Source of the DNA: Streptomyces diastaticus subsp. diastaticus
Lineage (GTDB): Bacteria > Actinomycetota > Actinomycetes > Streptomycetales > Streptomycetaceae
Reading direction: 5' to 3'
Assembly (NCBI RefSeq): GCF_011170125.1
Contig: NZ_BLLN01000005.1
Span: 930,001 to 994,000, forward strand
DNA length: 64,000 nucleotides
Part shown: positions 1-64,000 of the stretch, piece by piece
Numbering within the stretch: position 1 is the stretch's first letter
Layout: every line of letters starts with the position of its first letter
Notes under the pieces: generated by a model
The model's database searches: none
What the model was told of the DNA's origin: nothing
What the model saw: the letters and a program-made list of their open reading frames with translations, nothing else
Position numbers and translations under genes: made by a program

Positions 1-1059
1 GTCGAGCGCCGCCTCCTCGACCAGCCCCCGGTCGACCGCCTCCGCCAGGCGTGGGAAGCAGCCGTCCCACAGGCTCAGGTCGGTGCCGGCGGACAGGGCG
101 GTCGCCGCGGCCGCCACCGGGTCCCCGGCCAGGCGCACCAGCCGGTCCAGGGCCAGCCCGTCGGCCATCACCACCCCGTCGAATCCCCACTTCTCACGCA
201 GGACGCCGGTCAGCAACTCGCGGTTGGCGGCGCAGGGCAGGCCGTCGAACTCGTTGTACGCGGCCATCACTCCGGCCGCCCCGGCCCGTACCCCCGCCAG
301 CGCGGCCTCCAGGTGGATCTCGTGCAGTTCCCGGGTGCCCAGTTCGGTCGCCGCGCTGTTGCGGCCGCCGACCGTCGCGCCCTGGCCCGCGAAGTGCTTG
401 AGGACGACCGCCGCCCGGTCCGGCGCGATCCGCTCACCCGGTGCCCCCTGCGCGCCGCGCACCAGCGCCTCGGTGAACCGTGCCGCCAGGTAGGGGTCCT
501 CACCGAAGCACTCCTCCGCCCTCCCCCAGCGCGGATCGCGGACCAGGTCGAGCGCCGGCACCAGCGCCACGTGGCCGCCCCGCGCCCGCAGCTCGGCGGC
601 GGCCGAGGCGACGGCCTCCTCGTAGAGCCCCGGGTTCCAGGTGGCTCCGACGGCCAGGTTCACCGGCAGCAGGGTGCCGTCCAGCGCCTGGTGGCCGTGC
701 GGCATCTCCTCGACCATGAGGACCGGCACGCCCAGCCGGGTGTTCTCGACCACGTGGCGCTGGACGGCGTCGGAGACGCGCGCCCCCTCCGCCGCGCCGA
801 TGCCCGTCTCGGCGGTCACCCCCGACCAGGGGTCCGCGCGCTGCAAGCCGTACAGCGCGCCCATCCCGCCGAACGCGGCGACCTCGGCGCGGAACGCCTC
901 GGTGAGCCGGTGCCCGCAGGCGGTCCGCTCGTAGGCGTGCCAGCCGTACATCCGCTGGTTGACCTGCCCCACCTTCTCGGTGAGGGTCATCCGTGCGAGC
1001 AGGTCGCGCACCCGGGCGGCGACCGGGGCGGCGGGGTCGCGGTAGAGGGGATCGGCCAT
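1..1059 (-). CDS. Glycoside hydrolase family 3 beta-glycosidase, C-terminus outside window
   Basis: Hydrolyses terminal beta-linked sugars from oligosaccharides, probably in the cytoplasm since no signal peptide is seen. The visible ~353 residues are the GH3 N-terminal TIM barrel: the N-terminal LTEKVGQ segment, the RDPRWGR and KHFAGQG substrate-pocket motifs, and GFDGVVMADG, whose Asp is the expected nucleophile. GH3 enzymes are usually 700-900 residues, so over half the gene lies beyond position 1. Start ATG at 1059, 46 bp after the GH5-like gene, so it is probably the last visible gene of the sugar operon. Specificity (glucosidase, xylosidase or other) cannot be read from this part. Confidence 0.9.
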   Translation of the reverse strand, partial: MADPLYRDPAAPVAARVRDLLARMTLTEKVGQVNQRMYGWHAYERTACGHRLTEAFRAEVAAFGGMGALYGLQRADPWSGVTAETGIGAAEGARVSDAVQRHVVENTRLGVPVLMVEEMPHGHQALDGTLLPVNLAVGATWNPGLYEEAVASAAAELRARGGHVALVPALDLVRDPRWGRAEECFGEDPYLAARFTEALVRGAQGAPGERIAPDRAAVVLKHFAGQGATVGGRNSAATELGTRELHEIHLEAALAGVRAGAAGVMAAYNEFDGLPCAANRELLTGVLREKWGFDGVVMADGLALDRLVRLAGDPVAAAATALSAGTDLSLWDGCFPRLAEAVDRGLVEEAALD

Positions 1060-1105
1060 GGCTGGGTCTCCTGACCTCGCGGCGTGACGGGGGAAGGGGC
1101 GGGGC

Positions 1106-3037
1106 TCAGCGCTGTTCCAGGACACGCACGCCGTACGGCGGCAGTGTCACGTCCCGCACCGGGCAGCCGTCCAGGCCGTGCAGTACGCCGTCGGCCGACG
1201 GCTGGACGGTCACCTGGGTGCCGGACTGGCTGACCAGCCACACGAAGCGCCTGCCGTCCTCGTGCACCAGGGTGTCCGCGGCGACGTACGGACTGTCCAC
1301 CGTGACCGGTCGCGCCGCACCCGCGATCTCGGCGAGGGCGGCGTACAGGCGGTGCGTCTGTTCGGGGTTGACGCGGGCGGTGCGGGCCGCCATGTGCTCC
1401 AGCGGGTAGGTCGCCAGGACCGTCCGGCCCTCTCCCGTGTCGTGGCGCAGCAGCGCGGGGCGGCCGTGCGCGTCGGTGGCGACCACCCGGGCGCCCTTGG
1501 GGACGACGGGCAGGTAGGCGCGGCTGTCCTCGTTGCCGGCGACGGGGAAGGTCAGGGTCTCGCCCGCCGCGATGGTCCCGAAGTCCTCGGTGAAGGTCAT
1601 CTCCAGCACGTCGTCCTCGACCGGCTCGGCGACGCCGTAGGAGAGCTGGTGCTCCACGCCGAACAGACCGTCGAGGTCGTCGAACCACGGGCCGCGCGTG
1701 CCCGGGTGCTCACCCGAGCAGAACGACAGGTAGACCGTGGCGCCTTCGCGGGCCCGGCGCTCCAGCGCGCGGCGGGTGCGGGTGGTGAACTGACGCGTCG
1801 AGGGCAGCAGGTAGAGCGCGGCGTCCTCGGGCAGTCCGTCGGCCTCCCGGGCGAACACGACGGGCAGGTCCGCGCCGCGGGCCGCCACGTACCCCTGGTG
1901 CAGGGAGGTGAAGATCAGCGGCCGGTCCGCGGGACGGCTGTAGGGGTAGCCGCGTTCCAGGAAGGCGGGCACCACCAGGGCGGCGTCCGCGTCGGTGCGC
2001 CGGCAGCGGGCGAAGTCGACCCGTTCCAGCACCTCGGCGAAGTCGCGGAGTTCCCGCAGCGGTTCCTTGGGGCGTCCCGTGCTGTCGGTGATGCCGAAGT
2101 GCATCTCGAAGGGGTGGTGGTCGTAGGGCGAGCGGTCCCACAGACCGTCGTAGTCGGTGTTGTTCCACGCGATCCAGCCGGTGGCGCCGCCGAGCAGCGA
2201 GTTGTGCAGGGTCTGGCGGTAGAAGATCCCCGCGTTGGCCGCCGAGACGGTGTCGGTGGAGAGGCCGAACTCCTCCAGCACGACCGGCTGCCCGGTGACG
2301 GCGGCGAGTTCGCACTCGAACGCGGCCCGGTAGTGCTGGCGGGGCCGGTCGGTGTCCGAGCGGTAGACGTGCGGGCCGACGAAGTCGACGTACTCGGCGG
2401 TGTCGCGGAGCGAGAACCCGTTGTCGCGGCCGGTGACCTCGATGCCCCAGGCGCCGTCGCCGAGCGACACGGGCTGGGTGCCGCCCGCGGCGCGGACGGC
2501 GTCGCACATGAACTGGGCCCAGGCGGTGACCACGTCGCTGGAGGGCGGGTTCTCCTGGTAGATCCGTCCGTAGCCGGGCATCTCGTTGGTGATCAGCCAG
2601 CCGGTCACGGCGGGGTGGTCCTTGAAGCGCCGGGTCATCTGGGAGACGAACCACGCCTGGCGCCCGACGAGCCACACGTCCTCGTACAGATCCCGCCCCC
2701 CGCGCCAGACCGGGTCCCAGTTCTCGCCGGACATGTGGCCGACGATGAAGGTCGGGACGGTCCCCATCCCCGCTTCGGTGTGGGCGTCGAGGAAGTCCCG
2801 GAAGCGGTCGCAGAGTTCCTCGTCGATCCGGAACGGCTCGGGGTGGAAGTCCGGCCAGTAGAAGAAGGAGCGGGTCATCGTCAGCCCGTGCTCCCGCAGG
2901 ACGGCCAGTTCCTCGCGCACGGTCTTCGGGTCGTAGTCCCGCCACATCAGGGGCCCGCCGGTGCGGGACCAGAAGTTGGCGCCGAGCCAGGGCAGTACGG
3001 CGTGGTCATGGGTGAGCTGGGCGCTGTGGCGTCGCAT
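1106..3037 (-). CDS. GH5-like clan GH-A glycosidase with GATase-like domain (beta-mannosidase candidate)
   Basis: Retaining glycosidase of 643 residues with no signal peptide, so it probably acts on imported oligosaccharides. The N-terminal TIM barrel (about 15-370) carries the clan GH-A pair: acid/base Glu in WLITNEMPGY (about residue 152) and nucleophile Glu in VVLEEFG (about 256). Residues ~400-530 look like the GATase-like domain of GH42 galactosidases (ALYLLPSTRQF, GATVYLSFCSG), followed by a small beta domain. This three-part layout fits GH5_18-type beta-mannosidases described from Bifidobacterium; that assignment is inference. Start ATG at 3037 has AGAAGGA about 5 bp upstream. A 116-bp gap separates it from lacI, so it may have extra translation control. 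Confidence 0.82.
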   Translation of the reverse strand: MRRHSAQLTHDHAVLPWLGANFWSRTGGPLMWRDYDPKTVREELAVLREHGLTMTRSFFYWPDFHPEPFRIDEELCDRFRDFLDAHTEAGMGTVPTFIVGHMSGENWDPVWRGGRDLYEDVWLVGRQAWFVSQMTRRFKDHPAVTGWLITNEMPGYGRIYQENPPSSDVVTAWAQFMCDAVRAAGGTQPVSLGDGAWGIEVTGRDNGFSLRDTAEYVDFVGPHVYRSDTDRPRQHYRAAFECELAAVTGQPVVLEEFGLSTDTVSAANAGIFYRQTLHNSLLGGATGWIAWNNTDYDGLWDRSPYDHHPFEMHFGITDSTGRPKEPLRELRDFAEVLERVDFARCRRTDADAALVVPAFLERGYPYSRPADRPLIFTSLHQGYVAARGADLPVVFAREADGLPEDAALYLLPSTRQFTTRTRRALERRAREGATVYLSFCSGEHPGTRGPWFDDLDGLFGVEHQLSYGVAEPVEDDVLEMTFTEDFGTIAAGETLTFPVAGNEDSRAYLPVVPKGARVVATDAHGRPALLRHDTGEGRTVLATYPLEHMAARTARVNPEQTHRLYAALAEIAGAARPVTVDSPYVAADTLVHEDGRRFVWLVSQSGTQVTVQPSADGVLHGLDGCPVRDVTLPPYGVRVLEQR

Positions 3038-3153
3038 GATCCTTCTCGGATGCTCTCGGTGTGCGGGGTCGGTGGGCCGGCCGGTCGTACGGACGTGCGG
3101 CCGGGGTGGTGCGGCGGCGGGCGGTGGCCCGCGTGCGGTGCGCGGTGCCGGGG

Positions 3154-4251
3154 TCATGACCGGCCGGCGGGGGCCGGGCCGCTCGACTCCCGTACGACCA
3201 GGCGCGGCCGGCCGTCCAGGAGCGGCGCCGGGACCTGCTCGCCGCAGCCGTCGAGCAGGGTGAGGGCGGCCGCCGCGCCGACCCGCTGGACCTGCTGGTC
3301 CACGGTGGTGAGGCGGGGGTGCAGCCACCGGCCGAGCGGCAGGTTGTCGTAGCCGACCACGGAGACGTCCTCGGGGACCCGCAGTCCCGCGCGCTGGGCC
3401 GCGCCCATCCCGCAGACGGCCATGGAGTCGTTGGGGAAGACCAGGGCGGTCGGCCGGTCGGGGCGGGCGAGGAGTTCGGCGGTGACGGTCACGGCGGCCT
3501 CCTCGGTGAAGTCGGTGTGCCTGACGGCCGCGGGCCGCAGCCCCGCCTCGGCCAGCGCCTGCTCGAACGCCGCCCGCCGCACACCGGAGTGCACCAGGTC
3601 CGCCGGGCCCGCGACGTAGGCGATCCGCCGGTGTCCGAGTCGCAGCAGGTGGGCGACGGCCTCCCGGACGCCCGCGTCCTGCTGCCCGAGTCCCACCCCG
3701 GGCACCGGCGCGGCCGGGTCGGGCGCGCCGAGCAGGACGGCGGGCAGCCCGAGGCCCTTGAGCAGCGCGGGGCGCGGGTCGTCGGCGCGGGCATCGGTCA
3801 GCACGGCGCCGTCGATCCGGCCCTCGGCGACGAGCCGTTCGTACAGCGCGCTCTCCTCGGCCAGGTCGGGGACCAGGTGCAGCAGCAGACCGTAGCCTCG
3901 GGGGGCCAGTTGGCCCTCCAGTCCGGTGATCAGTTCGCTGAAGTGGGGGTCGGCGCCCAGGACGTCCGTCGGGCGGCGCACCACCAGCGCGATCGTCCGG
4001 GTCCTGGCCCGCCGCAACGCGGTCGCCGAGGCACTGGGCGACCAGCCCAGTTCGGCCGCCGCCGCCAGGACCCGGCGGCGGGTCCCCTCCGATATGCGCC
4101 CTGTTCCGTTGACCGCCTGGGAGACCGTGGCCGTGGAGACCCCCGCCGCCGCGGCCACCGCCTTGATGGTCGGCCGCGCCCCGTCGCCGGAGGCTCCCGC
4201 CGGCCGGCCGGGCGCGCGTCGGCCCGGTTGCCCCTTGAGACGTTCCTTCAC
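3154..4251 (-). CDS. LacI-family transcriptional regulator
   Basis: Sugar-responsive repressor of 365 residues, probably controlling this operon. After a basic disordered head comes the LacI HTH (about 28-80: TIKAVAAAAGVSTATVSQAVNG, then the hinge SASATALRRARTRTIAL), followed by a periplasmic-binding-protein-like ligand domain with typical ...GRIDGAVLTD, LGHRRIAYVAGP and LVFPNDSMAVCGMGAA segments. GTG start at 4251 overlaps the stop of the upstream permease (GTGA), so it is translationally coupled to the transporter and should repress its own operon. Two related near-palindromes at the operon promoter (7381-7396 and 7426-7441) are the likely operators. Confidence 0.93.
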   Translation of the reverse strand: MKERLKGQPGRRAPGRPAGASGDGARPTIKAVAAAAGVSTATVSQAVNGTGRISEGTRRRVLAAAAELGWSPSASATALRRARTRTIALVVRRPTDVLGADPHFSELITGLEGQLAPRGYGLLLHLVPDLAEESALYERLVAEGRIDGAVLTDARADDPRPALLKGLGLPAVLLGAPDPAAPVPGVGLGQQDAGVREAVAHLLRLGHRRIAYVAGPADLVHSGVRRAAFEQALAEAGLRPAAVRHTDFTEEAAVTVTAELLARPDRPTALVFPNDSMAVCGMGAAQRAGLRVPEDVSVVGYDNLPLGRWLHPRLTTVDQQVQRVGAAAALTLLDGCGEQVPAPLLDGRPRLVVRESSGPAPAGRS

Positions 4252-5075
4252 ATCTTCACCGCCCCGCTGACGAGTGCCTGTTGCATACGCTTCTGCAGCA
4301 CGGTGTACACCGCCCAGACCGGGACCAGGGTGAGCACCGTGCCCGCGGTCAGGATGCCGTAGTCGGTGCCGGTGAGGGACTTGAGCGTGGGCAGCGCCAC
4401 CTGCACGGTCCGCAGGCCGGGGTCGGGGCCGATGATGACGAGCGAGTAGAGGTACTCGTTCCAGAAGGTCAGGAAGTTCAGCAGCAGGATCGTCGCGATG
4501 CCCGGCATGCACATCGGGGTGTACACGTGGCGCAGCACGGCGAAGGTGGACGCACCGTCCATGCGGGCCGCCTCCTCCATCTCGCGCGGGATGGTCCGCA
4601 TGAACTGCACCAGGATCACCACCGACAGCGGCATCGCCGTGGCGGGCAGGAACAGCACGATGAAGGCCCGGGTGTGGAACAGGCCGGTCGCGGCCGCCAG
4701 CAGGAACGTGGGGAAGAGCGCGGCGAACGTGGGCACGAGGAAGCCGAGGGAGAAGACCCGCTCCACGAACGCCCCGAGCCGCCCCTCCGAACGGGCGAGG
4801 GCGAAGGCCGCCGGGATCGCGAGACCCAGGGTCAGCGCGAGGGCCAGCGCCGTCACCAGGACGGAGTTGAGGACCGCCGCCCCCAGGTCGGCCGAGGTGA
4901 AGGCCTCGGTGAAGTTGTGCGGGGAGAGCGAGGACGGCAGGGCGAACGGTGAGCCGAAGATCTGGTCGTTGGTCTTGAACGCCGAGACCAGCAGGTAGTA
5001 GAGGGGGACGAGGAGCAGCGCCGCGTACAGCCAGGCGAGGAGATGGGCCGGCAGCCAGGACCTTCCGAACTTCAT
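4248..5075 (-). CDS. Carbohydrate ABC transporter permease (MalG type)
   Basis: Inner-membrane permease of 275 residues from the CUT1 sugar-importer family. Six hydrophobic segments are visible. The ATPase-docking EAA loop is present as EEAARMDGASTFAVLRHVYTPMCMPG (about 180-205, key residues E-A-A...D-G). Start ATG at 5075 is preferred over an upstream in-frame ATG because it has GGAGCGG about 7 bp upstream and sits 13 bp after the stop of the partner permease. No ATPase gene lies in the operon; streptomycete CUT1 systems commonly share the MsiK ATPase encoded elsewhere. Confidence 0.94.
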   Translation of the reverse strand: MKFGRSWLPAHLLAWLYAALLLVPLYYLLVSAFKTNDQIFGSPFALPSSLSPHNFTEAFTSADLGAAVLNSVLVTALALALTLGLAIPAAFALARSEGRLGAFVERVFSLGFLVPTFAALFPTFLLAAATGLFHTRAFIVLFLPATAMPLSVVILVQFMRTIPREMEEAARMDGASTFAVLRHVYTPMCMPGIATILLLNFLTFWNEYLYSLVIIGPDPGLRTVQVALPTLKSLTGTDYGILTAGTVLTLVPVWAVYTVLQKRMQQALVSGAVKM

Positions 5076-5088
5076 GGGACCGCTCCGA

Positions 5089-6024
5089 TCAGTAGTTCTG
5101 GCGGAAGACACGACGGATGGTCAGCAGCCCGGCCAGGCCGACCAGGAACAGGAACACGCCCACGGTCTGGCTGTAGCCGAGGTCGGCCGCGATGAACGCC
5201 TTCTGGTAGACGAGGAAGGAGAGGGTCGTGGAGGAGGAGCCCGGCCCGCCCTGGGTGAGCAGCAGGACGTGCTGCGCCGACCCGAACAGGGTCCACAGGA
5301 ACTGGAGCATCGTCACGACGCCGACGAAGTCGCGGATCATCGGGAAGTGGATGCGCCACATGGCCCGCCAGTGCCCGGCCCCGTCGAGCTGGGCAGCCTC
5401 TCCGACCTCGTCCGGCACGCTGCCCAGCCGGGCGGCGAAGAGGACGGCGGTGAACCCGATGCCGCTCCACACGTCCAGCACGATCAGGCAGGCGAGCGCG
5501 GTGGAGGGCGAGGCGAGCCAGGCGTCGGTCAGCGATCCGAGGCCGGCCTTGTCCAGCGCCCCGTTGAACAGGCCGTCGGGCGACAGGACGGCGTAGAAGA
5601 CCATCGCCTTGGCCGGGGTGGAGATCAGGCCGGGAATGAAGAGCAGGTAGCGCAGGAACCGGTGGCCCGGCGGCCGCTGCGCGACGTAGTAGCCCAGCAT
5701 GTACGCGCCGACGATCATCAGCGGCAGCGCGACGGCGAGCTGGATACCGGTGTTGACCACCGCGTCCGCGAAGACGGGGTCGGCCAGGACCGTGCGCACG
5801 TTGCCGAGCCCGGCGTAGGAGACCGGCTGGAGCATGCCCGGCCAGTGCAGGACGGCGATGACGAAGATGGCGACCAGCGGGCCGACCATGAAGATCAGGT
5901 ACCAGGCCAGTGCCGGGACGGCGAGGACGACTCCGCCCTGCTTGCGGCGGGGCGCGCGGCCGGGGGGCGGCGGGGTGCTCCGGGCGGCGGGGGCGCCGGC
6001 CGGTGCGGACGAGAGCGACGTCAT
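5089..6024 (-). CDS. Carbohydrate ABC transporter permease (MalF type)
   Basis: Partner permease of 311 residues for the CUT1 importer. A proline-rich cytoplasmic N-terminus (about 1-30) precedes six hydrophobic segments; the first starts at GGVVLAVPALAWYLIFMVGP. The EAA loop reads EVGEAAQLDGAGHWRAMWRIHFP (about 215-237). ATG at 6024; the sugar-binding protein gene ends 32 bp upstream. Order binding protein, MalF, MalG, LacI is the usual streptomycete sugar-operon order. Confidence 0.94.
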   Translation of the reverse strand: MTSLSSAPAGAPAARSTPPPPGRAPRRKQGGVVLAVPALAWYLIFMVGPLVAIFVIAVLHWPGMLQPVSYAGLGNVRTVLADPVFADAVVNTGIQLAVALPLMIVGAYMLGYYVAQRPPGHRFLRYLLFIPGLISTPAKAMVFYAVLSPDGLFNGALDKAGLGSLTDAWLASPSTALACLIVLDVWSGIGFTAVLFAARLGSVPDEVGEAAQLDGAGHWRAMWRIHFPMIRDFVGVVTMLQFLWTLFGSAQHVLLLTQGGPGSSSTTLSFLVYQKAFIAADLGYSQTVGVFLFLVGLAGLLTIRRVFRQNY

Positions 6025-6056
6025 GGGGAATCCCCTCGGGACTCGGGCGCGCGGGA

Positions 6057-7346
6057 TCAGCCCGTGCGGTAGGCGGATTCGAGGGCGGAGCGCACGGTGG
6101 CCGCGCTGGTGCCGCGGGTGAAGGCGGTGCTGGTCGCCGTGATCAGCGGCTGGGTGGCCGTCGGCGGGACGTACAGGTCGGGCAGGAGCACCTGGCCCAC
6201 CTCGTCACCGAGCCGCTGCGCCGCCGCCACCAGGGGGAAGTCCTTGCTGACGGTGTCGGTCTCCAGGGCCATGTCCCGCCCGCTCTCGGTGATGAAGCGC
6301 GAGACCGACTCGGGCCGGTACATGAACCGCAGGAACTTCTCGACCGCGGAGATCTTCTTCGCCCCGTTGGGGCTGATCCAGAAGCCGATGAGGGTGTACG
6401 ACCGCATGATGGTGGGCCTGGCGTGGGCCGCTCCCGGGGCCAGCGGCCAGCCGCCGACCTCGCTGTGCGCGGCGGTCCTCTCCGGGACCTTCGCCAGCGC
6501 GGAGGACATCGCGGACTGGATCGCGGCTGCCTCCGTGTTGTACTGCGTGGTCATGGTGTCCGAGGTGAGCCCCTGCGCCTTGTCGGCGAAGACACCGGCG
6601 TCCCGCAGCTGGACGAAGTAGTCGATGCCCTCGCGCGCCCCGCGGCCGCCGAAGTCGCCGGTGGCGTAGACCTTCCGCGCCTCCTCGGGGGTGAGGAAGG
6701 TCTGGATGATCTGGGCGAGCAGCTTCTGCCCGGTCCAGTCGTTGCCGCCGACGGTCACCGGGGCGATGCCCTTCGCCCGCAGCCTGCGGGCGGCGCCGAT
6801 GAGCTGGTCGCCGGTGGTGGGCACCGAGCCGACCCCGGCGCGCTCGAGCAGGGTGGTGTTGAAGGCGACGGGCCAGTTGGCGGCGAAGTAGGGGAAGGCG
6901 CGCAGGCGCCCCTCCTCGTCGGTCCACTCCTCGAGCGCGGCGGGCAGCACCCGCTCGCGCAGTCCCCAGTCGTCCAGGTACCCCTTCACGTCGAGGGTCG
7001 CCCCCAGCTCGGTCCACGCCAGCGTCTTGTCGTACAGGTTGACCATCACGACGTCCGGCTCCTTGCGGGCCAGCCGCGAGGTCTCGTACACCTGCGGGAG
7101 GTCGTCGCCGTTGACCAGGTTCCTGATCCGCAGACCGGGGTGTTCCGCGTGGAACTCCTTGACCAGTGCCCGGTAGGTGGGCGACCCCGGCGCGGTGGTG
7201 CCGAGCTGGGTGTGGACGACCAGGGTCCCGGGATCGGCGTCGGACGAGTCCAGGGAGGCACACCCGGAGAGGGCCGGGAAGGCGGTGGCGGCGGCGAGGC
7301 CGGAGCCTGCGGCGAGAAAGCCGCGCCGGCTCAGAGGTGAGCGCAC
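6057..7346 (-). CDS. Extracellular sugar-binding lipoprotein of ABC transporter
   Basis: Captures the transported oligosaccharide outside the membrane. The 429-residue protein starts MRSPLSRRGFLAAGS, a twin-arginine-like leader, with a lipobox LSGC at about residues 26-29, so it is likely exported folded and lipid-anchored. The rest matches the cluster 1 solute-binding fold (TAPGSPTYRALVKEFHAEHP near the N-terminus, TAHSEVGGWPLAPG and ISPNGAKKISAVEKFLRFM towards the C-terminus). GTG at 7346 has GGAG about 9 bp upstream. It is the first gene of the operon, with a leader of about 58 nt from the predicted start point. Confidence 0.92.
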   Translation of the reverse strand: MRSPLSRRGFLAAGSGLAAATAFPALSGCASLDSSDADPGTLVVHTQLGTTAPGSPTYRALVKEFHAEHPGLRIRNLVNGDDLPQVYETSRLARKEPDVVMVNLYDKTLAWTELGATLDVKGYLDDWGLRERVLPAALEEWTDEEGRLRAFPYFAANWPVAFNTTLLERAGVGSVPTTGDQLIGAARRLRAKGIAPVTVGGNDWTGQKLLAQIIQTFLTPEEARKVYATGDFGGRGAREGIDYFVQLRDAGVFADKAQGLTSDTMTTQYNTEAAAIQSAMSSALAKVPERTAAHSEVGGWPLAPGAAHARPTIMRSYTLIGFWISPNGAKKISAVEKFLRFMYRPESVSRFITESGRDMALETDTVSKDFPLVAAAQRLGDEVGQVLLPDLYVPPTATQPLITATSTAFTRGTSAATVRSALESAYRTG

Positions 7347-7380
7347 AGCGAGATGTCTCCAACCAAGGGGCGACGGCGCT

Positions 7381-7396
7381 GGTTAATCGATATACC
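7381..7396. promoter_or_regulatory. Probable LacI-family operator O1
   Basis: GGTTAATCGATATACC is a 16-bp near-palindrome with a central CG, the layout of LacI-family sites; 12 of 16 positions match its reverse complement. It lies just downstream of the predicted start point, where bound repressor would block initiation or clearance. It shares 12 of 16 positions with the second site at 7426-7441. Confidence 0.65.
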
Positions 7397-7410
7397 AGCA
7401 GGTTGCGAGA

Positions 7411-7439
7411 AACCTAGAGACCCATGGCTTATCGGTCAA
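7411..7439 (-). promoter_or_regulatory. Promoter of the sugar-uptake operon
   Basis: On the minus strand, TTGACC (7434-7439) is followed after exactly 17 bp by TAGGTT (7411-7416), a good match to the HrdB-type -35/-10 pair. Transcription should start near 7404. Palindromes flank the promoter on both sides, as expected for LacI control. Confidence 0.75.
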
Positions 7440-7441
7440 CC
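7426..7441. promoter_or_regulatory. Probable LacI-family operator O2 over the -35 box
   Basis: Read on the minus strand, GGTTGACCGATAAGCC resembles O1 at 12 of 16 positions and contains the -35 hexamer. Its centre is 45 bp from that of O1. A weaker inverted repeat, AGGTT-N6-AACCT at 7400-7415, lies between them over the -10 region. Confidence 0.5.
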
Positions 7442-8114
7442 CCTGGTTGCGCAGGGCGAATGTCCCGGCATTCGGGGCATGTGGGACACCTCGCGCGCCG
7501 GAGTCCGGCGGCTGCCCGGGGGTGCCGCCTCGGCCTCGCCGCCCTGAGCCCCAGCCCGGACGACGAGGCGCCGACGCCGGCGAGGGCACTCGGCGGCGAT
7601 GCGGGCGCCGCCTGCCGGCGGACCCCGGGACAGACGCACACGGCCTGGAGACCGCACTCCCCCATTGCCGCCGCCCAGCACCGCTCACCGCGCGCTGCCG
7701 CCGCGAAGGGTGCCCTGTGAGTGCCGGGAGACATGCTCCGCATGACCGGGTACGCGCACCGGTAACGAGGCCGCGCGCCGCCTCGGACCCCGTTCGCCCA
7801 CGGCGTACGCCCGCCACCGGCCGGGAACAGGGTGAGACACCTGGCAGCGGGAGGAGAGGGCCGCAGTGACGGGAGAGCCCGGCGGGGACCCTCGGGGCCG
7901 CCGGGACGCTCGCGTTCTTCCACGCGGAGGCTCGGGGCCCGGTCAGCCGCGGGGTGTTCTGCGCGCGGGGCTCACGGGGCCGGGCGCCCGGCCGCCGGAC
8001 GGAACGGCGCGGCACGTCCCCGCACGGGGCGGAGCACGACCCGGCCCGCCCCACCGCCCTCCGGGGGCCGCGGCCGGAGACGGCGCGGCGGGACGGCGGG
8101 GCGGGCGCGGCGGG
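7442..8114. other. Long intergenic region, no gene recognised
   Basis: About 670 bp with open frames on both strands, but none gives a recognisable protein, a convincing ribosome-binding site or streptomycete-like codon usage. A loose inverted repeat, TGTCCC...GGGACA, lies near 7460-7488. The end next to the C39 gene holds CTCCGG/CCGGAG near 8068-8088, which could act as a weak terminator for that gene. Confidence 0.5.
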
Positions 8115-8843
8115 TCAGGCCGAGTAGCCCTTCGGCGGGATCAGGGAGGCCAGTTGGGAGAAGTCCAGCCAGTAGATCTGCCAGCCGTTGAAGGAGGCCG
8201 AGTCCGCGATCAGCACCGTGTTGTAGTCGGTGTCGTAGCCGATGACCGTGAAGTAGTGGTACACGGTCTGGTCCGCCGGGTAGCCGGGCGGCTGGTTGCC
8301 GGGCGGGGCCACGATGTTGGCGACGACCGCGTAGTTGTGGTCGATGTCGTCGACGACGTCCGACCACAGCAGGTCCACCTGCGCCTGGGTGGGCGGGTCG
8401 TCGGGCATCTCGCGGGTGAAGTACTGGCCGACGTCGATGCGGGAGTTGAGCACCCCGGTGACCTGGCCGATGTGGTCGGTGCCACCGGTGTGGGTGCCGA
8501 GTTCGGCGGCCAGGGCGGCCTGGCTCGGAGCGGCGACCCGGGCCGAGAGGGCGCAGCGGGTGGCGGCGGGGCCGCACCAGTACGCGGTCTCCTGGACCTG
8601 GTACTCCACCGAGAGGACGTGCTCCCCCTGGGTGTGCACCTCCTTGGTCCGCAGCGTCGGGAAGGCGCCGCGGGTCCGGCCGACGACCTCGGTCTCGACC
8701 TGGATGCCGTTCGGGTGGGCGGGACTCGGCGGCAGCGGCGCCACCTGGCGGCCGGCCGGGCCCGCCGCCCGCGCGGTGCCGGTGGTCAGCAGGGCGCCGG
8801 TGGCCCCGAGCGCGAGCGCGGTGGCGAAAGATCTTCTCCGCAT
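8115..8843 (-). CDS. Secreted C39-like papain-fold peptidase
   Basis: A 242-residue exported protein with an arginine-rich N-terminus, a hydrophobic stretch and an AXA cleavage site (about 20-27, TARAAG). The mature part contains the Peptidase_C39-like catalytic set: Cys in YQVQETAYWCGPAA (about 88), His in YHYFTVIGYD (about 197) and Asp in VLIADSAS. Members of this group are secreted cysteine proteases or amidases of unclear target. ATG at 8843 has AAGGA upstream. It stands alone on the minus strand with long spacers on both sides. Confidence 0.85.
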   Translation of the reverse strand: MRRRSFATALALGATGALLTTGTARAAGPAGRQVAPLPPSPAHPNGIQVETEVVGRTRGAFPTLRTKEVHTQGEHVLSVEYQVQETAYWCGPAATRCALSARVAAPSQAALAAELGTHTGGTDHIGQVTGVLNSRIDVGQYFTREMPDDPPTQAQVDLLWSDVVDDIDHNYAVVANIVAPPGNQPPGYPADQTVYHYFTVIGYDTDYNTVLIADSASFNGWQIYWLDFSQLASLIPPKGYSA

Positions 8844-8930
8844 GGGAGCGTCCTTCCTTCGTGGGGGGAATGTCCGTGGGGGGACATGGTGAAAGTCATG
8901 AGCATGTCACCCGATCCCGGGGGCCCGGAA

Positions 8931-8957
8931 GGGCCCACCGGGCCCACCGGGCCCACC
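8931..8957. repeat. Three tandem copies of a 9-bp unit
   Basis: GGGCCCACC occurs three times in direct succession in the promoter-side spacer of the C39 peptidase gene. The unit contains a GGGCCC palindrome. It is too short and regular for a CRISPR. An inverted pair, GACATG/CATGTC at about 8883-8908, lies next to it. Confidence 0.7.
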
Positions 8958-9044
8958 GTTCGGCTCCCGAGGGGCCCGCGGATGGGGGCAGGCAAGCCGC
9001 GTGACGGTGGCCGGTCCCGCAAAAGACGCGACACGAACGGCAGC

Positions 9045-9078
9045 GGGGGGAAGGGCGGGCCCTCCGCCCTTCCCCCCC
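9045..9078 (-). terminator. Strong hairpin downstream of the SH3-like secreted protein
   Basis: A perfect 14-bp stem (9045-9058 with 9065-9078) and a 6-nt loop lie 31 bp past the stop at 9109. The 3' arm on the plus strand runs into a tract of ten C (9073-9082). Confidence 0.75.
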
Positions 9079-9108
9079 CCCTCCATGGCCGCGCCGCTCG
9101 CGCGTGAC

Positions 9109-9516
9109 TCAAGGGGTCACGTACGTCCCGCACTTGACAGCGACCCAGGCGCGCTTCCCGTTGTGCTTGACGGGCAGCCAGCTCTTGTACGACTTCCCTC
9201 CCGACTGGCAGGTGTAGCTTCCCCCAGCCGTGATGCCGCCGCACTTGTTCAGCCAGCAGGGGACGGAGTCGTGGCCGCCCTTGCCCGGACAGTTGCCGTT
9301 CCGGTTGTACAGCGTGCGGAGCACGGTCGCGGAGGACTTGGTGCCGGAGCGGACGTTCAGCTTGCAGTGGAGCATGGTCGGTGCGGCGTAGCCGCTGCCG
9401 GCGGCCGCGGTCCCGGAGGCGCGGGCGGGCGCGGGTGCCGCGGCGGCGGTGGCCGCGGCACCCGCGAGGGCGATCCAGACGGCGGCGAAGAGGGACAGCG
9501 GACGGGCGAGGCGCAT
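9109..9516 (-). CDS. Small secreted SH3-like protein
   Basis: A 135-residue protein with a signal peptide (about 1-27, ending AAAAPAPA). The mature domain reads LHCKLNVRSGTKSSATVLRTLY, the pattern of bacterial SH3 repeats that bind cell-wall or protein ligands (LNVRSGPG...). It has five or more cysteines (HCKL, GNCPG, VPCWLNKCGG, YTCQ, VKCG), suggesting disulphides outside the cell. ATG at 9516 has AAAGGAA about 8 bp upstream. No catalytic domain is present. Confidence 0.8.
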   Translation of the reverse strand: MRLARPLSLFAAVWIALAGAAATAAAAPAPARASGTAAAGSGYAAPTMLHCKLNVRSGTKSSATVLRTLYNRNGNCPGKGGHDSVPCWLNKCGGITAGGSYTCQSGGKSYKSWLPVKHNGKRAWVAVKCGTYVTP

Positions 9517-9791
9517 GGCCCATTCCTTTCGAGCGGGCGTGTCCTCCCTTTCCCGGGGCGCCGTTCTCCGCTCACGGGAAGGACCCCGGAGGCCGACAGC
9601 GCTCACCCTGGCCGGGAGGCGTTCCTGAGGAACGCCCCGCATCCTTCCCCAGCTCCGGCACCCGCGGCAAGCCGTTTCATCAACACCCAACGGCCCTCGC
9701 AGGGGCAGGTTTTGACGTGCCCGTACGGTGAAACCGCGGATGCGGGAGGGGTTCCGCACGGAGGGAATTCACCCGGGAGGATGAGGGGCCC
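9517..9791. other. Intergenic region of about 275 bp
   Basis: It lies between the end of the fusion-gene operon and the SH3-like gene, and must hold the promoter of the latter. No clear -35/-10 pair was identified and no gene is recognised. Confidence 0.45.
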
Positions 9792-11999
9792 TCAGCTCCC
9801 GGCCAGGGCGGCGAGGACCGTCGCCGTCAGGGCCGCGCGCTCCACCATGCCGTTGACGGAGGTGTTCTCGGAGCGGGCGTGCGCCCCGGAGCCGACCGCC
9901 CCGACACCGTCCAGCACGGGGACGCCCGCGGCGACGACGAAGTTGCCGTCGCTGGCGCCGCCCACCGCCGCCTCGCGCAGGTCGAGGCCGAGCGGCGCCG
10001 CGCACCTGCGGGCGAGGTCCGCCAGCTCCGCGACCGGGGCGGTGCGTTCGAAGACCGGGCGGTTCCAGCCGCCGGAGACCTCGACGGCCGTACGCGGGTC
10101 GACGGGCCGCAGCGCGGCCAGCGCGGCGCCGATCCGCTCCTGCTCGGCGGCGGTGGCCACCCGGACGTCGAGCCGGGCGGTGGCCCGGCCGGCGGTCACG
10201 TTGCTGCGCGTACCGCCCTCGATCACGCCGGTGTTGAGGGAGGTGCCCGCCGCCGGGTCGCGCAGTGCGGCGAGGCGGAGGATCTGGTGGGCCAGTTCCT
10301 CGGTCGCGCTGGCTCCGGCCTCCGGGTCGAGTCCGGCGTGCGCCTCCCGGCCGGTGACGGTGACGGTGAAGAGGCCGACCCCCTTGCGGGCCGTCTTCAC
10401 GGCGCCGTCGGCCGCCGCCTCGAAGACCAGGGCGGCCCGGCTCTCGCGCGCCTCGGCGACGATGGCGTCGCTGGAGGCGAGGCTGCCCGTCTCCTCGTCG
10501 CCGTTGAGCAGGAGGGTGCAGGCCGGGCGGGCCAGCCCGAGCGCGTCCAGCGCCTTCAGGGCCCACACCGCCTGGACCAGTCCCGCCTTCATGTCGAAGA
10601 CGCCGGGGCCGGTGATCCGGTCGCCGTCGCGCCGGAAGGGCCAGTGGGCCAGGGTGCCGGTGGGCCAGACCGTGTCGTAGTGGCCCAGCAGCAGGACGGG
10701 GCGGGCGCCGGTCCCCGGGTAGCGGCGGACCATGAGGTCGCCGGCCTCCGCGCGGGGCCGTATCTCCTCGTCCGCCGGGGCGCCCAGGGCACCGTCGAGC
10801 CAGTGGCGTACCCAGGTGAGGCAGGCGTCGAGCGCTTCGAGGTCGTCGCTGGCACTCTCCTGGGAGGTGTACTCGGCCAGGTCGGCGACCATCTCCTCGC
10901 GGTGGGCCGCCAGCCAGTCCCGTACGGCGGCCGCCTGCTCCGCGCCGGGGGCGGCCACGTCGCCGAACGTGCTCCGGCCGCCGGCGGCCAGCCCGTCCAG
11001 GGCGTCCAGCCGGGCCTCGGTCATCAGGCCGGGGTCGCCTTCCAGCTCGCGCAGCTGGGCGATGACGGCGCGCAGGACCGGGGTGGCCACGCCGTGGCGT
11101 CCGGCCTCGGCGAAGACCTCGGCGTAGTGGGTGGTCACCTCGACCGGGCGGCGGCGGACCGCCAGATCGCGCCAGATGCCGCTGCGGTCCTTGGCCTGGG
11201 TGCGCAGCCAGGCGGTGAGACGGGCGGTGGCGGCACGGCGGGTCTCCTCGCTCGCGTCCCTGAGGAACGCGTGCGGCTCGAAGGCGTCGAACGCCTCCAG
11301 GGTGACGCCGAGCGCGTCGGCCACGGAGAAGACCTCGGCGGCGACGGCCGCCATCGTCGCGGGGTGGCGGTCGATCAGCTCGGCCATGGGGGCGTCGGCC
11401 AGCGCGGTGGCGGCCAGCATGGCGCCGAAGCCCGCCTTGGCCCAGAGGTATCCCTCGACGTTGTCGTCGGCCACGGCGGGCCCCCAGCTCCGCAGGTCGT
11501 CGACGAGGGAGCGGACGCGGTCGGAGACGGGCGCGCCGCGGCGCTCGCCGATCACCAGGGCCCCGGCGCCGCCGTCCATGATCACCCCGGGTTCGACCAC
11601 GTCGGCGAAGATGTTGACGAAGGCGGCGACGGTGCGTCCGGCGCCGATCCGCTGGGCGATCGGTTCCTCGTTGAACCCGTTCTGGAGTGAAACGACCCAG
11701 CCGTCCGGGGCGAGCCGGGGCTCGATCCAGTCGAGGGCGGCGCCGGTGGCCTGGGCCTTGACGGCCAGCAGGACACGGCCGAGGGTGGCGTCGCACTCCT
11801 CGGGGGTGACCGCCTCGACGCGTACGCTCTCTCGGTGCTCGCCCCGGGCGACGGTCAGTCCGTGCGCGCGGACGGCGGCGACGTGGGCGGCGTCGGTGTC
11901 GACGAGCCGGACCCGGTGGCCCGCCCGGGCGAGGCTGAAGGCGAGCGTTCCGCCGATGGCCCCGCCTCCGACCACGGTGTAGATGTCGGTGCTGCTCAT
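9792..11999 (-). CDS. Ketopantoate reductase (PanE/ApbA) fused to M20 metallohydrolase
   Basis: A single 735-residue frame joins two complete-looking enzymes. Residues 1-325 are a PanE/ApbA NAD(P)-dependent 2-hydroxyacid dehydrogenase: Rossmann GGGAIGG (11-17), LLAVKA, SLQNGFN with the substrate-binding Asn near 107, catalytic-type Lys near 188 in WAKAGFG, and the C-terminal helical part ending GVATPVLRAVIAQL. Residues ~350-735 are an M20 hydrolase of the carboxypeptidase G2 type with all expected metal ligands: H440 and D442 (LGHYDTVWP), D469 (GVFDMKAG), E502/E503 (NGDEETGS), a later Glu (FEAAADG) and the terminal GAHARSE His. The start ATG overlaps the SDR stop. Likely role: hydrolyse an amide and act on the released hydroxy- or keto-acid; the substrate is unknown. 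Confidence 0.9.
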   Translation of the reverse strand: MSSTDIYTVVGGGAIGGTLAFSLARAGHRVRLVDTDAAHVAAVRAHGLTVARGEHRESVRVEAVTPEECDATLGRVLLAVKAQATGAALDWIEPRLAPDGWVVSLQNGFNEEPIAQRIGAGRTVAAFVNIFADVVEPGVIMDGGAGALVIGERRGAPVSDRVRSLVDDLRSWGPAVADDNVEGYLWAKAGFGAMLAATALADAPMAELIDRHPATMAAVAAEVFSVADALGVTLEAFDAFEPHAFLRDASEETRRAATARLTAWLRTQAKDRSGIWRDLAVRRRPVEVTTHYAEVFAEAGRHGVATPVLRAVIAQLRELEGDPGLMTEARLDALDGLAAGGRSTFGDVAAPGAEQAAAVRDWLAAHREEMVADLAEYTSQESASDDLEALDACLTWVRHWLDGALGAPADEEIRPRAEAGDLMVRRYPGTGARPVLLLGHYDTVWPTGTLAHWPFRRDGDRITGPGVFDMKAGLVQAVWALKALDALGLARPACTLLLNGDEETGSLASSDAIVAEARESRAALVFEAAADGAVKTARKGVGLFTVTVTGREAHAGLDPEAGASATEELAHQILRLAALRDPAAGTSLNTGVIEGGTRSNVTAGRATARLDVRVATAAEQERIGAALAALRPVDPRTAVEVSGGWNRPVFERTAPVAELADLARRCAAPLGLDLREAAVGGASDGNFVVAAGVPVLDGVGAVGSGAHARSENTSVNGMVERAALTATVLAALAGS

Positions 12000-12835
12000 G
12001 CGGGGTGTCCCTTCGTGGCGTCGGCGGGTGCGGACGTGGCGGGCCGGGCGGGGGCGTCGGCCGGCCCGGTGGCGGGGGGCCAGATGCGGGGCAGGTGGAG
12101 GGCGCCGGTGCCCGAGCCGCCGTCGACGCGCAGGATCTCGCCGGTGATCCAGGAGGCCTCGGGTCCGGCGATCCAGCGGACCGCGCGGGCGATGTCCTCG
12201 GGGCTGCCCGGCCGGCCGAGGGGGTTGGCCCCGATGGCGGCGGCGTACTGCTCGGACACCGGGTTGCAGGCGCTGTCGACCGGGACGAACCCGGGGCTGA
12301 CGGCGTTGACCCGGATGCCGTGGGCGCCCAGTTCGAGGGCGGCGGCCCGGGTCGCCATCTCCAGGGCGGCCTTGGAGCTGGCGTAGGGGCCGCCGCCGGG
12401 ACGGGCGCGCAGGGCCGAGCCGGAGGAGATGTTGACGACCGTGCCGCCCTCACCGCGTGCGGCGGCCAGTCGCGCGTAGGCGGCGGTGGCGAGCACCGGG
12501 GCGCGCAGGTTGACGGCGAAGAGGCGGTCCCACGCCTCGGCGGTCAGCTCGGCCATGTCGAGGGACGGGTAGACGCCGGCCGCGTTGACCAGCACGTCCA
12601 CCGGTCCCCGCGCCGCCCACGCCCGGCGGACCAGTTCTTCCGGGGCGTCGGCGGCGGTCAGGTCGGCGGTGAGCACCCCGGTGGCGGAGGCGGTGGCGGC
12701 GAGGTGGGCGGCGAGGTCGTCGAGCGGGGCGCGGTCGCGGTCGGCCAGGGTCAGGACGGCGCCCTGCGCGGCGAACTGCGCGGCGATCGCCCGGCCGATG
12801 CCGCCGGCCGCGCCGGTGACGAGGACGTGGCGCAT
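11996..12835 (-). CDS. SDR-family oxidoreductase
   Basis: A 279-residue short-chain dehydrogenase/reductase. It has the NAD(P) motif TGAAGGIG (8-15), NAAG, and the catalytic Ser in NISSGSA plus YxxxK in YASSKAA. A proline/alanine-rich tail of about 35 residues after the usual end (VDGGSGTG) is unusual. An Asp at the end of beta2 (TLADRDRA) suggests a preference for NAD. It overlaps the upstream transporter by one base (TGATG) and the downstream fusion gene by four (ATGA), so it is part of a coupled operon, probably oxidising a hydroxyl of the imported compound. Confidence 0.93.
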   Translation of the reverse strand: MRHVLVTGAAGGIGRAIAAQFAAQGAVLTLADRDRAPLDDLAAHLAATASATGVLTADLTAADAPEELVRRAWAARGPVDVLVNAAGVYPSLDMAELTAEAWDRLFAVNLRAPVLATAAYARLAAARGEGGTVVNISSGSALRARPGGGPYASSKAALEMATRAAALELGAHGIRVNAVSPGFVPVDSACNPVSEQYAAAIGANPLGRPGSPEDIARAVRWIAGPEASWITGEILRVDGGSGTGALHLPRIWPPATGPADAPARPATSAPADATKGHPA

Positions 12836-14142
12836 CAGTGGAACTCCTTGTCCTTCGTCTCCGGCATCGTCACGTAGACGAGGAAGGAGATCAGCGACGC
12901 GCCGGCGACGTACAGCCACAACAGGTCGCTGTGACCGCTCCCGTGCATCCAGGTGGTGAGGTACGGGGCGGTGCCGCCGAAGAGGGCGACGGCCAGCGCG
13001 TACGGCAGGGCGATCCCGGTGGCGCGGATCTCGGCGGGGAACTGCTCGGCCATGATGACGGCGCAGTTGGCGGAGTAGCCGAGGATCAGCAGCATCCCGG
13101 TCAGCTGCACCAGGAAGAGGCTGAGGAAACTGTCGTCCAGCAGGTGCAGCAGCGGCCAGGCCAGTACCACGAACCCGCCCGCGAAGGCGGCCATCGTCGG
13201 CTTGCGGCCGAGCCGGTCGGAGAGCAGGCCGACGAAGGGCAGCAGCACGACGAAGACGACCAGGCACAGCGTCTGGGAGAGCAGGGCGGTGCTGAGCGGG
13301 ATGCCGGTGGTGAGATTGGCGTACGTCGGGAGGTAGTTGACCCAGATGTAGTACGTGAGGGTGCCCGCGATGGTGATGCCGGCCACCCGCAGCGCGGCGC
13401 CGGGGTGCTCGACGAACATCGCCTTCAGCGGATTGGAGCGGGTGCGGCCCGAGCCCTGGGCGCGGGTGAAGGAGTCGGTGTCCTCCACCGAGACCCGCAG
13501 CCAGAGGCCGACCAGCCCGAGGAGTCCGCCGATGACGAAGGCGATGCGCCATCCCCAGGCGTGCAGGGTCTCGTCGCTGAGCAGGGAGGTGGTGAGGGTG
13601 CCCAGCAGGGAGGCGATCAGCACGCCGCCGGCGACGGAGACCTGCTGCCAGGACCCGGCGAAGGCGCGGCGTCCCCTGGCGGCGGACTCGACGAGGAAGG
13701 CCGAGGAGGAGCCGAACTCGCCGCCGGCGGAGAAGCCCTGGACCAGCCGGGCGACGAGCAGCACCAGCGGGGCGAGGAACCCGATGGTCTCGTAGCTCGG
13801 GGTCAGGGCGATGACGAAGGCGGCGCCGGCCATCAGCCCGACCGTCAGGGTCATGCCCTTCTTGCGGCCGTGGCGGTCGGCGTAGACACCGAGGACGGCC
13901 GCGCCGACGGGCCGCATGACGAAGCCGACGGCGAAGACGGCCAGCGTGGAGAGGAGAGCGACCGCTTCGTTGCCGGAGGGGAAGAACTCGTCGGCGATGA
14001 TCTTGGCGAAGATCGAGTAGAGGGCCCAGTCGACCCACTCCACGGTGTTGCCTATGGTGCCGGCGACGATGGCCTTGCGCTGCCTGCCGGTCAGTCTGTG
14101 CGCGGTGCCCGGGGCGGGGGCCGTGCGGGGCTCGGTGCTCAT
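12835..14142 (-). CDS. MFS transporter, metabolite:H+ symporter (MHS) type
   Basis: A 435-residue, 12-helix inner-membrane transporter. The N-terminus ...GNTVEWVDWALYSIF and the loop GVYADRHGRKKGM are hallmarks of the MHS group (KgtP, ShiA, ProP, citrate and dicarboxylate carriers), and the mirrored loop LLSDRLGRKPTM separates helices 8 and 9. RLVQGFSAGGEFGSSSAFLVE is the conserved helix 5 region. It probably imports an organic acid or zwitterion degraded by the neighbouring enzymes. ATG overlaps the deacetylase stop (ATGA). Confidence 0.93.
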   Translation of the reverse strand: MSTEPRTAPAPGTAHRLTGRQRKAIVAGTIGNTVEWVDWALYSIFAKIIADEFFPSGNEAVALLSTLAVFAVGFVMRPVGAAVLGVYADRHGRKKGMTLTVGLMAGAAFVIALTPSYETIGFLAPLVLLVARLVQGFSAGGEFGSSSAFLVESAARGRRAFAGSWQQVSVAGGVLIASLLGTLTTSLLSDETLHAWGWRIAFVIGGLLGLVGLWLRVSVEDTDSFTRAQGSGRTRSNPLKAMFVEHPGAALRVAGITIAGTLTYYIWVNYLPTYANLTTGIPLSTALLSQTLCLVVFVVLLPFVGLLSDRLGRKPTMAAFAGGFVVLAWPLLHLLDDSFLSLFLVQLTGMLLILGYSANCAVIMAEQFPAEIRATGIALPYALAVALFGGTAPYLTTWMHGSGHSDLLWLYVAGASLISFLVYVTMPETKDKEFH

Positions 14143-15074
14143 GAGGTGTGCTCCGGGATCTCGTGGGCGGGAGGGGCCGTCCGGACGGCCCGGGCCAGAT
14201 CCGCGTGGGTGGCGTACCAGACGCCGGGGTGGGCGCAGATGTGGTCCAGCAGTTCGCGCAGCACGGTCAGGCGCGAGCGGTGGCCGATGACGTGCGGATG
14301 CAGGGTGAGCTGGAAGACGCCGCCGGAGCGGTAGGCGGCGTCGAACTCGTCCCGCCAGATCTCCAGCACGTCCCGGGGGCGGCTGTGCGGGCGGACGGCG
14401 CCGTAGCGGTCCATGGTGAAGTACGGCGCGTCGTCGCGGATCCAGTCGACCGGGATCTCCACGAGCCCGGTGGGCCGGCCCCCGGCGAGGATCTCGTAGG
14501 GCTCGTCGTCGGCCATGAGCGAGGAGTCGTAGGCGAAGCCGAGGTCGAGGATGGTGTCCAGGGTCGAGTCGGAGAAGTCCCAGGACGGGGTGCGGATGCC
14601 GGTGGGCCGCTCTCCCGTGATCTCGGTGAGGGTCTCCAGCGCCCGGCCCACCAGTTCCTTCTCGTCCTCGGCCGCGAGCAGCGTGTTGCGTTCGTGGATC
14701 CAGCCGTGGACGGCGATCTCGTGGCCGTCGCGGGTGTAGGCCCGGGCTTCCTCGGGGTGCAGCAGCGCGGAGACGGCGGGCATGAAGAAGGTGGCCGGCA
14801 CCCCGAAGCGGGCGAGCAGCGCCAGGACGCGCGGTGCTCCGACCCGGGCCCCGTACTCCCCCTGTGCCAGCAGGCCGGGGCTGGTCTGTCCGTCCCGGAG
14901 CGGGATCGTCTCGTGGTCGGAGTCGAAGGACAGGGCGACGGCGACCCGGGCGCCGTCCGGCCAGCGCTCCGGCCGCAGCGGGCGCCCGGCGCGGACCGCG
15001 TCGACGTGGCGGCGCCAGGTGGTCTCGGGCCACTGCCAGCTCGGGGTGGTGGTCTCCGGATCTGTGGTGGGCAT
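14139..15074 (-). CDS. CE4 polysaccharide-deacetylase-fold amidohydrolase
   Basis: A 311-residue protein of the polysaccharide deacetylase (NodB-like) fold with no signal peptide. Metal-site pieces are visible: SFDSDHE near 50, FFMPAVSA, the EIAVHGWIHERN His pair (about 118-122), TPSWDFS, and QLTLHPHVIGHR near the C-terminus. The YDSSLMADDEPYEI segment is shared with the PgdA/cyclic-imidase branch rather than with secreted chitin deacetylases, so a cytoplasmic cyclic imide, allantoin-like or N-acyl substrate is more likely than a polysaccharide. It is the first gene of the four-gene operon; 197 bp separate it from the regulator. Confidence 0.85.
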   Translation of the reverse strand: MPTTDPETTTPSWQWPETTWRRHVDAVRAGRPLRPERWPDGARVAVALSFDSDHETIPLRDGQTSPGLLAQGEYGARVGAPRVLALLARFGVPATFFMPAVSALLHPEEARAYTRDGHEIAVHGWIHERNTLLAAEDEKELVGRALETLTEITGERPTGIRTPSWDFSDSTLDTILDLGFAYDSSLMADDEPYEILAGGRPTGLVEIPVDWIRDDAPYFTMDRYGAVRPHSRPRDVLEIWRDEFDAAYRSGGVFQLTLHPHVIGHRSRLTVLRELLDHICAHPGVWYATHADLARAVRTAPPAHEIPEHTS

Positions 15075-15271
15075 GGTGCTCTCCGGTGTGGGCTCAGGGG
15101 GGCGCGCCCGGTGTGCGGGGACGGCTGACAGGGCCGTCGGCGTACGCCTGACGTGCCGGTGCGCGGGGTGCGCGGAAGTCCCGGTGCGCGGGATGCGGGT
15201 GTGCTGATGTGCGGAGGTGTACGGCCGGCCGCGGGGGCGGCGGGGTGCGGAGGGTTCGCCCGGTGGGCGGG

Positions 15272-16279
15272 TCAGGCGCCCTGGTCCAGCCGGGTCCAGG
15301 CGCCCTTCAGGGTGGCGAGGTGCACGGTGACGTCCGAGGCGTTGAGCCCCGGCAGGGCACCGATGACCTCACCGGTGTAGCGGAACAGATCGGTGCGGCG
15401 GGGCAGGACCATGTGCCCCACCAGGTTGAACCGGCCGGTGGCGGCGGCCAGGAACTTGGTGCCGGGGTGCCGGGCGAGTTGCCGGCCCGCGGCGTCGAGC
15501 TGGTCCGGCTCGATGGACAGCCAGACCATGAATTCGGCCTGGTATCCGAGGAGCGCGGGCTCGACCAGGGTGCGGAAGTGCAGGACTCCGCGTGCCACGA
15601 GCCGCTCCAGCGCCCGCGAGACGCTGGACTCGCTGCGGTCCAGCCGGCGCGCCAGGGCGCTGACCGGCAGCCTGCCGTCCTGGGCCAGGCCGTCGGCGAC
15701 GGCCTGTTCGAGAGCGGAGAGCGCTTGTGGCGCCCGGTCCCAGTCGTCACGGTCGCACGGTGGGGCGAGCGTGGCGGGCCGCAGGTCGGCGACGGCCTCG
15801 GCGGGCAGCAGGCCGGTGTCCCACATCGCTGCCGAGGTGAAGCTGCGGATGACGGCGACGCACTCGGTGCCGGTGATCAGGTGGGCACCCGGCAGGTCGG
15901 TGAAGAGCAGCCTCATCAGCTCCTCGTTGTCCCGGGCGACGAAGTCGACGATCAGGTCGGCCGTGCCGGTGACGACGGCGAGGAACCGCGTCTCCGGGCA
16001 GGCGGCCAGCAGCTCGGCGAGTTCGAGGCCCTTGCCCGGCTTGGCGTGCACGCGCACCAGCATGGAGGAGCCGCTCCCGGTGCGGTCCAGCTCCACCGCG
16101 CCGACCACGTGGACGAGCCGCCGCTCACGCAGCGCCTGGTAGCGCCGCTGCGCGGTGGTCTCGCTCGCTCCCACCCAGCGGGAGACGGAGTTCCACGAGG
16201 CACGGCCGTTGAGCTGGAGCGCGGCGATGACGCGGCGGTCCAGCTCATCGATCATGCCTGCGTGGGCGCGGGGTCTCAT
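15272..16279 (-). CDS. Tandem-duplicated Lrp/AsnC-family regulator
   Basis: A 335-residue protein, about twice the usual Lrp size. Unit 1 has an AsnC HTH (about 17-65, LDRRVIAALQLNGRASWNSV then TAQRRYQALRERRLV) and a RAM-type ligand domain (about 75-150, VRVHAKPGKGLELAELLA). Unit 2 repeats the plan: HTH at about 190-235 (VSALARRLDRSESSVSRALERL) and RAM at about 240-320. ATG at 16279 is chosen because a predicted promoter places the start point on that A, giving a leaderless mRNA; ATG at 16255 is the alternative. It lies just upstream of, and codirectional with, the operon at 9792-15074 and is its likely regulator. Confidence 0.88.
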   Translation of the reverse strand: MRPRAHAGMIDELDRRVIAALQLNGRASWNSVSRWVGASETTAQRRYQALRERRLVHVVGAVELDRTGSGSSMLVRVHAKPGKGLELAELLAACPETRFLAVVTGTADLIVDFVARDNEELMRLLFTDLPGAHLITGTECVAVIRSFTSAAMWDTGLLPAEAVADLRPATLAPPCDRDDWDRAPQALSALEQAVADGLAQDGRLPVSALARRLDRSESSVSRALERLVARGVLHFRTLVEPALLGYQAEFMVWLSIEPDQLDAAGRQLARHPGTKFLAAATGRFNLVGHMVLPRRTDLFRYTGEVIGALPGLNASDVTVHLATLKGAWTRLDQGA

Positions 16280-16286
16280 GGCACGG

Positions 16287-16316
16287 ACGTTAACCACCGG
16301 CCGGGAAACCCGTCAA
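16287..16316 (-). promoter_or_regulatory. Promoter of the AsnC-type regulator, leaderless
   Basis: Minus-strand TTGACG (16311-16316), an 18-bp spacer, then TAACGT (16287-16292). Seven bases separate the -10 box from the ATG at 16279, so transcription probably begins at the start codon. Confidence 0.6.
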
Positions 16317-16511
16317 CGGTGGAATCCTGCACGGCTCTCCGCCCACCGGCGGTTCTCCCGCGCGGCGCGGGTTCCAGGGAGGGGAATTCCGCAGATCGAC
16401 CCGTTCCCACGCCGCGGCCCCGGTGTGCAGGATCGCCCCGCGCGGATACGGGAATTCCCCCACGTGCGGTGCCGCCGCCCAGGTGGGGAGGGGTGTGCCG
16501 CTCTCGGGCCG

Positions 16512-18272
16512 TCAGTCCTGGCCGCGCCAGGACCGCCACAGCGCCGCGTACACGCCGTCGGCCGCGACCAGTTCCTCGTGCGTCCCGAGCTCCACCACGC
16601 GGCCCTCGTCCATGACGGCGACGCGGTCGGCGTCGTGTGCGGTCTGGAGGCGGTGGGCGACGGCGATGACGGTGCGGTCCGCGCGCACCGCGGCCATGGC
16701 ACGCTCCGCCTGCCGGGCCGTGGCCGGGTCCAGCAGCGAGGTGGCCTCGTCCAGGATGAGCGTGTGCGGGTCGGCCAGCTGCACCCGGGCGAGGGTGAGC
16801 TGTTGCGCCTGGGCCGCGTCGAGCGCGTGCCCGCCCTGGCCCAGCGTGGTGTCCAGGCCGTCGGGCAGACCGGCCACCCAGTCCGCCTCGAACAGGGCCA
16901 GCGCGGCCAGCACGGCCGCGTCGTCGGCCTCGGGCGCCGCCATGGTCATGTTGTCGCGGAGGGTGCCGAGGAAGACGTGGTGCTCCTGGGTGATGAGGAC
17001 GACCCGGTTGCCCAGCTCGCCGGCGGCGGCCAGGCCGGCGACCGGGACCCCGCCCACCAGGACACTGCCGCTGTCGGGGGTGTCCGCACCGGCGAGCAGT
17101 CTGCCGAGGGTGGACTTGCCCGCTCCGGACCGGCCCACCACCGCGAGCCGCTCACCGGGCCGCACCGTCAGCCGTACGCCTTTCAGGACCTCCTGGCCGG
17201 GGTGGTAGGAGTACCGCACGTCCTGGGCCTCGACGAGGTCGTCGGCGGGGGACGCCACCGGCGTGTCCTGCGGGCGGGCGACCAGGCCGACCCCCTTGAT
17301 CCGCGCGAACGAGGCGCCGCTGCGCTGGAGTTGTTCGACCCAGACGAGCAGCTGGTCGAGCGGGTCGACGAGCTGCCACATGTAGAGGCCGGCGGCGACC
17401 ACCGCGCCGAGCGAGACCGTCCCGTCGAGGTACCCGAACCCGCCGGCCAGCAGGATCAGCGCCAGCGGCAGGGTGTGCGCGAACTCGGTGACCGGGAAGA
17501 GCACCGAGCGCAGCGCGAGCGTGCGCTCACCCGCGTGGTACGTGGTGTCGACGGCCTGGTCCAGGACGCGCCCGCGACGCTCCCCCAGCCCGTACGCCTC
17601 CACGGTGCGGGCGCCCAGCGCGGTGGCGCTGAGGATCTCGGAGACCTCCCCGGCGGCCGCGCCCTCGGCGAGGTAGGCCTCGCGGGAACGGGCCAGGTAC
17701 CAGCGGCTCACCCCGAGGACCAGCGGCAGCCCGGCCAGTGAGCAGAGGCCGAGCAGCGGGGAGAGCAGGAAGATCGCACCGAACAGGAAGACGGCCTGCA
17801 CGCCCGCGACGAAGATGTCCGGCGCCGCGGAGCGCAGGGTGGCCGCGACGGTCGAGACGTCGAGGGTCGCGCGGGTGACCAGGTCGCCGGTGCCCACCTT
17901 GTCCGCCACCCGCCCGGGCAGGGCGAGCGCCCGCTCGACCACCTCCTCGCGCAGCCGGGCCAGGGCGCGCTCGCCGAAGCGGTGGGAGACGCCGCGGGCC
18001 CAGCGGGTCAGCAGCAGCTGGGCCGCCGCGCAGGCCAGCACGGCGGCGGCCAGGAGATCGATGCCCGAGGCCGACAGGCCCCCCGCCTCGACCTGGTCGA
18101 CGATTCGGCCGAGGAGCCAGGGGCCCGCCGCTCCGGCGAGCGCGGCGAGGCAGGTCAGCACGAGGGTCCCCCAGACCGCGCGGGAGTCCTCCGCCACCAG
18201 GTGCCGGACGGCCCGGCGTACCGTCCTGGCGTCGGCGACCGGCAGGCGGGGGGCGGGCGCGGGGCGGTTCAT
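16512..18272 (-). CDS. ABC exporter subunit 2 (TMD-NBD) with degenerate signature motif
   Basis: Half-transporter of 586 residues: six-helix exporter domain (about 30-325) then an ATPase domain. Walker A GRSGAGKST (380-388), Q-loop LITQEHH, Walker B LILDEATS with catalytic Glu (509) and H-loop VAHRL (His 540) are all intact. The ABC signature, normally LSGGQ, is LDAAQ at 484-488. It pairs with the upstream subunit, whose Walker motifs are lost but whose signature is intact. It overlaps that gene by four bases (ATGA). Substrate unknown; such pairs export drugs, peptides or lipids. Confidence 0.93.
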   Translation of the reverse strand: MNRPAPAPRLPVADARTVRRAVRHLVAEDSRAVWGTLVLTCLAALAGAAGPWLLGRIVDQVEAGGLSASGIDLLAAAVLACAAAQLLLTRWARGVSHRFGERALARLREEVVERALALPGRVADKVGTGDLVTRATLDVSTVAATLRSAAPDIFVAGVQAVFLFGAIFLLSPLLGLCSLAGLPLVLGVSRWYLARSREAYLAEGAAAGEVSEILSATALGARTVEAYGLGERRGRVLDQAVDTTYHAGERTLALRSVLFPVTEFAHTLPLALILLAGGFGYLDGTVSLGAVVAAGLYMWQLVDPLDQLLVWVEQLQRSGASFARIKGVGLVARPQDTPVASPADDLVEAQDVRYSYHPGQEVLKGVRLTVRPGERLAVVGRSGAGKSTLGRLLAGADTPDSGSVLVGGVPVAGLAAAGELGNRVVLITQEHHVFLGTLRDNMTMAAPEADDAAVLAALALFEADWVAGLPDGLDTTLGQGGHALDAAQAQQLTLARVQLADPHTLILDEATSLLDPATARQAERAMAAVRADRTVIAVAHRLQTAHDADRVAVMDEGRVVELGTHEELVAADGVYAALWRSWRGQD

Positions 18273-20059
18273 CGGTTCTCCCCCTCCAGGGGCTTCCGGG
18301 GCCGGTCGGTGGAGCCCTCGGCGCCTGGGGCGGCGCCGCGGAACACCAGGGCCGCGTAGGCGGGCCGGGTGGTGAGCAGTTCGCCGTGTCTCCCCCTGGC
18401 CCCGGCCCTGCCGTCCTCCAGGTGGACCACCTCGTCGGCCTGGGCCAGGACGAGGGGCGAGGTGGTGACGACGAGGGTGGTCCGGCCGCGGCGGTGGGCG
18501 GCGAGGCGGGCGGCGACGGCCGCCTCGGTGTGCGCGTCGAGTGCGGAGGTCGGCTCCACCAGCAGCAGCACCTCGGGACCGGCGAGCAGCGCCCGGGCCA
18601 GCCGCAGCCGCTGGCGCTGCCCGCCGGAGACGTCGCGTGCCTGGTCGTCGAGGTGGCTGTCGAGGCCGTCGGGAAGGGCGTCGGCGATGTCGGTGGCGGC
18701 GGCCGCCTCGAGGGCCCGCCGGACGGCGCCGTCCGGCGGGTCGGTGCGGCCGGAGAGGACGGTCCGCAGGGGGCCCGCGAACAGGTGGGCGTCGTGGTCG
18801 GCGAGGAGGATGTGACGCCGCAGGGCGCGGCGGTCCCAGTCGGTGAGCCTGGCGCCGCCCCAGGTGGCGTCGGACGCGCCGTGCCCGGCGAGCCGTTCGG
18901 CCACGGCGCGCGCCTCCTCGGGGCGGGCGCCGGCCAGGGCCGTCAGCCTGCCCGGGGCGACGGTGAGACCCGAGTCGGGGTCGTACAGCCCGGCCGGAGC
19001 TTTCGGCGGGTCGACGCGGGTGCCGTCCGCGCCGGGGGGCGCGCCGAGGGCGAGGATGTCGACGACCCTTCGGGCCGAGACGAGGCCGCGGGGCAGGTCG
19101 TCGGCGCCCTCGATGAACGCCGAGACGGGCACCAGCAGCGCGGAGACGTAGCCGTAGACCGCCACCAGTTCGCCGACGGTGATGGTTCCGGCGGCCGCCA
19201 TCCGGGCGCCGATCCAGGTCACCACGGCGAGGAGGACGACGAGGAGGCAGGCGGTGAGCGCCTGCACCCAGCTGGTGAGGGCAGCCACGCGGTAGCCGAG
19301 CGGGACCAGGGCCCGCGAGCGCGCGCGGTGGCGTGCGGCGAAGACGCGTTTGCCGCCGATGCCGTTGAGCACGCTGAGCCCGGCCACCATGTCCCCGGCG
19401 AGCGCCGTCAGCCGGCCCTGGTCCTCGCGGTAGCGGCCCTCGGCGCCGTGCAGCCTGCCGAGCAGCGGGCCGGCGGTCAGGGCGAGGGCGGGGACCCCGA
19501 GCAGCACGATCAGCGCGAGCACGGCGGAGACCCGCAGGAGCAGGACGGCGGTGACGGCGTAGGCGGCGGCCGCGCCCACACCGGGGCCCGTGACGGTGAG
19601 GGTCTGCGCGATCCTGCCGATGTCCCCGGCCTGGAGGTGGGTCAGCTCGCCGGCGGAGACCTGCCGGGGCAGGGCGGAGCCGAGGCGGGTGACGTGCCGG
19701 GTGACCACCTGCACGGTGCGGTAGGCCGCGTCCACCCGCACCCTGGTCATGGTGCGGTGCCGCAGGATGCCGAGGACCGCGAGGGCGGCGCCCGTGGCGA
19801 GCAGGACGCCCGTCCACAGGAGCAGCGCCCCGGCGTCCCGGCCGCGCAGCCCGTCGTCGACCGCCCGGGACATCAGGTAGGGCGGGGCGATGAGCAGGCA
19901 CATCCAGGCGGTGCCCCAGACGGAACCCGCCAGTACCCGCCGCCGCTGGCTGACCGTCAGCCACCACAGGAACCTGAGCGGGCTGCGGTGATCCGGCTCG
20001 CCCGGGTCGGCGTAGGGCACCCGGCGTCTGTGGCCGGGCCGTTCGCGGTCGTGGGTCAT
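18269..20059 (-). CDS. ABC exporter subunit 1 (TMD-NBD) with degenerate Walker motifs
   Basis: Half-transporter of 596 residues with six transmembrane helices (about 40-320). The ATPase domain has lost the Walker A loop (LAGARPEEA at 375-383, no Lys or Gly-rich turn), the Walker B Asp (LLLVEPTS, Val at 501) and the H-loop His (VVTTSPL), yet keeps a perfect signature (VSGGQRQRLRLARAL, 478-490) and the Glu after Walker B. It should still contribute its signature to the ATP site formed with subunit 2's Walker motifs. ATG at 20059 follows a 150-bp spacer. Confidence 0.93.
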   Translation of the reverse strand: MTHDRERPGHRRRVPYADPGEPDHRSPLRFLWWLTVSQRRRVLAGSVWGTAWMCLLIAPPYLMSRAVDDGLRGRDAGALLLWTGVLLATGAALAVLGILRHRTMTRVRVDAAYRTVQVVTRHVTRLGSALPRQVSAGELTHLQAGDIGRIAQTLTVTGPGVGAAAAYAVTAVLLLRVSAVLALIVLLGVPALALTAGPLLGRLHGAEGRYREDQGRLTALAGDMVAGLSVLNGIGGKRVFAARHRARSRALVPLGYRVAALTSWVQALTACLLVVLLAVVTWIGARMAAAGTITVGELVAVYGYVSALLVPVSAFIEGADDLPRGLVSARRVVDILALGAPPGADGTRVDPPKAPAGLYDPDSGLTVAPGRLTALAGARPEEARAVAERLAGHGASDATWGGARLTDWDRRALRRHILLADHDAHLFAGPLRTVLSGRTDPPDGAVRRALEAAAATDIADALPDGLDSHLDDQARDVSGGQRQRLRLARALLAGPEVLLLVEPTSALDAHTEAAVAARLAAHRRGRTTLVVTTSPLVLAQADEVVHLEDGRAGARGRHGELLTTRPAYAALVFRGAAPGAEGSTDRPRKPLEGENR

Positions 20060-20209
20060 CGGGGCCGTCCTCGGGTGGTGGGCGGACAGGGCCGACGGGC
20101 GGACCGCCGGTGGGCGGGGCTCAGGGCAGGCTGCGCACCGGCCGCCCGCACGCCCTGCCGGGGTCCGGGCGCCCGGAGCCCTGTCGCCCGTACGTGCGGC
20201 GTGGCGCGG

Positions 20210-20797
20210 TCAGGCCGGGGCGAGCCGCGCGTACTCCTTCAGGAGTTTCCGGCGCCGCACGGTCATGAGGACCCCGGCCAGCAGCGCGAGCGGGGCGAGG
20301 AGCAGCGCGATGATCATGGGCAGCGTCATGCCGGGCGGGTCCTGGACCCACGCCGTCGTCATCACCAGGTTCGGGTCCTCCGGGGCGTAGGTCACCGGGA
20401 CCTGGGCTCCCTGCCGCAGCCCGTCGGGCAGCTTCCCGCCCCATTCGACGAGCTCCGTCTCGACCTGGCCCCCGGGGCCGCTGAACCGCACGCCGACGTT
20501 GCCCACCTCGCCGTACTTGTTCGTCGTGACGGAGGTGACCTCCGCCAGAACGAGGACGCCGTTCTCGCGCAGGTCGGCCACACGCTCCTGGGAGGGGAGC
20601 AGGAAGAAGAGGAAGCCGCCACCGCACAGGGCAGCGATGGCCAACACCGTGGCGATGAGCCGCCGTTGCGGCAGCGGCGGCAGGGCCGCCCGCTGTCGTT
20701 CGCGTTCCCACTCCCGCTCGCGTGCCAGATCGCTCCGGGATCTCGGGGGCGGCGTGTAGTCGTCGCGCCGCTTCTTGCGCTGGTTCTTGTCGGCCAT
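20210..20797 (-). CDS. DUF3592-like two-helix membrane protein
   Basis: A 195-residue protein: charged, strongly basic N-terminus (KNQRKKRRDDY, then EREWERERQR), a transmembrane helix (about 47-68), an extracellular beta-type domain of ~80 residues (VLVLAEVTSVTTNKYGEVGNV ... VPVTYAPEDPNLVMTT) and a second helix (about 162-182) with a basic tail. This plan matches DUF3592 proteins, whose function is unknown. It lies 27 bp downstream of the 486-residue cassette protein and is probably cotranscribed. Confidence 0.75.
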   Translation of the reverse strand: MADKNQRKKRRDDYTPPPRSRSDLAREREWERERQRAALPPLPQRRLIATVLAIAALCGGGFLFFLLPSQERVADLRENGVLVLAEVTSVTTNKYGEVGNVGVRFSGPGGQVETELVEWGGKLPDGLRQGAQVPVTYAPEDPNLVMTTAWVQDPPGMTLPMIIALLLAPLALLAGVLMTVRRRKLLKEYARLAPA

Positions 20798-20824
20798 GTG
20801 CTTCGCCTCTTCCGTCCCCGTACG

Positions 20825-22285
20825 TCAAAACCCCAGCCAGCCGCCGACCTTCTTGGCCGCCCCTGCCACGCCCTTGCCGATGTCCTTGGCCGTGTTGGTG
20901 ACGGCCTTGACGGCCTTCTTGCCGGTGTCGGTGTTGAGCGCGTAGTACGCGGCGTAGCCGAGGCCCGCGCCGACCACGATGCCCGCCGCCACGCCCCAGC
21001 CGACCGGCCCGCCCAGGGCCGCCACTCCCGCCACACCGGCCCACGTGCCCGCCATGCCGGCTCCGAGCGAGGCCACGTTGGAGGCGACGGCCACGTCGGT
21101 GTCGGCCCCGTTGACCTTGATGTCGTAGGCGATGCCGCCGATGGTGAGCAGCGAGCCGACCAGCGGCACCCGGCCGCCGGCCCGGAAGGCCTTGCCCATC
21201 CAGCCGCCCTTGACGGCTCCCGCGGGCGCCTTGATGTACGGCACCTTGTCGGCGAGCCAGCGGGCGGAGTCGCCGACGGACAGCTCCATCAGGCGGGAGA
21301 ACGAGCCCATGCCGTACTTGGCGAAGAGCCGCTCGGCCTGTCGGGAGGCGGCCTTGGACGCCTTGGCGTTGGCGCGCGTCTCCTTCTTGAACTTGGCCCG
21401 GTCGGCGGGGGTCATGGCGTTGATCCGCCGGTCGTACGCGGCCTTCGCCGCCTGCGAGAACTTGCCCGCCTCGTTCCAGAACTTGTCCGCCAGGTTCGAC
21501 TGGATGCCGATCACGCCGGCGACGAGACCCGCGTGCACGGTCCAGGTCGCCTTCGGGTCGCCGAGGTCCGTGATCGCCTTCTGGAGGTGCTTCCAGCCGG
21601 TCTCCCACAGGTCGGGGTCGTCGTTCTGCATCAGCGCGCGGTTGAAGAGGGCGCCGGGCTCGTCCTCCGGCAGATCGCCGTGGAACATGTCCAGGATCTT
21701 GTGGAAGCCCGGGGCGGGCTTCTCGGCGCTGACCGCGGCGGTGAAGGCGGTGCCGAAGATCTTGGCGTCCTCCTTGGCGGTCGGCGCACCGGCCGCCGCG
21801 ATCGCCACGGGGAGGTTGTTGACCACCTCCGGGTCCATGTTGGCGTAGAAGGCCGAGGCGAAGTCGGGGTCCTTGCCGTGCTTGGCCAGCTCCTGGGCTA
21901 TGCGGTGGAAGGCGGGTCCGGCCTCGTCGGGGCCCATCTCCGCGAGGCCCTCGGCCTCCTCGGCGAGCTTCTTGCCCTCGGCGTGCGCCTGCTTCACCGT
22001 CCACACCGGCTCGCGCAACTGCACCATGGGCGGCTTGGGCCCGACACCTTCGAACTCCATGGCGGCGGCCAGGGTCTGGCGGCGGCGCAGCATGGGCAGT
22101 TCGTCGTCGACCCAGGAGGCTATCTTGCCCAGTTCGGTCAGGTGGGTGGTCTCCAGGCCGAACTTGCGGAAGCGGCCGATGTAGGAGTTCTTGCCCTGCT
22201 GGAGGGTCTTGCTGCCGGAGACCAGGCTGGTGATGGTCTTCATGAGGTTGTCGGGGTTGATCCCCGAGAAGTTCGGGTCAGTCAT
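20825..22285 (-). CDS. Uncharacterised actinobacterial protein with C-terminal glycine-rich hydrophobic domain
   Basis: A 486-residue protein of unknown function; it may belong to the DUF6571 group, but this is from memory and unverified. Residues 1-~330 are helical and soluble, with no signal peptide (DPNFSGINPDNLMKTITSL..., then helices rich in Lys/Ala). Residues ~385-470 are hydrophobic and glycine-rich (VGSLLTIGGIAYDIKVNG, GAGMAGTWAGVAGVAALGG, GWGVAAGIVVGAGLGYAAYYALN), like the pore or translocation segments of polymorphic toxins, and the last ~30 residues are a basic amphipathic tail (KKAVKAVTNTAKDIGKG). It overlaps the upstream SAV_915-like gene by 8 bp. Confidence 0.7.
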   Translation of the reverse strand: MTDPNFSGINPDNLMKTITSLVSGSKTLQQGKNSYIGRFRKFGLETTHLTELGKIASWVDDELPMLRRRQTLAAAMEFEGVGPKPPMVQLREPVWTVKQAHAEGKKLAEEAEGLAEMGPDEAGPAFHRIAQELAKHGKDPDFASAFYANMDPEVVNNLPVAIAAAGAPTAKEDAKIFGTAFTAAVSAEKPAPGFHKILDMFHGDLPEDEPGALFNRALMQNDDPDLWETGWKHLQKAITDLGDPKATWTVHAGLVAGVIGIQSNLADKFWNEAGKFSQAAKAAYDRRINAMTPADRAKFKKETRANAKASKAASRQAERLFAKYGMGSFSRLMELSVGDSARWLADKVPYIKAPAGAVKGGWMGKAFRAGGRVPLVGSLLTIGGIAYDIKVNGADTDVAVASNVASLGAGMAGTWAGVAGVAALGGPVGWGVAAGIVVGAGLGYAAYYALNTDTGKKAVKAVTNTAKDIGKGVAGAAKKVGGWLGF

Positions 22286-22625
22286 TCTTCGCACCCCCCG
22301 CGGTACTTGTGCCGGCCTCGTCCTGCGGGGGCTGCGGGTCCAGCAGCACCGCCTGGGCGCCCGACCCCTCCAGCGCCCCCTCCAGCTTGTCGGAGGGGAT
22401 CGCCACCCACGCCTGCTCCTCGCCCATCGCGTCGACCAGGGCGGCGACGGTGGAGAAGGCCAGGGCGACCAGGGTGGTCCCCCCGGACTCGGCCTCCATC
22501 GGGAGGAGCATGACCTCGACGGTGCCGTCGAGCAGAGGTGCGCCGTCGTCGTCCCGGGGCACGTCCTCCATGGTGGGGACCACCAGGACGTCCGGGGCTT
22601 CCTGAAGAGACCGAGCCGAATCCAT
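22278..22625 (-). CDS. SAV_915/SseB-like small protein
   Basis: A 115-residue acidic protein resembling the streptomycete SAV_915 / SseB-N group (VLVVPTMEDVP, VEVMLLPMEAESGGTTLVALAFSTVAALVDAMGEEQAWVAIPSDKLE). Function unknown; related SseB domains occur next to secretion and toxin genes. ATG at 22625 is preferred over an upstream in-frame start because similarity to the family begins just after it. First gene of the three-gene cassette, overlapping the next gene by 8 bp. Its acidity beside a basic-tailed partner would suit a chaperone or immunity role, which is inference only. Confidence 0.65.
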   Translation of the reverse strand: MDSARSLQEAPDVLVVPTMEDVPRDDDGAPLLDGTVEVMLLPMEAESGGTTLVALAFSTVAALVDAMGEEQAWVAIPSDKLEGALEGSGAQAVLLDPQPPQDEAGTSTAGGAKND

Positions 22626-22733
22626 TCGAACAGAGTAATGAGCCTCGTCGGGCTCGCGTACACCGCTCCCCTGGTGTCCACGCCCCAGCCACACATTCGC
22701 CACGGGCGCCCGCCCCGCGTGCCCGACGGGGCG

Positions 22734-23588
22734 TCAGGCGCGTGGTACCACCATCGGGGTGCCGGTCACGGGGTCGGGGACGACCACGCACTCCAGGTCG
22801 AAGACGGCCTCGACGAGGGCGGCGTCGACGATGTCGCGGGGGGCGCCCTGGGCGACGACCCTCCCGCCCCGCATCGCCACCAGATGGTCGGCGAAGCGGC
22901 ACGCCTGGTTGAGGTCGTGGAGCACCGTGACGACCGTCCGGCCCTCGTCCCGCAGCCGGGCGAGCAGCCGCAACAGCTGGTACTGGTGGGCCAGGTCGAG
23001 GAAGGTGGTGGGCTCGTCGAGCAGCAGGTAGGGGGTCTCCTGGGCCAGCACCATGGCGACCCACACCCGCTGGCGCTGGCCGCCGGACAGCTCCTCGACG
23101 CGCCGGTCGGCCAGTTCGGCGACGCCGGCGGCCGCCATCGCCTCGACCACGGCCCGCTCGTCCGCCGGGGACCAGGTGGCCAGCAGCGACTGGTGCGGGT
23201 AGCGGCCGCGGGCCACCAGCTGCCGCACCAGCGTGTTCTCGGGCGCCGCCAGCCCCTGCGGGAGGAAGCCGAGTTGGCGGGCGGCCGCCTTGGGGCGCAG
23301 GGCGTGCAGGTCCTCGCCGTCCCACCGGACGGTCCCGGCGTTCGGGGTAAGGAGCCGGACGAGGGCCTTGAGCAGGGTCGACTTGCCGCAGGCGTTGGCG
23401 CCCACTACGGCGGTGAACGCGCCGTCGGGTATCTCCAGACTGAGGCGCGGGGAGACCACCCGGTCGCCGTAGGCGAGTTCGAGGGCGTCGGCAGTGAGGC
23501 GGGGCATGGCGGTGGGTTCTTCCTGAGAGTCCGAGGTCCGCGGGGCCGTACCCGGCGAGGTGCCGGACCGGTCGGGGCCGAGGGTCAT
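22734..23588 (-). CDS. Iron-siderophore ABC transporter ATPase (FecE/FepC type)
   Basis: Cytoplasmic ATPase energising siderophore import. Walker A GANACGKST (about 63-71), Q-loop LGFLPQG, signature EELSGGQRQRVWVAMVLAQ, Walker B YLLLDEPTTFLD, and H-loop TVLHDLNQA are all present. The start at 23588 overlaps the permease stop (ATGA); an internal ATG at 23507 would remove a 27-residue leader unlike the family and is a credible alternative. Last gene of the operon. Confidence 0.94.
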   Translation of the reverse strand: MTLGPDRSGTSPGTAPRTSDSQEEPTAMPRLTADALELAYGDRVVSPRLSLEIPDGAFTAVVGANACGKSTLLKALVRLLTPNAGTVRWDGEDLHALRPKAAARQLGFLPQGLAAPENTLVRQLVARGRYPHQSLLATWSPADERAVVEAMAAAGVAELADRRVEELSGGQRQRVWVAMVLAQETPYLLLDEPTTFLDLAHQYQLLRLLARLRDEGRTVVTVLHDLNQACRFADHLVAMRGGRVVAQGAPRDIVDAALVEAVFDLECVVVPDPVTGTPMVVPRA

Positions 23589-24667
23589 CGGCGCACCTCG
23601 CGCAGGAGCAGCCAGAGGAGGTAGCCGCCGCCGACCACCGTGGTGACGGCGCCGACCGGCAGCGCCACGGGGGCCAGGACGGTCTGCGCCGTCAGGTCGG
23701 CCACCAGCAGGAGTACCGCGCCGGTCAGCGCGGCCGGCAGCAGCGGGACGCCGGCGGCGCCGGCCAGGCGGCGGCCGATCTGCGGGGCGGCCAGGGCGAT
23801 GAAGACGATCGGCCCGGCCACCGCGGTGACCGTCGCGGTGCAGCCGACCCCGGCGAGGACGACCAGCGGCCGGTAGCCGGAGAGCCGGACGCCGGAGGTG
23901 ACGGCGAGGTCGTCGCCGACCGCGACCTGGTGCATGGGGCGGGCCAGCGCGGCCAGCAGCACGGCGAGGAGGGCGAGGAGGGCCAGCGGCAGGCGCAGGT
24001 CCCCCCAGCCGATGCCGTTGAGCGACCCGGCACTCCAGCCGACGGCGGCCATGGCGACCTCCAGTTCGGCGCGGAGCACGATCCAGGAGTTGAGCGCGGT
24101 GAGCATGGCGTTGACGGCGATGCCGATGACGACCAGCCTGAGCCCGCCGAGGCCGGAGCCGAGCGAGAGCAGGTAGACGACGGCCGCGGCGGCGAGGCCG
24201 CCGGCCACCGAGCCGACGGCCAGTTGCACGCTGGTGCCGGACAGTACGGTGAGGGCGACCAGCGCGCCGGTGTAGGCACCCGCGTCAAGGCCGGTGACGT
24301 CGGGGCTGCCCAGCGGGTTGCGGGTGAGGTTCTGGAAGACCGATCCGGCGGCGCCGAGGGCCGCTCCGAAGGCCAGCGCCGCGGTCACCCGGGGCAGCCG
24401 CCACTCCTGGACCACGAAGGCCACGTCGCCGTGCCCGGCCAGCGCGGCGAACACCTCGCCGGGCGGGTCCCAGGAGTCGCCCCGGCACAGCCCCACGAAG
24501 GCGAGCACGGCGGCGAGGACGGTCAGGGCGGCGACGGCGACGGCGGTGCGGCGCTCGACGGCGGCCGAGAAGGACCCGAGGCGGACGGCGAACGGCGGCC
24601 GGGCACCGGTGGGGCCTCCCCCGGCCGGGGCGCGCCCCTTCCGCGTCGTCCTCTCTTCGAGCTTCAC
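23585..24667 (-). CDS. FecCD-family siderophore ABC permease
   Basis: A 360-residue permease of the BtuCD/FecCD type with about ten hydrophobic helices. Family blocks include EWRLPRVTAALAFGAALGAAG, QNLTRNPLGSPDVTG and FIALAAPQIGRRLAG (the ATPase-coupling helix region). GTG at 24667 overlaps the stop of the other permease (GTGA), so the two subunits are made in step and should form a heterodimer. Confidence 0.94.
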   Translation of the reverse strand: MKLEERTTRKGRAPAGGGPTGARPPFAVRLGSFSAAVERRTAVAVAALTVLAAVLAFVGLCRGDSWDPPGEVFAALAGHGDVAFVVQEWRLPRVTAALAFGAALGAAGSVFQNLTRNPLGSPDVTGLDAGAYTGALVALTVLSGTSVQLAVGSVAGGLAAAAVVYLLSLGSGLGGLRLVVIGIAVNAMLTALNSWIVLRAELEVAMAAVGWSAGSLNGIGWGDLRLPLALLALLAVLLAALARPMHQVAVGDDLAVTSGVRLSGYRPLVVLAGVGCTATVTAVAGPIVFIALAAPQIGRRLAGAAGVPLLPAALTGAVLLLVADLTAQTVLAPVALPVGAVTTVVGGGYLLWLLLREVRR

Positions 24668-25665
24668 AGCGTCACCGCCCCATAGCGTCGTACGGCCCAG
24701 ATCAGCACGGGTCCGCCGATGAAAGCGGTGACGACCGCGACCGGCACCTCGCCGGTCGGCAGCAGCAGCCGCGCCGCCACGTCGGCGGCCAGCAGGATCA
24801 ACGGACCCAGCAGCATGCACAGTCCCAGCAGCAGCCGGACGGAACCGCCGGCCAGGCGGCGCGCCAGGTGCGGGACCATCAGCCCGAGGAAGGCGACCGG
24901 CCCGGCCAGGGCGGTCGCGGCCCCGGCGAGTACCGTGATGAGGACCAGCACGGTGATGCGGGTCCGCCGCACCCGGCTTCCCAGGGCGCGCGCCACCTCG
25001 GTGCCGAGCCCCAGCGCCTGGAGCGGACTGGCCGCCACCAGCGCGCCGATCAGGCTGGCGGCGATCACCAGCAGCGGCAGCAGGTAGGGCACCTGCTCCC
25101 GCCCGGCGAGCGAGCCGACCACCCAGAAGCGGTACGTGTCGAAGACGTCGGGCAGGGTCATCCGCAGCCCGAGCGAGATCCCGGCGAGGACGAAGCCGAG
25201 CGCGGTACCGGCCAGCACCAGGCGCAGCGGGGACGCGCGGCCCACCGCGTACACGAGGAGTGCCGCGAGGAGCGCGCCGAGAGCGGCGAGGCCGAGCTGG
25301 GCCGCCTGCGAGCCGGCGAGGCCGGCCACCGCGCCGAGGGTGACGGCGAAGCCCGCGCCGCCGGCCACCCCCAGCACGCCGGGTTCGGCCAGGGCGTTGC
25401 GGGTGAGGGTCTGCATGAGCGCGCCGGCGACGGCGAGCGCGGCGCCGACCAGGATGCCGATGACCGTGCGGGGCAGCCGTACCTCGCGGATCACCAGGTG
25501 GTGGGCGGCGGTGGCGCCGTCGCCCGGCGGGGCGTCGAACAGGGCGCGCCAGACCTCGGCCGGGGGCACGGTCCGCGAACCCACGGCGAGGCTGGCGACC
25601 ACGGCGGCCAGGACCAGCACCAGCACACCGGAGAGCAGGGCGGTGCGTGGTGGTTCAGTCCTCAA
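24664..25665 (-). CDS. FecCD-family siderophore ABC permease (first subunit)
   Basis: A 333-residue FecCD permease: LPRTVIGILVGAALAVAGALMQ, TRNALAEPGVLGV, and FLGLMVPHLARRLAG. The start is uncertain. A TTG at 25665 in the correct frame overlaps the end of the siderophore-interacting protein by 11 bp and gives the expected length; no ATG or GTG is better placed. It is translationally linked with both neighbours. Confidence 0.88.
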   Translation of the reverse strand: MRTEPPRTALLSGVLVLVLAAVVASLAVGSRTVPPAEVWRALFDAPPGDGATAAHHLVIREVRLPRTVIGILVGAALAVAGALMQTLTRNALAEPGVLGVAGGAGFAVTLGAVAGLAGSQAAQLGLAALGALLAALLVYAVGRASPLRLVLAGTALGFVLAGISLGLRMTLPDVFDTYRFWVVGSLAGREQVPYLLPLLVIAASLIGALVAASPLQALGLGTEVARALGSRVRRTRITVLVLITVLAGAATALAGPVAFLGLMVPHLARRLAGGSVRLLLGLCMLLGPLILLAADVAARLLLPTGEVPVAVVTAFIGGPVLIWAVRRYGAVTL

Positions 25666-26530
25666 GTCCGGCCACTCCGCGCTTCCAGTAGCCGGTGAAC
25701 AGGGCGTCGCAGCGGTCCTGGCTCCACGCGCGCAGCGGCTTGATGTCGCCGGACTCGCCGGCGGCGAACAGGAAGGTCCGGCCCGGCCGGGCGTGCAGCC
25801 TGCGGACGGTGTCGGCGAGCCGGGAGGACTGTCCCGCACGGGTCAGCCGGATCACCTCGACGCCGGGGCGGTCGGCGAGCGGGTAGTCGTGCTCACACTC
25901 CTCCTCGGTCTCCAGCACCACCTCGACGGAGGTGTCCTCGGGGCATTCGTCGAGCCAGCGGGCGACGGCCGGCAGCGCGGTGGCGTCCGCGGCGAACACG
26001 TAGTGGTCGTAGGTGTGCGGGAAGGACTTGGCGCCGGGCGGCCCGGCCACGGTGATCCGCTCCCCCAGCGGCACCGAGACGGCCCAGCCCGAGGCGTGGC
26101 CGCCCTCGTGGACGACGAAGTCCAGGTCGAGCTGGCGGGCGGCGGCGTCGTACCGGCGCACGGTGTAGACGCGGTTGAGCGGGGCCGGGCGCGGCCAGGT
26201 CAGCATGCCGCCGGGGGCGGGCACGAGCGCGCGCAGGGTGCCGTCCGGGTCGGGGAAGACCAGTTTGACGTGGTCGTCGGCCTGGTGGCTGTGGAAGCCG
26301 TCGAGTTGGGGGCCGCCGAGGGTGAGACGGACCATGCGCGGGTTGATCCAGGTGCGCGCCAGCACCTCCAGGGTGCGGACCCCGATCGGGTAGGGGATGC
26401 GGACCGGCCCGGTGCCGTTGCGGTGGTGTTCGGCGACCTTGGGGCCGGGGTCGGAGCGGTCCGCCGTGGGGTCCTCGGGCCCGCCGCGACGGACGTGGGT
26501 GTGCGGGTGGCGGTGGTTCTCGGTGGTCAT
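25655..26530 (-). CDS. Siderophore-interacting protein (ferric-siderophore reductase, SIP family)
   Basis: Cytoplasmic flavoprotein of 291 residues that reduces imported ferric siderophore to release Fe(II). N-terminal FAD-binding beta barrel (about 45-150) carries the RVYTVRRYD and HASGWAVSVPLGERITVAGP motifs of the SIP/ViuB group. The C-terminal NAD(P)-binding region has YVFAADATALPAVARWL and FLFAAGESGDIKPLR. A histidine-rich N-terminus (NHRHPHTHVRRGG) is unusual and could bind metal. ATG at 26530 lies 4 bp after the binding-protein stop. Confidence 0.93.
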   Translation of the reverse strand: MTTENHRHPHTHVRRGGPEDPTADRSDPGPKVAEHHRNGTGPVRIPYPIGVRTLEVLARTWINPRMVRLTLGGPQLDGFHSHQADDHVKLVFPDPDGTLRALVPAPGGMLTWPRPAPLNRVYTVRRYDAAARQLDLDFVVHEGGHASGWAVSVPLGERITVAGPPGAKSFPHTYDHYVFAADATALPAVARWLDECPEDTSVEVVLETEEECEHDYPLADRPGVEVIRLTRAGQSSRLADTVRRLHARPGRTFLFAAGESGDIKPLRAWSQDRCDALFTGYWKRGVAGLED

Positions 26531-26534
26531 GGGG

Positions 26535-27626
26535 TCACCGGTCCAGCAGCGGCTGGAGCGCCGCGTCGAGGGCGTCCAGGGTGCGCAGGGCGGAGGGGTA
26601 GGTGGCGGCCTCGGTGTGGCGCAGCGGCACGGTCAGCCCGTCGCGGACGGCCGGCAGTTCCTTCCACAGCGGCGAGTCCAGCACGTACTGCACGGCCGCG
26701 GCCGGTTCGCCGTCGGGCTGCACGGTGTAGGTGATGACGTCGGCGTCGCCGAGGCTCTCGGGCAGCTCCTCGATGGAGGGGTTCTCGCTGACGTCGCCGC
26801 TGCCGCCGGTCTTCTTCTTGACCTCGCCGTAGTAGGTGACGCCCACGTCCTCGGCGATGTTGGTGCCCCAGGAGCGGCTGAACTCGCGCTGGAAGGAGCC
26901 CTTCCCGGCCTCGCTGTAGGCGCCGACGTGGCCGAACTTCTTCCCGTCCAGGACCTTCGCGTACTTCTTGCGCAGCTCTCCCGCCCGCTTGTCGTAAGCG
27001 TCCTGGGCCGCCTCGAAGTGGTCGAGGCGGCCGGCCGCGTCGGACTGGCGCCGGGAGAGGGTACGCCAGGCGTCGGGCTGCGTCGGGCCGATAGTGACCA
27101 CCGGGGCGACCGACTCCAGGCGCTCCAGGTCGATGTCGGCCAGCACGGGGGTGGGCACGCCGATCACGATCAGGTCGGGGCGGGCGTTGGCGATGGCCTC
27201 GTAGTTGGTCTCCGCGGCGGTCTCCCCGGCCACCTTGGGAACCTTCTTGTAGCGGGCGAGGTCCTCGTCGGTCATCAGGTCCAAGCCGCGCTTCCAGGTG
27301 GAGATGCCCACCAGGGCCGCGTCGGCCTCGATCAGCGCCGGGACCGCGTACCCGGTGGCCACCACGCGCTTCGGGTCGGCCGGGATGGTGATCTCGCCGT
27401 TGTCGGCCTTGAAAACCCGGGTCTTCGGCTTCTCGCCGGCCTTGTCCTCGACGCCGGTGCCGCAGGCCGTGACGCCCAGGGCGAGCGCGAGGGCGAGGAC
27501 GCCGGCGCGCAGCGGCGTGCGCGGGGAGCGGGGGCGGCGCCCGCCGCCGGGCCCGTCGAAGGCGGCGGACGGCGGGGAGGCGGCCTGCGAGGCGGCGGCG
27601 ACGAGCGACGGGGAACTCGGGGACAT
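26535..27626 (-). CDS. Iron-siderophore-binding lipoprotein (FecB/FepB type)
   Basis: A 363-residue cluster 8 substrate-binding protein. A long basic N-terminal extension (about 1-40) precedes the hydrophobic core and a lipobox TACG (Cys about 55). The two lobes show RVVATGYAVPALIEADAALVG, ARPDLIVIGVP, and a helical linker (HFEAAQDAYDKRAGELRKKYAKVL). First gene of the operon; its promoter region holds an iron box at 27685-27703, so it should be repressed by a DtxR/DmdR regulator when iron is plentiful. Confidence 0.94.
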   Translation of the reverse strand: MSPSSPSLVAAASQAASPPSAAFDGPGGGRRPRSPRTPLRAGVLALALALGVTACGTGVEDKAGEKPKTRVFKADNGEITIPADPKRVVATGYAVPALIEADAALVGISTWKRGLDLMTDEDLARYKKVPKVAGETAAETNYEAIANARPDLIVIGVPTPVLADIDLERLESVAPVVTIGPTQPDAWRTLSRRQSDAAGRLDHFEAAQDAYDKRAGELRKKYAKVLDGKKFGHVGAYSEAGKGSFQREFSRSWGTNIAEDVGVTYYGEVKKKTGGSGDVSENPSIEELPESLGDADVITYTVQPDGEPAAAVQYVLDSPLWKELPAVRDGLTVPLRHTEAATYPSALRTLDALDAALQPLLDR

Positions 27627-27684
27627 GGGGCGCGTTTCCTTCGGCAGTGGTGCGATGAGCGGTCCCCCAGGAGAGGCGACGGAG

Positions 27685-27703
27685 TTAGGTTAGCCTTACT
27701 TAC
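27685..27703. promoter_or_regulatory. DtxR/DmdR-type iron box
   Basis: The 19-mer starting TTAGGTTAGCC matches the classical DtxR consensus (TTAGGTTAGCC followed by TAACCTAA) at 16 of 19 positions. It sits between the siderophore-binding-protein gene and the divergent AraC regulator, 59 bp from the former's start, and may control both. Confidence 0.88.
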
Positions 27704-27733
27704 CCGCCAGGTGTGTCGCTGAAAGGACGCGTT

Positions 27734-28579
27734 GTGTCGCTCGGGGGACAGCGAGGAGAGGATCCGGTGCGCTGCCAGGAGTACGGCTACGGCCTGGGGC
27801 GCCCGGAGGGCATCTTCGTGCTGCGCTACCAGTCCGAGGGGCCGCTGGAGTTCGGCGCCATCGCCCGGCAGGACTTCCTGCACCAGCTCTACTGGTCACC
27901 GGACGGCGCCCTGTCGGCGCTGCACGGCGGCGACGCCCGTTTCCTCGGCCCCGGGGAAGCGTTCTGGGCCCAGCGGGCGGTCAGCCACGAGGTGCGCGCC
28001 GCCGACCGGCAGACGGTGTACCGGATCTGCCTGCGCCAGGTGCCCCCCGGGCTGGCGGAGCTGCGCGCCGGGCCGGTCGTGGTCTCCGTGGAGACCGGGC
28101 GGCTCATCCGCGACCTGGCCCGTTCCGGGGTGACCGAGGCGGACGCGCTGGCGGACCGGGCGCGCATCATGGCGGCGCTGGCGCCCTACTCCCCCGCAGG
28201 GCGCGACTCTGGCGACGGGCCCGCCCCCGGTGCACCGGCCTCCGGCCACGGCTCGGGCCACGCCCTCCGGGTGGCCCGAGCACTGGCCCACGACCCGTCC
28301 GACGCGCGGGAGTTGGCGGCATGGGCGGCCCAGTTGCACATCAGCGCCAAGACCCTGCAACGCGATTTCCAGCGGGAGTTCGGCATGCCGTACACCCGCT
28401 GGCGCACCCGGCTGCGCCTGAGCGCCGCCCGCGCGCTGCTCGGCACCGAACCGGTCACCCGGATCGCCCGGCGGGTGGGGTACGCCAGCCCGTCGGCCTT
28501 CGTGGCCGCCTTCGCCAAGGAGTACGGGCAGACCCCGGCCCGGTACACCCGGAGCGGGGCGGGCGGAGGCCGGAGTTGA
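27734..28579 (+). CDS. AraC-family regulator of siderophore uptake
   Basis: A 281-residue regulator. The N-terminal ~165 residues look like a cupin-type sensor (DFLHQLYWSPDGALSALHGGDARFLGPGEAFWAQRAVSHEV), probably binding siderophore. The C-terminal double HTH is at about 185-275 (ELAAWAAQLHISAKTLQRDF, then ARRVGYASPSAFVAAFAKEYGQTPARY). GTG at 27734 is chosen over GTG 27713 because AAAGGA lies 6 bp upstream. Divergent from the transport operon across a shared 107-bp region containing the iron box; likely a substrate-dependent activator of that operon. Confidence 0.9.
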   Translation: MSLGGQRGEDPVRCQEYGYGLGRPEGIFVLRYQSEGPLEFGAIARQDFLHQLYWSPDGALSALHGGDARFLGPGEAFWAQRAVSHEVRAADRQTVYRICLRQVPPGLAELRAGPVVVSVETGRLIRDLARSGVTEADALADRARIMAALAPYSPAGRDSGDGPAPGAPASGHGSGHALRVARALAHDPSDARELAAWAAQLHISAKTLQRDFQREFGMPYTRWRTRLRLSAARALLGTEPVTRIARRVGYASPSAFVAAFAKEYGQTPARYTRSGAGGGRS

Positions 28580-28582
28580 GGC

Positions 28583-28680
28583 TCAGACCAGGGCCGCCAT
28601 GAGCTCGCCGGGCCGGGCGGCGAAGGGGCTGTGGCCGCCATCCGTACGCCGGCCGCCCCTCGGTGGAGTGGGGCGACTGC
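28583..28680 (-). pseudogene. C-terminal relic of an alpha/beta hydrolase
   Basis: The minus-strand frame ending at 28583 reads GGHSPFAARPGELMAALV then stop, the usual end of alpha/beta-fold hydrolases (catalytic His in the GHSPF turn). Upstream the frame decays into non-homologous, Pro/Arg-rich sequence, and no nucleophile elbow follows. The rest of the spacer up to 28969 shows no gene. Confidence 0.55.
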
Positions 28681-28969
28681 GCGGCAGCCGCTGGTCGCGG
28701 CCTCCGGCGAGGACGAGCCGGCCGTCGCGGCCGGGTCGCGGGCCCTGTCCGGCGAAGGCTCCCCGGTGCTCGCGGCGGCGACGGTCGCCCAGGGGTCCGC
28801 ACCATCAGCGGCCTCGCCACCTGCGGCTTGGGGCGTGGGGCTGAGCCCGTCCCGCACGCCTGCGGCGCCCCGCCCGGAAACCTGGCTCTGCGACGTCGGC
28901 GCCGTCCCGAACCGACGGCTGGGGCCGCGGCGGACCGGGGGCGTCAGCGCGACCGGGTAGATTCGGGCC

Positions 28970-29449
28970 ATGGTTGCCGACTGGCGGACAGACCGCATCG
29001 GAAGCGCCCTGCGCGGCGAGAACCCCACGGTGCTGCGGCGCCTGGCCTCGGGATTCGCGGTGATCGGCGACGTGCAGTTCCTCCCGGGCTACTCGGTACT
29101 CCTGGTGGACGACCCCGCGGTGGAACGGCTGTCGGACCTTCCCCGGCGGAAGCGGCTGGCCTTCCTGTCCGACATGGACCGGCTCGGGGAGGCTGTCGAG
29201 CACGCCTGCCGCCGCGCGGACGCGTCCTTCCGGCGGGTCAATCTGGAGATCCTGGGCAACACCGACGGATTCCTGCACGCACACGTCTGGCCGCGGTTCG
29301 CCTGGGAGCCCGCCGACCTGGCGCGCCTGCCGGTGTGGCTCTACCCCCGCGACCGGTGGACCGACGAGCGGTACGCCCTCGGCCCCCGGCACGAGGGGTT
29401 GCGCGGAGCGATCGGGGACGAGCTGAACCGTCCGGAGTCGACGGACTGA
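28970..29449 (+). CDS. HIT-family nucleotide hydrolase-like protein
   Basis: A 159-residue histidine-triad protein. The core reads VNLEILGNTDGFLHAHVWPRFAW, with the HIT motif present as H-A-H-V-W (canonical HxHxHxx has a third His; here the spacing is shortened to HAHVWPR, as in diadenosine tetraphosphate hydrolase-like relatives). It probably acts on a nucleotide substrate in the cytoplasm. ATG at 28970; no strong ribosome-binding site is visible, and TAGATT at 28959-28964 six bases upstream suggests a leaderless start. Monocistronic. Confidence 0.83.
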   Translation: MVADWRTDRIGSALRGENPTVLRRLASGFAVIGDVQFLPGYSVLLVDDPAVERLSDLPRRKRLAFLSDMDRLGEAVEHACRRADASFRRVNLEILGNTDGFLHAHVWPRFAWEPADLARLPVWLYPRDRWTDERYALGPRHEGLRGAIGDELNRPESTD

Positions 29450-29996
29450 CGGGGTGGTGGCCCATCTCCCTCAGAGGGCATCTGATCTCCCTCGGGTCGG
29501 GCACCCGCGCTGCCGTCCCGGGACCGGACCGGGCGGCCCGCCAGGCGACGAACACGGGCTCGCTCAACGCCCAGCGGCCCTCGGAGACGTCACTGCGATA
29601 CGCACGTCGAGATGTCACGTCCCGGACGACGAGCCTTACGGCCTACGGCCACAAGAACCTCCCAGAACACCAACTCCCTGGATCAAATGCCCTCTTGCAC
29701 GGACTCGCCGCACATCGCGACGCCCGCACACCGCCGCAGCGTCGGCCACCGACAGGCGCGCGAACACGCCCGCCCGTCTTCACGCCGGCCAACGCGGTAC
29801 GGCACTGAACTGGCTGGCGCACAGCAGACGGGCGGGGTCCTGAAAGCCCCACCCCGTCACTCGTTTCCGGTCCAGGGTCCGGCTCACACCTCGGCGGCAC
29901 CGCGCGGCAACCCGCTCAAGCACTGCCGACTCAACGAAGCCCCTGCCCAGCCACGGACGCGGACGGAACAAGGGCGCGGGGTCGCCAAACCGGCAA
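29450..29996. other. Intergenic region of about 550 bp, probably decayed sequence
   Basis: No gene is recognised on either strand. Base composition is more balanced than in nearby genes and no frame keeps streptomycete codon bias, as expected for a degraded locus. The C-terminal extension of the AraC gene at 29997 reads in from the other side. No terminal inverted repeats were found. Confidence 0.45.
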
Positions 29997-30989
29997 TCAG
30001 CCCCGCCGGCTGGGCATCCACCCGGCATTCGGCGTTGCGTGCCGGTTCACCATGGATGTGGCCGACTCGCCCGCCGCCTCTCCCGCCGCATGGAGGAGAC
30101 GCCTGTCCCTGCCGGGGCGTGAGCCGGTGAAACGGTGGAACGCGTTGCTGAAGGCGCTCGCCGAGCCGTAGCCGACTGTGCGGGCGATCTCCTCGATGGT
30201 CTGATCACTGTGGGTCAGAGCGTCTTTGGCCAGCGCCATGCGCCAGGCCAGCACGTAGGCGACGGGGGTGGTGCCGACCTGTTCGGCGAAGCGGGCGGCG
30301 AAGACCGTGCGGGACAGGTGTGCCGCCGTCGCCAGCTCGGCGACGGTCCAGGGGTGGCGGACATCGGCGTGGAAGGCCAGGAGGGCGGCGCCGAGGTTCG
30401 GGTCGCGCAAGGCGCGGAGCATGCCCCGAGGCGGGGTGACCCGCTCGCTTCGCAGCGCTTCGACGAGCATGACCTCGACCAGGCGAGGCAGGACGAACGC
30501 GGCACCGGGCCGGTCGGCGGTGGCTTCGTCGCCGATCAGGTCGAGCAGGCGGGCGATGCGTGCGGTGCCGTCGGCTGTTCCTGGTAGGTGGATGCGGTCG
30601 GGTACGAGGTGATGCAGGAGATCGTGGTCGGCCGGTTCGAGAAGAAAGGCGCCGCCGATGAGGCGGACGGGGTCGTCTGTGTTCGACCCGAGGCGGATCA
30701 CGTTGTCAGAGACCTCGGCGAGCAGCGCCTCGCCCTCGACGGGGCGGACATCAGGTCCGCTCGCGAAGCGGAAGGGGGCCGGGCCGCACAGCAGCAGGAA
30801 GTCGCCGGCGTTGAGGCGCAGCGGCGGACCGTCGGCCAGCAGCAGACAGTTCCCGCGGGTGAGCACGCCGAACTTGACGCCGTGGGCGGCGGTGAAGCCG
30901 ACTGCCCACTCCCCCGCGGCGTCGATGCGTTTCCAGAGCACGGTGCGTGGTCGCAGGAGTCCGACCAGATCGGTCAGCGGATCGGACAT
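29997..30989 (-). CDS. AraC-family regulator with cupin_6 domain
   Basis: A 330-residue regulator. The N-terminal cupin (about 1-190: MSDPLTDLVGLLRPRTVLWKRIDAAGEWAVGF, LLLADGPPLRLNAGDFLLLCG) is the type that precedes AraC HTHs controlling oxidoreductases or hydrolases. The HTH is at about 210-300 (VAELATAAHLSRTVFAARF; IARTVGYGSASAFSNAFHRFTG). The last ~25 residues (TSMVNRHATPNAGWMPSRRG) are unlike the family and may be read-through into decayed DNA. Divergent from, and likely regulating, the MBL hydrolase at 31061. Confidence 0.92.
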   Translation of the reverse strand: MSDPLTDLVGLLRPRTVLWKRIDAAGEWAVGFTAAHGVKFGVLTRGNCLLLADGPPLRLNAGDFLLLCGPAPFRFASGPDVRPVEGEALLAEVSDNVIRLGSNTDDPVRLIGGAFLLEPADHDLLHHLVPDRIHLPGTADGTARIARLLDLIGDEATADRPGAAFVLPRLVEVMLVEALRSERVTPPRGMLRALRDPNLGAALLAFHADVRHPWTVAELATAAHLSRTVFAARFAEQVGTTPVAYVLAWRMALAKDALTHSDQTIEEIARTVGYGSASAFSNAFHRFTGSRPGRDRRLLHAAGEAAGESATSMVNRHATPNAGWMPSRRG

Positions 30990-31060
30990 CCGGACTTCCT
31001 CTCATGGAAAGCGGACTCTCGATGATAGACAGTACGCCGGTACCTGGGCACGCTGACGTC

Positions 31061-31801
31061 ATGAGCGAATGCGAAACGACAGAGGTCGCTGACGGTGTGT
31101 TCTTCGTCAGCTCTGGTCCGGTCAACTGGACACTGCTGGTCGAGGGTGACGCGGTCACCGTCGTCGACACCGGCTTCCCCGCACAGCTCGCCGATGTGGA
31201 GGCGTCCGTCCGCGCCGTGGGGCGCGACCCACGCGCGATCGAAGCAGTGCTGATCACCCACGCCCACGTGGATCACCTCGGTTGCGCGCAGCAGCTCAGC
31301 CAGAACCATGGCGCTCCGGTCTTCGTTCACCCCGAGGAACTGGCCCACGTCCGTGGGCAGGTCCGCGAGAGCGTGACCCCGGCCCGCGTGCTCGCCAACG
31401 TGTGGCGGCCCGGCGCCCTGCGCTGGATCTCGTCCATCCGGCGTCTGGGGGTCGCTTCACCTGCCCGCGTCGACCAGCCGCAGCCGTTTCCCACGCCGGG
31501 GGCGCTGGACTGCCCTGGGCGCCCGGTGCCCGTGCCCACTCCCGGCCACACCTCCGGCCACTCAGCCTTCCACCTCCCCCAGCACGGCGTGGTGATCACC
31601 GGGGACGCGTTGGTGACCGGGCACGCGATCAGCCGCCGCACCGGGCCGCAGTCGCTGCCGAAGCTGTTCCACCACGACCGGGCCGCCGCCACCCGGTCCC
31701 TGCACACGCTCGCTGCCCTCGACGCCGACACCGCCCTGCCCGGGCACGGGGCCGCGCATCACGGGCCCGTCGCCGACGCCGTCGCACCCCTGCTCGGCTG
31801 A
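31061..31801 (+). CDS. MBL-fold metallohydrolase
   Basis: A 246-residue metallo-beta-lactamase-fold hydrolase. The metal motif HAHVDHLG (about 68-75), a later His in PTPGHTSGHSAF, the Asp in VITGDALVTGH and the terminal PGHG give the full dinuclear zinc set. The fold covers glyoxalases, lactonases and arylsulfatase-like enzymes; the substrate cannot be read. ATG 31061 is chosen because conserved sequence begins just after it. Longer starts at 31007 and 31022 exist. Shares a 71-bp divergent promoter region with the AraC regulator. Confidence 0.87.
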   Translation: MSECETTEVADGVFFVSSGPVNWTLLVEGDAVTVVDTGFPAQLADVEASVRAVGRDPRAIEAVLITHAHVDHLGCAQQLSQNHGAPVFVHPEELAHVRGQVRESVTPARVLANVWRPGALRWISSIRRLGVASPARVDQPQPFPTPGALDCPGRPVPVPTPGHTSGHSAFHLPQHGVVITGDALVTGHAISRRTGPQSLPKLFHHDRAAATRSLHTLAALDADTALPGHGAAHHGPVADAVAPLLG

Positions 31802-31833
31802 CCAGGGCGACGGCACCTGCCCGGTCCGGTACC

Positions 31834-31856
31834 AGGACGAGGACGAGGACGAGGAC
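31834..31856. repeat. Hexanucleotide tandem repeat
   Basis: About 3.8 copies of AGGACG lie just downstream of the MBL gene, before the transposase relic. A simple repeat that could arise by replication slippage. Confidence 0.75.
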
Positions 31857-31908
31857 CTCCCGGTCGTCCACTCCCGGCATCCCGGGTGCCGGCGGGCGGA
31901 GCTGAAGG

Positions 31909-32310
31909 AGGGGAACTCGCGACCGTGGGTCGTGTCGGACGGACCGCGGTCGTCGATCGAGCCGTTGTCGCCGGATCCGGGTCCGTAGCTGGTAGCGGGC
32001 CGGGCGCGGGTTCCTGACCGGCAGGCTGGGTGCGGGCTCCTGTCCGTCCCGCACACCGGGATCCAGTGGGAGTACCTGCCTGGGGGCCCGGCATGACGTG
32101 CCGGCGTCGGCCGGCCGCAGGGAAGGAGGCCGGCGTGTGGGACAGGCTCCATGTCGTCCTGTTGTCGCAGCTGCGGGCGGCGCAGCAGCTCGACTGGTCG
32201 CGGGCGGTGACCGACTCCCGCCACGTCAGGGCCGCTCGGCGACTCCCAGAAGCGGACCCGGTCCGGTCGGCCGCGCACGTCCGGCCGTGGGCGAAGTGGA
32301 CGGGCGGCGT
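31909..32310 (+). pseudogene. Decayed IS5-type transposase (OrfA region)
   Basis: Pieces of one transposase appear in order on the plus strand but in three frames. RPWVVSDGPRSSIEPLSPDP, an in-frame TAG near 31985, VPDRQAGCGLL, and HTGIQWEYLP are in one frame; GMTCRRRPAAGKEAGVWDRL and LDWSRAVTDSRHVRAARR follow after a shift; PRSGPGPVGRARP follows after another. These match the conserved N-terminal blocks of IS5/IS427-type enzymes. The catalytic DDE part is gone, truncated at the SWIM gene's stop (32333). No terminal inverted repeats found. It cannot be active. Confidence 0.83.
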
Positions 32311-32332
32311 GTGCGCCCGGACAGGCCCTCTC

Positions 32333-33634
32333 TCAGGCCCCGCCGCCCGGCAGCGCGGCGAACACCGCGACCGGGTCCACGCCCGGGCAGCCGGTGGGCC
32401 ACCAGTCGTCACGGCCGGGGTCGGAGACGTAGCCGTACCAGAGGCCGTCGCGGCCCAGGCGGAGCTGGCGGTCGCCGGCGGGGTGGGTGAGGCGGTTGCG
32501 TTCGGGGCGCGGGCGCGGGTGGCCCGCGGCCAGGAGGGCGGGGCGGGCCCGGTCGAACGGGCCGGCGGGCGGGTCCCAGGGCTCCTCGAGCGCGACCAGG
32601 CCCGCCTCGCCGCCGAGTTGCCAGGCGGCGACGGCGCGGTGCAGGGCGGTGACGTCCCGTCCGGCGGCGCGGGCCAGCCGGGCGTACAGGTCGCGGGCGG
32701 CCGAGGTGAGGCCGGAGCCGGGGCGGGCGGCGGCGATGCGGACCGCGTCGGCCCAGTGGCCCAGCCCGGCGAGCGGGTCGCGGCCGGTGGCCAGCAGGGC
32801 GTGCGCCCGGGCGGCGGCCTGGGTGGCGAGCTGGTCGAGGGCGAGCGGGTCGGGCCCGCCGTGGCCCCCGGGGTACGGCGGCGGGGGCAGCGGGCCGTCC
32901 AGGACGCGCGGCGGAGGCGGCAGTGGCGGGCGGGGCCCGGCGGCGAGTACGTCACGGGCGCGGACGCCGGGCAGCGCGGGCGGGCGGTACGGGTCCTCGG
33001 TCTGCGCGTCGTCAAAGTCGCCGGTACCGGTGGGGTCCGGTGCGGCGCGGGTGACGCTGAGCCGGGTCAGGGTGTCGACCAGGTCGTCCTCGCCCCGGCC
33101 GCGCAGGAGGAGCAGGACGAACGGGTCGTGGTCGAGGAGGCGGGCGGTGCGGTGGCAGAGCGCCGCCGCGTGCTTGCAGGGCCGGACCGGGTCGGGGCAG
33201 GTGCAGTCGGGGATGAGGTCGCCCGCGCCGGGCAGCAGCGGCACCGGCCCCTCGGCGAGGGCGGGCGGGATTTCGCGGTCGAGGAGGGCGGCGAGGTGGG
33301 CGGGGTGGTCGGCGATGTGGTCGAGGAGGTGTTCCCACTGCTCGTCGGTGAGCGGGCGGACCCGCAGCCGGGCCCGGTAGGGGCGGGGCCGGCTGCCGTG
33401 CACGTAGGCGAGGACCAGGCCCGGGGTGACGGTGACCGCGTCGACGCTGCCCCGCGCGGCGTAGTCGCTGCCGCGTGCCAGGCGTCCCGGGTCGCGGGAC
33501 TGCTCGGTGAGTGCCGTGACCCAGGCGCGGCCCCACCAGGTGGTGGCGGCGCCGTCCCCGGCCGGCTGGGCGGGGAAGGTACGGCGCAGGCCGTCGGCGG
33601 AGGCTCGGGCGCGGGCGCCGGTGGGGCGGTTCAC
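32333..33634 (-). CDS. SWIM zinc-finger protein
   Basis: A 433-residue protein with a central SWIM finger: CTCPDPVRPCKHAAAL (about 142-157, CxC...CxH). The N-terminal part (TTWWGRAWVTALTEQ, ARGSDYAARGSV) is the conserved region of actinobacterial SWIM partners of SNF2 helicases; the middle is proline-rich and the C-terminus ends with WYGYVSDPGRDDWWPTGCPG. It probably binds DNA or protein for the helicase. GTG at 33634 overlaps the helicase stop by four bases (GTGA), so the two are translationally coupled. Confidence 0.9.
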   Translation of the reverse strand: MNRPTGARARASADGLRRTFPAQPAGDGAATTWWGRAWVTALTEQSRDPGRLARGSDYAARGSVDAVTVTPGLVLAYVHGSRPRPYRARLRVRPLTDEQWEHLLDHIADHPAHLAALLDREIPPALAEGPVPLLPGAGDLIPDCTCPDPVRPCKHAAALCHRTARLLDHDPFVLLLLRGRGEDDLVDTLTRLSVTRAAPDPTGTGDFDDAQTEDPYRPPALPGVRARDVLAAGPRPPLPPPPRVLDGPLPPPPYPGGHGGPDPLALDQLATQAAARAHALLATGRDPLAGLGHWADAVRIAAARPGSGLTSAARDLYARLARAAGRDVTALHRAVAAWQLGGEAGLVALEEPWDPPAGPFDRARPALLAAGHPRPRPERNRLTHPAGDRQLRLGRDGLWYGYVSDPGRDDWWPTGCPGVDPVAVFAALPGGGA

Positions 33635-36429
33635 GAGGTCCTGCGCAGGGAGACGAGGTCGGTCAGTTCACGGTCGGTGAGTTCGGTGAGGGCGCCCTCG
33701 CCGGAGCCGAGGACGGCGTCGGCGAGGGCCCGCTTGGCGCTCAGGAGCTCGGCGATGCGGTCCTCCACGGTGCCTTCGGTGATCAGCCGGTGGACCTGGA
33801 CGGGCCGGGTCTGGCCGATCCGGTGGGCACGGTCGGTGGCCTGCTCCTCGACCGCCGGGTTCCACCAGCGGTCGTAGTGGAAGACGTGCGAGGCGCGGGT
33901 CAGGTTCAGCCCGGTCCCGGCGGCCTTCAGGGAGAGGACGAGGACGGGGGTACGGCCCTCCTGGAAGCGGTCGACCATCCGCTCGCGTTCGGCGACCGGC
34001 GTGCCGCCGTGCAGGAGTTCGGCGGGGACGGCGCGGGCGGCGAGGTGCGCGCCGATCAGCTCGGCCATGCCGACGTACTGGGTGAAGAGCAGGGCCGAGC
34101 AGTCCTCGGCGAGGAGCGTGTCGAGGAGTTCGTCGAGCAGGGCCAGCTTGCCGGAGCGGCCCTCCAGCCGGGCGGGGCCCTCCTTGAGGAACTGCGCGGG
34201 GTGGTTGCAGATCTGCTTCAGGGAGGTGAGGAGTTTGAGGACCAGGCCGCGGCGGGCGATGCCCTCGGAACGTTCGATGGCGGCCATCGACTCGCGGACC
34301 ACCGCCTCGTAGAGCGAGGCCTGTTCGCGGGTGAGCGGCACCGGCCGGTCGGTCTCGGTCTTGGGCGGCAGTTCCGGGACGACGCCCGGGTCGGACTTGC
34401 GGCGGCGCAGCAGGAAGGGCCGGACCAGGCGGGCCAGCCGCTCGGCCGCCTCCGGGTCCTCGCCGGACTCGACGAGCCGGGCGTGCCGGGCGCGGAAGGC
34501 GGTGAGCGGGCCGAGCAGGCCGGGGGTGGTCCAGTCGAGGAGAGCCCAGAGTTCGGAGAGGTTGTTCTCGACGGGCGTGCCGGTGAGCGCGACCCGGGCG
34601 GCGGCGGGGAGGGTGCGCAGCGCCAGGGCGGTGGCCGAGTGCGGGTTCTTGACGTGCTGGGCCTCGTCGGCGACGACCAGGCCCCAGCGGACGGAGGCGA
34701 GCGACTCGGCGCTGGAGCGCATGGTTCCGTAGGTGGTGAGGAGGAAGCCGTCGGCCACGTCGCCGAGGCTGCGGCCCTGCCCGTGGTAGCGGCGGACGGG
34801 CACACCGGGGGCGAAGCGGGTGATCTCGCGCTCCCAGTTGCCGAGCAGGGAGGCGGGGCAGACCACCAGGGTCGGTCCGGTACCGGCCCGCTTGAGGTGC
34901 AGGGCGATGAGGGTGACCGTCTTGCCGAGGCCCATGTCGTCGGCGAGGCAGCCACCGAGACCGAGTGAGGTCATCAGCTCCAGCCAGCCGAGACCGCGCA
35001 GCTGGTAGTCGCGGAGGGTGGCGTTCAGCCCGGGCGGCGGCCGCACGTCGCCGGGCGGGGTGGTGAGCCGGTCACGGAGGGCGGCGAGCGCGCCGACGGG
35101 GACGGCCCGAACCTGTTCGCCCTCGACCTCGGCGGTGCCGGTGAGGGCCACGCCGAGGGCGTCGACCGGGTCGAGGAGGCCGAGGTCGCGTTTGCGGGCC
35201 CGGCGTACCACGTCCGGGTCGACCACCACCCACTGGTCGCGCAGCCGCACCACCGGTCGGTGGGCCTCGGCCAGTTCGTCCATCTCGGCCTCGCTGAGCC
35301 GCTCCCCGCCGAGCGCGACCTGCCAGCGGAACTCCAAAAGCCGGTCGGCGTCGAAGAACGGCGTGCCGTCGGTGGCGGAGCCGGGCGCGCCGCGCACCTC
35401 GGCCTCGGCGGTCAGTTCCCGGGCCAGTTCCCTCGGCCAGTGCACGGGGACCCCGGCGGCGCGCAGCCGCTCGGCGGCGGCCCCGAGGAGGTCGGAGAGT
35501 TCCGCGTCGTCCAGGGAGAGCACGTCCGGGACGGGCTGGTCGGCGAGGCGTTCCAACGGCGCCCACACGCGGGCGGCGCGGCGCAGGGCGAGCGCCGCGT
35601 CGATCCGGGCGCGCGGGCCGAAGCCGGGCAGGCGTTCCCCCGACCAGAGCGCGGCGGCATCGGCGACCCGGGTGGGGTCGGCGAGGCTGTGCGCCTGGAG
35701 GACGGCGGCTCCGGCGCCCCGGCGGCCGTCCTCGCCCTCGGGGTCGAAGAGGCCGTACGCGGAGAGGTCGAGGCGGAGCGAGAGGCTGACCCCGGCGTCC
35801 TGCCCGGCGGCGGCCAGCGCGGCCCAGCCGCGCGCCTGGGGCAGACGCTGGGGGGCGGTGGCGGCGAAGGGCGCGCCGAGGGCGTCGGCGGCGGCCGGGG
35901 TGCGGGGCAGGGTGTCGGCGACCGCGTCGAGGAAGGAACGCAGCAGCGCCTCGGGGTCGGCGACCATGAGCGGGGAGCGGCCCTCCAGCGCGACCGGGTG
36001 GCCCTCGGGCGGGAGGGCGGCGGCCAGGGCCCGCAGCCGGAGGAGGTCGTCGGCGTCCAGTGGACCCGCGCGCCAGGCGTCCTCGTCGGTCTCGGTGAGG
36101 CCCGGCAGCAGGCGGCCCCGGGCGACGAGGTCGAGAGCGAACCGGGCCGCGCCCTGCCAGCAGGCGGCGGACGGGCTCGGGGCGGGGTCGGCGAGCAGGG
36201 CGGCGAGGCCGTCCTCGACGCCGAGGACGGCGGCCCGCGCCTCGGCGCGGCGCACGGTGGCGCCCCGGGCCCGGGCGACGGTGAGGGTGGTGGTGGCGCC
36301 GGTGTCGCGTGGCGGCGCGCCGCCCTCGGGCGACCACCAGGCGAGGCGGCCGCGGCGGGGCAGCACGGCGGGCAGGAAGGTGACGGCCGCCCGCTCCGGG
36401 CCTCCGGTGCGGCCCGCGTCGCCGCTCAC
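33631..36429 (-). CDS. SNF2-family DEAD/DEAH-like ATPase (HelZ/HepA type)
   Basis: A 932-residue Swi2/Snf2 translocase. The N-terminal ~450 residues are a family-specific module; residues ~465-910 are the two RecA lobes: DDMGLGKTVTLIAL (Walker A), VVADEAQHVKN (motif II, DEAQ), LTGTPVENNLSELWAL (motif III), LFTQYVGMAELIGAHL, LSLKAAGTGLNLTRASHV and ATDRAHRIGQTRPV (motifs V-VI). It probably remodels DNA-protein complexes in repair or transcription; the actual role is unknown. GTG start at 36429. Mycobacterial HelZ with a SWIM neighbour has the same pairing. Confidence 0.94.
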   Translation of the reverse strand: MSGDAGRTGGPERAAVTFLPAVLPRRGRLAWWSPEGGAPPRDTGATTTLTVARARGATVRRAEARAAVLGVEDGLAALLADPAPSPSAACWQGAARFALDLVARGRLLPGLTETDEDAWRAGPLDADDLLRLRALAAALPPEGHPVALEGRSPLMVADPEALLRSFLDAVADTLPRTPAAADALGAPFAATAPQRLPQARGWAALAAAGQDAGVSLSLRLDLSAYGLFDPEGEDGRRGAGAAVLQAHSLADPTRVADAAALWSGERLPGFGPRARIDAALALRRAARVWAPLERLADQPVPDVLSLDDAELSDLLGAAAERLRAAGVPVHWPRELARELTAEAEVRGAPGSATDGTPFFDADRLLEFRWQVALGGERLSEAEMDELAEAHRPVVRLRDQWVVVDPDVVRRARKRDLGLLDPVDALGVALTGTAEVEGEQVRAVPVGALAALRDRLTTPPGDVRPPPGLNATLRDYQLRGLGWLELMTSLGLGGCLADDMGLGKTVTLIALHLKRAGTGPTLVVCPASLLGNWEREITRFAPGVPVRRYHGQGRSLGDVADGFLLTTYGTMRSSAESLASVRWGLVVADEAQHVKNPHSATALALRTLPAAARVALTGTPVENNLSELWALLDWTTPGLLGPLTAFRARHARLVESGEDPEAAERLARLVRPFLLRRRKSDPGVVPELPPKTETDRPVPLTREQASLYEAVVRESMAAIERSEGIARRGLVLKLLTSLKQICNHPAQFLKEGPARLEGRSGKLALLDELLDTLLAEDCSALLFTQYVGMAELIGAHLAARAVPAELLHGGTPVAERERMVDRFQEGRTPVLVLSLKAAGTGLNLTRASHVFHYDRWWNPAVEEQATDRAHRIGQTRPVQVHRLITEGTVEDRIAELLSAKRALADAVLGSGEGALTELTDRELTDLVSLRRTS

Positions 36430-36448
36430 CGGTCGGCTCCCCGCGGGT

Positions 36449-37039
36449 TCACGGCGTGCTGGTGGCGACCACGTAGACGAGGGCCTCGCCGGTCGGCTTG
36501 CGGGTGACGGTCACGTTGTGGGTGGGGAGCGGGTCGTCCTGCTGGTGCGTGAGGCCGGACCAGGGGCCGAAGACGCCGAAGTCCCAGCCGGTGACGGCCT
36601 GGTTGCGGGCGCTGATGGTGACCTCGCCGTGCTTCAGCTCCTCGGGAGTGGTGCCGTAGGTGGCGAGGAAGGCGGCCAGTTGGTCCTCGGTGGTGCGGAA
36701 CTGCACGTAGAGGCGGCTGGTCTTCCAGTTGTTGGTCTCGTAGTACGCGACGTGCCAGGCGTTGGGCGGGATCGGGACCTGGTAGATGCGGCGCTGCACC
36801 TGCGAGGGCCAGCCGGCGGTGAGGCCGGTCGCCGACCACTTGCGTTCCTTGTCGCGGCCGCTGTCGCGGCTCTGGCCGGCGGAGACCAGCAGGTATCCGG
36901 CGGGCACGCCGATGAGCAGCACGATGACGATGGCGGTGATCCACCGCCTGCGCACGGTGCGGCGGCGCTGCTCGCGGGTGGGCGGCGGGGGCGCCGCGTC
37001 CGGCCCCGGCTTGGGCTCGGTGGGGCTGGAAAGGCTCAT
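36449..37039 (-). CDS. Single-pass membrane protein of unknown function
   Basis: A 196-residue protein: proline-rich cytoplasmic head (about 1-30), basic patch RRRTVRRRW, one transmembrane helix (about 35-55, ITAIVIVLLIGVPAGYLLVSA) and an extracytoplasmic domain of ~140 residues (WHVAYYETNNWKTSRLYVQFRT, ISARNQAVTGWDFGVFGPWSG). No family is recognised. ATG overlaps the ROK kinase stop (ATGA) and the helicase starts 20 bp downstream, linking kinase, membrane protein and helicase in one transcription unit. Confidence 0.85.
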   Translation of the reverse strand: MSLSSPTEPKPGPDAAPPPPTREQRRRTVRRRWITAIVIVLLIGVPAGYLLVSAGQSRDSGRDKERKWSATGLTAGWPSQVQRRIYQVPIPPNAWHVAYYETNNWKTSRLYVQFRTTEDQLAAFLATYGTTPEELKHGEVTISARNQAVTGWDFGVFGPWSGLTHQQDDPLPTHNVTVTRKPTGEALVYVVATSTP

Positions 37040-38208
37040 GACGGGGTTTCCTGGCTGGTGGCGGCGGTCTGCTCGTCGGCCGCGCGGCGGCCCTGGGCGT
37101 ACCGCTCGTAGCGTTCGTACCGTTCGACGCGGCGGCGCTTGGCGCGGCGGAAGCGGCGGGCGACCAGGCGGGCGAGGTCGGCCGCGCCGACCATGCCCGC
37201 CTCGGGGCCGAGCTGGGCGCGGGCGATGCGGGCCTCGGGGCGGTAGCCGCGGCCGGTGAGCTGACGGCGGAAGGCGTCGCGGGCCGGGAGGATCAGCAGG
37301 TCGTCGGCGGCGCTGACGCCGCCGCCCACCACGAAGCAGGACGGGTCGAGGGCGGCGGCGAGGTTGGCGATGCCGACGCCGAGCCACTGCCCGATGTCCC
37401 CGAGCAGCTCCACGCACATCGCGTCGCCCTCCCGGGCGAGCTGGGTGATGAGGGGCCCGGTGATGTCGTGGACGTTGCCCTGGACCCGGTCGATGAGGTT
37501 GTACGCGACCGGGGAGTCGGCGGCGGCCAGCTCGCGGGCCTCGCGGACCAGGGCGTTGCCGGAGCTGTACTGCTCCCAGCAGCCGCGGTTGCCGCACGGG
37601 CAGCGGTGGCCGCCCGGGACGACCTGCATGTGGCCGAACTCCCCGGCGACGCCGTACTCGCCGCGTTTGACCTGGCCGTCCTCCAGGATGGCGCCACCGA
37701 TGCCGGTGCCCAGGGTGATCATCACCAGGTGGTCCTCGCCACGTCCGGCTCCGAAGCGCCATTCGGCCCAGGCGGCGGCGTTGGCGTCGTTGTCGACCAT
37801 GACGGGGACGGCGAGCCGGCCGGAGAGGCGGTCGCGCAGCGGCTCGTTGCGCCAGGAGAGGTGGGGGGCGAAGAGGACCCGGTTGCGGTCGGCGTCGACC
37901 CAGCCGGCCGCGCCGATGCCGACGGCGTGCACGTCGTGCCGGTCGGAGAGGTCCAGCACCAGTTCGACGATGGTGTCCTCGACGACCCTGGGGCTCTTCG
38001 ACTTGTCGGGCGTCTCGGCCCTGAGCTGTTCGAGGATGGTGCCGTCGGCGTCCACGACGCCCGCCATCACCTTCGTGCCGCCGATGTCGATGCCGACGGT
38101 CGGCACCCGGGGCGCGGTCAGGTGGGACCGCCTCTCCCGCGTGCCGACGGTGCGCAGGACGGTGGCCCGTGCGGAGCCGCGGTGTGCGAGGTCGCGGTAG
38201 GTGCTCAT
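37036..38208 (-). CDS. ROK-family sugar kinase (glucokinase-like)
   Basis: Phosphorylates a sugar with ATP. The 390-residue protein has a ~36-residue basic leader and then the ROK fold: VGIDIGGTKVMAGVV (phosphate loop), DNDANAAAWAEWRFGAG (catalytic Asp in NDAN), GTGIGGAIL, GEFGHMQV, and the zinc motif GHRCPCGNRGCWEQYSSG. A C-terminal basic repeat (RRVERYERYERYAQGRR) extends the usual ROK length by about 30 residues. It lies downstream of the ATPase of the RbsABC-like importer and probably phosphorylates the imported sugar. Confidence 0.93.
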   Translation of the reverse strand: MSTYRDLAHRGSARATVLRTVGTRERRSHLTAPRVPTVGIDIGGTKVMAGVVDADGTILEQLRAETPDKSKSPRVVEDTIVELVLDLSDRHDVHAVGIGAAGWVDADRNRVLFAPHLSWRNEPLRDRLSGRLAVPVMVDNDANAAAWAEWRFGAGRGEDHLVMITLGTGIGGAILEDGQVKRGEYGVAGEFGHMQVVPGGHRCPCGNRGCWEQYSSGNALVREARELAAADSPVAYNLIDRVQGNVHDITGPLITQLAREGDAMCVELLGDIGQWLGVGIANLAAALDPSCFVVGGGVSAADDLLILPARDAFRRQLTGRGYRPEARIARAQLGPEAGMVGAADLARLVARRFRRAKRRRVERYERYERYAQGRRAADEQTAATSQETPS

Positions 38209-38254
38209 CGCGACGATTCTGCCTTACCGGGCACGCCCGGCGCACACACGCCCG

Positions 38255-38292
38255 CCCGGGGGGCCGGCCGGCGCCAGGGCGCGCCCCCCGGG
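38255..38292 (-). terminator. Hairpin after the sugar ABC operon
   Basis: A 10-bp G/C stem (38255-38264 with 38283-38292) and an 18-nt loop start 8 bp past the ATPase stop at 38300. It would separate the transporter operon from the ROK kinase gene or attenuate read-through. Confidence 0.6.
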
Positions 38293-38299
38293 TCGCGGA

Positions 38300-39175
38300 T
38301 CACCGGCCGCCGGGCTCCCGGCCGCGCGCGGCGGCCCCGCCGAGGTGGTCGGGGACGGGGGCCCGCTCCAGCGCCTCGCCCAGTTCGTCCAGGTCGGAGC
38401 CGCCCGCCATCTGCCGGGTCAGCTCGTCCAGGTCGATGTCGCCCTTCAGGTGACTGCCGGCCATGGCACCCCGCTTGAGCAGCACGAAGCGGTCCCCGAC
38501 GAGGTAGGCGTGGTGCGGATTGTGCGTGATGAGGACGACACCGAGGCCCGCGTCACGCGCGGCGGCGACGTACCGGAGGACGACCCCGGACTGCTTGACG
38601 CCGAGGGCGGCGGTGGGCTCGTCCAGGACGAGGACCCTGGCGCCGAAGTAGACGGCCCGGGCGATGGCCACGCACTGGCGCTCACCGCCGGAGAGGGTGC
38701 CGATGGGCTGGTCGACGTCGCGCAGGTCGATGCCCATCCGGGCCAGCTCGGCGCGGGCGGTCTCGCGCATGAAGCGGACGTCCATGCGGCGGAAGGGGCC
38801 CTTGCCGGTGGTCGGCTCGGAGCCGAGGAAGAAGTTCCGCCAGACCGGCATCAGCGGGACCACGGCGAGGTCCTGGTAGACGGTGGCGATGCCCCGGTCC
38901 AGGGCCTGGCGCGGCGAGGCGAGGCGGGTCTCCTCGCCCGCGACGCGCAGGGTGCCGCCGTCGTGCGGGTGCAGCCCCGCGATGATCTTGATGAGGGTGG
39001 ACTTGCCGGCGCCGTTGTCGCCGAGGACGCAGGTGATCTCGCCCGCGTGGACCTCCAGCGAGACGTCCTCCAGGGCGCGCACGTTGCCGTAGAACTTGCT
39101 GACGTCGGCCAGCTCGACCAGGGGGCCGGTCTCGCCCGTGGCCCCGGCCACGGTGGGTGCGGGATGCGCGTTCAT
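38300..39175 (-). CDS. Sugar ABC transporter ATPase (single-domain CUT2/RbsA-like)
   Basis: A 291-residue ATPase: Walker [10 protein letters not shown] (about 52-60), Q-loop [10 protein letters not shown], signature [21 protein letters not shown], Walker [14 protein letters not shown]-loop LITHNPHHA. RbsA-type ATPases usually have two NBDs in ~500 residues; this one is a single domain, as in the FrcA-like subgroup. The Asp normally following Walker B (ALD) is Gly (AALG), typical of this class. ATG overlaps the permease stop (ATGA). Confidence 0.94.
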
Positions 39176-40224
39176 GCCGTCTCCTCCGCCCGCTTGCGGA
39201 CCCAGTGGTTGAGCAGGGTCGCCAGCAGCAGCATCGCTCCGAGGAAGAACTTGAACCAGTCGGGGTTCCACTCGGCGTAGACGATGCCCTTGCTGGTCAT
39301 GCCGAAGATCAGCGCGCCGACGGCGGAGCCGATCGCGGAACCGTAGCCGCCGGTGATGAGGCAGCCGCCGATGACGGCCGCGATGATGTAGATCAGCTCG
39401 TTGCCCACGCCTTCGCCGGACTGCACCACGTCGAAGGAGAAGAGCAGGTGCTGGCCCGAGATCCAGGCGCCGAGGGCCACACCCAGGTAGAGGCCGATCT
39501 TGGTGGCGCGCACCGGCACGCCGACCGCGCGGGCCGCGTCGGCGTCGCCGCCGGCCGCGAAGATCCAGTTGCCGTACCGGGTGCGGAGCAGGATCCAGGT
39601 GGCGAGGGCGACCAGGGCGAGCCACCACAGCACGGTGATCTTGATGTGCACCGAGCCGAGCGTGAGGGTGGAGGCGAAGACCGCCTTGGCGGAGTCGAAG
39701 CCCTCCATGTCGGAGATCGACTTGGTGGAGACCGTGCCGCTGATGAGCTTGGTCAGACCGAGGTTCAGGCCGGTCAGCATCAGGAAGGTGCCGAGCGTGA
39801 TGATGAAGCTGGGCAGCCTGGTGCGGGTCAGCAGCATCCCGTTGAAGAGCCCGATGGCGAGCGTGACCAGCAGGGAGACGCCGACACCGACCCAGACGTT
39901 GGCGGTCATCTGGTAGCTGAACATCGAGGAGACCAGCGCCGAGCTGGTCACGGCGACGCCGGTGGAGAGGTCGAACTCGCCGCCGATCATCAGCAGCGCC
40001 ACCGGCACCGCCATGATCCCGATGGTGGAGGCCGCGTAGAGGACCGTGGTGAGGCTGGAGACCTGGAGGAAGCTGTCGGCGGCGAAGACGAAGAAGAGGA
40101 AGACCGCGACGGCGCCGACGACCGCGCCCAGCTCGGGGCGGCCGAGGAGCTTCTTCAGGGGGGATCGGGTGATCAGCCGCTCGTCCGCTGGGCCGGAGGG
40201 GGTGGCGGGGGCGGGCGCGCTCAT
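39172..40224 (-). CDS. Sugar ABC transporter permease (RbsC/FrcC type)
   Basis: A 350-residue CUT2 permease with about 9-10 hydrophobic helices. Family blocks: [78 protein letters not shown], and [26 protein letters not shown] overlaps the binding-protein stop, and its own stop overlaps the ATPase start. Confidence 0.94.
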
Positions 40225-41225
40225 CGGGTGCCCCGCTTGGTGTAGTCGGCGAGGGCGTCGGCGTCCTTCTCGGTGATGATCTGCGGGCCGGTGAGGACCG
40301 GCTGGCCGCCGCCGAGGACGTCCGCGTTGTAGTGGTACAGCCAGAGCAGGTCGACCGCCTCGTACCCCTGGAGGTAGGGCTGCTGGTCGACCGAGAAGCC
40401 GAGGGTGCCGTCCTTCAGCCCCTGGGCGACCTTGGCGTTGAGGTCGAAGGTGTTGATCTCGGCCTTGCTGGAGGCGCCCTCCTTGGCCTTGACGGCGGCG
40501 TCCGCGAAGGGGGCGCCGAGGGTCACCACGGAGTCGAGGCTCTTGTCGGTCTGGAGCCGGGCCTCGATGGCGGCCTGCGTGTCGGGCATGTTGGTGCCGT
40601 CGACGTAGAGGTTGACCAGCTTGCCGTCGAAGCTCTCGCGGACGCCGTCGCAGCGCTGCTCGTGGCCGACGTTGCCCTGTTCGTGCAGGACGCAGAGGGC
40701 CTTCTTGCGGCCGCGCTCGTTCAGCTCCTCGCCGACCGCCTCACCGGCGATCTCCTCGTCCTGCCCGATGTGGGTCAGCGCGCCGAACTCCTTGGACTTC
40801 TCGGAGCCGGAGTTGACGGTGACGACCGGGATGCCGGCCTTCACGGCCCGCTCGACGGCGGCCTTCATCGCGCCGGGCTTGGCGAGGGTGACGATCAGCC
40901 CGTCGACCTTCTTGTCGATGGCGGCGTCGACCAGCTGCGCCTGCTGCTGGGCCTCGTCGTGGTGCGAGTAGAGGAACTTGATGTTGTCCTTGGCGGCGGC
41001 CTGCTGGGCGCCCTTCTGGACGATGTCCCAGAAGGTGTCGCCGTCGCCGGAGTGGGTGACCATGGCGAAGGTCCAGCGGGGCGTGTCCACCGCGGCCCTC
41101 CCCTGGGCCGCCTCGGCCTTGGCCGCGTCCTCGGCGCGCTTGCCGCCCGTACTGCTGCACCCGGCGAGGGATGCGCCGAGAACCCCTGCGAGCGCGATGC
41201 TTACCCAGGTCCGAAACCGTGCCAC
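40221..41225 (-). CDS. Sugar-binding lipoprotein (RbsB type)
   Basis: A 334-residue binding protein of the ribose/inositol/fructose class. Signal peptide with lipobox LAGC (Cys about 23), then two alpha/beta lobes: [60 protein letters not shown], and [21 protein letters not shown] near the end. Two cysteines in LCVLHEQGN...HEQRCDGV may form a disulphide. GTG at 41225. First gene of the operon; a promoter about 170 bp upstream leaves a long leader. Confidence 0.94.
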
Positions 41226-41396
41226 GAGGCCGTGCCCTTCTCGCTGTGCCGCTTCATGCGAAGGGGGCGGAACAGCCGCCCCAACCGCCCAAGTATCCCC
41301 GACCGCTCCGGCCGGTTCTCAGGCCGGGGGCCCGGGGCCGCCCGGCCGGCCCCGGCGCCACGGGGCGCGGGGCCCGCGTGGGCGGGGTCCGGTGTG

Positions 41397-41425
41397 GTTG
41401 TAGTGGGGCGCGGGGGGCGCGTCAA
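41397..41425 (-). promoter_or_regulatory. Promoter of the RbsB-like operon
   Basis: Minus-strand TTGACG (41420-41425), 17-bp spacer, TACAAC (41397-41402). The start point would be near 41390, giving a leader of about 165 nt. A weak GTTGT/ACGAC pair lies at about 41451-41460 upstream of it and could be a GntR half-site pair. Confidence 0.6.
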
Positions 41426-41492
41426 TGTGTGCGACGCCACGTCCGCGGTTCGTTGTACGACCGTTCCCACGGAGCGTGCGGTCCACCGCCGG

Positions 41493-42257
41493 TCAGCGGC
41501 GGGCGAGGAGCTGGAAGTCGAAGGAGTGGCGGGTGGCGCGGTAGACGTGGCTGCCCAGTTCGACGGCCCGGCCGGTGTGGTCGCGGCTGAGGCGGCGCAT
41601 GGTCAGCAGCGGGGCGCCGGGCGCCTCGCCGAGCAGTGCGGCCTCCTCCGCGGTGGCCGCGCGGGCGCCGACCGACTGGCGGGCGCTGTGCAGGGTGACG
41701 CCCGCCTCGCGGAGCAGCCCGTACAGGCCGCCGGCGGCGAGCCGGCCGGGGTCGAGGCCGAGCAGCCCTGCCGGGAGGTGGTTGGTCAGCCGGGCCAGCG
41801 GTTCCCCGTGGCTGAGCCGCAGCCGCTCCAGGTGGACCACCTCGCTGCCCTCGGCGAGCTGGAGGGCGGCGGCCGTCTCGGGACTCGCCGTCTCGGTGAC
41901 GCAGCGCAGGACGCGGGTGGTGGGGCGTAGCCCGGCCGCCTCCAGGTCGTCGTGGAGACTGCTCAGCTCCAGCGGACGGCGCAGCGGCGCGTGCAGGACC
42001 TGGGTGCCGACGCCCCGGCGGCGGACCAGCAGTCCGGCGTCGACCAGTGACTGGATGGCCTGGCGGACGGTGGGCCGGGACAGGCCGAGGCGCCGGGCGA
42101 GGCCGATCTCGTTGCCGAGGAGCGTGCCGGGGGCGAGGTCGCCGCCGGTGACGGCGGCCTCGAGCTGCTGGGCGAGCTGGTGGTAGAGCGGCACGGGGCT
42201 GCCGCGGTCGACGCGCAGGTGGAGCGCGGCGGTCGGGTCCTGGTCGGTCGGGGGCAC
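41493..42257 (-). CDS. GntR/HutC-family transcriptional regulator
   Basis: A 254-residue repressor. The winged HTH is at about 15-80 (PVPLYHQLAQQLEAAVTGGDL, NEIGLARRLGLSRPTVRQAIQSLVDAGLLVRRRGVGTQV), followed by a UTRA/HutC ligand domain (about 95-245). GTG at 42257. Divergent from the Gfo/Idh dehydrogenase and upstream of the sugar importer on the same strand, it probably controls both through the palindrome at 42307-42322. TACGCT seven bases before the GTG suggests a leaderless mRNA. Confidence 0.93.
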   Translation of the reverse strand: MPPTDQDPTAALHLRVDRGSPVPLYHQLAQQLEAAVTGGDLAPGTLLGNEIGLARRLGLSRPTVRQAIQSLVDAGLLVRRRGVGTQVLHAPLRRPLELSSLHDDLEAAGLRPTTRVLRCVTETASPETAAALQLAEGSEVVHLERLRLSHGEPLARLTNHLPAGLLGLDPGRLAAGGLYGLLREAGVTLHSARQSVGARAATAEEAALLGEAPGAPLLTMRRLSRDHTGRAVELGSHVYRATRHSFDFQLLARR

Positions 42258-42306
42258 GCAGGCGAGCGTAGGGGATGTCCTCACGGGCCCGGAAGGCGCG
42301 CGGTCC

Positions 42307-42322
42307 GGTTGTCCTGACAACC
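42307..42322. promoter_or_regulatory. Probable GntR operator
   Basis: GGTTGTCCTGACAACC is a 7-bp perfect inverted repeat with a 2-bp centre in the gntR-gfo intergenic region. It lies directly upstream of TTGACG (42325-42330), the likely -35 box of the dehydrogenase gene, so repressor binding would block RNA polymerase. Confidence 0.75.
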
Positions 42323-42359
42323 GGTTGACGGGACGCTGAGCGCCCTGCACGTTGGGTCC

Positions 42360-43364
42360 ATGAGGATCGCACTCGCCGGAACCGGCCGGATCGGCTCGGC
42401 CCACGCCCGGACGCTCGCGGCACATCCGAAGGTGTCGTCGTTGGTGGTGGCGGACGCGGAACCGCGGCGCGCTGCGGCGCTGGCTGCCCGGACCGGGGCC
42501 GAGGCGGTCGCCGACGTGGACGCGCTGTTCGCGGCGGAGCCCTCGGCGCTGGTGGTGACGGCGGCGACGGCGGCGCACGCCCCGCTGATCGCCCGGGCCG
42601 CGCGGGCGGGGCTGCCGGTCTTCTGCGAGAAGCCGGTCGCGGTGGACCTGCCGGGGACCCTGGCGGCGCTGGCGGAGGTGGAGGCGGCGGGCACGCTCCT
42701 CCAGCTCGGTTTCCAGCGGCGCTTCGACGCCGGTTACGCGGCGGCCAGGCGCGCGGTCCGCTCCGGCGAGCTGGGCCGCCTGCACACCGTCCGTGCCCTC
42801 TCCTCGGACCCCGCTCCCCCGCCGCCCGCCTACGTCCCGCTCTCCGGCGGCCTGTTCCGCGACTGCCTGGTGCACGACTTCGACATGGTCCGCTGGGTGA
42901 CGGGCCGCGAGGTCACCGAGGTGTACGCGACGGGTTCGGACGCCGGTCCCGCCATGTTCCGGGACGCCGGGGACGTGGACACCGCGGCCGCCCTGCTCAC
43001 CCTGGACGACGGGTGCCTGGTGACGGCGACCGCGACGCGCTGCAACGGCGCCGGGTACGACGTGCGCATGGAGCTGGCCGGCGAGGCGGGCCAGCTGACG
43101 GTGGGGCTGGACGCCCGGGCGCCGCTCACCTCGGCGGAGCCCGGCGGCCCACCGGCCCCGGCGGAGCCGTGGCCCGGGTTCCTGGAGCGGTTCGCCCCGG
43201 CGTACGAGGCGGAGCTGGACGCCTTCCTGGCGGTGGCCCGGGGCGAGCTGGCCAACCCGTGCGACGGCCGCGAGGCGCTGGCCGCGCTGCGGGTGGCCGA
43301 GGCGTGCGAGGTGTCGCGGCGGGAGCGGCGGCCGGTGCGCCTGGCGGAGGTGCCGGGCGGCTGA
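42360..43364 (+). CDS. Gfo/Idh/MocA-family dehydrogenase (inositol/sugar dehydrogenase-like)
   Basis: A 334-residue NAD(P)-dependent oxidoreductase of sugars or polyols. GTGRIG (7-12) binds the cofactor, FCEKPVA (about 93-99) is the family EKP motif, and GGLFRDCLVHDFDMVRW (about 163-179) carries the catalytic D-xxx-H pair (HDFD). Closest by pattern to myo-inositol 2-dehydrogenases. The ATG follows CACGTT by six bases, so the mRNA is probably leaderless. With the importer and ROK kinase it forms a sugar or polyol catabolic unit. Confidence 0.92.
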   Translation: MRIALAGTGRIGSAHARTLAAHPKVSSLVVADAEPRRAAALAARTGAEAVADVDALFAAEPSALVVTAATAAHAPLIARAARAGLPVFCEKPVAVDLPGTLAALAEVEAAGTLLQLGFQRRFDAGYAAARRAVRSGELGRLHTVRALSSDPAPPPPAYVPLSGGLFRDCLVHDFDMVRWVTGREVTEVYATGSDAGPAMFRDAGDVDTAAALLTLDDGCLVTATATRCNGAGYDVRMELAGEAGQLTVGLDARAPLTSAEPGGPPAPAEPWPGFLERFAPAYEAELDAFLAVARGELANPCDGREALAALRVAEACEVSRRERRPVRLAEVPGG

Positions 43365-43375
43365 GGCGGGGTGCG

Positions 43376-43404
43376 GGCCCCGGCGCGGGCGGCGCGCCGG
43401 GGCC
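43376..43404. terminator. Bidirectional hairpin between convergent genes
   Basis: A perfect 12-bp stem (43376-43387 with 43393-43404) and 5-nt loop fill the gap between the Gfo/Idh stop (43364) and the P450 stop (43411). Confidence 0.85.
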
Positions 43405-43410
43405 GGGGCG

Positions 43411-44595
43411 TCACCAGCGCAGGGGCAGGTCGGTGACGCCGCGGATGAGCAGGCCCGGCGCCCAGCCGGAGGGTTCGCCGTCGGGGGCGAGGTCCGGGCA
43501 GCGCTCCAGCAGGGAGTCGAGGGCGATCCGCCCCTCCAGCCGGGCCAGCGGCGCGCCGAGGCAGAAGTGCAGGCCGTGGCCGAAGGCCAGGTGGCCCTGG
43601 GTGCGGCGGCGGATGTCGAAGCGCTCGGGGTCGGGGAAGCGGGCCGGGTCGTGGCCCGCCGAAGCGAGGCTGACCAGGACGGGTTCGCCCTCCGCCAGAC
43701 GGACGCCGCCGATCTCCACCGGTTCGGTGGTGTGCCGCCAGGTGGCCGTCTCGATGGGGCCCTCGTAGCGCAGGATCTCCTCGACGGCGCCGTCGATCAG
43801 GGTGGGGTCGGCGCGCAGGGCGGCGAGCTGCTCCGGGTGGCGGAGCAGGGTGTGGACTCCGCCCGCGATGAGGTTGACGGTGGTCTCGTGGCCGGCGATG
43901 AGCAACAGGTAGGCCATCGCCCGCAGTTCGCTGGAGCTGAGTTGGTCGCCGCCGTCGTCGGCGGTACGGATGAGGTCGCTGATCAGGTCGCCGGTCGTGC
44001 CCGAACGCCGCTTCTCCTCGATCAGGGCGTCGAGGAAGGTGCCGAGCGCGGCGAGGTTCGCCTCGGCCGGGACCTGCCCGGAGGGGGCGACCACCTCGCT
44101 GGACATGCGGCGGAAAGCGGCCCGGTCGGCGACGGGGACACCGAGGAGTTCGCTGATGACGGTGAGCGGCAGCGGGAAGGCGAAGGACTGGACGAGGTCG
44201 GCGCGCCCCCGGGGCACCATCGCGTCCAGGAGTTCGTCGGTGATCCGCCGCACGAGCGGGGCGAGGGACTGCACGCGGCGGCCCGTGAACTCGCGGGCCA
44301 CCAGGCGCCGCAGCCGGGTGTGCTCGGGCGGGTCGGCGACCAGCATGTGGCGCCCGATGAGTTCGCCCTCGGGGATCTCGACACCCAGGGTCGTCGGGTC
44401 CTTGGACAGCCGCGGATCGGCGAGGGCCTCGCGGGCCTGCTCGTAGCCGACGACCAGCCACGCCTCGACGGGGCCGCCCGCTCCGGGCACGCGGACGCGG
44501 TGGACCGGGCCGCGCTCGCGCAGTTCGGCGTAGACCGGGTACGGGTCGGCGGTGAACGGCTCGCCGTAGGCCGCGAGGTCGACGACATCGGTCAT
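43411..44595 (-). CDS. Cytochrome P450 (CYP107-like)
   Basis: A soluble 394-residue mono-oxygenase. I-helix LLIAGHETTV (about 240-249), ExxR in EEILRYEGP, and the heme loop FGHGLHFCLGAPLARLE with Cys at about 345 are intact. The substrate cannot be assigned. No ferredoxin gene is adjacent, so it relies on redox partners elsewhere. ATG at 44595 has GAAGGGGG 6 bp upstream. It may be cotranscribed with the two-component system upstream, or have its own promoter in the 115-bp gap. Confidence 0.94.
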   Translation of the reverse strand: MTDVVDLAAYGEPFTADPYPVYAELRERGPVHRVRVPGAGGPVEAWLVVGYEQAREALADPRLSKDPTTLGVEIPEGELIGRHMLVADPPEHTRLRRLVAREFTGRRVQSLAPLVRRITDELLDAMVPRGRADLVQSFAFPLPLTVISELLGVPVADRAAFRRMSSEVVAPSGQVPAEANLAALGTFLDALIEEKRRSGTTGDLISDLIRTADDGGDQLSSSELRAMAYLLLIAGHETTVNLIAGGVHTLLRHPEQLAALRADPTLIDGAVEEILRYEGPIETATWRHTTEPVEIGGVRLAEGEPVLVSLASAGHDPARFPDPERFDIRRRTQGHLAFGHGLHFCLGAPLARLEGRIALDSLLERCPDLAPDGEPSGWAPGLLIRGVTDLPLRW

Positions 44596-44710
44596 GGTGC
44601 CCCCTTCGTGCCGGCGCCGCGTCAGGTACTTCCCGGTGCCGCGTCGGCCCAACCAGCCTACTCAGGCGCCGTGTTGGCAGCACCGACCGAGGCCGCCCCG
44701 GGTGCCACGC

Positions 44711-45415
44711 TCACCGGGCCGGCGCGGCGGGGCCCTGTGGCGCGGGGCCCGCGGGGTATCCGGCGTCGTGGGCGAGCAGGGCGATCTGGACGCGGTTGTC
44801 GAGGCCGAGGCGGGCGAGGACGCGGGAGACGTGGGCCTTGACCGTGGCGACGCTGAGGTGCAGCTCGGCGGCGATCTCGGCGTTGGAGGCGCCACGGCCG
44901 ACGGCGAGGGCGACCTCGCGTTCGCGGGGGGCGAGGGTGTCCAGGCGCCGGCGGGCGCCGGCCCGGCGGGTGTGCGGGCCGTCCTGGGCGACCTGGTCGA
45001 TGAGCTGCTGGGTGACGGCCGGGGAGAGAACCGGGTCCCCGGCGGCCACCCGGCGGACGGCGGCGACGATCTCGGCGGGCGGCGTGTCCTTGAGGACGAA
45101 CCCGGCCGCCCCGGCGCGCAGCGCCCGCAGCACCTGTTCGTCGGCGTGGAAGGTGGTGAGCAGGACGACCTCGGGGGCGTCGGGCAGGGCACGGAGCCGT
45201 TCGGTGGCGGCGAGGCCGTCGACGTGCGGCATCCGGATGTCCATCAGCACCACGTCCGGCCTGAGCCGTTCGACCAGGGCGGGGACCTCCCGGCCGTCAC
45301 CCGCCTCGCCGACGACCCGCAGGTCGCCGGCGCCGCCCAGCATGAAGGTGAGTCCGGCCCGCAGCAACGGGTCGTCGTCGACGAGGAGCACCGTGATCTC
45401 GGTCGTGTCGCTCAT
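44711..45415 (-). CDS. NarL/FixJ-type response regulator
   Basis: A 234-residue response regulator. Receiver domain (about 8-125) with the acidic pocket DDD at 13-15, phosphoacceptor Asp 59 (LMDIRMP), Thr in LLTTF and Lys in VLKDTP. LuxR-type HTH at about 165-225 (LAPREREVALAVGRGASNAEIAAELHLSVATVKAHVSRVL). ATG overlaps the kinase stop (ATGA); a GTG three codons upstream is the alternative. Confidence 0.95.
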   Translation of the reverse strand: MSDTTEITVLLVDDDPLLRAGLTFMLGGAGDLRVVGEAGDGREVPALVERLRPDVVLMDIRMPHVDGLAATERLRALPDAPEVVLLTTFHADEQVLRALRAGAAGFVLKDTPPAEIVAAVRRVAAGDPVLSPAVTQQLIDQVAQDGPHTRRAGARRRLDTLAPREREVALAVGRGASNAEIAAELHLSVATVKAHVSRVLARLGLDNRVQIALLAHDAGYPAGPAPQGPAAPAR

Positions 45416-46647
45416 GGCGCCCACGGTAGCCAGGCGGTGACCCGGAAGCCGCCGCCCGGGCGGGGCCCGTGGGCGAGGCGGCCCCCGGCGAGCGTGGCGC
45501 GTTCGGTGAGGCCGATGAGGCCCTGCCCGGAGCCGGGTACGGGCGGGACGGGTCCGGCGGGGGCGGCGTTGGCCACGTCCACGCTCAGCCCGGCGCCGGG
45601 CCCGCCGGTGAGGGTGACCGTCACCGGCGCGCCGGGGGCGTGTTTACGGGCGTTGGTCAGGCACTCCTGCACGACGCGGTAGACGGTGCGGCCGAGCGCC
45701 GGCGGCACATCGGCCCCGGCGGCGAGGCGCCGGTCGAGGGTGAGGGGCGTACCGCCCTCGCGGGCCTCGTCGAGGAGGTCCGTCAGGGCGTCCAGGGTGG
45801 GCTGGGGGCGGGCGGCGTCGGAGTCGTCCCCGGTGCGCAGCACGCCGATGATGGCGCGGAGGTCCTGGAGGGCGTCGTGGGCGCTGTCCCGGATCACCCC
45901 CGCGGCGCGCGCGATCTCGGCGGTGGGGGCGTCGGGCCGGAACTCCAGTGCCCCGGCGTGCACGCTGAGCAGGGTCAGGCGGTGGGCGAGGACGTCGTGC
46001 ATCTCGCGGGCGATCGCCTCCCGGGCCAGCCGCTGGGCCTGTGCGGCCCGCAACTCGGCCTCGGCCTCGGCGCGCCGGGCGCGCTCGCGCAGGCTGAGCA
46101 GGAGTTGGCGCCGGGAGCGGACGTACATGCCCCAGCCGACGGTGGCGGCGATGAGCACCGCGGCGAAGACGACGGCGGCGACCTGGTCGAGGCCGGGCTC
46201 GGGGTAGAGCCAGAAGGTGAGCGGTGCGGTGGCCAGCGAGCCGGCGGAGACCCAGGCGACCTGGCGGAAGGGCCGGTGGACGGCGAGGGTGAAGAGGGCG
46301 ACGACGGCGGCGCCCCCGGCGGTCTGCGCGACGACGGCGACCACGGCGGTGGCGACGGCGAAGCCGAGCGGGTACCGGCGCCGGACCCAGACCGCCGCGC
46401 AGGCCAGGGCACCGGCGACCTGGTCGGCGACGGCGACGCCCGCGGGGAGGCCCGGCTGGTCCCGGAGCACGTCGAGTCCGGTCAGGCCGATCGCCACGGC
46501 GAGCACGAAGCAGGTGAAGTCGGCCAGCCAGTCGCGCGGGCCACGCCGGACCGGGCGGCCATCGGCGGGGCCGGCCGGGCCGGGCGCCGGAACAGGCCGG
46601 CCGGAGCCGGGCGTGGCGTGGTGGTGGCGGTCGGCGCGGATGCCCAT
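45412..46647 (-). CDS. Sensor histidine kinase (NarX/DesK type)
   Basis: A 411-residue membrane kinase. Four to five hydrophobic helices (about 42-175), a coiled linker (LRERARRAEAEAELRAAQAQ), the HisKA_3 box REMHDVLAHRLTLLSVHAG with His 217, and an ATPase domain with VVQECLTNARKHAPGA and GSGQGLIGLTERATLAGG. It lacks a large sensor domain, so it probably senses within the membrane. ATG 46647 is taken; a TTG three codons earlier is possible. TAGATT eight bases upstream hints at a leaderless start. Confidence 0.93.
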   Translation of the reverse strand: MGIRADRHHHATPGSGRPVPAPGPAGPADGRPVRRGPRDWLADFTCFVLAVAIGLTGLDVLRDQPGLPAGVAVADQVAGALACAAVWVRRRYPLGFAVATAVVAVVAQTAGGAAVVALFTLAVHRPFRQVAWVSAGSLATAPLTFWLYPEPGLDQVAAVVFAAVLIAATVGWGMYVRSRRQLLLSLRERARRAEAEAELRAAQAQRLAREAIAREMHDVLAHRLTLLSVHAGALEFRPDAPTAEIARAAGVIRDSAHDALQDLRAIIGVLRTGDDSDAARPQPTLDALTDLLDEAREGGTPLTLDRRLAAGADVPPALGRTVYRVVQECLTNARKHAPGAPVTVTLTGGPGAGLSVDVANAAPAGPVPPVPGSGQGLIGLTERATLAGGRLAHGPRPGGGFRVTAWLPWAP

Positions 46648-46826
46648 GGTCGGCAAATCTACGCATCCCGTAGCCCCCGCGGGAGCGGACGGCCCGGCCG
46701 TGGACCATCGTCGGCACGGTGTCGACCTGAGGAGGGGGTCGCTCCCGCCGGGTACCTACCGGGGAAGGGTGCGACCTCGCCCCGCGGCCGATGTGCGTGG
46801 GGGGTCCGCGGGGCGAGGATCGCGGT

Positions 46827-47027
46827 ATGAGGAAGATTCTGGAGATCGCCGGTTTCCTGCTGCTCCTTCAGGGGGCCATGGGCCTGGTGACCGCGTTCAC
46901 CGACCGTTTCGACGTGGGCCTGGTCTCCCGCATCGGCTTTCTGGACGGCTACGAGGTGTACGCGAGCATCGCCGCCCTGGTGCTGGCGGTGGCGCTGTTC
47001 GCGGTGGCGTCCGGCCGTCCCGAGTGA
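46827..47027 (+). CDS. Small membrane protein (66 aa)
   Basis: Two hydrophobic stretches (about 5-24, LEIAGFLLLLQGAMGLVTAF, and 46-61, ASIAALVLAVALFAVA) linked by a polar segment (TDRFDVGLVSRIGFLDGYEV). GAGGA lies about 7 bp before the ATG. Function unknown; divergent from the histidine kinase gene. Confidence 0.78.
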   Translation: MRKILEIAGFLLLLQGAMGLVTAFTDRFDVGLVSRIGFLDGYEVYASIAALVLAVALFAVASGRPE

Positions 47028-47127
47028 GCGCGGACGGCGGCGGATACGCTCCGGGCCGGCGGTGTGGGGCACCGCCGGCCCGTGTGGCCGGCCCGCGCGG
47101 GGAGGCGCGGGGCCGGAGTCGGACGGG

Positions 47128-47550
47128 TCAGCAGCCGTGGTCGACCAGGTCGAACGAGGCGTAGTGGTCGGCGGTGTAGTAGTCCTCGTCGGCGGCGGAG
47201 CCGGTGACGATGCGGCGGGCGCCGCGGTTGTCGGAGCCGGGGGTCTCGACCGTGTACTCGTGGTAGTAGCCAGTGGACTGCGCGGGCAGCAGGCCCTCGC
47301 GGTTCTGGAAGACGGTGCCGTCCTGCGGGTACGGGAAGGGCCCGCCGGCGTCGATGAGGTCGAGGGTGTCGTGGGCCTGCGCGGGAAGGTCGGAGTAGCA
47401 GATGTCGCCGACCGCCTGGGCGGCGACGGCGGCCTGGAGACTGTGCGCGGTGGGGGCCTGCGCCGGGGCGGCCTGCGCGGCGGCGGGGCCACCGATCAGC
47501 AGGGCGGCGGCGAGCGCGGTGACTGCGGCGATGCGTGGGGGGATTCGCAT
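47128..47550 (-). CDS. Secreted guanyl-specific ribonuclease (RNase Sa family)
   Basis: A 140-residue exported RNase. Signal peptide about 1-28 (ending AQAAPA). The mature part is a close RNase Sa-type sequence: ICYSDLPAQAHDTLDLI, GPFPYPQDGTVFQNREG, GYYHEYTVETPG with the catalytic Glu, NRGARRIVTG with two catalytic Arg, and DHYASFDLVDHGC with the catalytic His. The two terminal Cys should form the family disulphide. It cleaves RNA after G outside the cell. No barstar-type inhibitor gene is seen nearby. Confidence 0.93.
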   Translation of the reverse strand: MRIPPRIAAVTALAAALLIGGPAAAQAAPAQAPTAHSLQAAVAAQAVGDICYSDLPAQAHDTLDLIDAGGPFPYPQDGTVFQNREGLLPAQSTGYYHEYTVETPGSDNRGARRIVTGSAADEDYYTADHYASFDLVDHGC

Positions 47551-47720
47551 GCGCCTAAGGATGACGCGCGTAGACCGGGGTGCGTCAAGGTCAACGACCG
47601 TTAATTTTCCGTCTGTTGCCGAACGAGCCGGATGCGCCGCCCGGGGCCGCCGGTGGTGCGCCCCCGGTGCGCACGCGCCGTCGAACCGTGGTGCGAGCGG
47701 CGCGCGGAGAGGGGGCGGAC

Positions 47721-47759
47721 GGCGGCGGCCCACCCTCTCAGCCGGGGTGGGCCGCCGCC
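47721..47759 (-). terminator. Strong terminator of the allantoinase gene
   Basis: A perfect 15-bp stem (47721-47735 with 47745-47759) and 9-nt loop lie 23 bp past the allantoinase stop (47782). It separates allB from the RNase gene. Confidence 0.88.
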
Positions 47760-47781
47760 GGACAGGTCCGCCGTCACCGGG

Positions 47782-49116
47782 TCAGCCGCGCTCCAGAAGG
47801 CGGCCGGCGGGTTCGGTGTAGGCACCCTCGTGCAGGATGCGGCGGCCGCGCAGCCAGGTGGAGCGGACCACGCCCCGCAGGGTTCTCCCGGCGTAGGCGG
47901 TCACGCGGTTGCGGTGCTGGAGTGCCGCCGGGTCGACGGTGAAGGTCTCCTCCGGGTCGAGGACGGTGAAGTCGGCGTCCTTGCCCGGGGCGATGGCCCC
48001 CTTCGCGGTGAGTCCGGCGACGCGGGCCGGGGCCTCGGACATCCAGCGGACCACGTCGTCCAGGGTGTGGCCCCGCCGCCGGGCCTCGGTCCAGACGGCG
48101 GGCAGGCCGAGCTGGAGGGAGGAGATGCCGCCCCAGGCGGTGGCGAAGTCGCCGGTCTTGAGCTCGGCGGTGGACGGGGAGTGGTCGGAGACCACGCAGT
48201 CGATGGTGCCGTCGGCGAGCGCGGCCCACAGCGCGTCCCGGTTGGCGGCCTCACGGATGGGCGGGCAGCACTTGAACTCGGTGGCGCCGTCGGGGACCTC
48301 CTCGGCGGTGAGGGTGAGGAAGTGCGGGCACGACTCGACGGTGATCCGGACGCCGTCGCGGCGGGCGGCGGCGATGGCCGGCAGGGCCGAGGCGGCGGAG
48401 AGGTGCAGCACGTGGACGCGGGCGCCGAGGCGCGCGGCCTGTCCGATGAGGTTCTCGATGGCCTGGTTCTCGGCCTCTCCGGGCCGGGAGGCGAGGAAGT
48501 CGGCGTACTGCGGCCCGGGGCGCTGCGGGGCGCCGTCGAGGGTGTGCGGGTCCTCGGCGTGCACGATGAGCAGCCCGTCGAACCCGGCGATCTCGGCGAG
48601 GGCGACGGCGAGCTGGCCCTGGTCGAGGGGCGGGAACTCCTCGACACCGGACGGCGACAGGAAGCACTTGAAGCCGAAGACACCGGCGTCGTGCAGGGGC
48701 CGCAGCTCCTCGGTGTTGCCGGGCAGCGCGCCGCCCCAGAAGCCGACGTCCACGTGGGCCCGCGGCCGGGCGGTGTCCTGCTTGAGCGCGAGGTGCGCGG
48801 GGGTGGTGGTGGGCGGCAGCGAGTTGAGCGGCATGTCGACCAGGGTGGTGATGCCTCCGGCGGCGGCGGCCCGGGTGGCGGTCCAGAACCCTTCCCAGTC
48901 GGTGCGCCCGGGGTCGTTGACGTGCACGTGGGTGTCGACGAGCCCCGGCAGCAGGGCCGCGTCCCCCAGTTCCTCCACGGGCACCCCGGCCGGCGGCGGC
49001 GCGTCGTGCGGCAGCACACCCGCGATGACCCCGTCGGCCACGGTGACCTGGGCGGCCCGTGTCCCGGTGGGAGTGACGACCCGTGTCGAGCGCAGTACCC
49101 GTTCCAGCTCCGGCAC
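47782..49116 (-). CDS. allB: Allantoinase
   Basis: Hydrolyses allantoin to allantoate in purine and ureide catabolism. A 444-residue cyclic amidohydrolase with the dinuclear metal set: HVH in [13 protein letters not shown], carbamylated Lys in [10 protein letters not shown] (about 150), His in IVHAEDP, His in VLHLSAAS, and Asp in [22 protein letters not shown] is the substrate-loop region of allantoinases. GTG at 49116 has GGAGGAAAGGGG upstream. An AllR-type operator (49148-49164) covers the predicted transcription start. No allantoicase gene follows, unlike the S. coelicolor arrangement as remembered. Confidence 0.94.
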
Positions 49117-49147
49117 CCCGGCCCCTTTCCTCCGTGCGTCCTGCGAT

Positions 49148-49164
49148 TTCAACGTTCTGTTGAA
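49148..49164. promoter_or_regulatory. AllR-type operator upstream of allantoinase
   Basis: TTCAAC-GTTCT-GTTGAA is a perfect 6-bp inverted repeat with a 5-bp spacer, the form expected for the IclR-family allantoin repressor of streptomycetes. It lies immediately downstream of the predicted -10 box, over the start point. A 15-of-17 match to its reverse complement recurs at 55468-55484 before malate synthase. Confidence 0.87.
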
Positions 49165-49166
49165 GG

Positions 49167-49195
49167 AGTTTTCCCGCCTCGACCTGCCCCGTCAA
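49167..49195 (-). promoter_or_regulatory. Promoter of allantoinase
   Basis: Minus-strand TTGACG (49190-49195), 17-bp spacer, AAAACT (49167-49172). The -10 is imperfect, but the spacing and the abutting AllR site support it. The leader would be about 45 nt. Confidence 0.55.
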
Positions 49196-49336
49196 GGGCC
49201 TTCGGCGCGCTTACGGCAGCTCCGGACCGCCCGGCCGGCCGAGCCGCACCACCCCGCCACCCACCCGGAACCCCCGGGGGACACCGGCCGCGACCTCCCG
49301 ACCGACAGGCCTCGACGCCTCCTGTACGCTGGACCT

Positions 49337-49370
49337 TTTCATTTTGTGAAATTACTGTTCCGGATAACAG
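49337..49370. promoter_or_regulatory. AT-rich inverted repeats upstream of the IclR regulator
   Basis: Two inverted repeats lie side by side: TTTCA-TTTTG-TGAAA (49337-49351) and CTGTT-N6-AACAG (49355-49370). The island is strikingly A/T-rich for this genome. The first has the 5-5-5 layout of IclR-family sites and may be an autoregulatory operator. Confidence 0.5.
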
Positions 49371-49507
49371 AAGATGAACCGCTGTACGGGCCGACCCGGC
49401 ACCGCACACCTCCGCCCCCGGGCAGCGCCCCTCCACGGCGCCCGAGGGCGGGCACCGCCCGCCGGGTAGGCTGCTGCCTTGCCCGCCTGCTCCGAAAGGA
49501 ACGCGAC

Positions 49508-50314
49508 GTGCCGACGTCCCGCACCCCCGACGCCTCCGCCGAGAGCGCGGCCGCCCGGCCCGCCGGCGGCGTGCAGTCCCTGGAACGCGCCTTCGACCTG
49601 CTGGAGCGGATGGCGGACGCGGGCGGCGAGGTCGGCCTGAGCGAGCTCTCGGCCACCAGCGGCCTGCCCCTGCCGACCATCCACCGCCTGATGCGCACCC
49701 TGGTCGCCTGCGGCTACGTACGCCAGCAGCCCAACCGCCGTTACGCGCTCGGCCCCCGCCTGATCCGCCTCGGCGAGTCCGCCTCCCGCCTGCTCGGCAC
49801 CTGGGCCCGGCCGCATCTGGCCCGGCTGGTCGAGGCGACCGGCGAGACCGCCAACATGGCCCTGCTCGACGGCGACGAGGTCGTCTACGTGGCCCAGGTG
49901 CCGTCCAAACACTCGATGCGGATGTTCACCGAGGTCGGCCGCCGGGTGCTGCCGCACTCCACTGGCGTCGGCAAGGCCCTGCTGGCCGGCGCCCCGCCGG
50001 AGGAGGTGCGCGCGCTGCTGGCCCGCACCGGCATGCCGGCCGCCACCGCCCGGACCCTGACCACCCCGGAGGCGTTCCTGGGCGCCCTGGAGGAGGTGCG
50101 GCGGCTCGGCTACGCGGTCGACGACAACGAGCAGGAGGTCGGGGTCCGCTGCCTGGCGGTGCCGGTCCCCGACTCCCCCACGGCGGCCGCCATCTCCATC
50201 TCGGGTCCGGCGGGCCGCGTCACCGAGGAGGCCGTCACCACCATCGTGCCGGTGCTCCAGCAGGTGGCGGAAGAACTCTCCGCCGAACTGGCCGCCTCGG
50301 GCCAGCCCGGCTGA
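49508..50314 (+). CDS. allR: IclR-family repressor of allantoin utilisation (AllR-like)
   Basis: A 268-residue IclR regulator. HTH at about 20-85 (VQSLERAFDLLERMADAGGEV, LSELSATSGLPLPTIHRLMRTLVACGYVRQ), ligand domain at about 95-260 (TGETANMALLDGDEVVYVAQVPSKHSMRMF, VGKALLAG, YAVDDNEQEVGVRCLAVPV). GTG at 49508 has GAAAGGAA upstream. Position beside allantoinase, with palindromes before both allB and malate synthase, supports the AllR assignment: it should release DNA when allantoate or glyoxylate-type effectors accumulate. Confidence 0.9.
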   Translation: MPTSRTPDASAESAAARPAGGVQSLERAFDLLERMADAGGEVGLSELSATSGLPLPTIHRLMRTLVACGYVRQQPNRRYALGPRLIRLGESASRLLGTWARPHLARLVEATGETANMALLDGDEVVYVAQVPSKHSMRMFTEVGRRVLPHSTGVGKALLAGAPPEEVRALLARTGMPAATARTLTTPEAFLGALEEVRRLGYAVDDNEQEVGVRCLAVPVPDSPTAAAISISGPAGRVTEEAVTTIVPVLQQVAEELSAELAASGQPG

Positions 50315-50323
50315 CCGGGCGGC

Positions 50324-50638
50324 TCAGCCGGGCGCCCCGGTGCCGAAGAGTTCCACGGCGGCCCGCAGCCGGGTCAGCTCCGTCGCGAGGGCGCTCACCG
50401 AGCCGAGCGAGGCGGCGACCACCAGCAGCGAGCGGCGCAGCCGCCCCTGGTCGGGCGTGCCCTCGCGCGCCATCGCGCCGAGCGCGGCCAGCTCCTCCTC
50501 GGCGACCGCCCGGTCCGGGAAATCCGTCCGGTGCGCGGCGAGCCTCCTGTGCAACTGCGCCGTGGCACCGCGCAGTTCCTCGATCCTCGGGTCCTGGCAG
50601 GCAGCCACCACCCGCCGGTCCTGCCGCCCCATGTCCAT
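50324..50638 (-). CDS. DUF5955-family protein
   Basis: A 104-residue, mainly helical protein of the streptomycete DUF5955 type (DPRIEELRGATAQLHRRLAAH, DRAVAEEELAALGAMAREG, RRSLLVVAASLGSVSALATELTRLRAAVELFG). Function unknown. The ATG at 50638 is taken; GTG codons just upstream are alternatives. Convergent with allR, only 9 bp between stops. Confidence 0.75.
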   Translation of the reverse strand: MDMGRQDRRVVAACQDPRIEELRGATAQLHRRLAAHRTDFPDRAVAEEELAALGAMAREGTPDQGRLRRSLLVVAASLGSVSALATELTRLRAAVELFGTGAPG

Positions 50639-50876
50639 ACTTCGCACCACGGCCCCTCCCCTGCGCACACCGCTGTACGCCGTGCCTGTGTGTGGTCCTG
50701 CTCCCCGGCACGATGGTCAGGCGCACCGGGACCGTTCAGTAAACGCCAGCAGGACCCCGACACGCCAGCGGGCGGGGCGAATTCACCGTTGTTGCCACCG
50801 TTGCCGCCCTTTCGGCACCCCGGATTCCGCTTCCGCCCGTGGCCGGCCACCGGCTCCCGTGCGGTATGCAGGACGG

Positions 50877-51515
50877 GTGGAGACGAGAGCGGGAGCACCC
50901 GGCGGGGCCGGGGACACGTACGGGGACCAGGTGACCGGTCTGCTGCTGGCGGCCGGGGGCGGCCGGCGGCTGGGCGGCCGCCCCAAGGCACTGCTGGAGT
51001 ACGGCGGCCGCCCGCTGGTGGAGCACGCGGTGGCGGCGCTGCGCGCGGGCGGCTGCGCGCGGGTGCACGTGGTGCTGGGCGCGGCGGCGACGGCGGTACG
51101 GGAACGCGCCGACCTGGCCGGCTGCGTCATCGTGGAGAACCCGGCGTGGGCGACCGGCATGGGCTCCTCGCTCCGGGCCGGCCTCGCCTCCCTCGAGGAC
51201 GTCGGGGCCGGGGCCGCCCTGGTGTGCCTGGTGGACCAGCCGGGCATCGGCGCGGCCGCCGTCGCCCGGCTCCACGCGGCGTACCGGGGCCCGGGCACGC
51301 TGGCCGCGGCCGGGTACGCGGGGCGGCGCGGCCACCCGGTGCTCTTCGGGGCGGCACACTGGGCGGGCGTGGCCGCCGGGGCGGCGGGTGACCAGGGCGC
51401 GCGGAGCTACCTCGCGATGCACGCCGGCGGACTCGCCCTGGTGGAGTGCGGGGACATCGCCGAGCCGCACGACATCGACACCCCGGACGACCTGTGGCGG
51501 CTCGGCGGCGGGTGA
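50877..51515 (+). CDS. MobA/MocA-like molybdenum cofactor nucleotidyltransferase
   Basis: A 212-residue NTP-transferase: N-terminal GLLLAAGGGRRLGGRPKALLEYGGRPLVEHAVAAL carries the LAAGxxxRxGxxK nucleotide motif, followed by VIVENPAWATGMGSSLRAGL and CLVDQP, as in MocA, which adds CMP (or GMP) to molybdopterin. The neighbouring molybdenum hydroxylase of the xanthine oxidase family uses the cytosine dinucleotide form, so MocA is the better guess. The stop is 25 bp from the Mo-subunit stop on the other strand. Confidence 0.85.
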   Translation: METRAGAPGGAGDTYGDQVTGLLLAAGGGRRLGGRPKALLEYGGRPLVEHAVAALRAGGCARVHVVLGAAATAVRERADLAGCVIVENPAWATGMGSSLRAGLASLEDVGAGAALVCLVDQPGIGAAAVARLHAAYRGPGTLAAAGYAGRRGHPVLFGAAHWAGVAAGAAGDQGARSYLAMHAGGLALVECGDIAEPHDIDTPDDLWRLGGG

Positions 51516-51540
51516 CCCCGTCCGGCCCGGTGCGGGTGGT

Positions 51541-53652
51541 TCAGGTGCCCCCGGCGAGGGCGGCCCGGACCTTGTCCGGAGTCAGGGGCAGGGAGCGGAA
51601 GCGGACGCCGGTGGCGTGGTGGGCGGCGTTGCCGACGGCCGCCGCCATGCCGACGATGCCGATCTCGCCGATGCCCTTGCCGCCGACCGGGTTGAGGTGC
51701 GGGTCCCGCTCGTCGAACCAGCCCGCGTCGATGGCGGGTGGCGCGGGCACGTCGGCGCTGACCGGTACGTGGTAGGCGGCGAGGTCGCGCTCGACGAAAC
51801 CGCCGAAGGCCGGGTCGAGGGTGCTGCGCTCGGTGAGGGCCATGCCGATCCCCATCACCATGCCGCCGAGGAACTGGGAGCGGGCGGTACGGGCGTTGAG
51901 GATGCGCCCCGCCGCGAAGTGGCTGTAGGCGCGCAGCACCCGGACCTCGCCGGTGTCGGTGTCGACGCGGACCTCGGCGAAGTGGGCACCGAACGCGTGC
52001 CGGGCGTACGGCGATCCGGCCTCCACCGCCTCGGTGGTGTCGGCCTCGGCGGTGAGTCCCCCGGACGGCGGTTCCGGGTTACCCGCGAGGCGCCGGGCCA
52101 GCGTGGTGCACGCCTCGTGGACGGCCCACCCCCAGGAGGCGGTCCCGGAGGAGCCGCCGGCCAGCGGGGCCCGGGGCAGGTCGCTGTCGCCGATCTCGAC
52201 GCGCAGGCGGTCGCCGGGGACGCCGAGGGCGTCGGCCGCGATCTGGCCGAGGACGGTGCGGGCGCCGGTGCCGATGTCGGTGGCGTTGACCCGTACGCGG
52301 TATCCGCCGTCGGGCAGCGCGGTGGCCGAGGCCCGGCACGGGGAGACCAGGACCGGGTAGGTGGCGGCGGCGACGCCGGTACCGGTCAGGCGTGGCCCCT
52401 CGCGGCGTACGCCGGGGCGCGGGTCGCGGTCCTGCCAGCCGAAGCGGCGGGCACCCTCGCGCAGGCACTCCACCAGGTGGCGGCTGCTGAACGGGCGGCC
52501 GCTGTCGGGCTCGTCCGCCGGGTCGTTGCGCACCCGCAGCTCGACGGGGTCCAGCCCGGCCCGCTCGGCGAGTTCGTCCATGGCCGCCTCAAGGGCGTAC
52601 ATGCCGGACGCCTCGCCGGGGGCGCGCATCCAGGAGGGGGTGGCCACGTCGAGGGGGACCACCTCGTGGACGGTGCTGCTGTGCGGCGAGCCGTACATGA
52701 CGCGGGCGGGAACGGCGGCCTGCTCGACGAACTCCTTGACGCGCGAGGTGTGGGTGAGCGCCGTGTGCTCGACGGAGAGCAGTCTGCCGTCGGAGTCGGC
52801 GCCGAGCCGCACCCGGTGCAGGGTGGGCGCCCGGTGGCCGACGGAGGCGGGCAGGTCCCGGCGGGGCAGGGCGAGGGTGACGGGGCGTCCGGTGTGGCGG
52901 GCGGCGAGCGCGGCGAGGACGACGTGCGGGCGCGGGGTGCCCTTGGAACCGAAGCCGCCTCCGACGTGCGCGGAGGTGACGGTGACGCGCTCCTCGGGGA
53001 GGTCGAAGACCTGGGCGAGGGCGGCACGGACGGCGTTGCCGCCCTGGCTGGAGTCGTGCGCCGTGAGGTGGCCGTCGGCCCAGAAGGCGGTGGCGGCGTG
53101 CGGTTCCATCGGGTGGTTGTGCAGCGGCGGCACGTCGTAGGCGGCGTCGACCCGGACCGGCGCGTCGGCGAAGGCGCCCGGTGCGTCGCCGCGTTCGCGG
53201 ACGGCGGGGTGACCGCCGTTGGCGTTCTCGGGCACGTAGCGGTCCGGGTGGTCGCGGGTGAGGGTGACGTCGTGCGGCCGGGTGTCATAGCTGACGCGGA
53301 CGGCCTGGGCGCCCGCGCGGGCGGCCTCCAGCGTCTCGGCCACCACGAGCGCGACGATCCAGCCGCGGTGCGGGACGTCGGCGTTCTGGAGGACGTCGAG
53401 CACCGGGTCGTCGGCCGGGGCGAGGGGCGGGGTGTTCTCGGCGGTGAGGACGGCGAGCACGCCGGGCAGCGCCAGGGCCGCCGTGTCGTCCACCGAACGG
53501 ACACTGCCGGCGGCGACGGTGGCCGGCACCGGCCAGGCGTGGGCGCGTCCCGGCGGCGCGTACTCGGCGGCGTACCGCGCGGCACCGGCGACCTTGTCCC
53601 GGCCTTCGCGGCGCGGGACGCCCGTACCGAGCTCCGGGGTGGTGTCAGTCAT
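51541..53652 (-). CDS. Molybdenum-binding subunit of xanthine oxidase-family aldehyde/purine hydroxylase (PaoC-like)
   Basis: Catalytic Mo subunit, 703 residues. N-terminal aldehyde oxidase/xanthine dehydrogenase a/b hammerhead (about 8-110), then the molybdopterin domains: SAHVGGGFGSKG, the RAPGEASGMYALEAAMDELAE substrate-channel region, GTGARTVLGQIAADALG, GSSGTASWGW, and the terminal GGKGIGEIGIVG whose Glu is the conserved base at the Mo. The KGIGEIGIVG form and the FAD partner's Cys insert point to the PaoABC/YagTSR branch, which oxidises aldehydes, rather than classic xanthine dehydrogenase. Stop of a MocA-like gene lies 25 bp away, convergent. Confidence 0.92.
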   Translation of the reverse strand: MTDTTPELGTGVPRREGRDKVAGAARYAAEYAPPGRAHAWPVPATVAAGSVRSVDDTAALALPGVLAVLTAENTPPLAPADDPVLDVLQNADVPHRGWIVALVVAETLEAARAGAQAVRVSYDTRPHDVTLTRDHPDRYVPENANGGHPAVRERGDAPGAFADAPVRVDAAYDVPPLHNHPMEPHAATAFWADGHLTAHDSSQGGNAVRAALAQVFDLPEERVTVTSAHVGGGFGSKGTPRPHVVLAALAARHTGRPVTLALPRRDLPASVGHRAPTLHRVRLGADSDGRLLSVEHTALTHTSRVKEFVEQAAVPARVMYGSPHSSTVHEVVPLDVATPSWMRAPGEASGMYALEAAMDELAERAGLDPVELRVRNDPADEPDSGRPFSSRHLVECLREGARRFGWQDRDPRPGVRREGPRLTGTGVAAATYPVLVSPCRASATALPDGGYRVRVNATDIGTGARTVLGQIAADALGVPGDRLRVEIGDSDLPRAPLAGGSSGTASWGWAVHEACTTLARRLAGNPEPPSGGLTAEADTTEAVEAGSPYARHAFGAHFAEVRVDTDTGEVRVLRAYSHFAAGRILNARTARSQFLGGMVMGIGMALTERSTLDPAFGGFVERDLAAYHVPVSADVPAPPAIDAGWFDERDPHLNPVGGKGIGEIGIVGMAAAVGNAAHHATGVRFRSLPLTPDKVRAALAGGT

Positions 53653-53678
53653 CTCGACGGCCTTCCATGGACGGGGCC

Positions 53679-54665
53679 CTACGGCCGGGTGAGGCCGAGC
53701 AGGACGGTGCGGGCGAGGTCGCGGGCGAGGCCGATCTTGAAGACGTTGTCGCGCAGCGGCTCGGCGGCGGTCAGCTCCGCGTCGAGCGCGGCGGTCACCC
53801 GCTCCTCGGTGAGCACCCGCCCGGTCAGCTCCGTCTCGGCGCGCCAGGCCCGCCACGGCCGGTGGGCCACCCCGCCGAGGGCGATCCGCACCTGCTCGGC
53901 GGAGCCGTCGGCGCGCTGGGTGAGCTGGGCGGCCACGGAGACGAGCGCGAAGGCGTACGAGGCCCGGTCGCGCACCTTGCGGTAGGCGGCCCGGGTGCCC
54001 TCGGGCGGCGCGGGGAGGCGGACGGCGGTCACGATCTCGCCGGGCCGAAGGACGGTGTCGCGCTCGGGCAGTTCGCCGGGGAGCCGGTGGAACTCGGTGA
54101 CCGGGACGACGCGCTCCCCCTCAGGCCCGGTGGTCTCCACCTCGGCGTCGGCCGCGGCCAGCGCGACCGCCAGGTCGGAGGGGTGGGTGGCGATGCAGGC
54201 CGTCGAGTGGCCGAGGACGGCGTGCTCGCGGTGGACGCCCTCGCGGGCCGCGCATCCGGTGCCCGGCTCCCGCTTGTTGCAGGGCATGGAGAGGTCCTGG
54301 AAGTAGGCGCAGCGGGTCCGCTGGAGCAGGTTGCCGCCGGTGGTGGCGGCGTTGCGCAGTTGCGCCGAGGCTCCGGCGAGCAGTGCCTCGCAGACCGCGG
54401 GGTGGCGGACCCGCAGGACCGGGTGGGCGGCGAGGTCGCTGTTGCGCACCAGCGCCCCGACCCGCAGCGCGCCGCCGGCCTCCTCGGTGACGGTGTCCAT
54501 CGGCAGCCGCGTGATGTCCACCAGCGTGTCGGGGGCCTCGACTCCGTGTTTCATCAGGTCGACCAGGTTGGTCCCGCCCGCGAGGTAACGTGAGCCGGCC
54601 CGGCCGCCGTGGGCGCGGGCGGCCTCGCCGGCGTCGGCGGCCCGGACATAGGTGAAGGTCCGCAT
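53679..54665 (-). CDS. FAD subunit of the molybdenum hydroxylase, with 4Fe-4S insert (PaoB-like)
   Basis: A 328-residue FAD-binding subunit. FAD loops [15 protein letters not shown] (about 28-42) and [13 protein letters not shown] (about 107-119). The stretch from 119 to 157 has four Cys (119, 129, 138, 157) in the pattern [26 protein letters not shown], the insert that holds a 4Fe-4S cluster in PaoB and 4-hydroxybenzoyl-CoA reductase-type subunits and is absent from xanthine dehydrogenase FAD domains. Electrons would pass Mo, 2Fe-2S, FAD, with the extra cluster nearby. Overlaps the 2Fe-2S gene by one base. Confidence 0.92.
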
Positions 54666-55210
54666 CAGCTCAGGTCCCGTACGGCGTCGACGATGTTCGG
54701 ATAGGCCCCGCACCGGCAGAGGTTGCCGCTGAGCCGCTCGCGGATCTCGTCACCGGTGAGCGGTACGGGTTCTCCCACCGGGTGGCCGGGGTCGGTGACG
54801 GCCGAGGGCCTCCCCTGCGCGGCCTCCTCGAGGACGGCCACCGTCGAACAGATCTGGCCGGGCGTGCAGTACCCGCACTGGAAGGCGTCCCGGTCGAGGA
54901 ACGCCTGCTGCACCGGATGCGGTCCGCCGTCCCCGGCGAGCCCTTCCACCGTGGTGACCCGCGCCCCGTCCAGCGCCACCGCGAGGAGCAGGCAGCTGTT
55001 GACCCGGCGCCCGTCCACCAGCACGGTGCAGGCACCGCACTGCCCGTGGTCGCACCCCTTCTTGGACCCGGTCAGCCCGAGCCCCTCCCGCAGCACGTCG
55101 AGGAGTGCCGCCCGGTTGTCGAGGCGCAACTCGTGCCGCTCCCCGTTGACTTCGAGGGTGACGGACGAGGTCTCCCCCGTATCCGGCGTTCCCAGCCCTA
55201 CGGCCACCAC
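54665..55210 (-). CDS. 2Fe-2S subunit of the molybdenum hydroxylase (PaoA-like)
   Basis: A 181-residue electron-transfer subunit. Plant-type 2Fe-2S domain: [22 protein letters not shown] (four Cys), and helical domain: [10 protein letters not shown] with [11 protein letters not shown] (four Cys). GTG at 55210 is chosen because AGGAAGG sits 5 bp upstream and the family begins just after; a GTG at 55285 would add a leader. No twin-arginine signal is seen, so unlike E. coli PaoA it should work in the cytoplasm. First gene of the three-gene operon. Confidence 0.92.
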
Positions 55211-55467
55211 GACCACCTTCCTCAGCTGCGGCGAGGACCACCGCACGGTCGAGCCGGCCCCTCCCGCCTCTCCACCCTCAGCCACCTCACCCCGCTCCGC
55301 CCGCCGGACAGCGCGAACGTGTGGCGACCGCCCGCCTCAGCCGGCCGGCGCTCGTCGAGGCCGGCGCCCCCCGCGGGTAGGAGGAGTGCACGAACCGCGG
55401 CCCCGGCCACTTGTAGTCATCCCCATGGCACCCAGAGCCACCTTCTGTCGACCAGAAGATTCTCGAC

Positions 55468-55484
55468 GTCAACAGAACATTGAA
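55468..55484. promoter_or_regulatory. AllR-type operator upstream of malate synthase
   Basis: GTCAACAGAACATTGAA matches the reverse complement of the allantoinase operator at 15 of 17 positions. It overlaps the -35 hexamer of the aceB promoter, so AllR should repress malate synthase when no allantoin is available. Confidence 0.85.
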
Positions 55485-55508
55485 CTTCCACCATGAGGAA
55501 ACTAGTAT
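55480..55508 (+). promoter_or_regulatory. Promoter of malate synthase
   Basis: TTGAAC (55480-55485), 17-bp spacer, TAGTAT (55503-55508), close to consensus. Start point near 55515; the leader to the ATG is about 150 nt. Confidence 0.75.
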
Positions 55509-55667
55509 CCACTGATCAGAACCACTGTCCCCGACAACGGCTCTCCGAAAGCCCTGAATCCCCCCTGGCACCCGGTGCCGCCGCCCACCCGGGCGGCCCC
55601 GCGCCCGCCGAGCGACCCAAGGACCGGCCCCGCCCGGGGCCCACCCACGCTGAAGGAAGTGACAGTC

Positions 55668-57308
<1,641 letters not shown>

Positions 57309-57327
57309 CCCGGCCGCACCCCGCCCC

Positions 57328-57362
57328 GCCTGTGCCCCGGCGCCCGCCGCCGGGGCACAGGC
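57328..57362. terminator. Bidirectional terminator after malate synthase
   Basis: A perfect 15-bp stem (57328-57342 with 57348-57362) and 5-nt loop between the convergent aceB (stop 57308) and HipA-like gene (stop 57377). Confidence 0.9.
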
Positions 57363-57376
57363 AGGCCGGCCCCGGC

Positions 57377-58309
57377 TCAGCCCAGGTGCCGGGACCAGTC
57401 GGGCGCCGCGTCCGGCTTGCCGTGCAGATCCGGTACGTGCTGGAGCCAGGCGGGCCGCCCGGCCCGGGTGGCCGCGGCCCGCTCGGCGTCGGCCTCGGCG
57501 AGCTGCCGGGCCGAGGGGAACTCCACCGGCAGCCACTGTCCGGAGACGGCGGCCCGCTCCGCGAGCTGCCGTACGTACGCCTCGCGCAGCTCGTCGGGCG
57601 AGGCGAAGCCGGGCTCACCGGCCAGCCAGGCGTCGGGGACGAGCGCGGTGACCTCGCGGAGCAGGTCGTGGGTGACCCGGGGCGCCAGTTCCGCGTCGGC
57701 CTCGGCGACCTGGGGCGCGTAGCCGCCGAGGGCGTGGTGCCGGAAGTCGTACCGCTTGCTCACCGCTCCCGCGGCGCTGTCCCACCGGTGGTGGAAGACG
57801 AGGGCCGCCCCGTGGTCGATCAGCCAGAGCCGCCGCGGGGAGCGCGGTGTCCCGGGCGGGGGCCAGATCATGAGGTTGGTGCTGTGCACCGTCCGGTCGA
57901 CGTTGGCCGTCAGCGCGTCGAGCCACACCACCCGTCCCGCCTCCAGCGGGTCGACCGCCAGGTCGCCGGGCTGGAAGTCCACCGCTCCCGGCAGCAGGTC
58001 CATGCCGAGGTTGAGCCCGGCGCTGGCGCGCACCAGGTCCTGCACCTCCTGGTGCGGCTCGTCCCGCGCCACCACCGGGTCGAAGTCGACCAGCACCAGC
58101 TCCGGCACCCGCAGGCCGAGCCGCCGCGCCAGCTCCCCCACGACGATCTCGGCGACCAGCGCCTTGCGCCCCTGCGCCGCTCCGGTGAACTTGACGACGT
58201 ACGTGCCCAGGTCGTCCGCCTCGACGACGCCGGGGACCGACCCGCCGGCGGTCAGCGGTTGCACGTAGCGGGTCGCGGTGATCTCTCTCAGCGTCTTCCC
58301 AGGCCCCAC
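57377..58309 (-). CDS. HipA-like kinase (HipA_2 family)
   Basis: A 310-residue protein with a HipA-type kinase fold: TYVVKFTGAAQGRKALVAEIVVGELARRLGL (ATP-binding Lys and helix), VWLDALTANVDRTVHSTNLMIW (catalytic-loop region, D-xxx-N-xDR) and RLWLIDHGAALVFHH (DxG-type metal motif as IDHG). The AALRP-type C-terminal helix is short. HipA_2 proteins are usually followed by a DUF3037 gene; none is present here. Role unknown: kinase of translation factors, or a toxin relative. GTG at 58309 has GGAGAAG upstream. Confidence 0.83.
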   Translation of the reverse strand: MGPGKTLREITATRYVQPLTAGGSVPGVVEADDLGTYVVKFTGAAQGRKALVAEIVVGELARRLGLRVPELVLVDFDPVVARDEPHQEVQDLVRASAGLNLGMDLLPGAVDFQPGDLAVDPLEAGRVVWLDALTANVDRTVHSTNLMIWPPPGTPRSPRRLWLIDHGAALVFHHRWDSAAGAVSKRYDFRHHALGGYAPQVAEADAELAPRVTHDLLREVTALVPDAWLAGEPGFASPDELREAYVRQLAERAAVSGQWLPVEFPSARQLAEADAERAAATRAGRPAWLQHVPDLHGKPDAAPDWSRHLG

Positions 58310-58614
58310 GACTTCTCCGCCTCACCTTCCACGACAAGCCCCAGCGCCCAGCGGTCCGCCGACGGCGGTGCGGCCGCTGGCGCCGGCCGCCGGCATGAAG
58401 TGCGCATGGTGGCCCAGTGTGACGCAGGACGGGAGTGCCGAGCCAGCGGGCCGCTCCGCCCCGGACCCCGGCACGCCCGCCACGGGACGCGTCCGGCCCG
58501 GCACTCGGCACAGAGGTGCCCTGGCAGGACGTCCACCGGGCCACGTGCACGAGGCCCGGCTCTCGGCGGGACCGGGGCGGGACCGCTCCCGCCGTCCGGG
58601 CGGGCGGGCGCGCC
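58310..58614. other. Spacer of about 300 bp with no recognised gene
   Basis: Includes the promoter side of the HipA-like gene and the degraded upstream part of the MmyB-type relic; frames here are short and without known motifs. Confidence 0.4.
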
Positions 58615-58872
58615 GAGGAACTGCGTGACCTCCTCCTGGACCGCAGCGAGGAGTTCGCCTCGCTCTGGAGCGCTCACGAGATCGACGTTCCCCGCGTCGA
58701 CCCCAAGCGCCTGCGCCACCCGGAACTGGGCGTGCTCACCCTGCAGTGCCAGGTACTGCTGGACCCGGAACAGAACCAGACGCTCCTGGTGTACACGGCC
58801 GCCCCGGGGTCGGCGGACGACGAGAGGCTGCGCCTGCTGCCGGTACTGGGGGCACGCCCCGTGGGCACCTGA
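58615..58872 (+). pseudogene. C-terminal relic of an XRE/MmyB-type regulator
   Basis: The frame reads EELRDLLLDRSEEFASLWSA, KRLRHPELGVLTLQCQVLL and QTLLVYTAAPGSADDERLRL, the end of the MmyB-like ligand-binding domain of streptomycete XRE regulators. The N-terminal HTH and the first part of the ligand domain are missing; upstream is unrelated proline/arginine-rich sequence. Only about 85 of ~280 residues remain. Confidence 0.72.
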
Positions 58873-59466
58873 CCGGTCCCGCCGCCGCTCCTCCGCCGTG
58901 CCGCCGCAGGAGCCCCGGCACGGCCGACGTGGCGGTGGTACGACAGCCGGCTGAGCACCCGCGCGACGAGACGGGTGGCCGGGACGACAGGTGAGCCAAC
59001 AGCGTGCCGGCGCCCTGCGCGTGGCCCGAGCCACCTGCCCGACCACCTCGCGGAGCGTCGCGTGCGTCTCCGCCGCGGGGATCGGGTGCCCCGTGTGGCG
59101 GCCGCCGGCCACGCGGCCGTCGTGCCACCGGACGCCCGGCCGGGCACGGGTGGGTGCCCGGCCCGCTGCCGGACGCGGGCCGGCTGCGCCGACGGCGTCC
59201 GGGGTGCCGCGCCGGTACCACGCCGCACGGAACCGTGCCGCGGGTTCCCCAGGCCGCTGAGCGCCCGGCCGGGGGAGTTCGTGCGCGCGGTCCGGCGGTA
59301 CGCCTCGGGGCGGCCCGGACGCGTGGGCCGACGGCGCATCTCCCCCTCGGCCACCCGGCGCGCCAGGTGATCGGGCAGCCCGTGGACACCCTTGTCACGG
59401 CGTCGGCCGCAGAGGCCGGGGCACCGCTCCGCGGCCCGCCCGCACCGGGGGGCGCGGCAAGCATCC
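58873..59466. other. Intergenic region of about 590 bp, no gene recognised
   Basis: Open frames exist on both strands but are arginine-rich and lack motifs or ribosome-binding sites. Probably decayed DNA continuing from the MmyB relic. No repeats or hairpins stand out. Confidence 0.45.
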
Positions 59467-60369
59467 TCAGAACGCCCCCCGGTCGGCGAGACCGGTCACC
59501 ACGTCGCGGACCGCGTGCAGGGCGGGGTTGTCGTCGCCCGCCCGCCAGGCCGCGACGAGTTCGACCGGCTCGCCTTCGACCCCCACCACCGGGCGTAGCA
59601 CGACGCCGTCCAGCTTGAGCGCCTCCGCGGCGCGGGGTACCAGGGCGAGCCCCAGCTCCGCGCGGACCAGCGCGAGGATCGTGTGCACCTGGCTGAGGTA
59701 GTGCACGTAGCGCGGGACGACTTCCGCCCGGCGGAAGACCCCGACCAGCACCTCGTAGAAGTAGCGGGCCTCGGCGGGCGAGTACATGACGAACGGTTCT
59801 CCGTCGAGGTCGCTGATGTGAGGAGTGCGGTCCGGTGCGGCGAGCGGGTGGCCGGCGGGCGCCGCGACCAGCAGGGCCTCGCGGTGCAGCGGATGGTGGG
59901 CGATCCCGGTGCCGGGTACCGGCGGGCGGACCAGCCCGAGGTCCAGCTCTCCGGAGCGCAGCTCCTCCAGTTGCGCTCCGGAGACCCGCTCGCGCAGCAC
60001 CAGTCCGACGCCGGGCAGCTCGGCGTGGACGGCCCCCACGATGCCGTCGAGCACGGAGTGCGCCGCCGACGCGGTGAACCCGAGCGCCACGGTCCCGACC
60101 TCGCCCTCCAGCGTCCGCCGCACGGACAGCGCCGCCTGCTCCGAGAGCCCGAGGATGCGCCGGGCATCACCGAGGAAGGCCTGCCCGGCCGCGGTGAGCC
60201 GGACGGACCGGCCGGCCCGGTCGAACAACTCGACACCCAGCTCACGCTCCAGGAGCTGGATGCGCCGGGACAGCGGCGGCTGGGTCATCGACAGCCGCTC
60301 CGCCGCCCGTCCGTAGTGCAGCGTCTCGGCGACGGCCACGAAGCTTTCCAGCTGACTCAAGGTGAACAT
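59467..60369 (-). CDS. LysR-family transcriptional regulator
   Basis: A 300-residue LysR regulator: HTH at about 3-62 (LSQLESFVAVAETLHYGRAAERLSMTQPPLSRRIQLLERELGVELFDRAG) and a two-lobe effector domain (about 90-295). Divergent from the dehydratase gene, it probably activates the sugar-acid module in response to its substrate. CATAAT lies six bases before the ATG, so its mRNA is probably leaderless. Operator-like sequences overlap its start. Confidence 0.93.
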   Translation of the reverse strand: MFTLSQLESFVAVAETLHYGRAAERLSMTQPPLSRRIQLLERELGVELFDRAGRSVRLTAAGQAFLGDARRILGLSEQAALSVRRTLEGEVGTVALGFTASAAHSVLDGIVGAVHAELPGVGLVLRERVSGAQLEELRSGELDLGLVRPPVPGTGIAHHPLHREALLVAAPAGHPLAAPDRTPHISDLDGEPFVMYSPAEARYFYEVLVGVFRRAEVVPRYVHYLSQVHTILALVRAELGLALVPRAAEALKLDGVVLRPVVGVEGEPVELVAAWRAGDDNPALHAVRDVVTGLADRGAF

Positions 60370-60394
60370 CGATCCATTATGCGCATCAATCGAT
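60368..60394. promoter_or_regulatory. Probable LysR operator
   Basis: ATCGAT at 60368-60373 and 60389-60394 flank the 8-bp palindrome ATGCGCAT (60379-60386), almost symmetrically. This dyad sits at the lysR start and upstream of the dehydratase promoter, where LysR recognition and autoregulation sites usually lie. Confidence 0.5.
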
Positions 60395-60406
60395 ACGTAA
60401 GAAGTG

Positions 60407-60436
60407 TTGGACGTGCATCAGTTTCGTTCCTATGGT
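60407..60436 (+). promoter_or_regulatory. Promoter of the dehydratase operon
   Basis: TTGGAC (60407-60412), 18-bp spacer, TATGGT (60431-60436). Start point near 60443; the leader is about 36 nt. Confidence 0.55.
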
Positions 60437-60478
60437 CATCGAAATCGCTGTTCTGCACGTCTGCGGAAGGAAACGCTC

Positions 60479-61405
60479 ATGCCCACCCACACCCCGACCG
60501 AGCTTGCCGAACGCCTCGGCTCCGGGCTGCTGTCGTTTCCCGTCACCCACTTCACGCCCGGCCTGGCGTTCGACGAGACCGCCTACCGGGACAACATCGC
60601 CCGCATGAGCGAGTACGACATCGCCGCCCTGTTCGCGGCCGGCGGGACCGGGGAGTTCTTCTCTCTGACCCCGCAGGAGGTCGGCACCGTGCTGCGGGCA
60701 GCCGTGGAGAGCGCCCCCTCCGGCACGCCCATCCTCGCCCCGGCCGGGCACGGCACCGCCCAGGCGGTCGCCATGGCGCGCGACGCCGAAGCGGTCGGCG
60801 CCGACGGTGTCCTGCTCTTCCCGCCGTACCTGACCGAGGCGTCCTCGGACGGCCTGACCGCCCATGTGCGGGCGGTCTGCGAGGCGACCTCGCTGGGCGT
60901 GGTCCTCTACAGCCGCGCCAACGCCGTCTACACCGCCGACACGGTGGCGGCCCTCGCCGACGCCTGCCCCAACCTGATCGGCCTCAAGGACGGGGTCGGT
61001 GACCTGGAGCGGATCACCCAGATCCGGTCGCGACTCGCCGACCGCCTGGTGTACATCGGCGGCCTGCCGACCGCGGAGACCTTCGCGCTGCCCTACCTGG
61101 AACTGGGAGCCACGACCTACAGTTCCGCCATCTTCAACTTCCTCCCCGACTTCGCCCTGGCCTTCTACCAGGCGGTCCGGGCACGGGACCGGGCGAAGGT
61201 GCAGACCATGCTCGACCGCGTGGTACTCCCCTACACCGCGATCCGCGACCGCAAGCCGGGCTACGCGGTCAGCATCGTGAAGGCCGGGATGGATCTGACC
61301 GGACACCCCGCCGGCCCGGTACGGCCGCCCCTGACCGACCTGGACGAGGCGGAGCGCGAACTGCTCGCCGGGGTCATCGAGGCCTCACGCCTCGCCGTCG
61401 CCTGA
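60479..61405 (+). CDS. 5-dehydro-4-deoxyglucarate dehydratase
   Basis: Converts 5-keto-4-deoxyglucarate to 2,5-dioxopentanoate (2-oxoglutarate semialdehyde), water and CO2 in glucarate/galactarate catabolism. A 308-residue DHDPS-family lyase: [70 protein letters not shown] with the Tyr, and the Schiff-base Lys in [10 protein letters not shown] (about 170). ATG 60479 has GAAGGAAA upstream. The next gene, 33 bp on, is the aldehyde dehydrogenase for its product. Confidence 0.94.
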
Positions 61406-61437
61406 CACGCGTCCCCCGCGAAGGAAAGGAGCCACCC

Positions 61438-63054
61438 GTGTCCCTTCTTCCCCCGACCGCCCCCACAGGCGCGATGGTCATCGGGGCCCGCCCCGTCATC
61501 GGTACGGGCGACGAGATCCGCTCCGTCGACCCCCGCACCGGGGAGCCCCTCGGACCCGGCTACCGGGCCGCGTCGGCCGAGCAGGCCGACCAGGCCTGCC
61601 GACTGGCGCGGGAAGCCGCGACCACCTACCGGACGACCGCCCCGGAACGGCGCGCCGCCTTCCTCGACCGCATCGCGGACCTGCTCGACGAGGAGCGGGA
61701 CGCGCTGGTGGAACGGGCCCACACGGAGACCGCGCTGCCCCTCGCCCGGCTCACCGGCGAGGTCGGGCGCACCAGCGGCCAGTTGCGGCTGTTCGCCGCG
61801 GAACTGCGGGCCGGCGTGTGGCAGGGGGCCCGCGTCGACCGGGCGCTGCCGGACCGCCGTCCGCTGCCGCGCGCCGACATCCGGCAGCGCCGGACAGCCG
61901 TCGGTCCCGTCGTGGTCTTCGGCGCGAGCAACTTCCCGCTGGCCTTCTCCACGGCCGGGGGCGACACCGCCTCGGCGCTGGCCGCCGGATGCCCGGTGAT
62001 CGTCAAGGCGCACCAGGCTCACCTGGGGACGGCCGAGCTGGTGGCACGCGTCGTCAGCCGGGCGGCCGCCGGGACCGGTATGCCCGAAGGAGTCTTCTCC
62101 CAACTCGTCGGCGGCGGCACGGAGCTGGGGACCAGGCTGGTCCGCGACCCCCGGGTGCGCGCCGTCGGCTTCACCGGTTCCCGCTCCGGCGGCCTGGCGA
62201 TAGCGGCCGCGGCCGCCGCCCGGCCCGTGCCGATCCCCGTCTACGCGGAGATGAGCAGCATCAACCCGGTGCTGCTCCTGCCCGCCGCCCTCGAGGCCCG
62301 GGGCGCGGAGCTGGGGGCCGCCTTCGCCGGATCACTCACCCTGGGAGCCGGGCAGTTCTGCACCAACCCGGGGCTCGTCCTCGCCGTGGACGGGCCCGGC
62401 CTGGACGCCTTCGCCACGGCCGCCGCCGAGGCCGTCGCGGCGGATCCCGGAGCCACGATGCTCACCCCCGGCATCGCCCGCCACTACGCCGCCTGCGGTG
62501 ATGCCCTGGCGGGCCGTCGGGGCGTCGAGGAGACCGGTCGTGGCGGCCGGATCGACAGCGCGGCCTGCGGCCGGGCCCGTCTGCTGACCGTGGACGGCGC
62601 GCGCTTCACCGAGGACCCCGCCCTTCAGACCGAGGTCTTCGGCGCGACGTCGCTGATCGTCCGGTGCGCGGACCTCGACGAGCTGACGGCCGCCCTGCAC
62701 GTGCTGGAAGGCCAGCTCACGGCCACCGTGCACGCCGACGACGCCGATCTGCCGCTCGCCGGGCGCCTGCTGCCCCTCCTGGAGGAACTCGCCGGGCGCG
62801 TGCTCTTCAACGGCTGGCCCACCGGCGTCGAGGTCGGCCACGCGATGGTGCACGGTGGCCCCTTCCCCGCCACCACCGACCCGCGCGGCACTTCCGTGGG
62901 GACCCTCGCCATCGAGCGGTTCCTGCGGCCCGTCGCCTACCAGGACGTTCCCGACGCCCTGTTGCCCGAGGAACTGCGCGACGCCAATCCGCTCGGCGTG
63001 TGGCGCCGGGTCGACGGCGTACCCGGCCGGGCCCCGCTCACCGACGACCGCTGA
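61438..63054 (+). CDS. 2-oxoglutarate-semialdehyde dehydrogenase (NADP+)
   Basis: Oxidises 2,5-dioxopentanoate to 2-oxoglutarate, feeding the TCA cycle. A 538-residue ALDH of the KGSADH type: GPVVVFGASNFPLAFSTAGGDTASALAAGCPVIVKAH (cofactor loop with catalytic Asn), VGFTGSRSGG, EMSSINPVLLLP with the catalytic Glu, and SLTLGAGQFCTNPGLVLA with the nucleophile Cys (about 304). GTG at 61438 has AAGGAAAGGAG upstream. Confidence 0.94.
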   Translation: MSLLPPTAPTGAMVIGARPVIGTGDEIRSVDPRTGEPLGPGYRAASAEQADQACRLAREAATTYRTTAPERRAAFLDRIADLLDEERDALVERAHTETALPLARLTGEVGRTSGQLRLFAAELRAGVWQGARVDRALPDRRPLPRADIRQRRTAVGPVVVFGASNFPLAFSTAGGDTASALAAGCPVIVKAHQAHLGTAELVARVVSRAAAGTGMPEGVFSQLVGGGTELGTRLVRDPRVRAVGFTGSRSGGLAIAAAAAARPVPIPVYAEMSSINPVLLLPAALEARGAELGAAFAGSLTLGAGQFCTNPGLVLAVDGPGLDAFATAAAEAVAADPGATMLTPGIARHYAACGDALAGRRGVEETGRGGRIDSAACGRARLLTVDGARFTEDPALQTEVFGATSLIVRCADLDELTAALHVLEGQLTATVHADDADLPLAGRLLPLLEELAGRVLFNGWPTGVEVGHAMVHGGPFPATTDPRGTSVGTLAIERFLRPVAYQDVPDALLPEELRDANPLGVWRRVDGVPGRAPLTDDR

Positions 63055-63065
63055 GTCCGCTTGAC

Positions 63066-63095
63066 CCCGGCCGGGAGTAACGCCTCCCGGCCGGG
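63066..63095 (+). terminator. Terminator of the sugar-acid operon
   Basis: A perfect 12-bp stem (63066-63077 with 63084-63095) and 6-nt loop begin 11 bp past the stop of the dehydrogenase. Confidence 0.88.
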
Positions 63096-63142
63096 ACCGA
63101 ACCGCCCGCGAACGCATTCCTTTCCAGTGTCGTGAGGACGAA

Positions 63143-63307
63143 ATGACACCACGACGGCTTTCGCCGCTTCCCGACGGCCACGGCGTCCGGACCGCGCGTC
63201 CGACGCACGCCCTCTCCCCGTACCGTCCCACCGCCCTTCTGACCGCCCCCGTACCGCTGCTGCCGCGCGACGCGCTCTGTGGGAGGTACCACCATGGCGA
63301 CTCCTGA
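63143..63307 (+). CDS. Possible 54-aa leader ORF before the permease
   Basis: ATG 63143 has GAGGACG about 4 bp upstream and opens a 54-codon frame that ends at 63307, overlapping the permease start by 14 bp in another frame. It contains one Cys (ALCGRYHHGD) near its end. The family is not recognised and it could be a chance frame; if real, it could couple translation to the transporter gene. Confidence 0.25.
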   Translation: MTPRRLSPLPDGHGVRTARPTHALSPYRPTALLTAPVPLLPRDALCGRYHHGDS

Positions 63308-64000
63308 TCTGCGCCACCCCGACCAGGCCGCCGCCGAGCCGCCGCTCCCGGCGGCGAAGGCCCCCGGGCAGAAGGCACCGGGCCGCGCCCTCCCCCGTGA
63401 GTCGCTGGTGGCCGGCGTCAAAGCGGCCGTGGGGATCTTCGGCCTCTTCGTGGTGTGGGAACTGCTGGTCCTGGTCATCGACCCGGCGGACTACCTCTTC
63501 GTCGGGCCGCTCTCCGCCTTCGCCGAGCTGATCGAGCGCCCCGGCTACTTCGCGGAGAACACCTTCGTCACGCTCCAGGAGGCGCTCGCCGGATTCGCGC
63601 TCGGCACGGCCCTCGGTGTGCTGTGCGGTGCCGCCCTGCACTACTCGGCCACCGCGCGCAGCTTCCTGTACCCCGCGCTCATCGCGATCGACACCATCCC
63701 CAAGGTCGCGCTGGCCCCGCTGTTCATCGTGTGGTTCGGATTCGGCTTCGAGTCGAAGGCGTTCGTCGCCATGGCCATCGCCTTCTTCCCCCTGGTGATC
63801 AACACCTACGACGGGCTGAGTTCGGTCCCCCACGAACTCCAGGAACTGGCCCGCATCAACCGGGCCTCCCCCTGGAAGAAGATGGTGAAGATCGACTTCA
63901 TCTACGCGATTCCCTCCATCTTCTCCGGGGCGAAGATCTCCATCTCCCTGGCGGTGGGCGGGGCGGTCGTCGGGGAGTTCATCGCCGGCTCGAAGGGGCT
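63294..64000 (+). CDS. SsuC/TauC-type ABC permease, C-terminus outside window
   Basis: First ~235 residues of a permease for nitrate, sulfonate, taurine or related small anions or amines. A 38-residue Pro/Ala-rich cytoplasmic leader precedes hydrophobic helices (VGIFGLFVVWELLVLVI, ALAGFALGTALGVLCGAAL, LIAIDTIPKVALAPLFIVWFG, AMAIAFFPLVINTYDGL). The EAA-type loop is LQELARINRASPWKKMVKIDFIYAIPSIFSGAK. The mature family ends about 30 residues later. ATG 63294 has GGGAGG 7 bp upstream. Binding protein and ATPase genes are expected just beyond the window. Confidence 0.9.
   Translation, partial: MATPDLRHPDQAAAEPPLPAAKAPGQKAPGRALPRESLVAGVKAAVGIFGLFVVWELLVLVIDPADYLFVGPLSAFAELIERPGYFAENTFVTLQEALAGFALGTALGVLCGAALHYSATARSFLYPALIAIDTIPKVALAPLFIVWFGFGFESKAFVAMAIAFFPLVINTYDGLSSVPHELQELARINRASPWKKMVKIDFIYAIPSIFSGAKISISLAVGGAVVGEFIAGSKG

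What the first reader, a model, noticed from the sequence alone, without database searches (positions are those of the whole stretch)
9792..11999. Ketopantoate-reductase/M20-hydrolase fusion with both active sites apparently intact
Seen: one uninterrupted 735-codon frame contains a full PanE/ApbA fold (GGGAIGG, QNG Asn, catalytic-type Lys near 188) and a full carboxypeptidase G2-type M20 domain with all metal ligands (H440, D469, E502/E503, late His). Known: the parts normally occur as separate proteins of ~300 and ~380 residues. Inferred: the fused enzyme hydrolyses an amide and redox-processes the released 2-hydroxy/2-keto acid; pantothenate-like or N-acyl-hydroxyacid substrates are one hypothesis.
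Basis: partly seen in the sequence, partly recalled or inferred. Interest (0 to 1): 0.75.

Follow-up and report, generated by a model that had tools for sequence, protein, structure and literature searches.

The report
Dehydrogenase–amidohydrolase fusion in Streptomyces operon
A single Streptomyces gene joins a ketopantoate-reductase-like dehydrogenase to a carboxypeptidase-G2-like amide hydrolase; the join is genuine and conserved, sits in what looks like a breakdown operon, and may oxidise a hydroxy acid that the other half releases from an amino acid.

Summary
One uninterrupted 735-codon frame (minus strand, 9792-11999) carries a PanE/ApbA dehydrogenase and a CPG2-type M20 hydrolase with the expected catalytic and metal residues. 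The fusion is not an artefact: of 46 named loci with both domains (among the best 76 fetched), 40 are clean single frames, 1 is fused but frame-shifted, 5 are adjacent genes. In the midpoint-rooted M20 tree the 42 fused rows form one clade (99/93). Measured linkers run 14 to 270 residues: a tether rather than a rigid channel. The gene ends a tightly overlapping operon: Lrp/AsnC regulator, HpPgdA/PuuE-like amidohydrolase, MHS-like transporter, SDR, fusion. The dehydrogenase half is probably not a ketopantoate reductase: general catalytic residues stay, but four recalled ketopantoate contacts are replaced, and two invariant Asp end the second strand, as in NAD enzymes. Its nearest relatives outside the operon are fused to an unrelated amidase (PF01425), 6 of 6 examined. 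Best reading: a catabolic pair whose hydrolase frees a 2-hydroxy acid from an amino acid and whose NAD-type dehydrogenase oxidises it. The substrate is unknown. Papers listed by my searches of one open-access library did not describe the fusion.

The parts
9792..11999 (-). ApbA::M20 fusion gene, 735 aa (ApbA 8-320; linker about 336-360; M20 about 361-735)
   Evidence: clean fusion in 40 of 46 named loci with both domains
10995..11999 (-). PanE/ApbA-type dehydrogenase half; N107, K188, E287 kept; D34 and D36 at the end of the second strand; G192, A196, M205, G274 where E. coli PanE has N180, N184, N194, S244
9792..10949 (-). CPG2-type M20 hydrolase half; H440, D442, D469, E502, E503, E527, R647, H707
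11996..12835 (-). SDR-family dehydrogenase, 279 aa; its stop overlaps the fusion start (ATGA)
12835..14142 (-). MFS transporter nearest the MHS (metabolite:H+ symport) family, below that model's cut-off; overlaps its neighbours (ATGA with the deacetylase, TGATG with the SDR)
   Evidence: start taken at the overlapping ATG seen, while the scans used 12835-14166
14139..15074 (-). Polysaccharide-deacetylase-fold amidohydrolase of the HpPgdA/PuuE kind, 311 aa; D51, D53, H123, H127, H259 near-invariant in 49 aligned rows
15272..16297 (-). Lrp/AsnC-type regulator with two HTH stretches, 341 aa, next gene upstream on the same strand; putative regulator of the operon

Best explanation
The gene encodes a tethered two-step catabolic enzyme. 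The transporter imports an acidic, amide-containing compound; the HpPgdA/PuuE-like protein may open a ring or remove a group; the M20 half cleaves an N-acyl-amino-acid amide next to a free carboxylate; the ApbA half oxidises the released (probably D-) 2-hydroxy acid to a 2-oxo acid with NAD+, as KPR-family D-mandelate dehydrogenases do; the SDR handles another hydroxyl or keto group. The flexible linker only keeps the two enzymes together and in equal amount. Shown: fusion, operon, one fused clade in the M20 tree, kept catalytic residues, altered ketopantoate pocket. Inferred: cofactor, reaction order, substrate class and the role of each neighbour.
For: Overlapping operon junctions; of 46 named loci with both domains 35 hold all six genes and 9 more hold all but a close AsnC. 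Unfused ApbA and M20 neighbours in the same operon elsewhere. Of 6 class-sample genomes with a close deacetylase-like match, 5 also have the ApbA half, at the same place. Kept N107, K188, E287, NAD-type D34/D36, lost ketopantoate pocket. CPG2-type M20 with all ligands and R647, aligned to the CPG2 Arg that by recall binds the amino-acid carboxylate. D-mandelate dehydrogenases, one solved with NADH, among the fold matches; [quoted passage not shown] Related dehydrogenases fused to an unrelated amidase, 6 of 6 examined. Deacetylase-like gene + M20 with no ApbA match at E <= 1e-15 in 3 genomes, and ApbA operon and M20 on different contigs in A. sacchari: the hydrolase can act without the dehydrogenase, as expected if it acts first. 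More distant M20 kin sit beside MenC/N-acylamino-acid-racemase-like enzymes or AbgT-type transporters.
Against: No substrate or activity is known. An acidic second-strand end predicts NAD but does not prove it. The deacetylase-like gene and the SDR have no assigned step. Three genomes keep the deacetylase-like gene and M20 without ApbA, so the oxidation is not always needed; G544 has the deacetylase-like gene without the other operon genes within the 17.5 kb read. M20s of five unfused operons (L083, L087, L091, L134, L136) lie in another clade than the fused ones, and that of L135 lies with distant AbgT-linked M20s (long-branch warning), so the M20 partner may have been exchanged. The ApbA tree leaves the two unfused Saccharopolyspora rows in an unresolved 17-row group (99/99) with all its fused rows, so later fission there is not excluded. 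Racemase and AbgT neighbours belong to more distant M20 relatives. No plasmid record covered 80% of the query.
Confidence: 0.5

Rival explanations
1. Pantothenate breakdown: the M20 half splits pantothenate into pantoate and beta-alanine, and the ApbA half interconverts pantoate and ketopantoate.
For: The ApbA half passes the NCBIfam apbA_panE cut-off (155.7 against 141.35 bits), and pantothenate is an acid amide. The next strongest ApbA match of the genome, L002, also lacks the counterparts of N180, N184 and N194, though it keeps the Ser, so no obvious canonical PanE was seen in this search.
Against: All four recalled ketopantoate contacts are replaced in 51 of 52 rows, one gapped; patchy, 10 of 199 genomes of the genus, a lower bound; no need for the deacetylase-like gene; the CPG2-type Arg suggests an alpha-amino-acid carboxylate (recalled role). 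PMC4353338 (passages) says IlvC covers for a missing panE in C. glutamicum, so a missing PanE need not mean this protein fills in.
Confidence: 0.07
2. Imide or ureide catabolism: the HpPgdA/PuuE-like enzyme opens a cyclic imide or hydantoin-like ring, the M20 half cleaves the resulting amide, and the dehydrogenases oxidise the hydroxy-dicarboxylic acid, parallel to the fungal nicotinate route (SDR HxnW, cyclic imidase HxnM, amide hydrolase HxnN).
For: The protein is nearest to 3rxz, HpPgdA and PuuE; PMC9304392 proposes that HpPgdA-like HxnM opens 3-hydroxypiperidine-2,6-dione, with an SDR before and an amide hydrolase after it; the deacetylase-like gene stays with M20 in 3 genomes that lack an ApbA match; among the transporter's best models is a tricarballylate symporter, below its cut-off, beside shikimate and betaine/proline ones.
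Against: HxnN releases ammonia from alpha-hydroxyglutaramate, whereas a CPG2-type M20 would be expected to want an amino-acid carboxylate; the substrate of HpPgdA is unknown and it was inactive on allantoin; the allantoinase model TIGR03212 is far below its cut-off.
Confidence: 0.25
3. The dehydrogenase acts first, oxidising an N-acyl hydroxy compound to a keto amide that the M20 half then splits.
For: Domain order; same fusion logic with an unrelated amidase.
Against: The deacetylase-like/M20 pair exists without an ApbA match in 3 genomes.
Confidence: 0.15
4. Genetic accident: a lost stop joined two neighbouring operon genes, with no benefit from the tether.
For: Linker length 14-270 aa, rich in Ala, Pro and Gly, and apparently near zero in L070; pTM 0.60; unfused neighbours occur elsewhere.
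Against: Kept across 40 clean fused loci; a second fusion of the same dehydrogenase branch to a hydrolase.
Confidence: 0.35

Closest known systems
Carboxypeptidase G2 (M20, 1cg2)
   Same: Same fold and aligned metal and catalytic residues; best sequence and fold match
   Different: About 28% identity; fused behind a dehydrogenase; glutamate/folate specificity not tested
Ketopantoate reductase PanE/ApbA (EC 1.1.1.169)
   Same: Fold, GxGxxG, and Lys/Glu/Asn equivalents
   Different: Recalled ketopantoate-contact residues replaced; Asp pair instead of the Arg seen in the two aligned solved KPRs; fused to a hydrolase
KPR-family D-mandelate / D-2-hydroxyacid dehydrogenases (3wfi, 5x20, 8wl1)
   Same: Among the sequence and fold matches; NADH in 5x20; such enzymes misannotated as PanE according to a PMC4353338 passage
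   Different: About 20-23% identity; separate entries, no fusion; residue-by-residue pocket comparison not made
ApbA::Amidase (PF01425) fusions in L139, L158-L162
   Same: Nearest outside relatives of the dehydrogenase half (38-47% identity), same D34/D36, N107, K188, G192, G274, E287 pattern
   Different: Unrelated hydrolase; F131, A196, M205 and H291 differ; beside peptide-catabolism-type genes rather than this operon
Fungal hxn nicotinate route (HxnW SDR, HxnM cyclic imidase, HxnN amide hydrolase; PMC9304392)
   Same: Combination of SDR, HpPgdA-like hydrolase and amide hydrolase
   Different: No ApbA or M20 protein in the passages seen; other kingdom

Membership tests
PanE/ApbA ketopantoate reductase | Sequence family match | tested here: met
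   PF02558, PF08546 and TIGR00745 above cut-off
PanE/ApbA ketopantoate reductase | Catalytic Lys and Glu, Asn of the QNG/HNG motif (roles recalled) | tested here: met
   K188 and E287 in 51 of 52 rows (1 gapped), N107 in 52 of 52
PanE/ApbA ketopantoate reductase | Ketopantoate-contact Asn180, Asn184, Asn194, Ser244 (E. coli; roles recalled) | tested here: not met
   G, A/S/T, M, G in 51 of 52 rows, 1 gapped
PanE/ApbA ketopantoate reductase | Arg at the end of the second strand, NADPH contact (role recalled) | tested here: not met
   D34 and D36 in 52 of 52 rows; gap placement against E. coli there is uncertain; Arg in the two solved KPRs shown
PanE/ApbA ketopantoate reductase | Ketopantoate reduction | not testable with these tools
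   needs an assay
M20 carboxypeptidase-G2-type hydrolase | Two-metal ligand set and catalytic Glu (CPG2 roles recalled) | tested here: met
   H440, D469, E502, E503, E527, H707 in 83 of 83 rows, aligned to CPG2
M20 carboxypeptidase-G2-type hydrolase | Fold and dimerisation domain | tested here: met
   PF07687; 1cg2 TMt 0.85
M20 carboxypeptidase-G2-type hydrolase | C-terminal Glu or folate cleavage | not testable with these tools
   needs an assay
KPR-type D-2-hydroxyacid dehydrogenase | NAD(H)-type cofactor site | tested here: inconclusive
   invariant D34/D36 fit NAD; not compared residue by residue with 5x20
KPR-type D-2-hydroxyacid dehydrogenase | Oxidation of D-2-hydroxy acids | not testable with these tools
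   needs an assay
PuuE allantoinase / cyclic imidase (neighbour gene) | Family model match | tested here: not met
   allantoinase model TIGR03212 104 bits against cut-off 424.6; nearer 3rxz and HpPgdA by sequence; no cyclic-imidase model appeared among the matches

The most novel reading that the evidence does not exclude
A dehydrogenase lineage, distinct from ketopantoate reductase, has become specialised to work with amide hydrolysis and has been welded at least twice to unrelated amide hydrolases (M20 in Streptomyces, amidase-signature in other actinobacteria), defining an undescribed class of bifunctional hydrolase-dehydrogenases that degrade N-(hydroxyacyl) amino-acid or peptide-like natural products.
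Probability: 0.4. Interest if true: 0.65.

Novelty: new variant of a known kind. Interest (0 to 1): 0.5.

Why it matters
Two enzymes usually annotated apart (a '2-dehydropantoate 2-reductase' and an 'M20 peptidase') are one protein in some 40 Streptomyces genomes, and the PanE label is probably wrong. The same dehydrogenase branch joined to two unrelated amide hydrolases is strong functional-linkage evidence and gives a concrete, testable prediction about the substrate class of a catabolic-looking operon for which my searches found no description.

Tried and rejected
One search translated the wrong strand. One search used a wrong reference (an out-of-frame stretch of the M20 side) and returned 0 hits; it is no evidence and was replaced. 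Sequencing error or frameshift: rejected by conservation. Pantothenate synthesis or breakdown: thought unlikely. Rigid channelling between domains: not supported; linker 14-270 aa over the 37 of 40 clean fused loci that the pattern could measure. L055, L070 and L076 were not measured, and L070 seems to lack the linker and the start of the M20 half. In the M20 tree 79 of 83 rows were used; I dropped L137, L138, L140 and L141. The ApbA tree used only 14 fused loci plus the window; its two outgroups have extreme branches and it does not settle fusion against fission in Saccharopolyspora. ApbA::amidase fusions were not found in the other 7 of 8 genomes searched in the order of G290, but five more turned up in the class search. 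One search kept the best 80 of 328 matching stretches (76 loci), so its counts favour full-length relatives; searches scored at most two to five candidates per genome, so absences there are not firm. The M20 half alone is common: 123 of 394 class genomes matched the query at 1e-60, mostly by M20. Gene neighbours were called by a home-made G+C-based or longest-frame caller that misses genes and calls wrong-strand frames; labels rest on BLAST, on Pfam/NCBIfam where a call is named, and otherwise on the look of the sequence. Literature: searches are ten searches of one open-access library; aimed at the fusion and listed 5 of 5, 1 of 1, 0 of 0 and 8 of 31 papers, none on it by title and start of abstract. 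That is not proof of absence in print. PMC9304392: abstract, section 12 and passages seen; PMC3084791 and PMC4353338: passages only.

Full report
Observation. The reported span holds one 735-codon frame on the minus strand, uninterrupted, starting ATG at 11999. Pfam places ApbA at 8-154, ApbA_C at 180-320, Peptidase_M20 at 436-729 and its dimerisation domain at 536-629. The best solved relatives by sequence are carboxypeptidase G2 for the C-terminal half (E 5.8e-36) and 3hwr, a KPR-family protein, for the N-terminal half (E 3.9e-17). AlphaFold2 gives mean pLDDT 91.6 and pTM 0.60. Foldseek ranks 1cg2 first (TM 0.85 by target) and finds 3hwr (0.87) and D-mandelate dehydrogenases.

The fusion is real and conserved. 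The window lies in a 7.08-Mb genome, a Streptomyces judging by its nearest named relative, S. albidoflavus at 93%. One search kept the best 80 of 328 matching stretches, 76 loci; 46 of these hold both domains: 40 as clean single frames, 1 (L072) fused but with the ApbA part in two frames, and 5 as adjacent separate genes (L078, L081 Saccharopolyspora; L083, L091 Amycolatopsis; L087 Streptomyces sp. 8L). In a 79-row, midpoint-rooted M20 tree the 42 fused rows form one clade (99/93) next to unfused Saccharopolyspora and stand-alone Sciscionella and S. rosea rows. The M20s of L083, L087, L091, L134 and L136 lie in another clade, and that of L135 lies with distant AbgT-linked ones, a join flagged as a possible long-branch effect. 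One fusion event fits this best. The smaller ApbA tree does not resolve the point: the two unfused Saccharopolyspora rows pair (92/85) inside an unresolved 17-row group (99/99) that holds all its fused rows. The linker measures 14 to 270 residues over 37 of 40 clean loci and is rich in Ala, Pro and Gly; L070, not measured, seems to have almost none. The family is accessory: the ApbA half was matched in 10 of 199 genomes of the genus at 1e-30, two of them (G149, G150) in broken frames or places, and in 11 of 394 genomes of the class sample at 1e-40; both are lower bounds. No plasmid record covers 80% of the protein.

Operon. Upstream on the same strand lie an SDR (11996-12835), an MFS transporter nearest the MHS family though below that model's cut-off, a polysaccharide-deacetylase-fold protein (14139-15074) and an Lrp/AsnC regulator (15272-16297). 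The three junctions from deacetylase to fusion overlap (ATGA, TGATG, ATGA). Of the 46 named loci with both domains, 35 have all six genes (over 150 bits and 40% identity), 9 lack only a close AsnC match, and 2 (L063 near a contig end, L072) have only the fusion. In the class sample 6 of 394 genomes have a close deacetylase-like match and 5 of them have the ApbA half at the same place; the sixth, G544, has it alone in the 17.5 kb read. Sciscionella (two genomes) and Saccharopolyspora rosea keep the deacetylase-like gene next to M20 with no ApbA match at 1e-15. Amycolatopsis sacchari has the operon with ApbA on one contig and a 62% M20 beside a second copy of the transporter on another.

Dehydrogenase half. 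Against E. coli PanE, N98, K176, E256 and K72 have counterparts in 51-52 of 52 rows, but N180, N184, N194 and S244 are G, A/S/T, M and G; the contact roles of these residues are recalled, not from a call. D34 and D36 are invariant, 52 of 52, where the two solved KPRs shown carry an Arg; this fits NAD but is inference. [quoted passage not shown] faecalis and L. lactis were misannotated as KPR. L002, the next strongest ApbA match of the genome, also lacks the three Asn but keeps the Ser.

Hydrolase half. H440, D442, D469, E502, E503, E527, R647 and H707 are present in 83 of 83 rows and align with CPG2; CPG2 roles, such as the carboxylate-binding Arg, are recalled. More distant M20 relatives lie beside MenC/N-acylamino-acid-racemase-like enzymes (six loci by clustering, one scanned, TIGR01928) or AbgT-type transporters (six loci by clustering, two scanned), in keeping with N-acyl amino acids or related amides as substrates.

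A second fusion. The nearest relatives of the dehydrogenase half outside this operon (38-47% identity) lie in frames of about 710-780 aa. Six of six examined are ApbA fused to an amidase-signature hydrolase (PF01425), which is unrelated to M20. They share D34/D36, N107, K188, G192, G274 and E287 with the window protein and differ at 131, 196, 205 and 291. Neighbours scanned in one or more of these loci: M55 D-aminopeptidase (L139, L162), asparaginase-2 family (L139), M20 (L139), M19 dipeptidase (L139, L161), methylaspartate ammonia-lyase, AstE/AspA and HpcH/HpaI (L161); SDRs by BLAST in five of the six, and peptide-type ABC transporters by the look of the sequence only.

Interpretation. Association of one dehydrogenase branch with two unrelated amide hydrolases, plus the operon, is best explained by a catabolic pair in which an amide of a 2-hydroxy acid is hydrolysed and the acid oxidised with NAD. 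The deacetylase-like neighbour is nearest 3rxz, HpPgdA and PuuE. In Aspergillus an HpPgdA-like enzyme is proposed to open 3-hydroxypiperidine-2,6-dione, with an SDR before it and an amide hydrolase after it (PMC9304392, section 12 and passages), so imide catabolism is a serious alternative. The substrate remains unknown. I file the protein as a new variant built of known parts: a member of the M20/CPG2 family by each sequence feature tested, and a KPR-superfamily dehydrogenase that fails the ketopantoate-pocket test.

Noticed in passing
L139:8184-10307, L158:8505-10829, L159:6907-9048, L160:9040-11208, L161:2707-4866, L162:7592-9742: ApbA::Amidase (PF01425) fusions of about 710-720 aa beside peptide-catabolism-type genes, including methylaspartate ammonia-lyase, M55 D-aminopeptidase and asparaginase-2 proteins; five of the six genomes are 1.4-2.2 Mb (one of them 77% complete). 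A role in breaking down (methyl)aspartyl or D-residue peptides, such as cyanobacterial ones, is only a guess.
   Followed up: partly
L072:10001-12135: S. niphimycinicus copy has the ApbA part in two frames and lacks the other operon genes in the locus: apparently decaying, or an assembly error.
   Followed up: no
L085:10972-11762: Linker of about 270 residues made of near-repeats between ApbA and M20 in Streptomyces sp. HNM0575.
   Followed up: no
L094:11146-12252, L086:11158-12264, L090:8825-9937, L093:5702-6865: MenC/N-acylamino-acid-racemase-like enzymes (L094 scanned, the others by clustering) near more distant stand-alone M20 relatives; in L086 and L094 also an MHS-like transporter and a divergent AsnC-type regulator: possibly a separate N-acyl amino acid route.
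   Followed up: partly
window 15272-16297: The Lrp/AsnC regulator has two HTH stretches in one 341-aa chain, apparently a tandem duplication.
   Followed up: no
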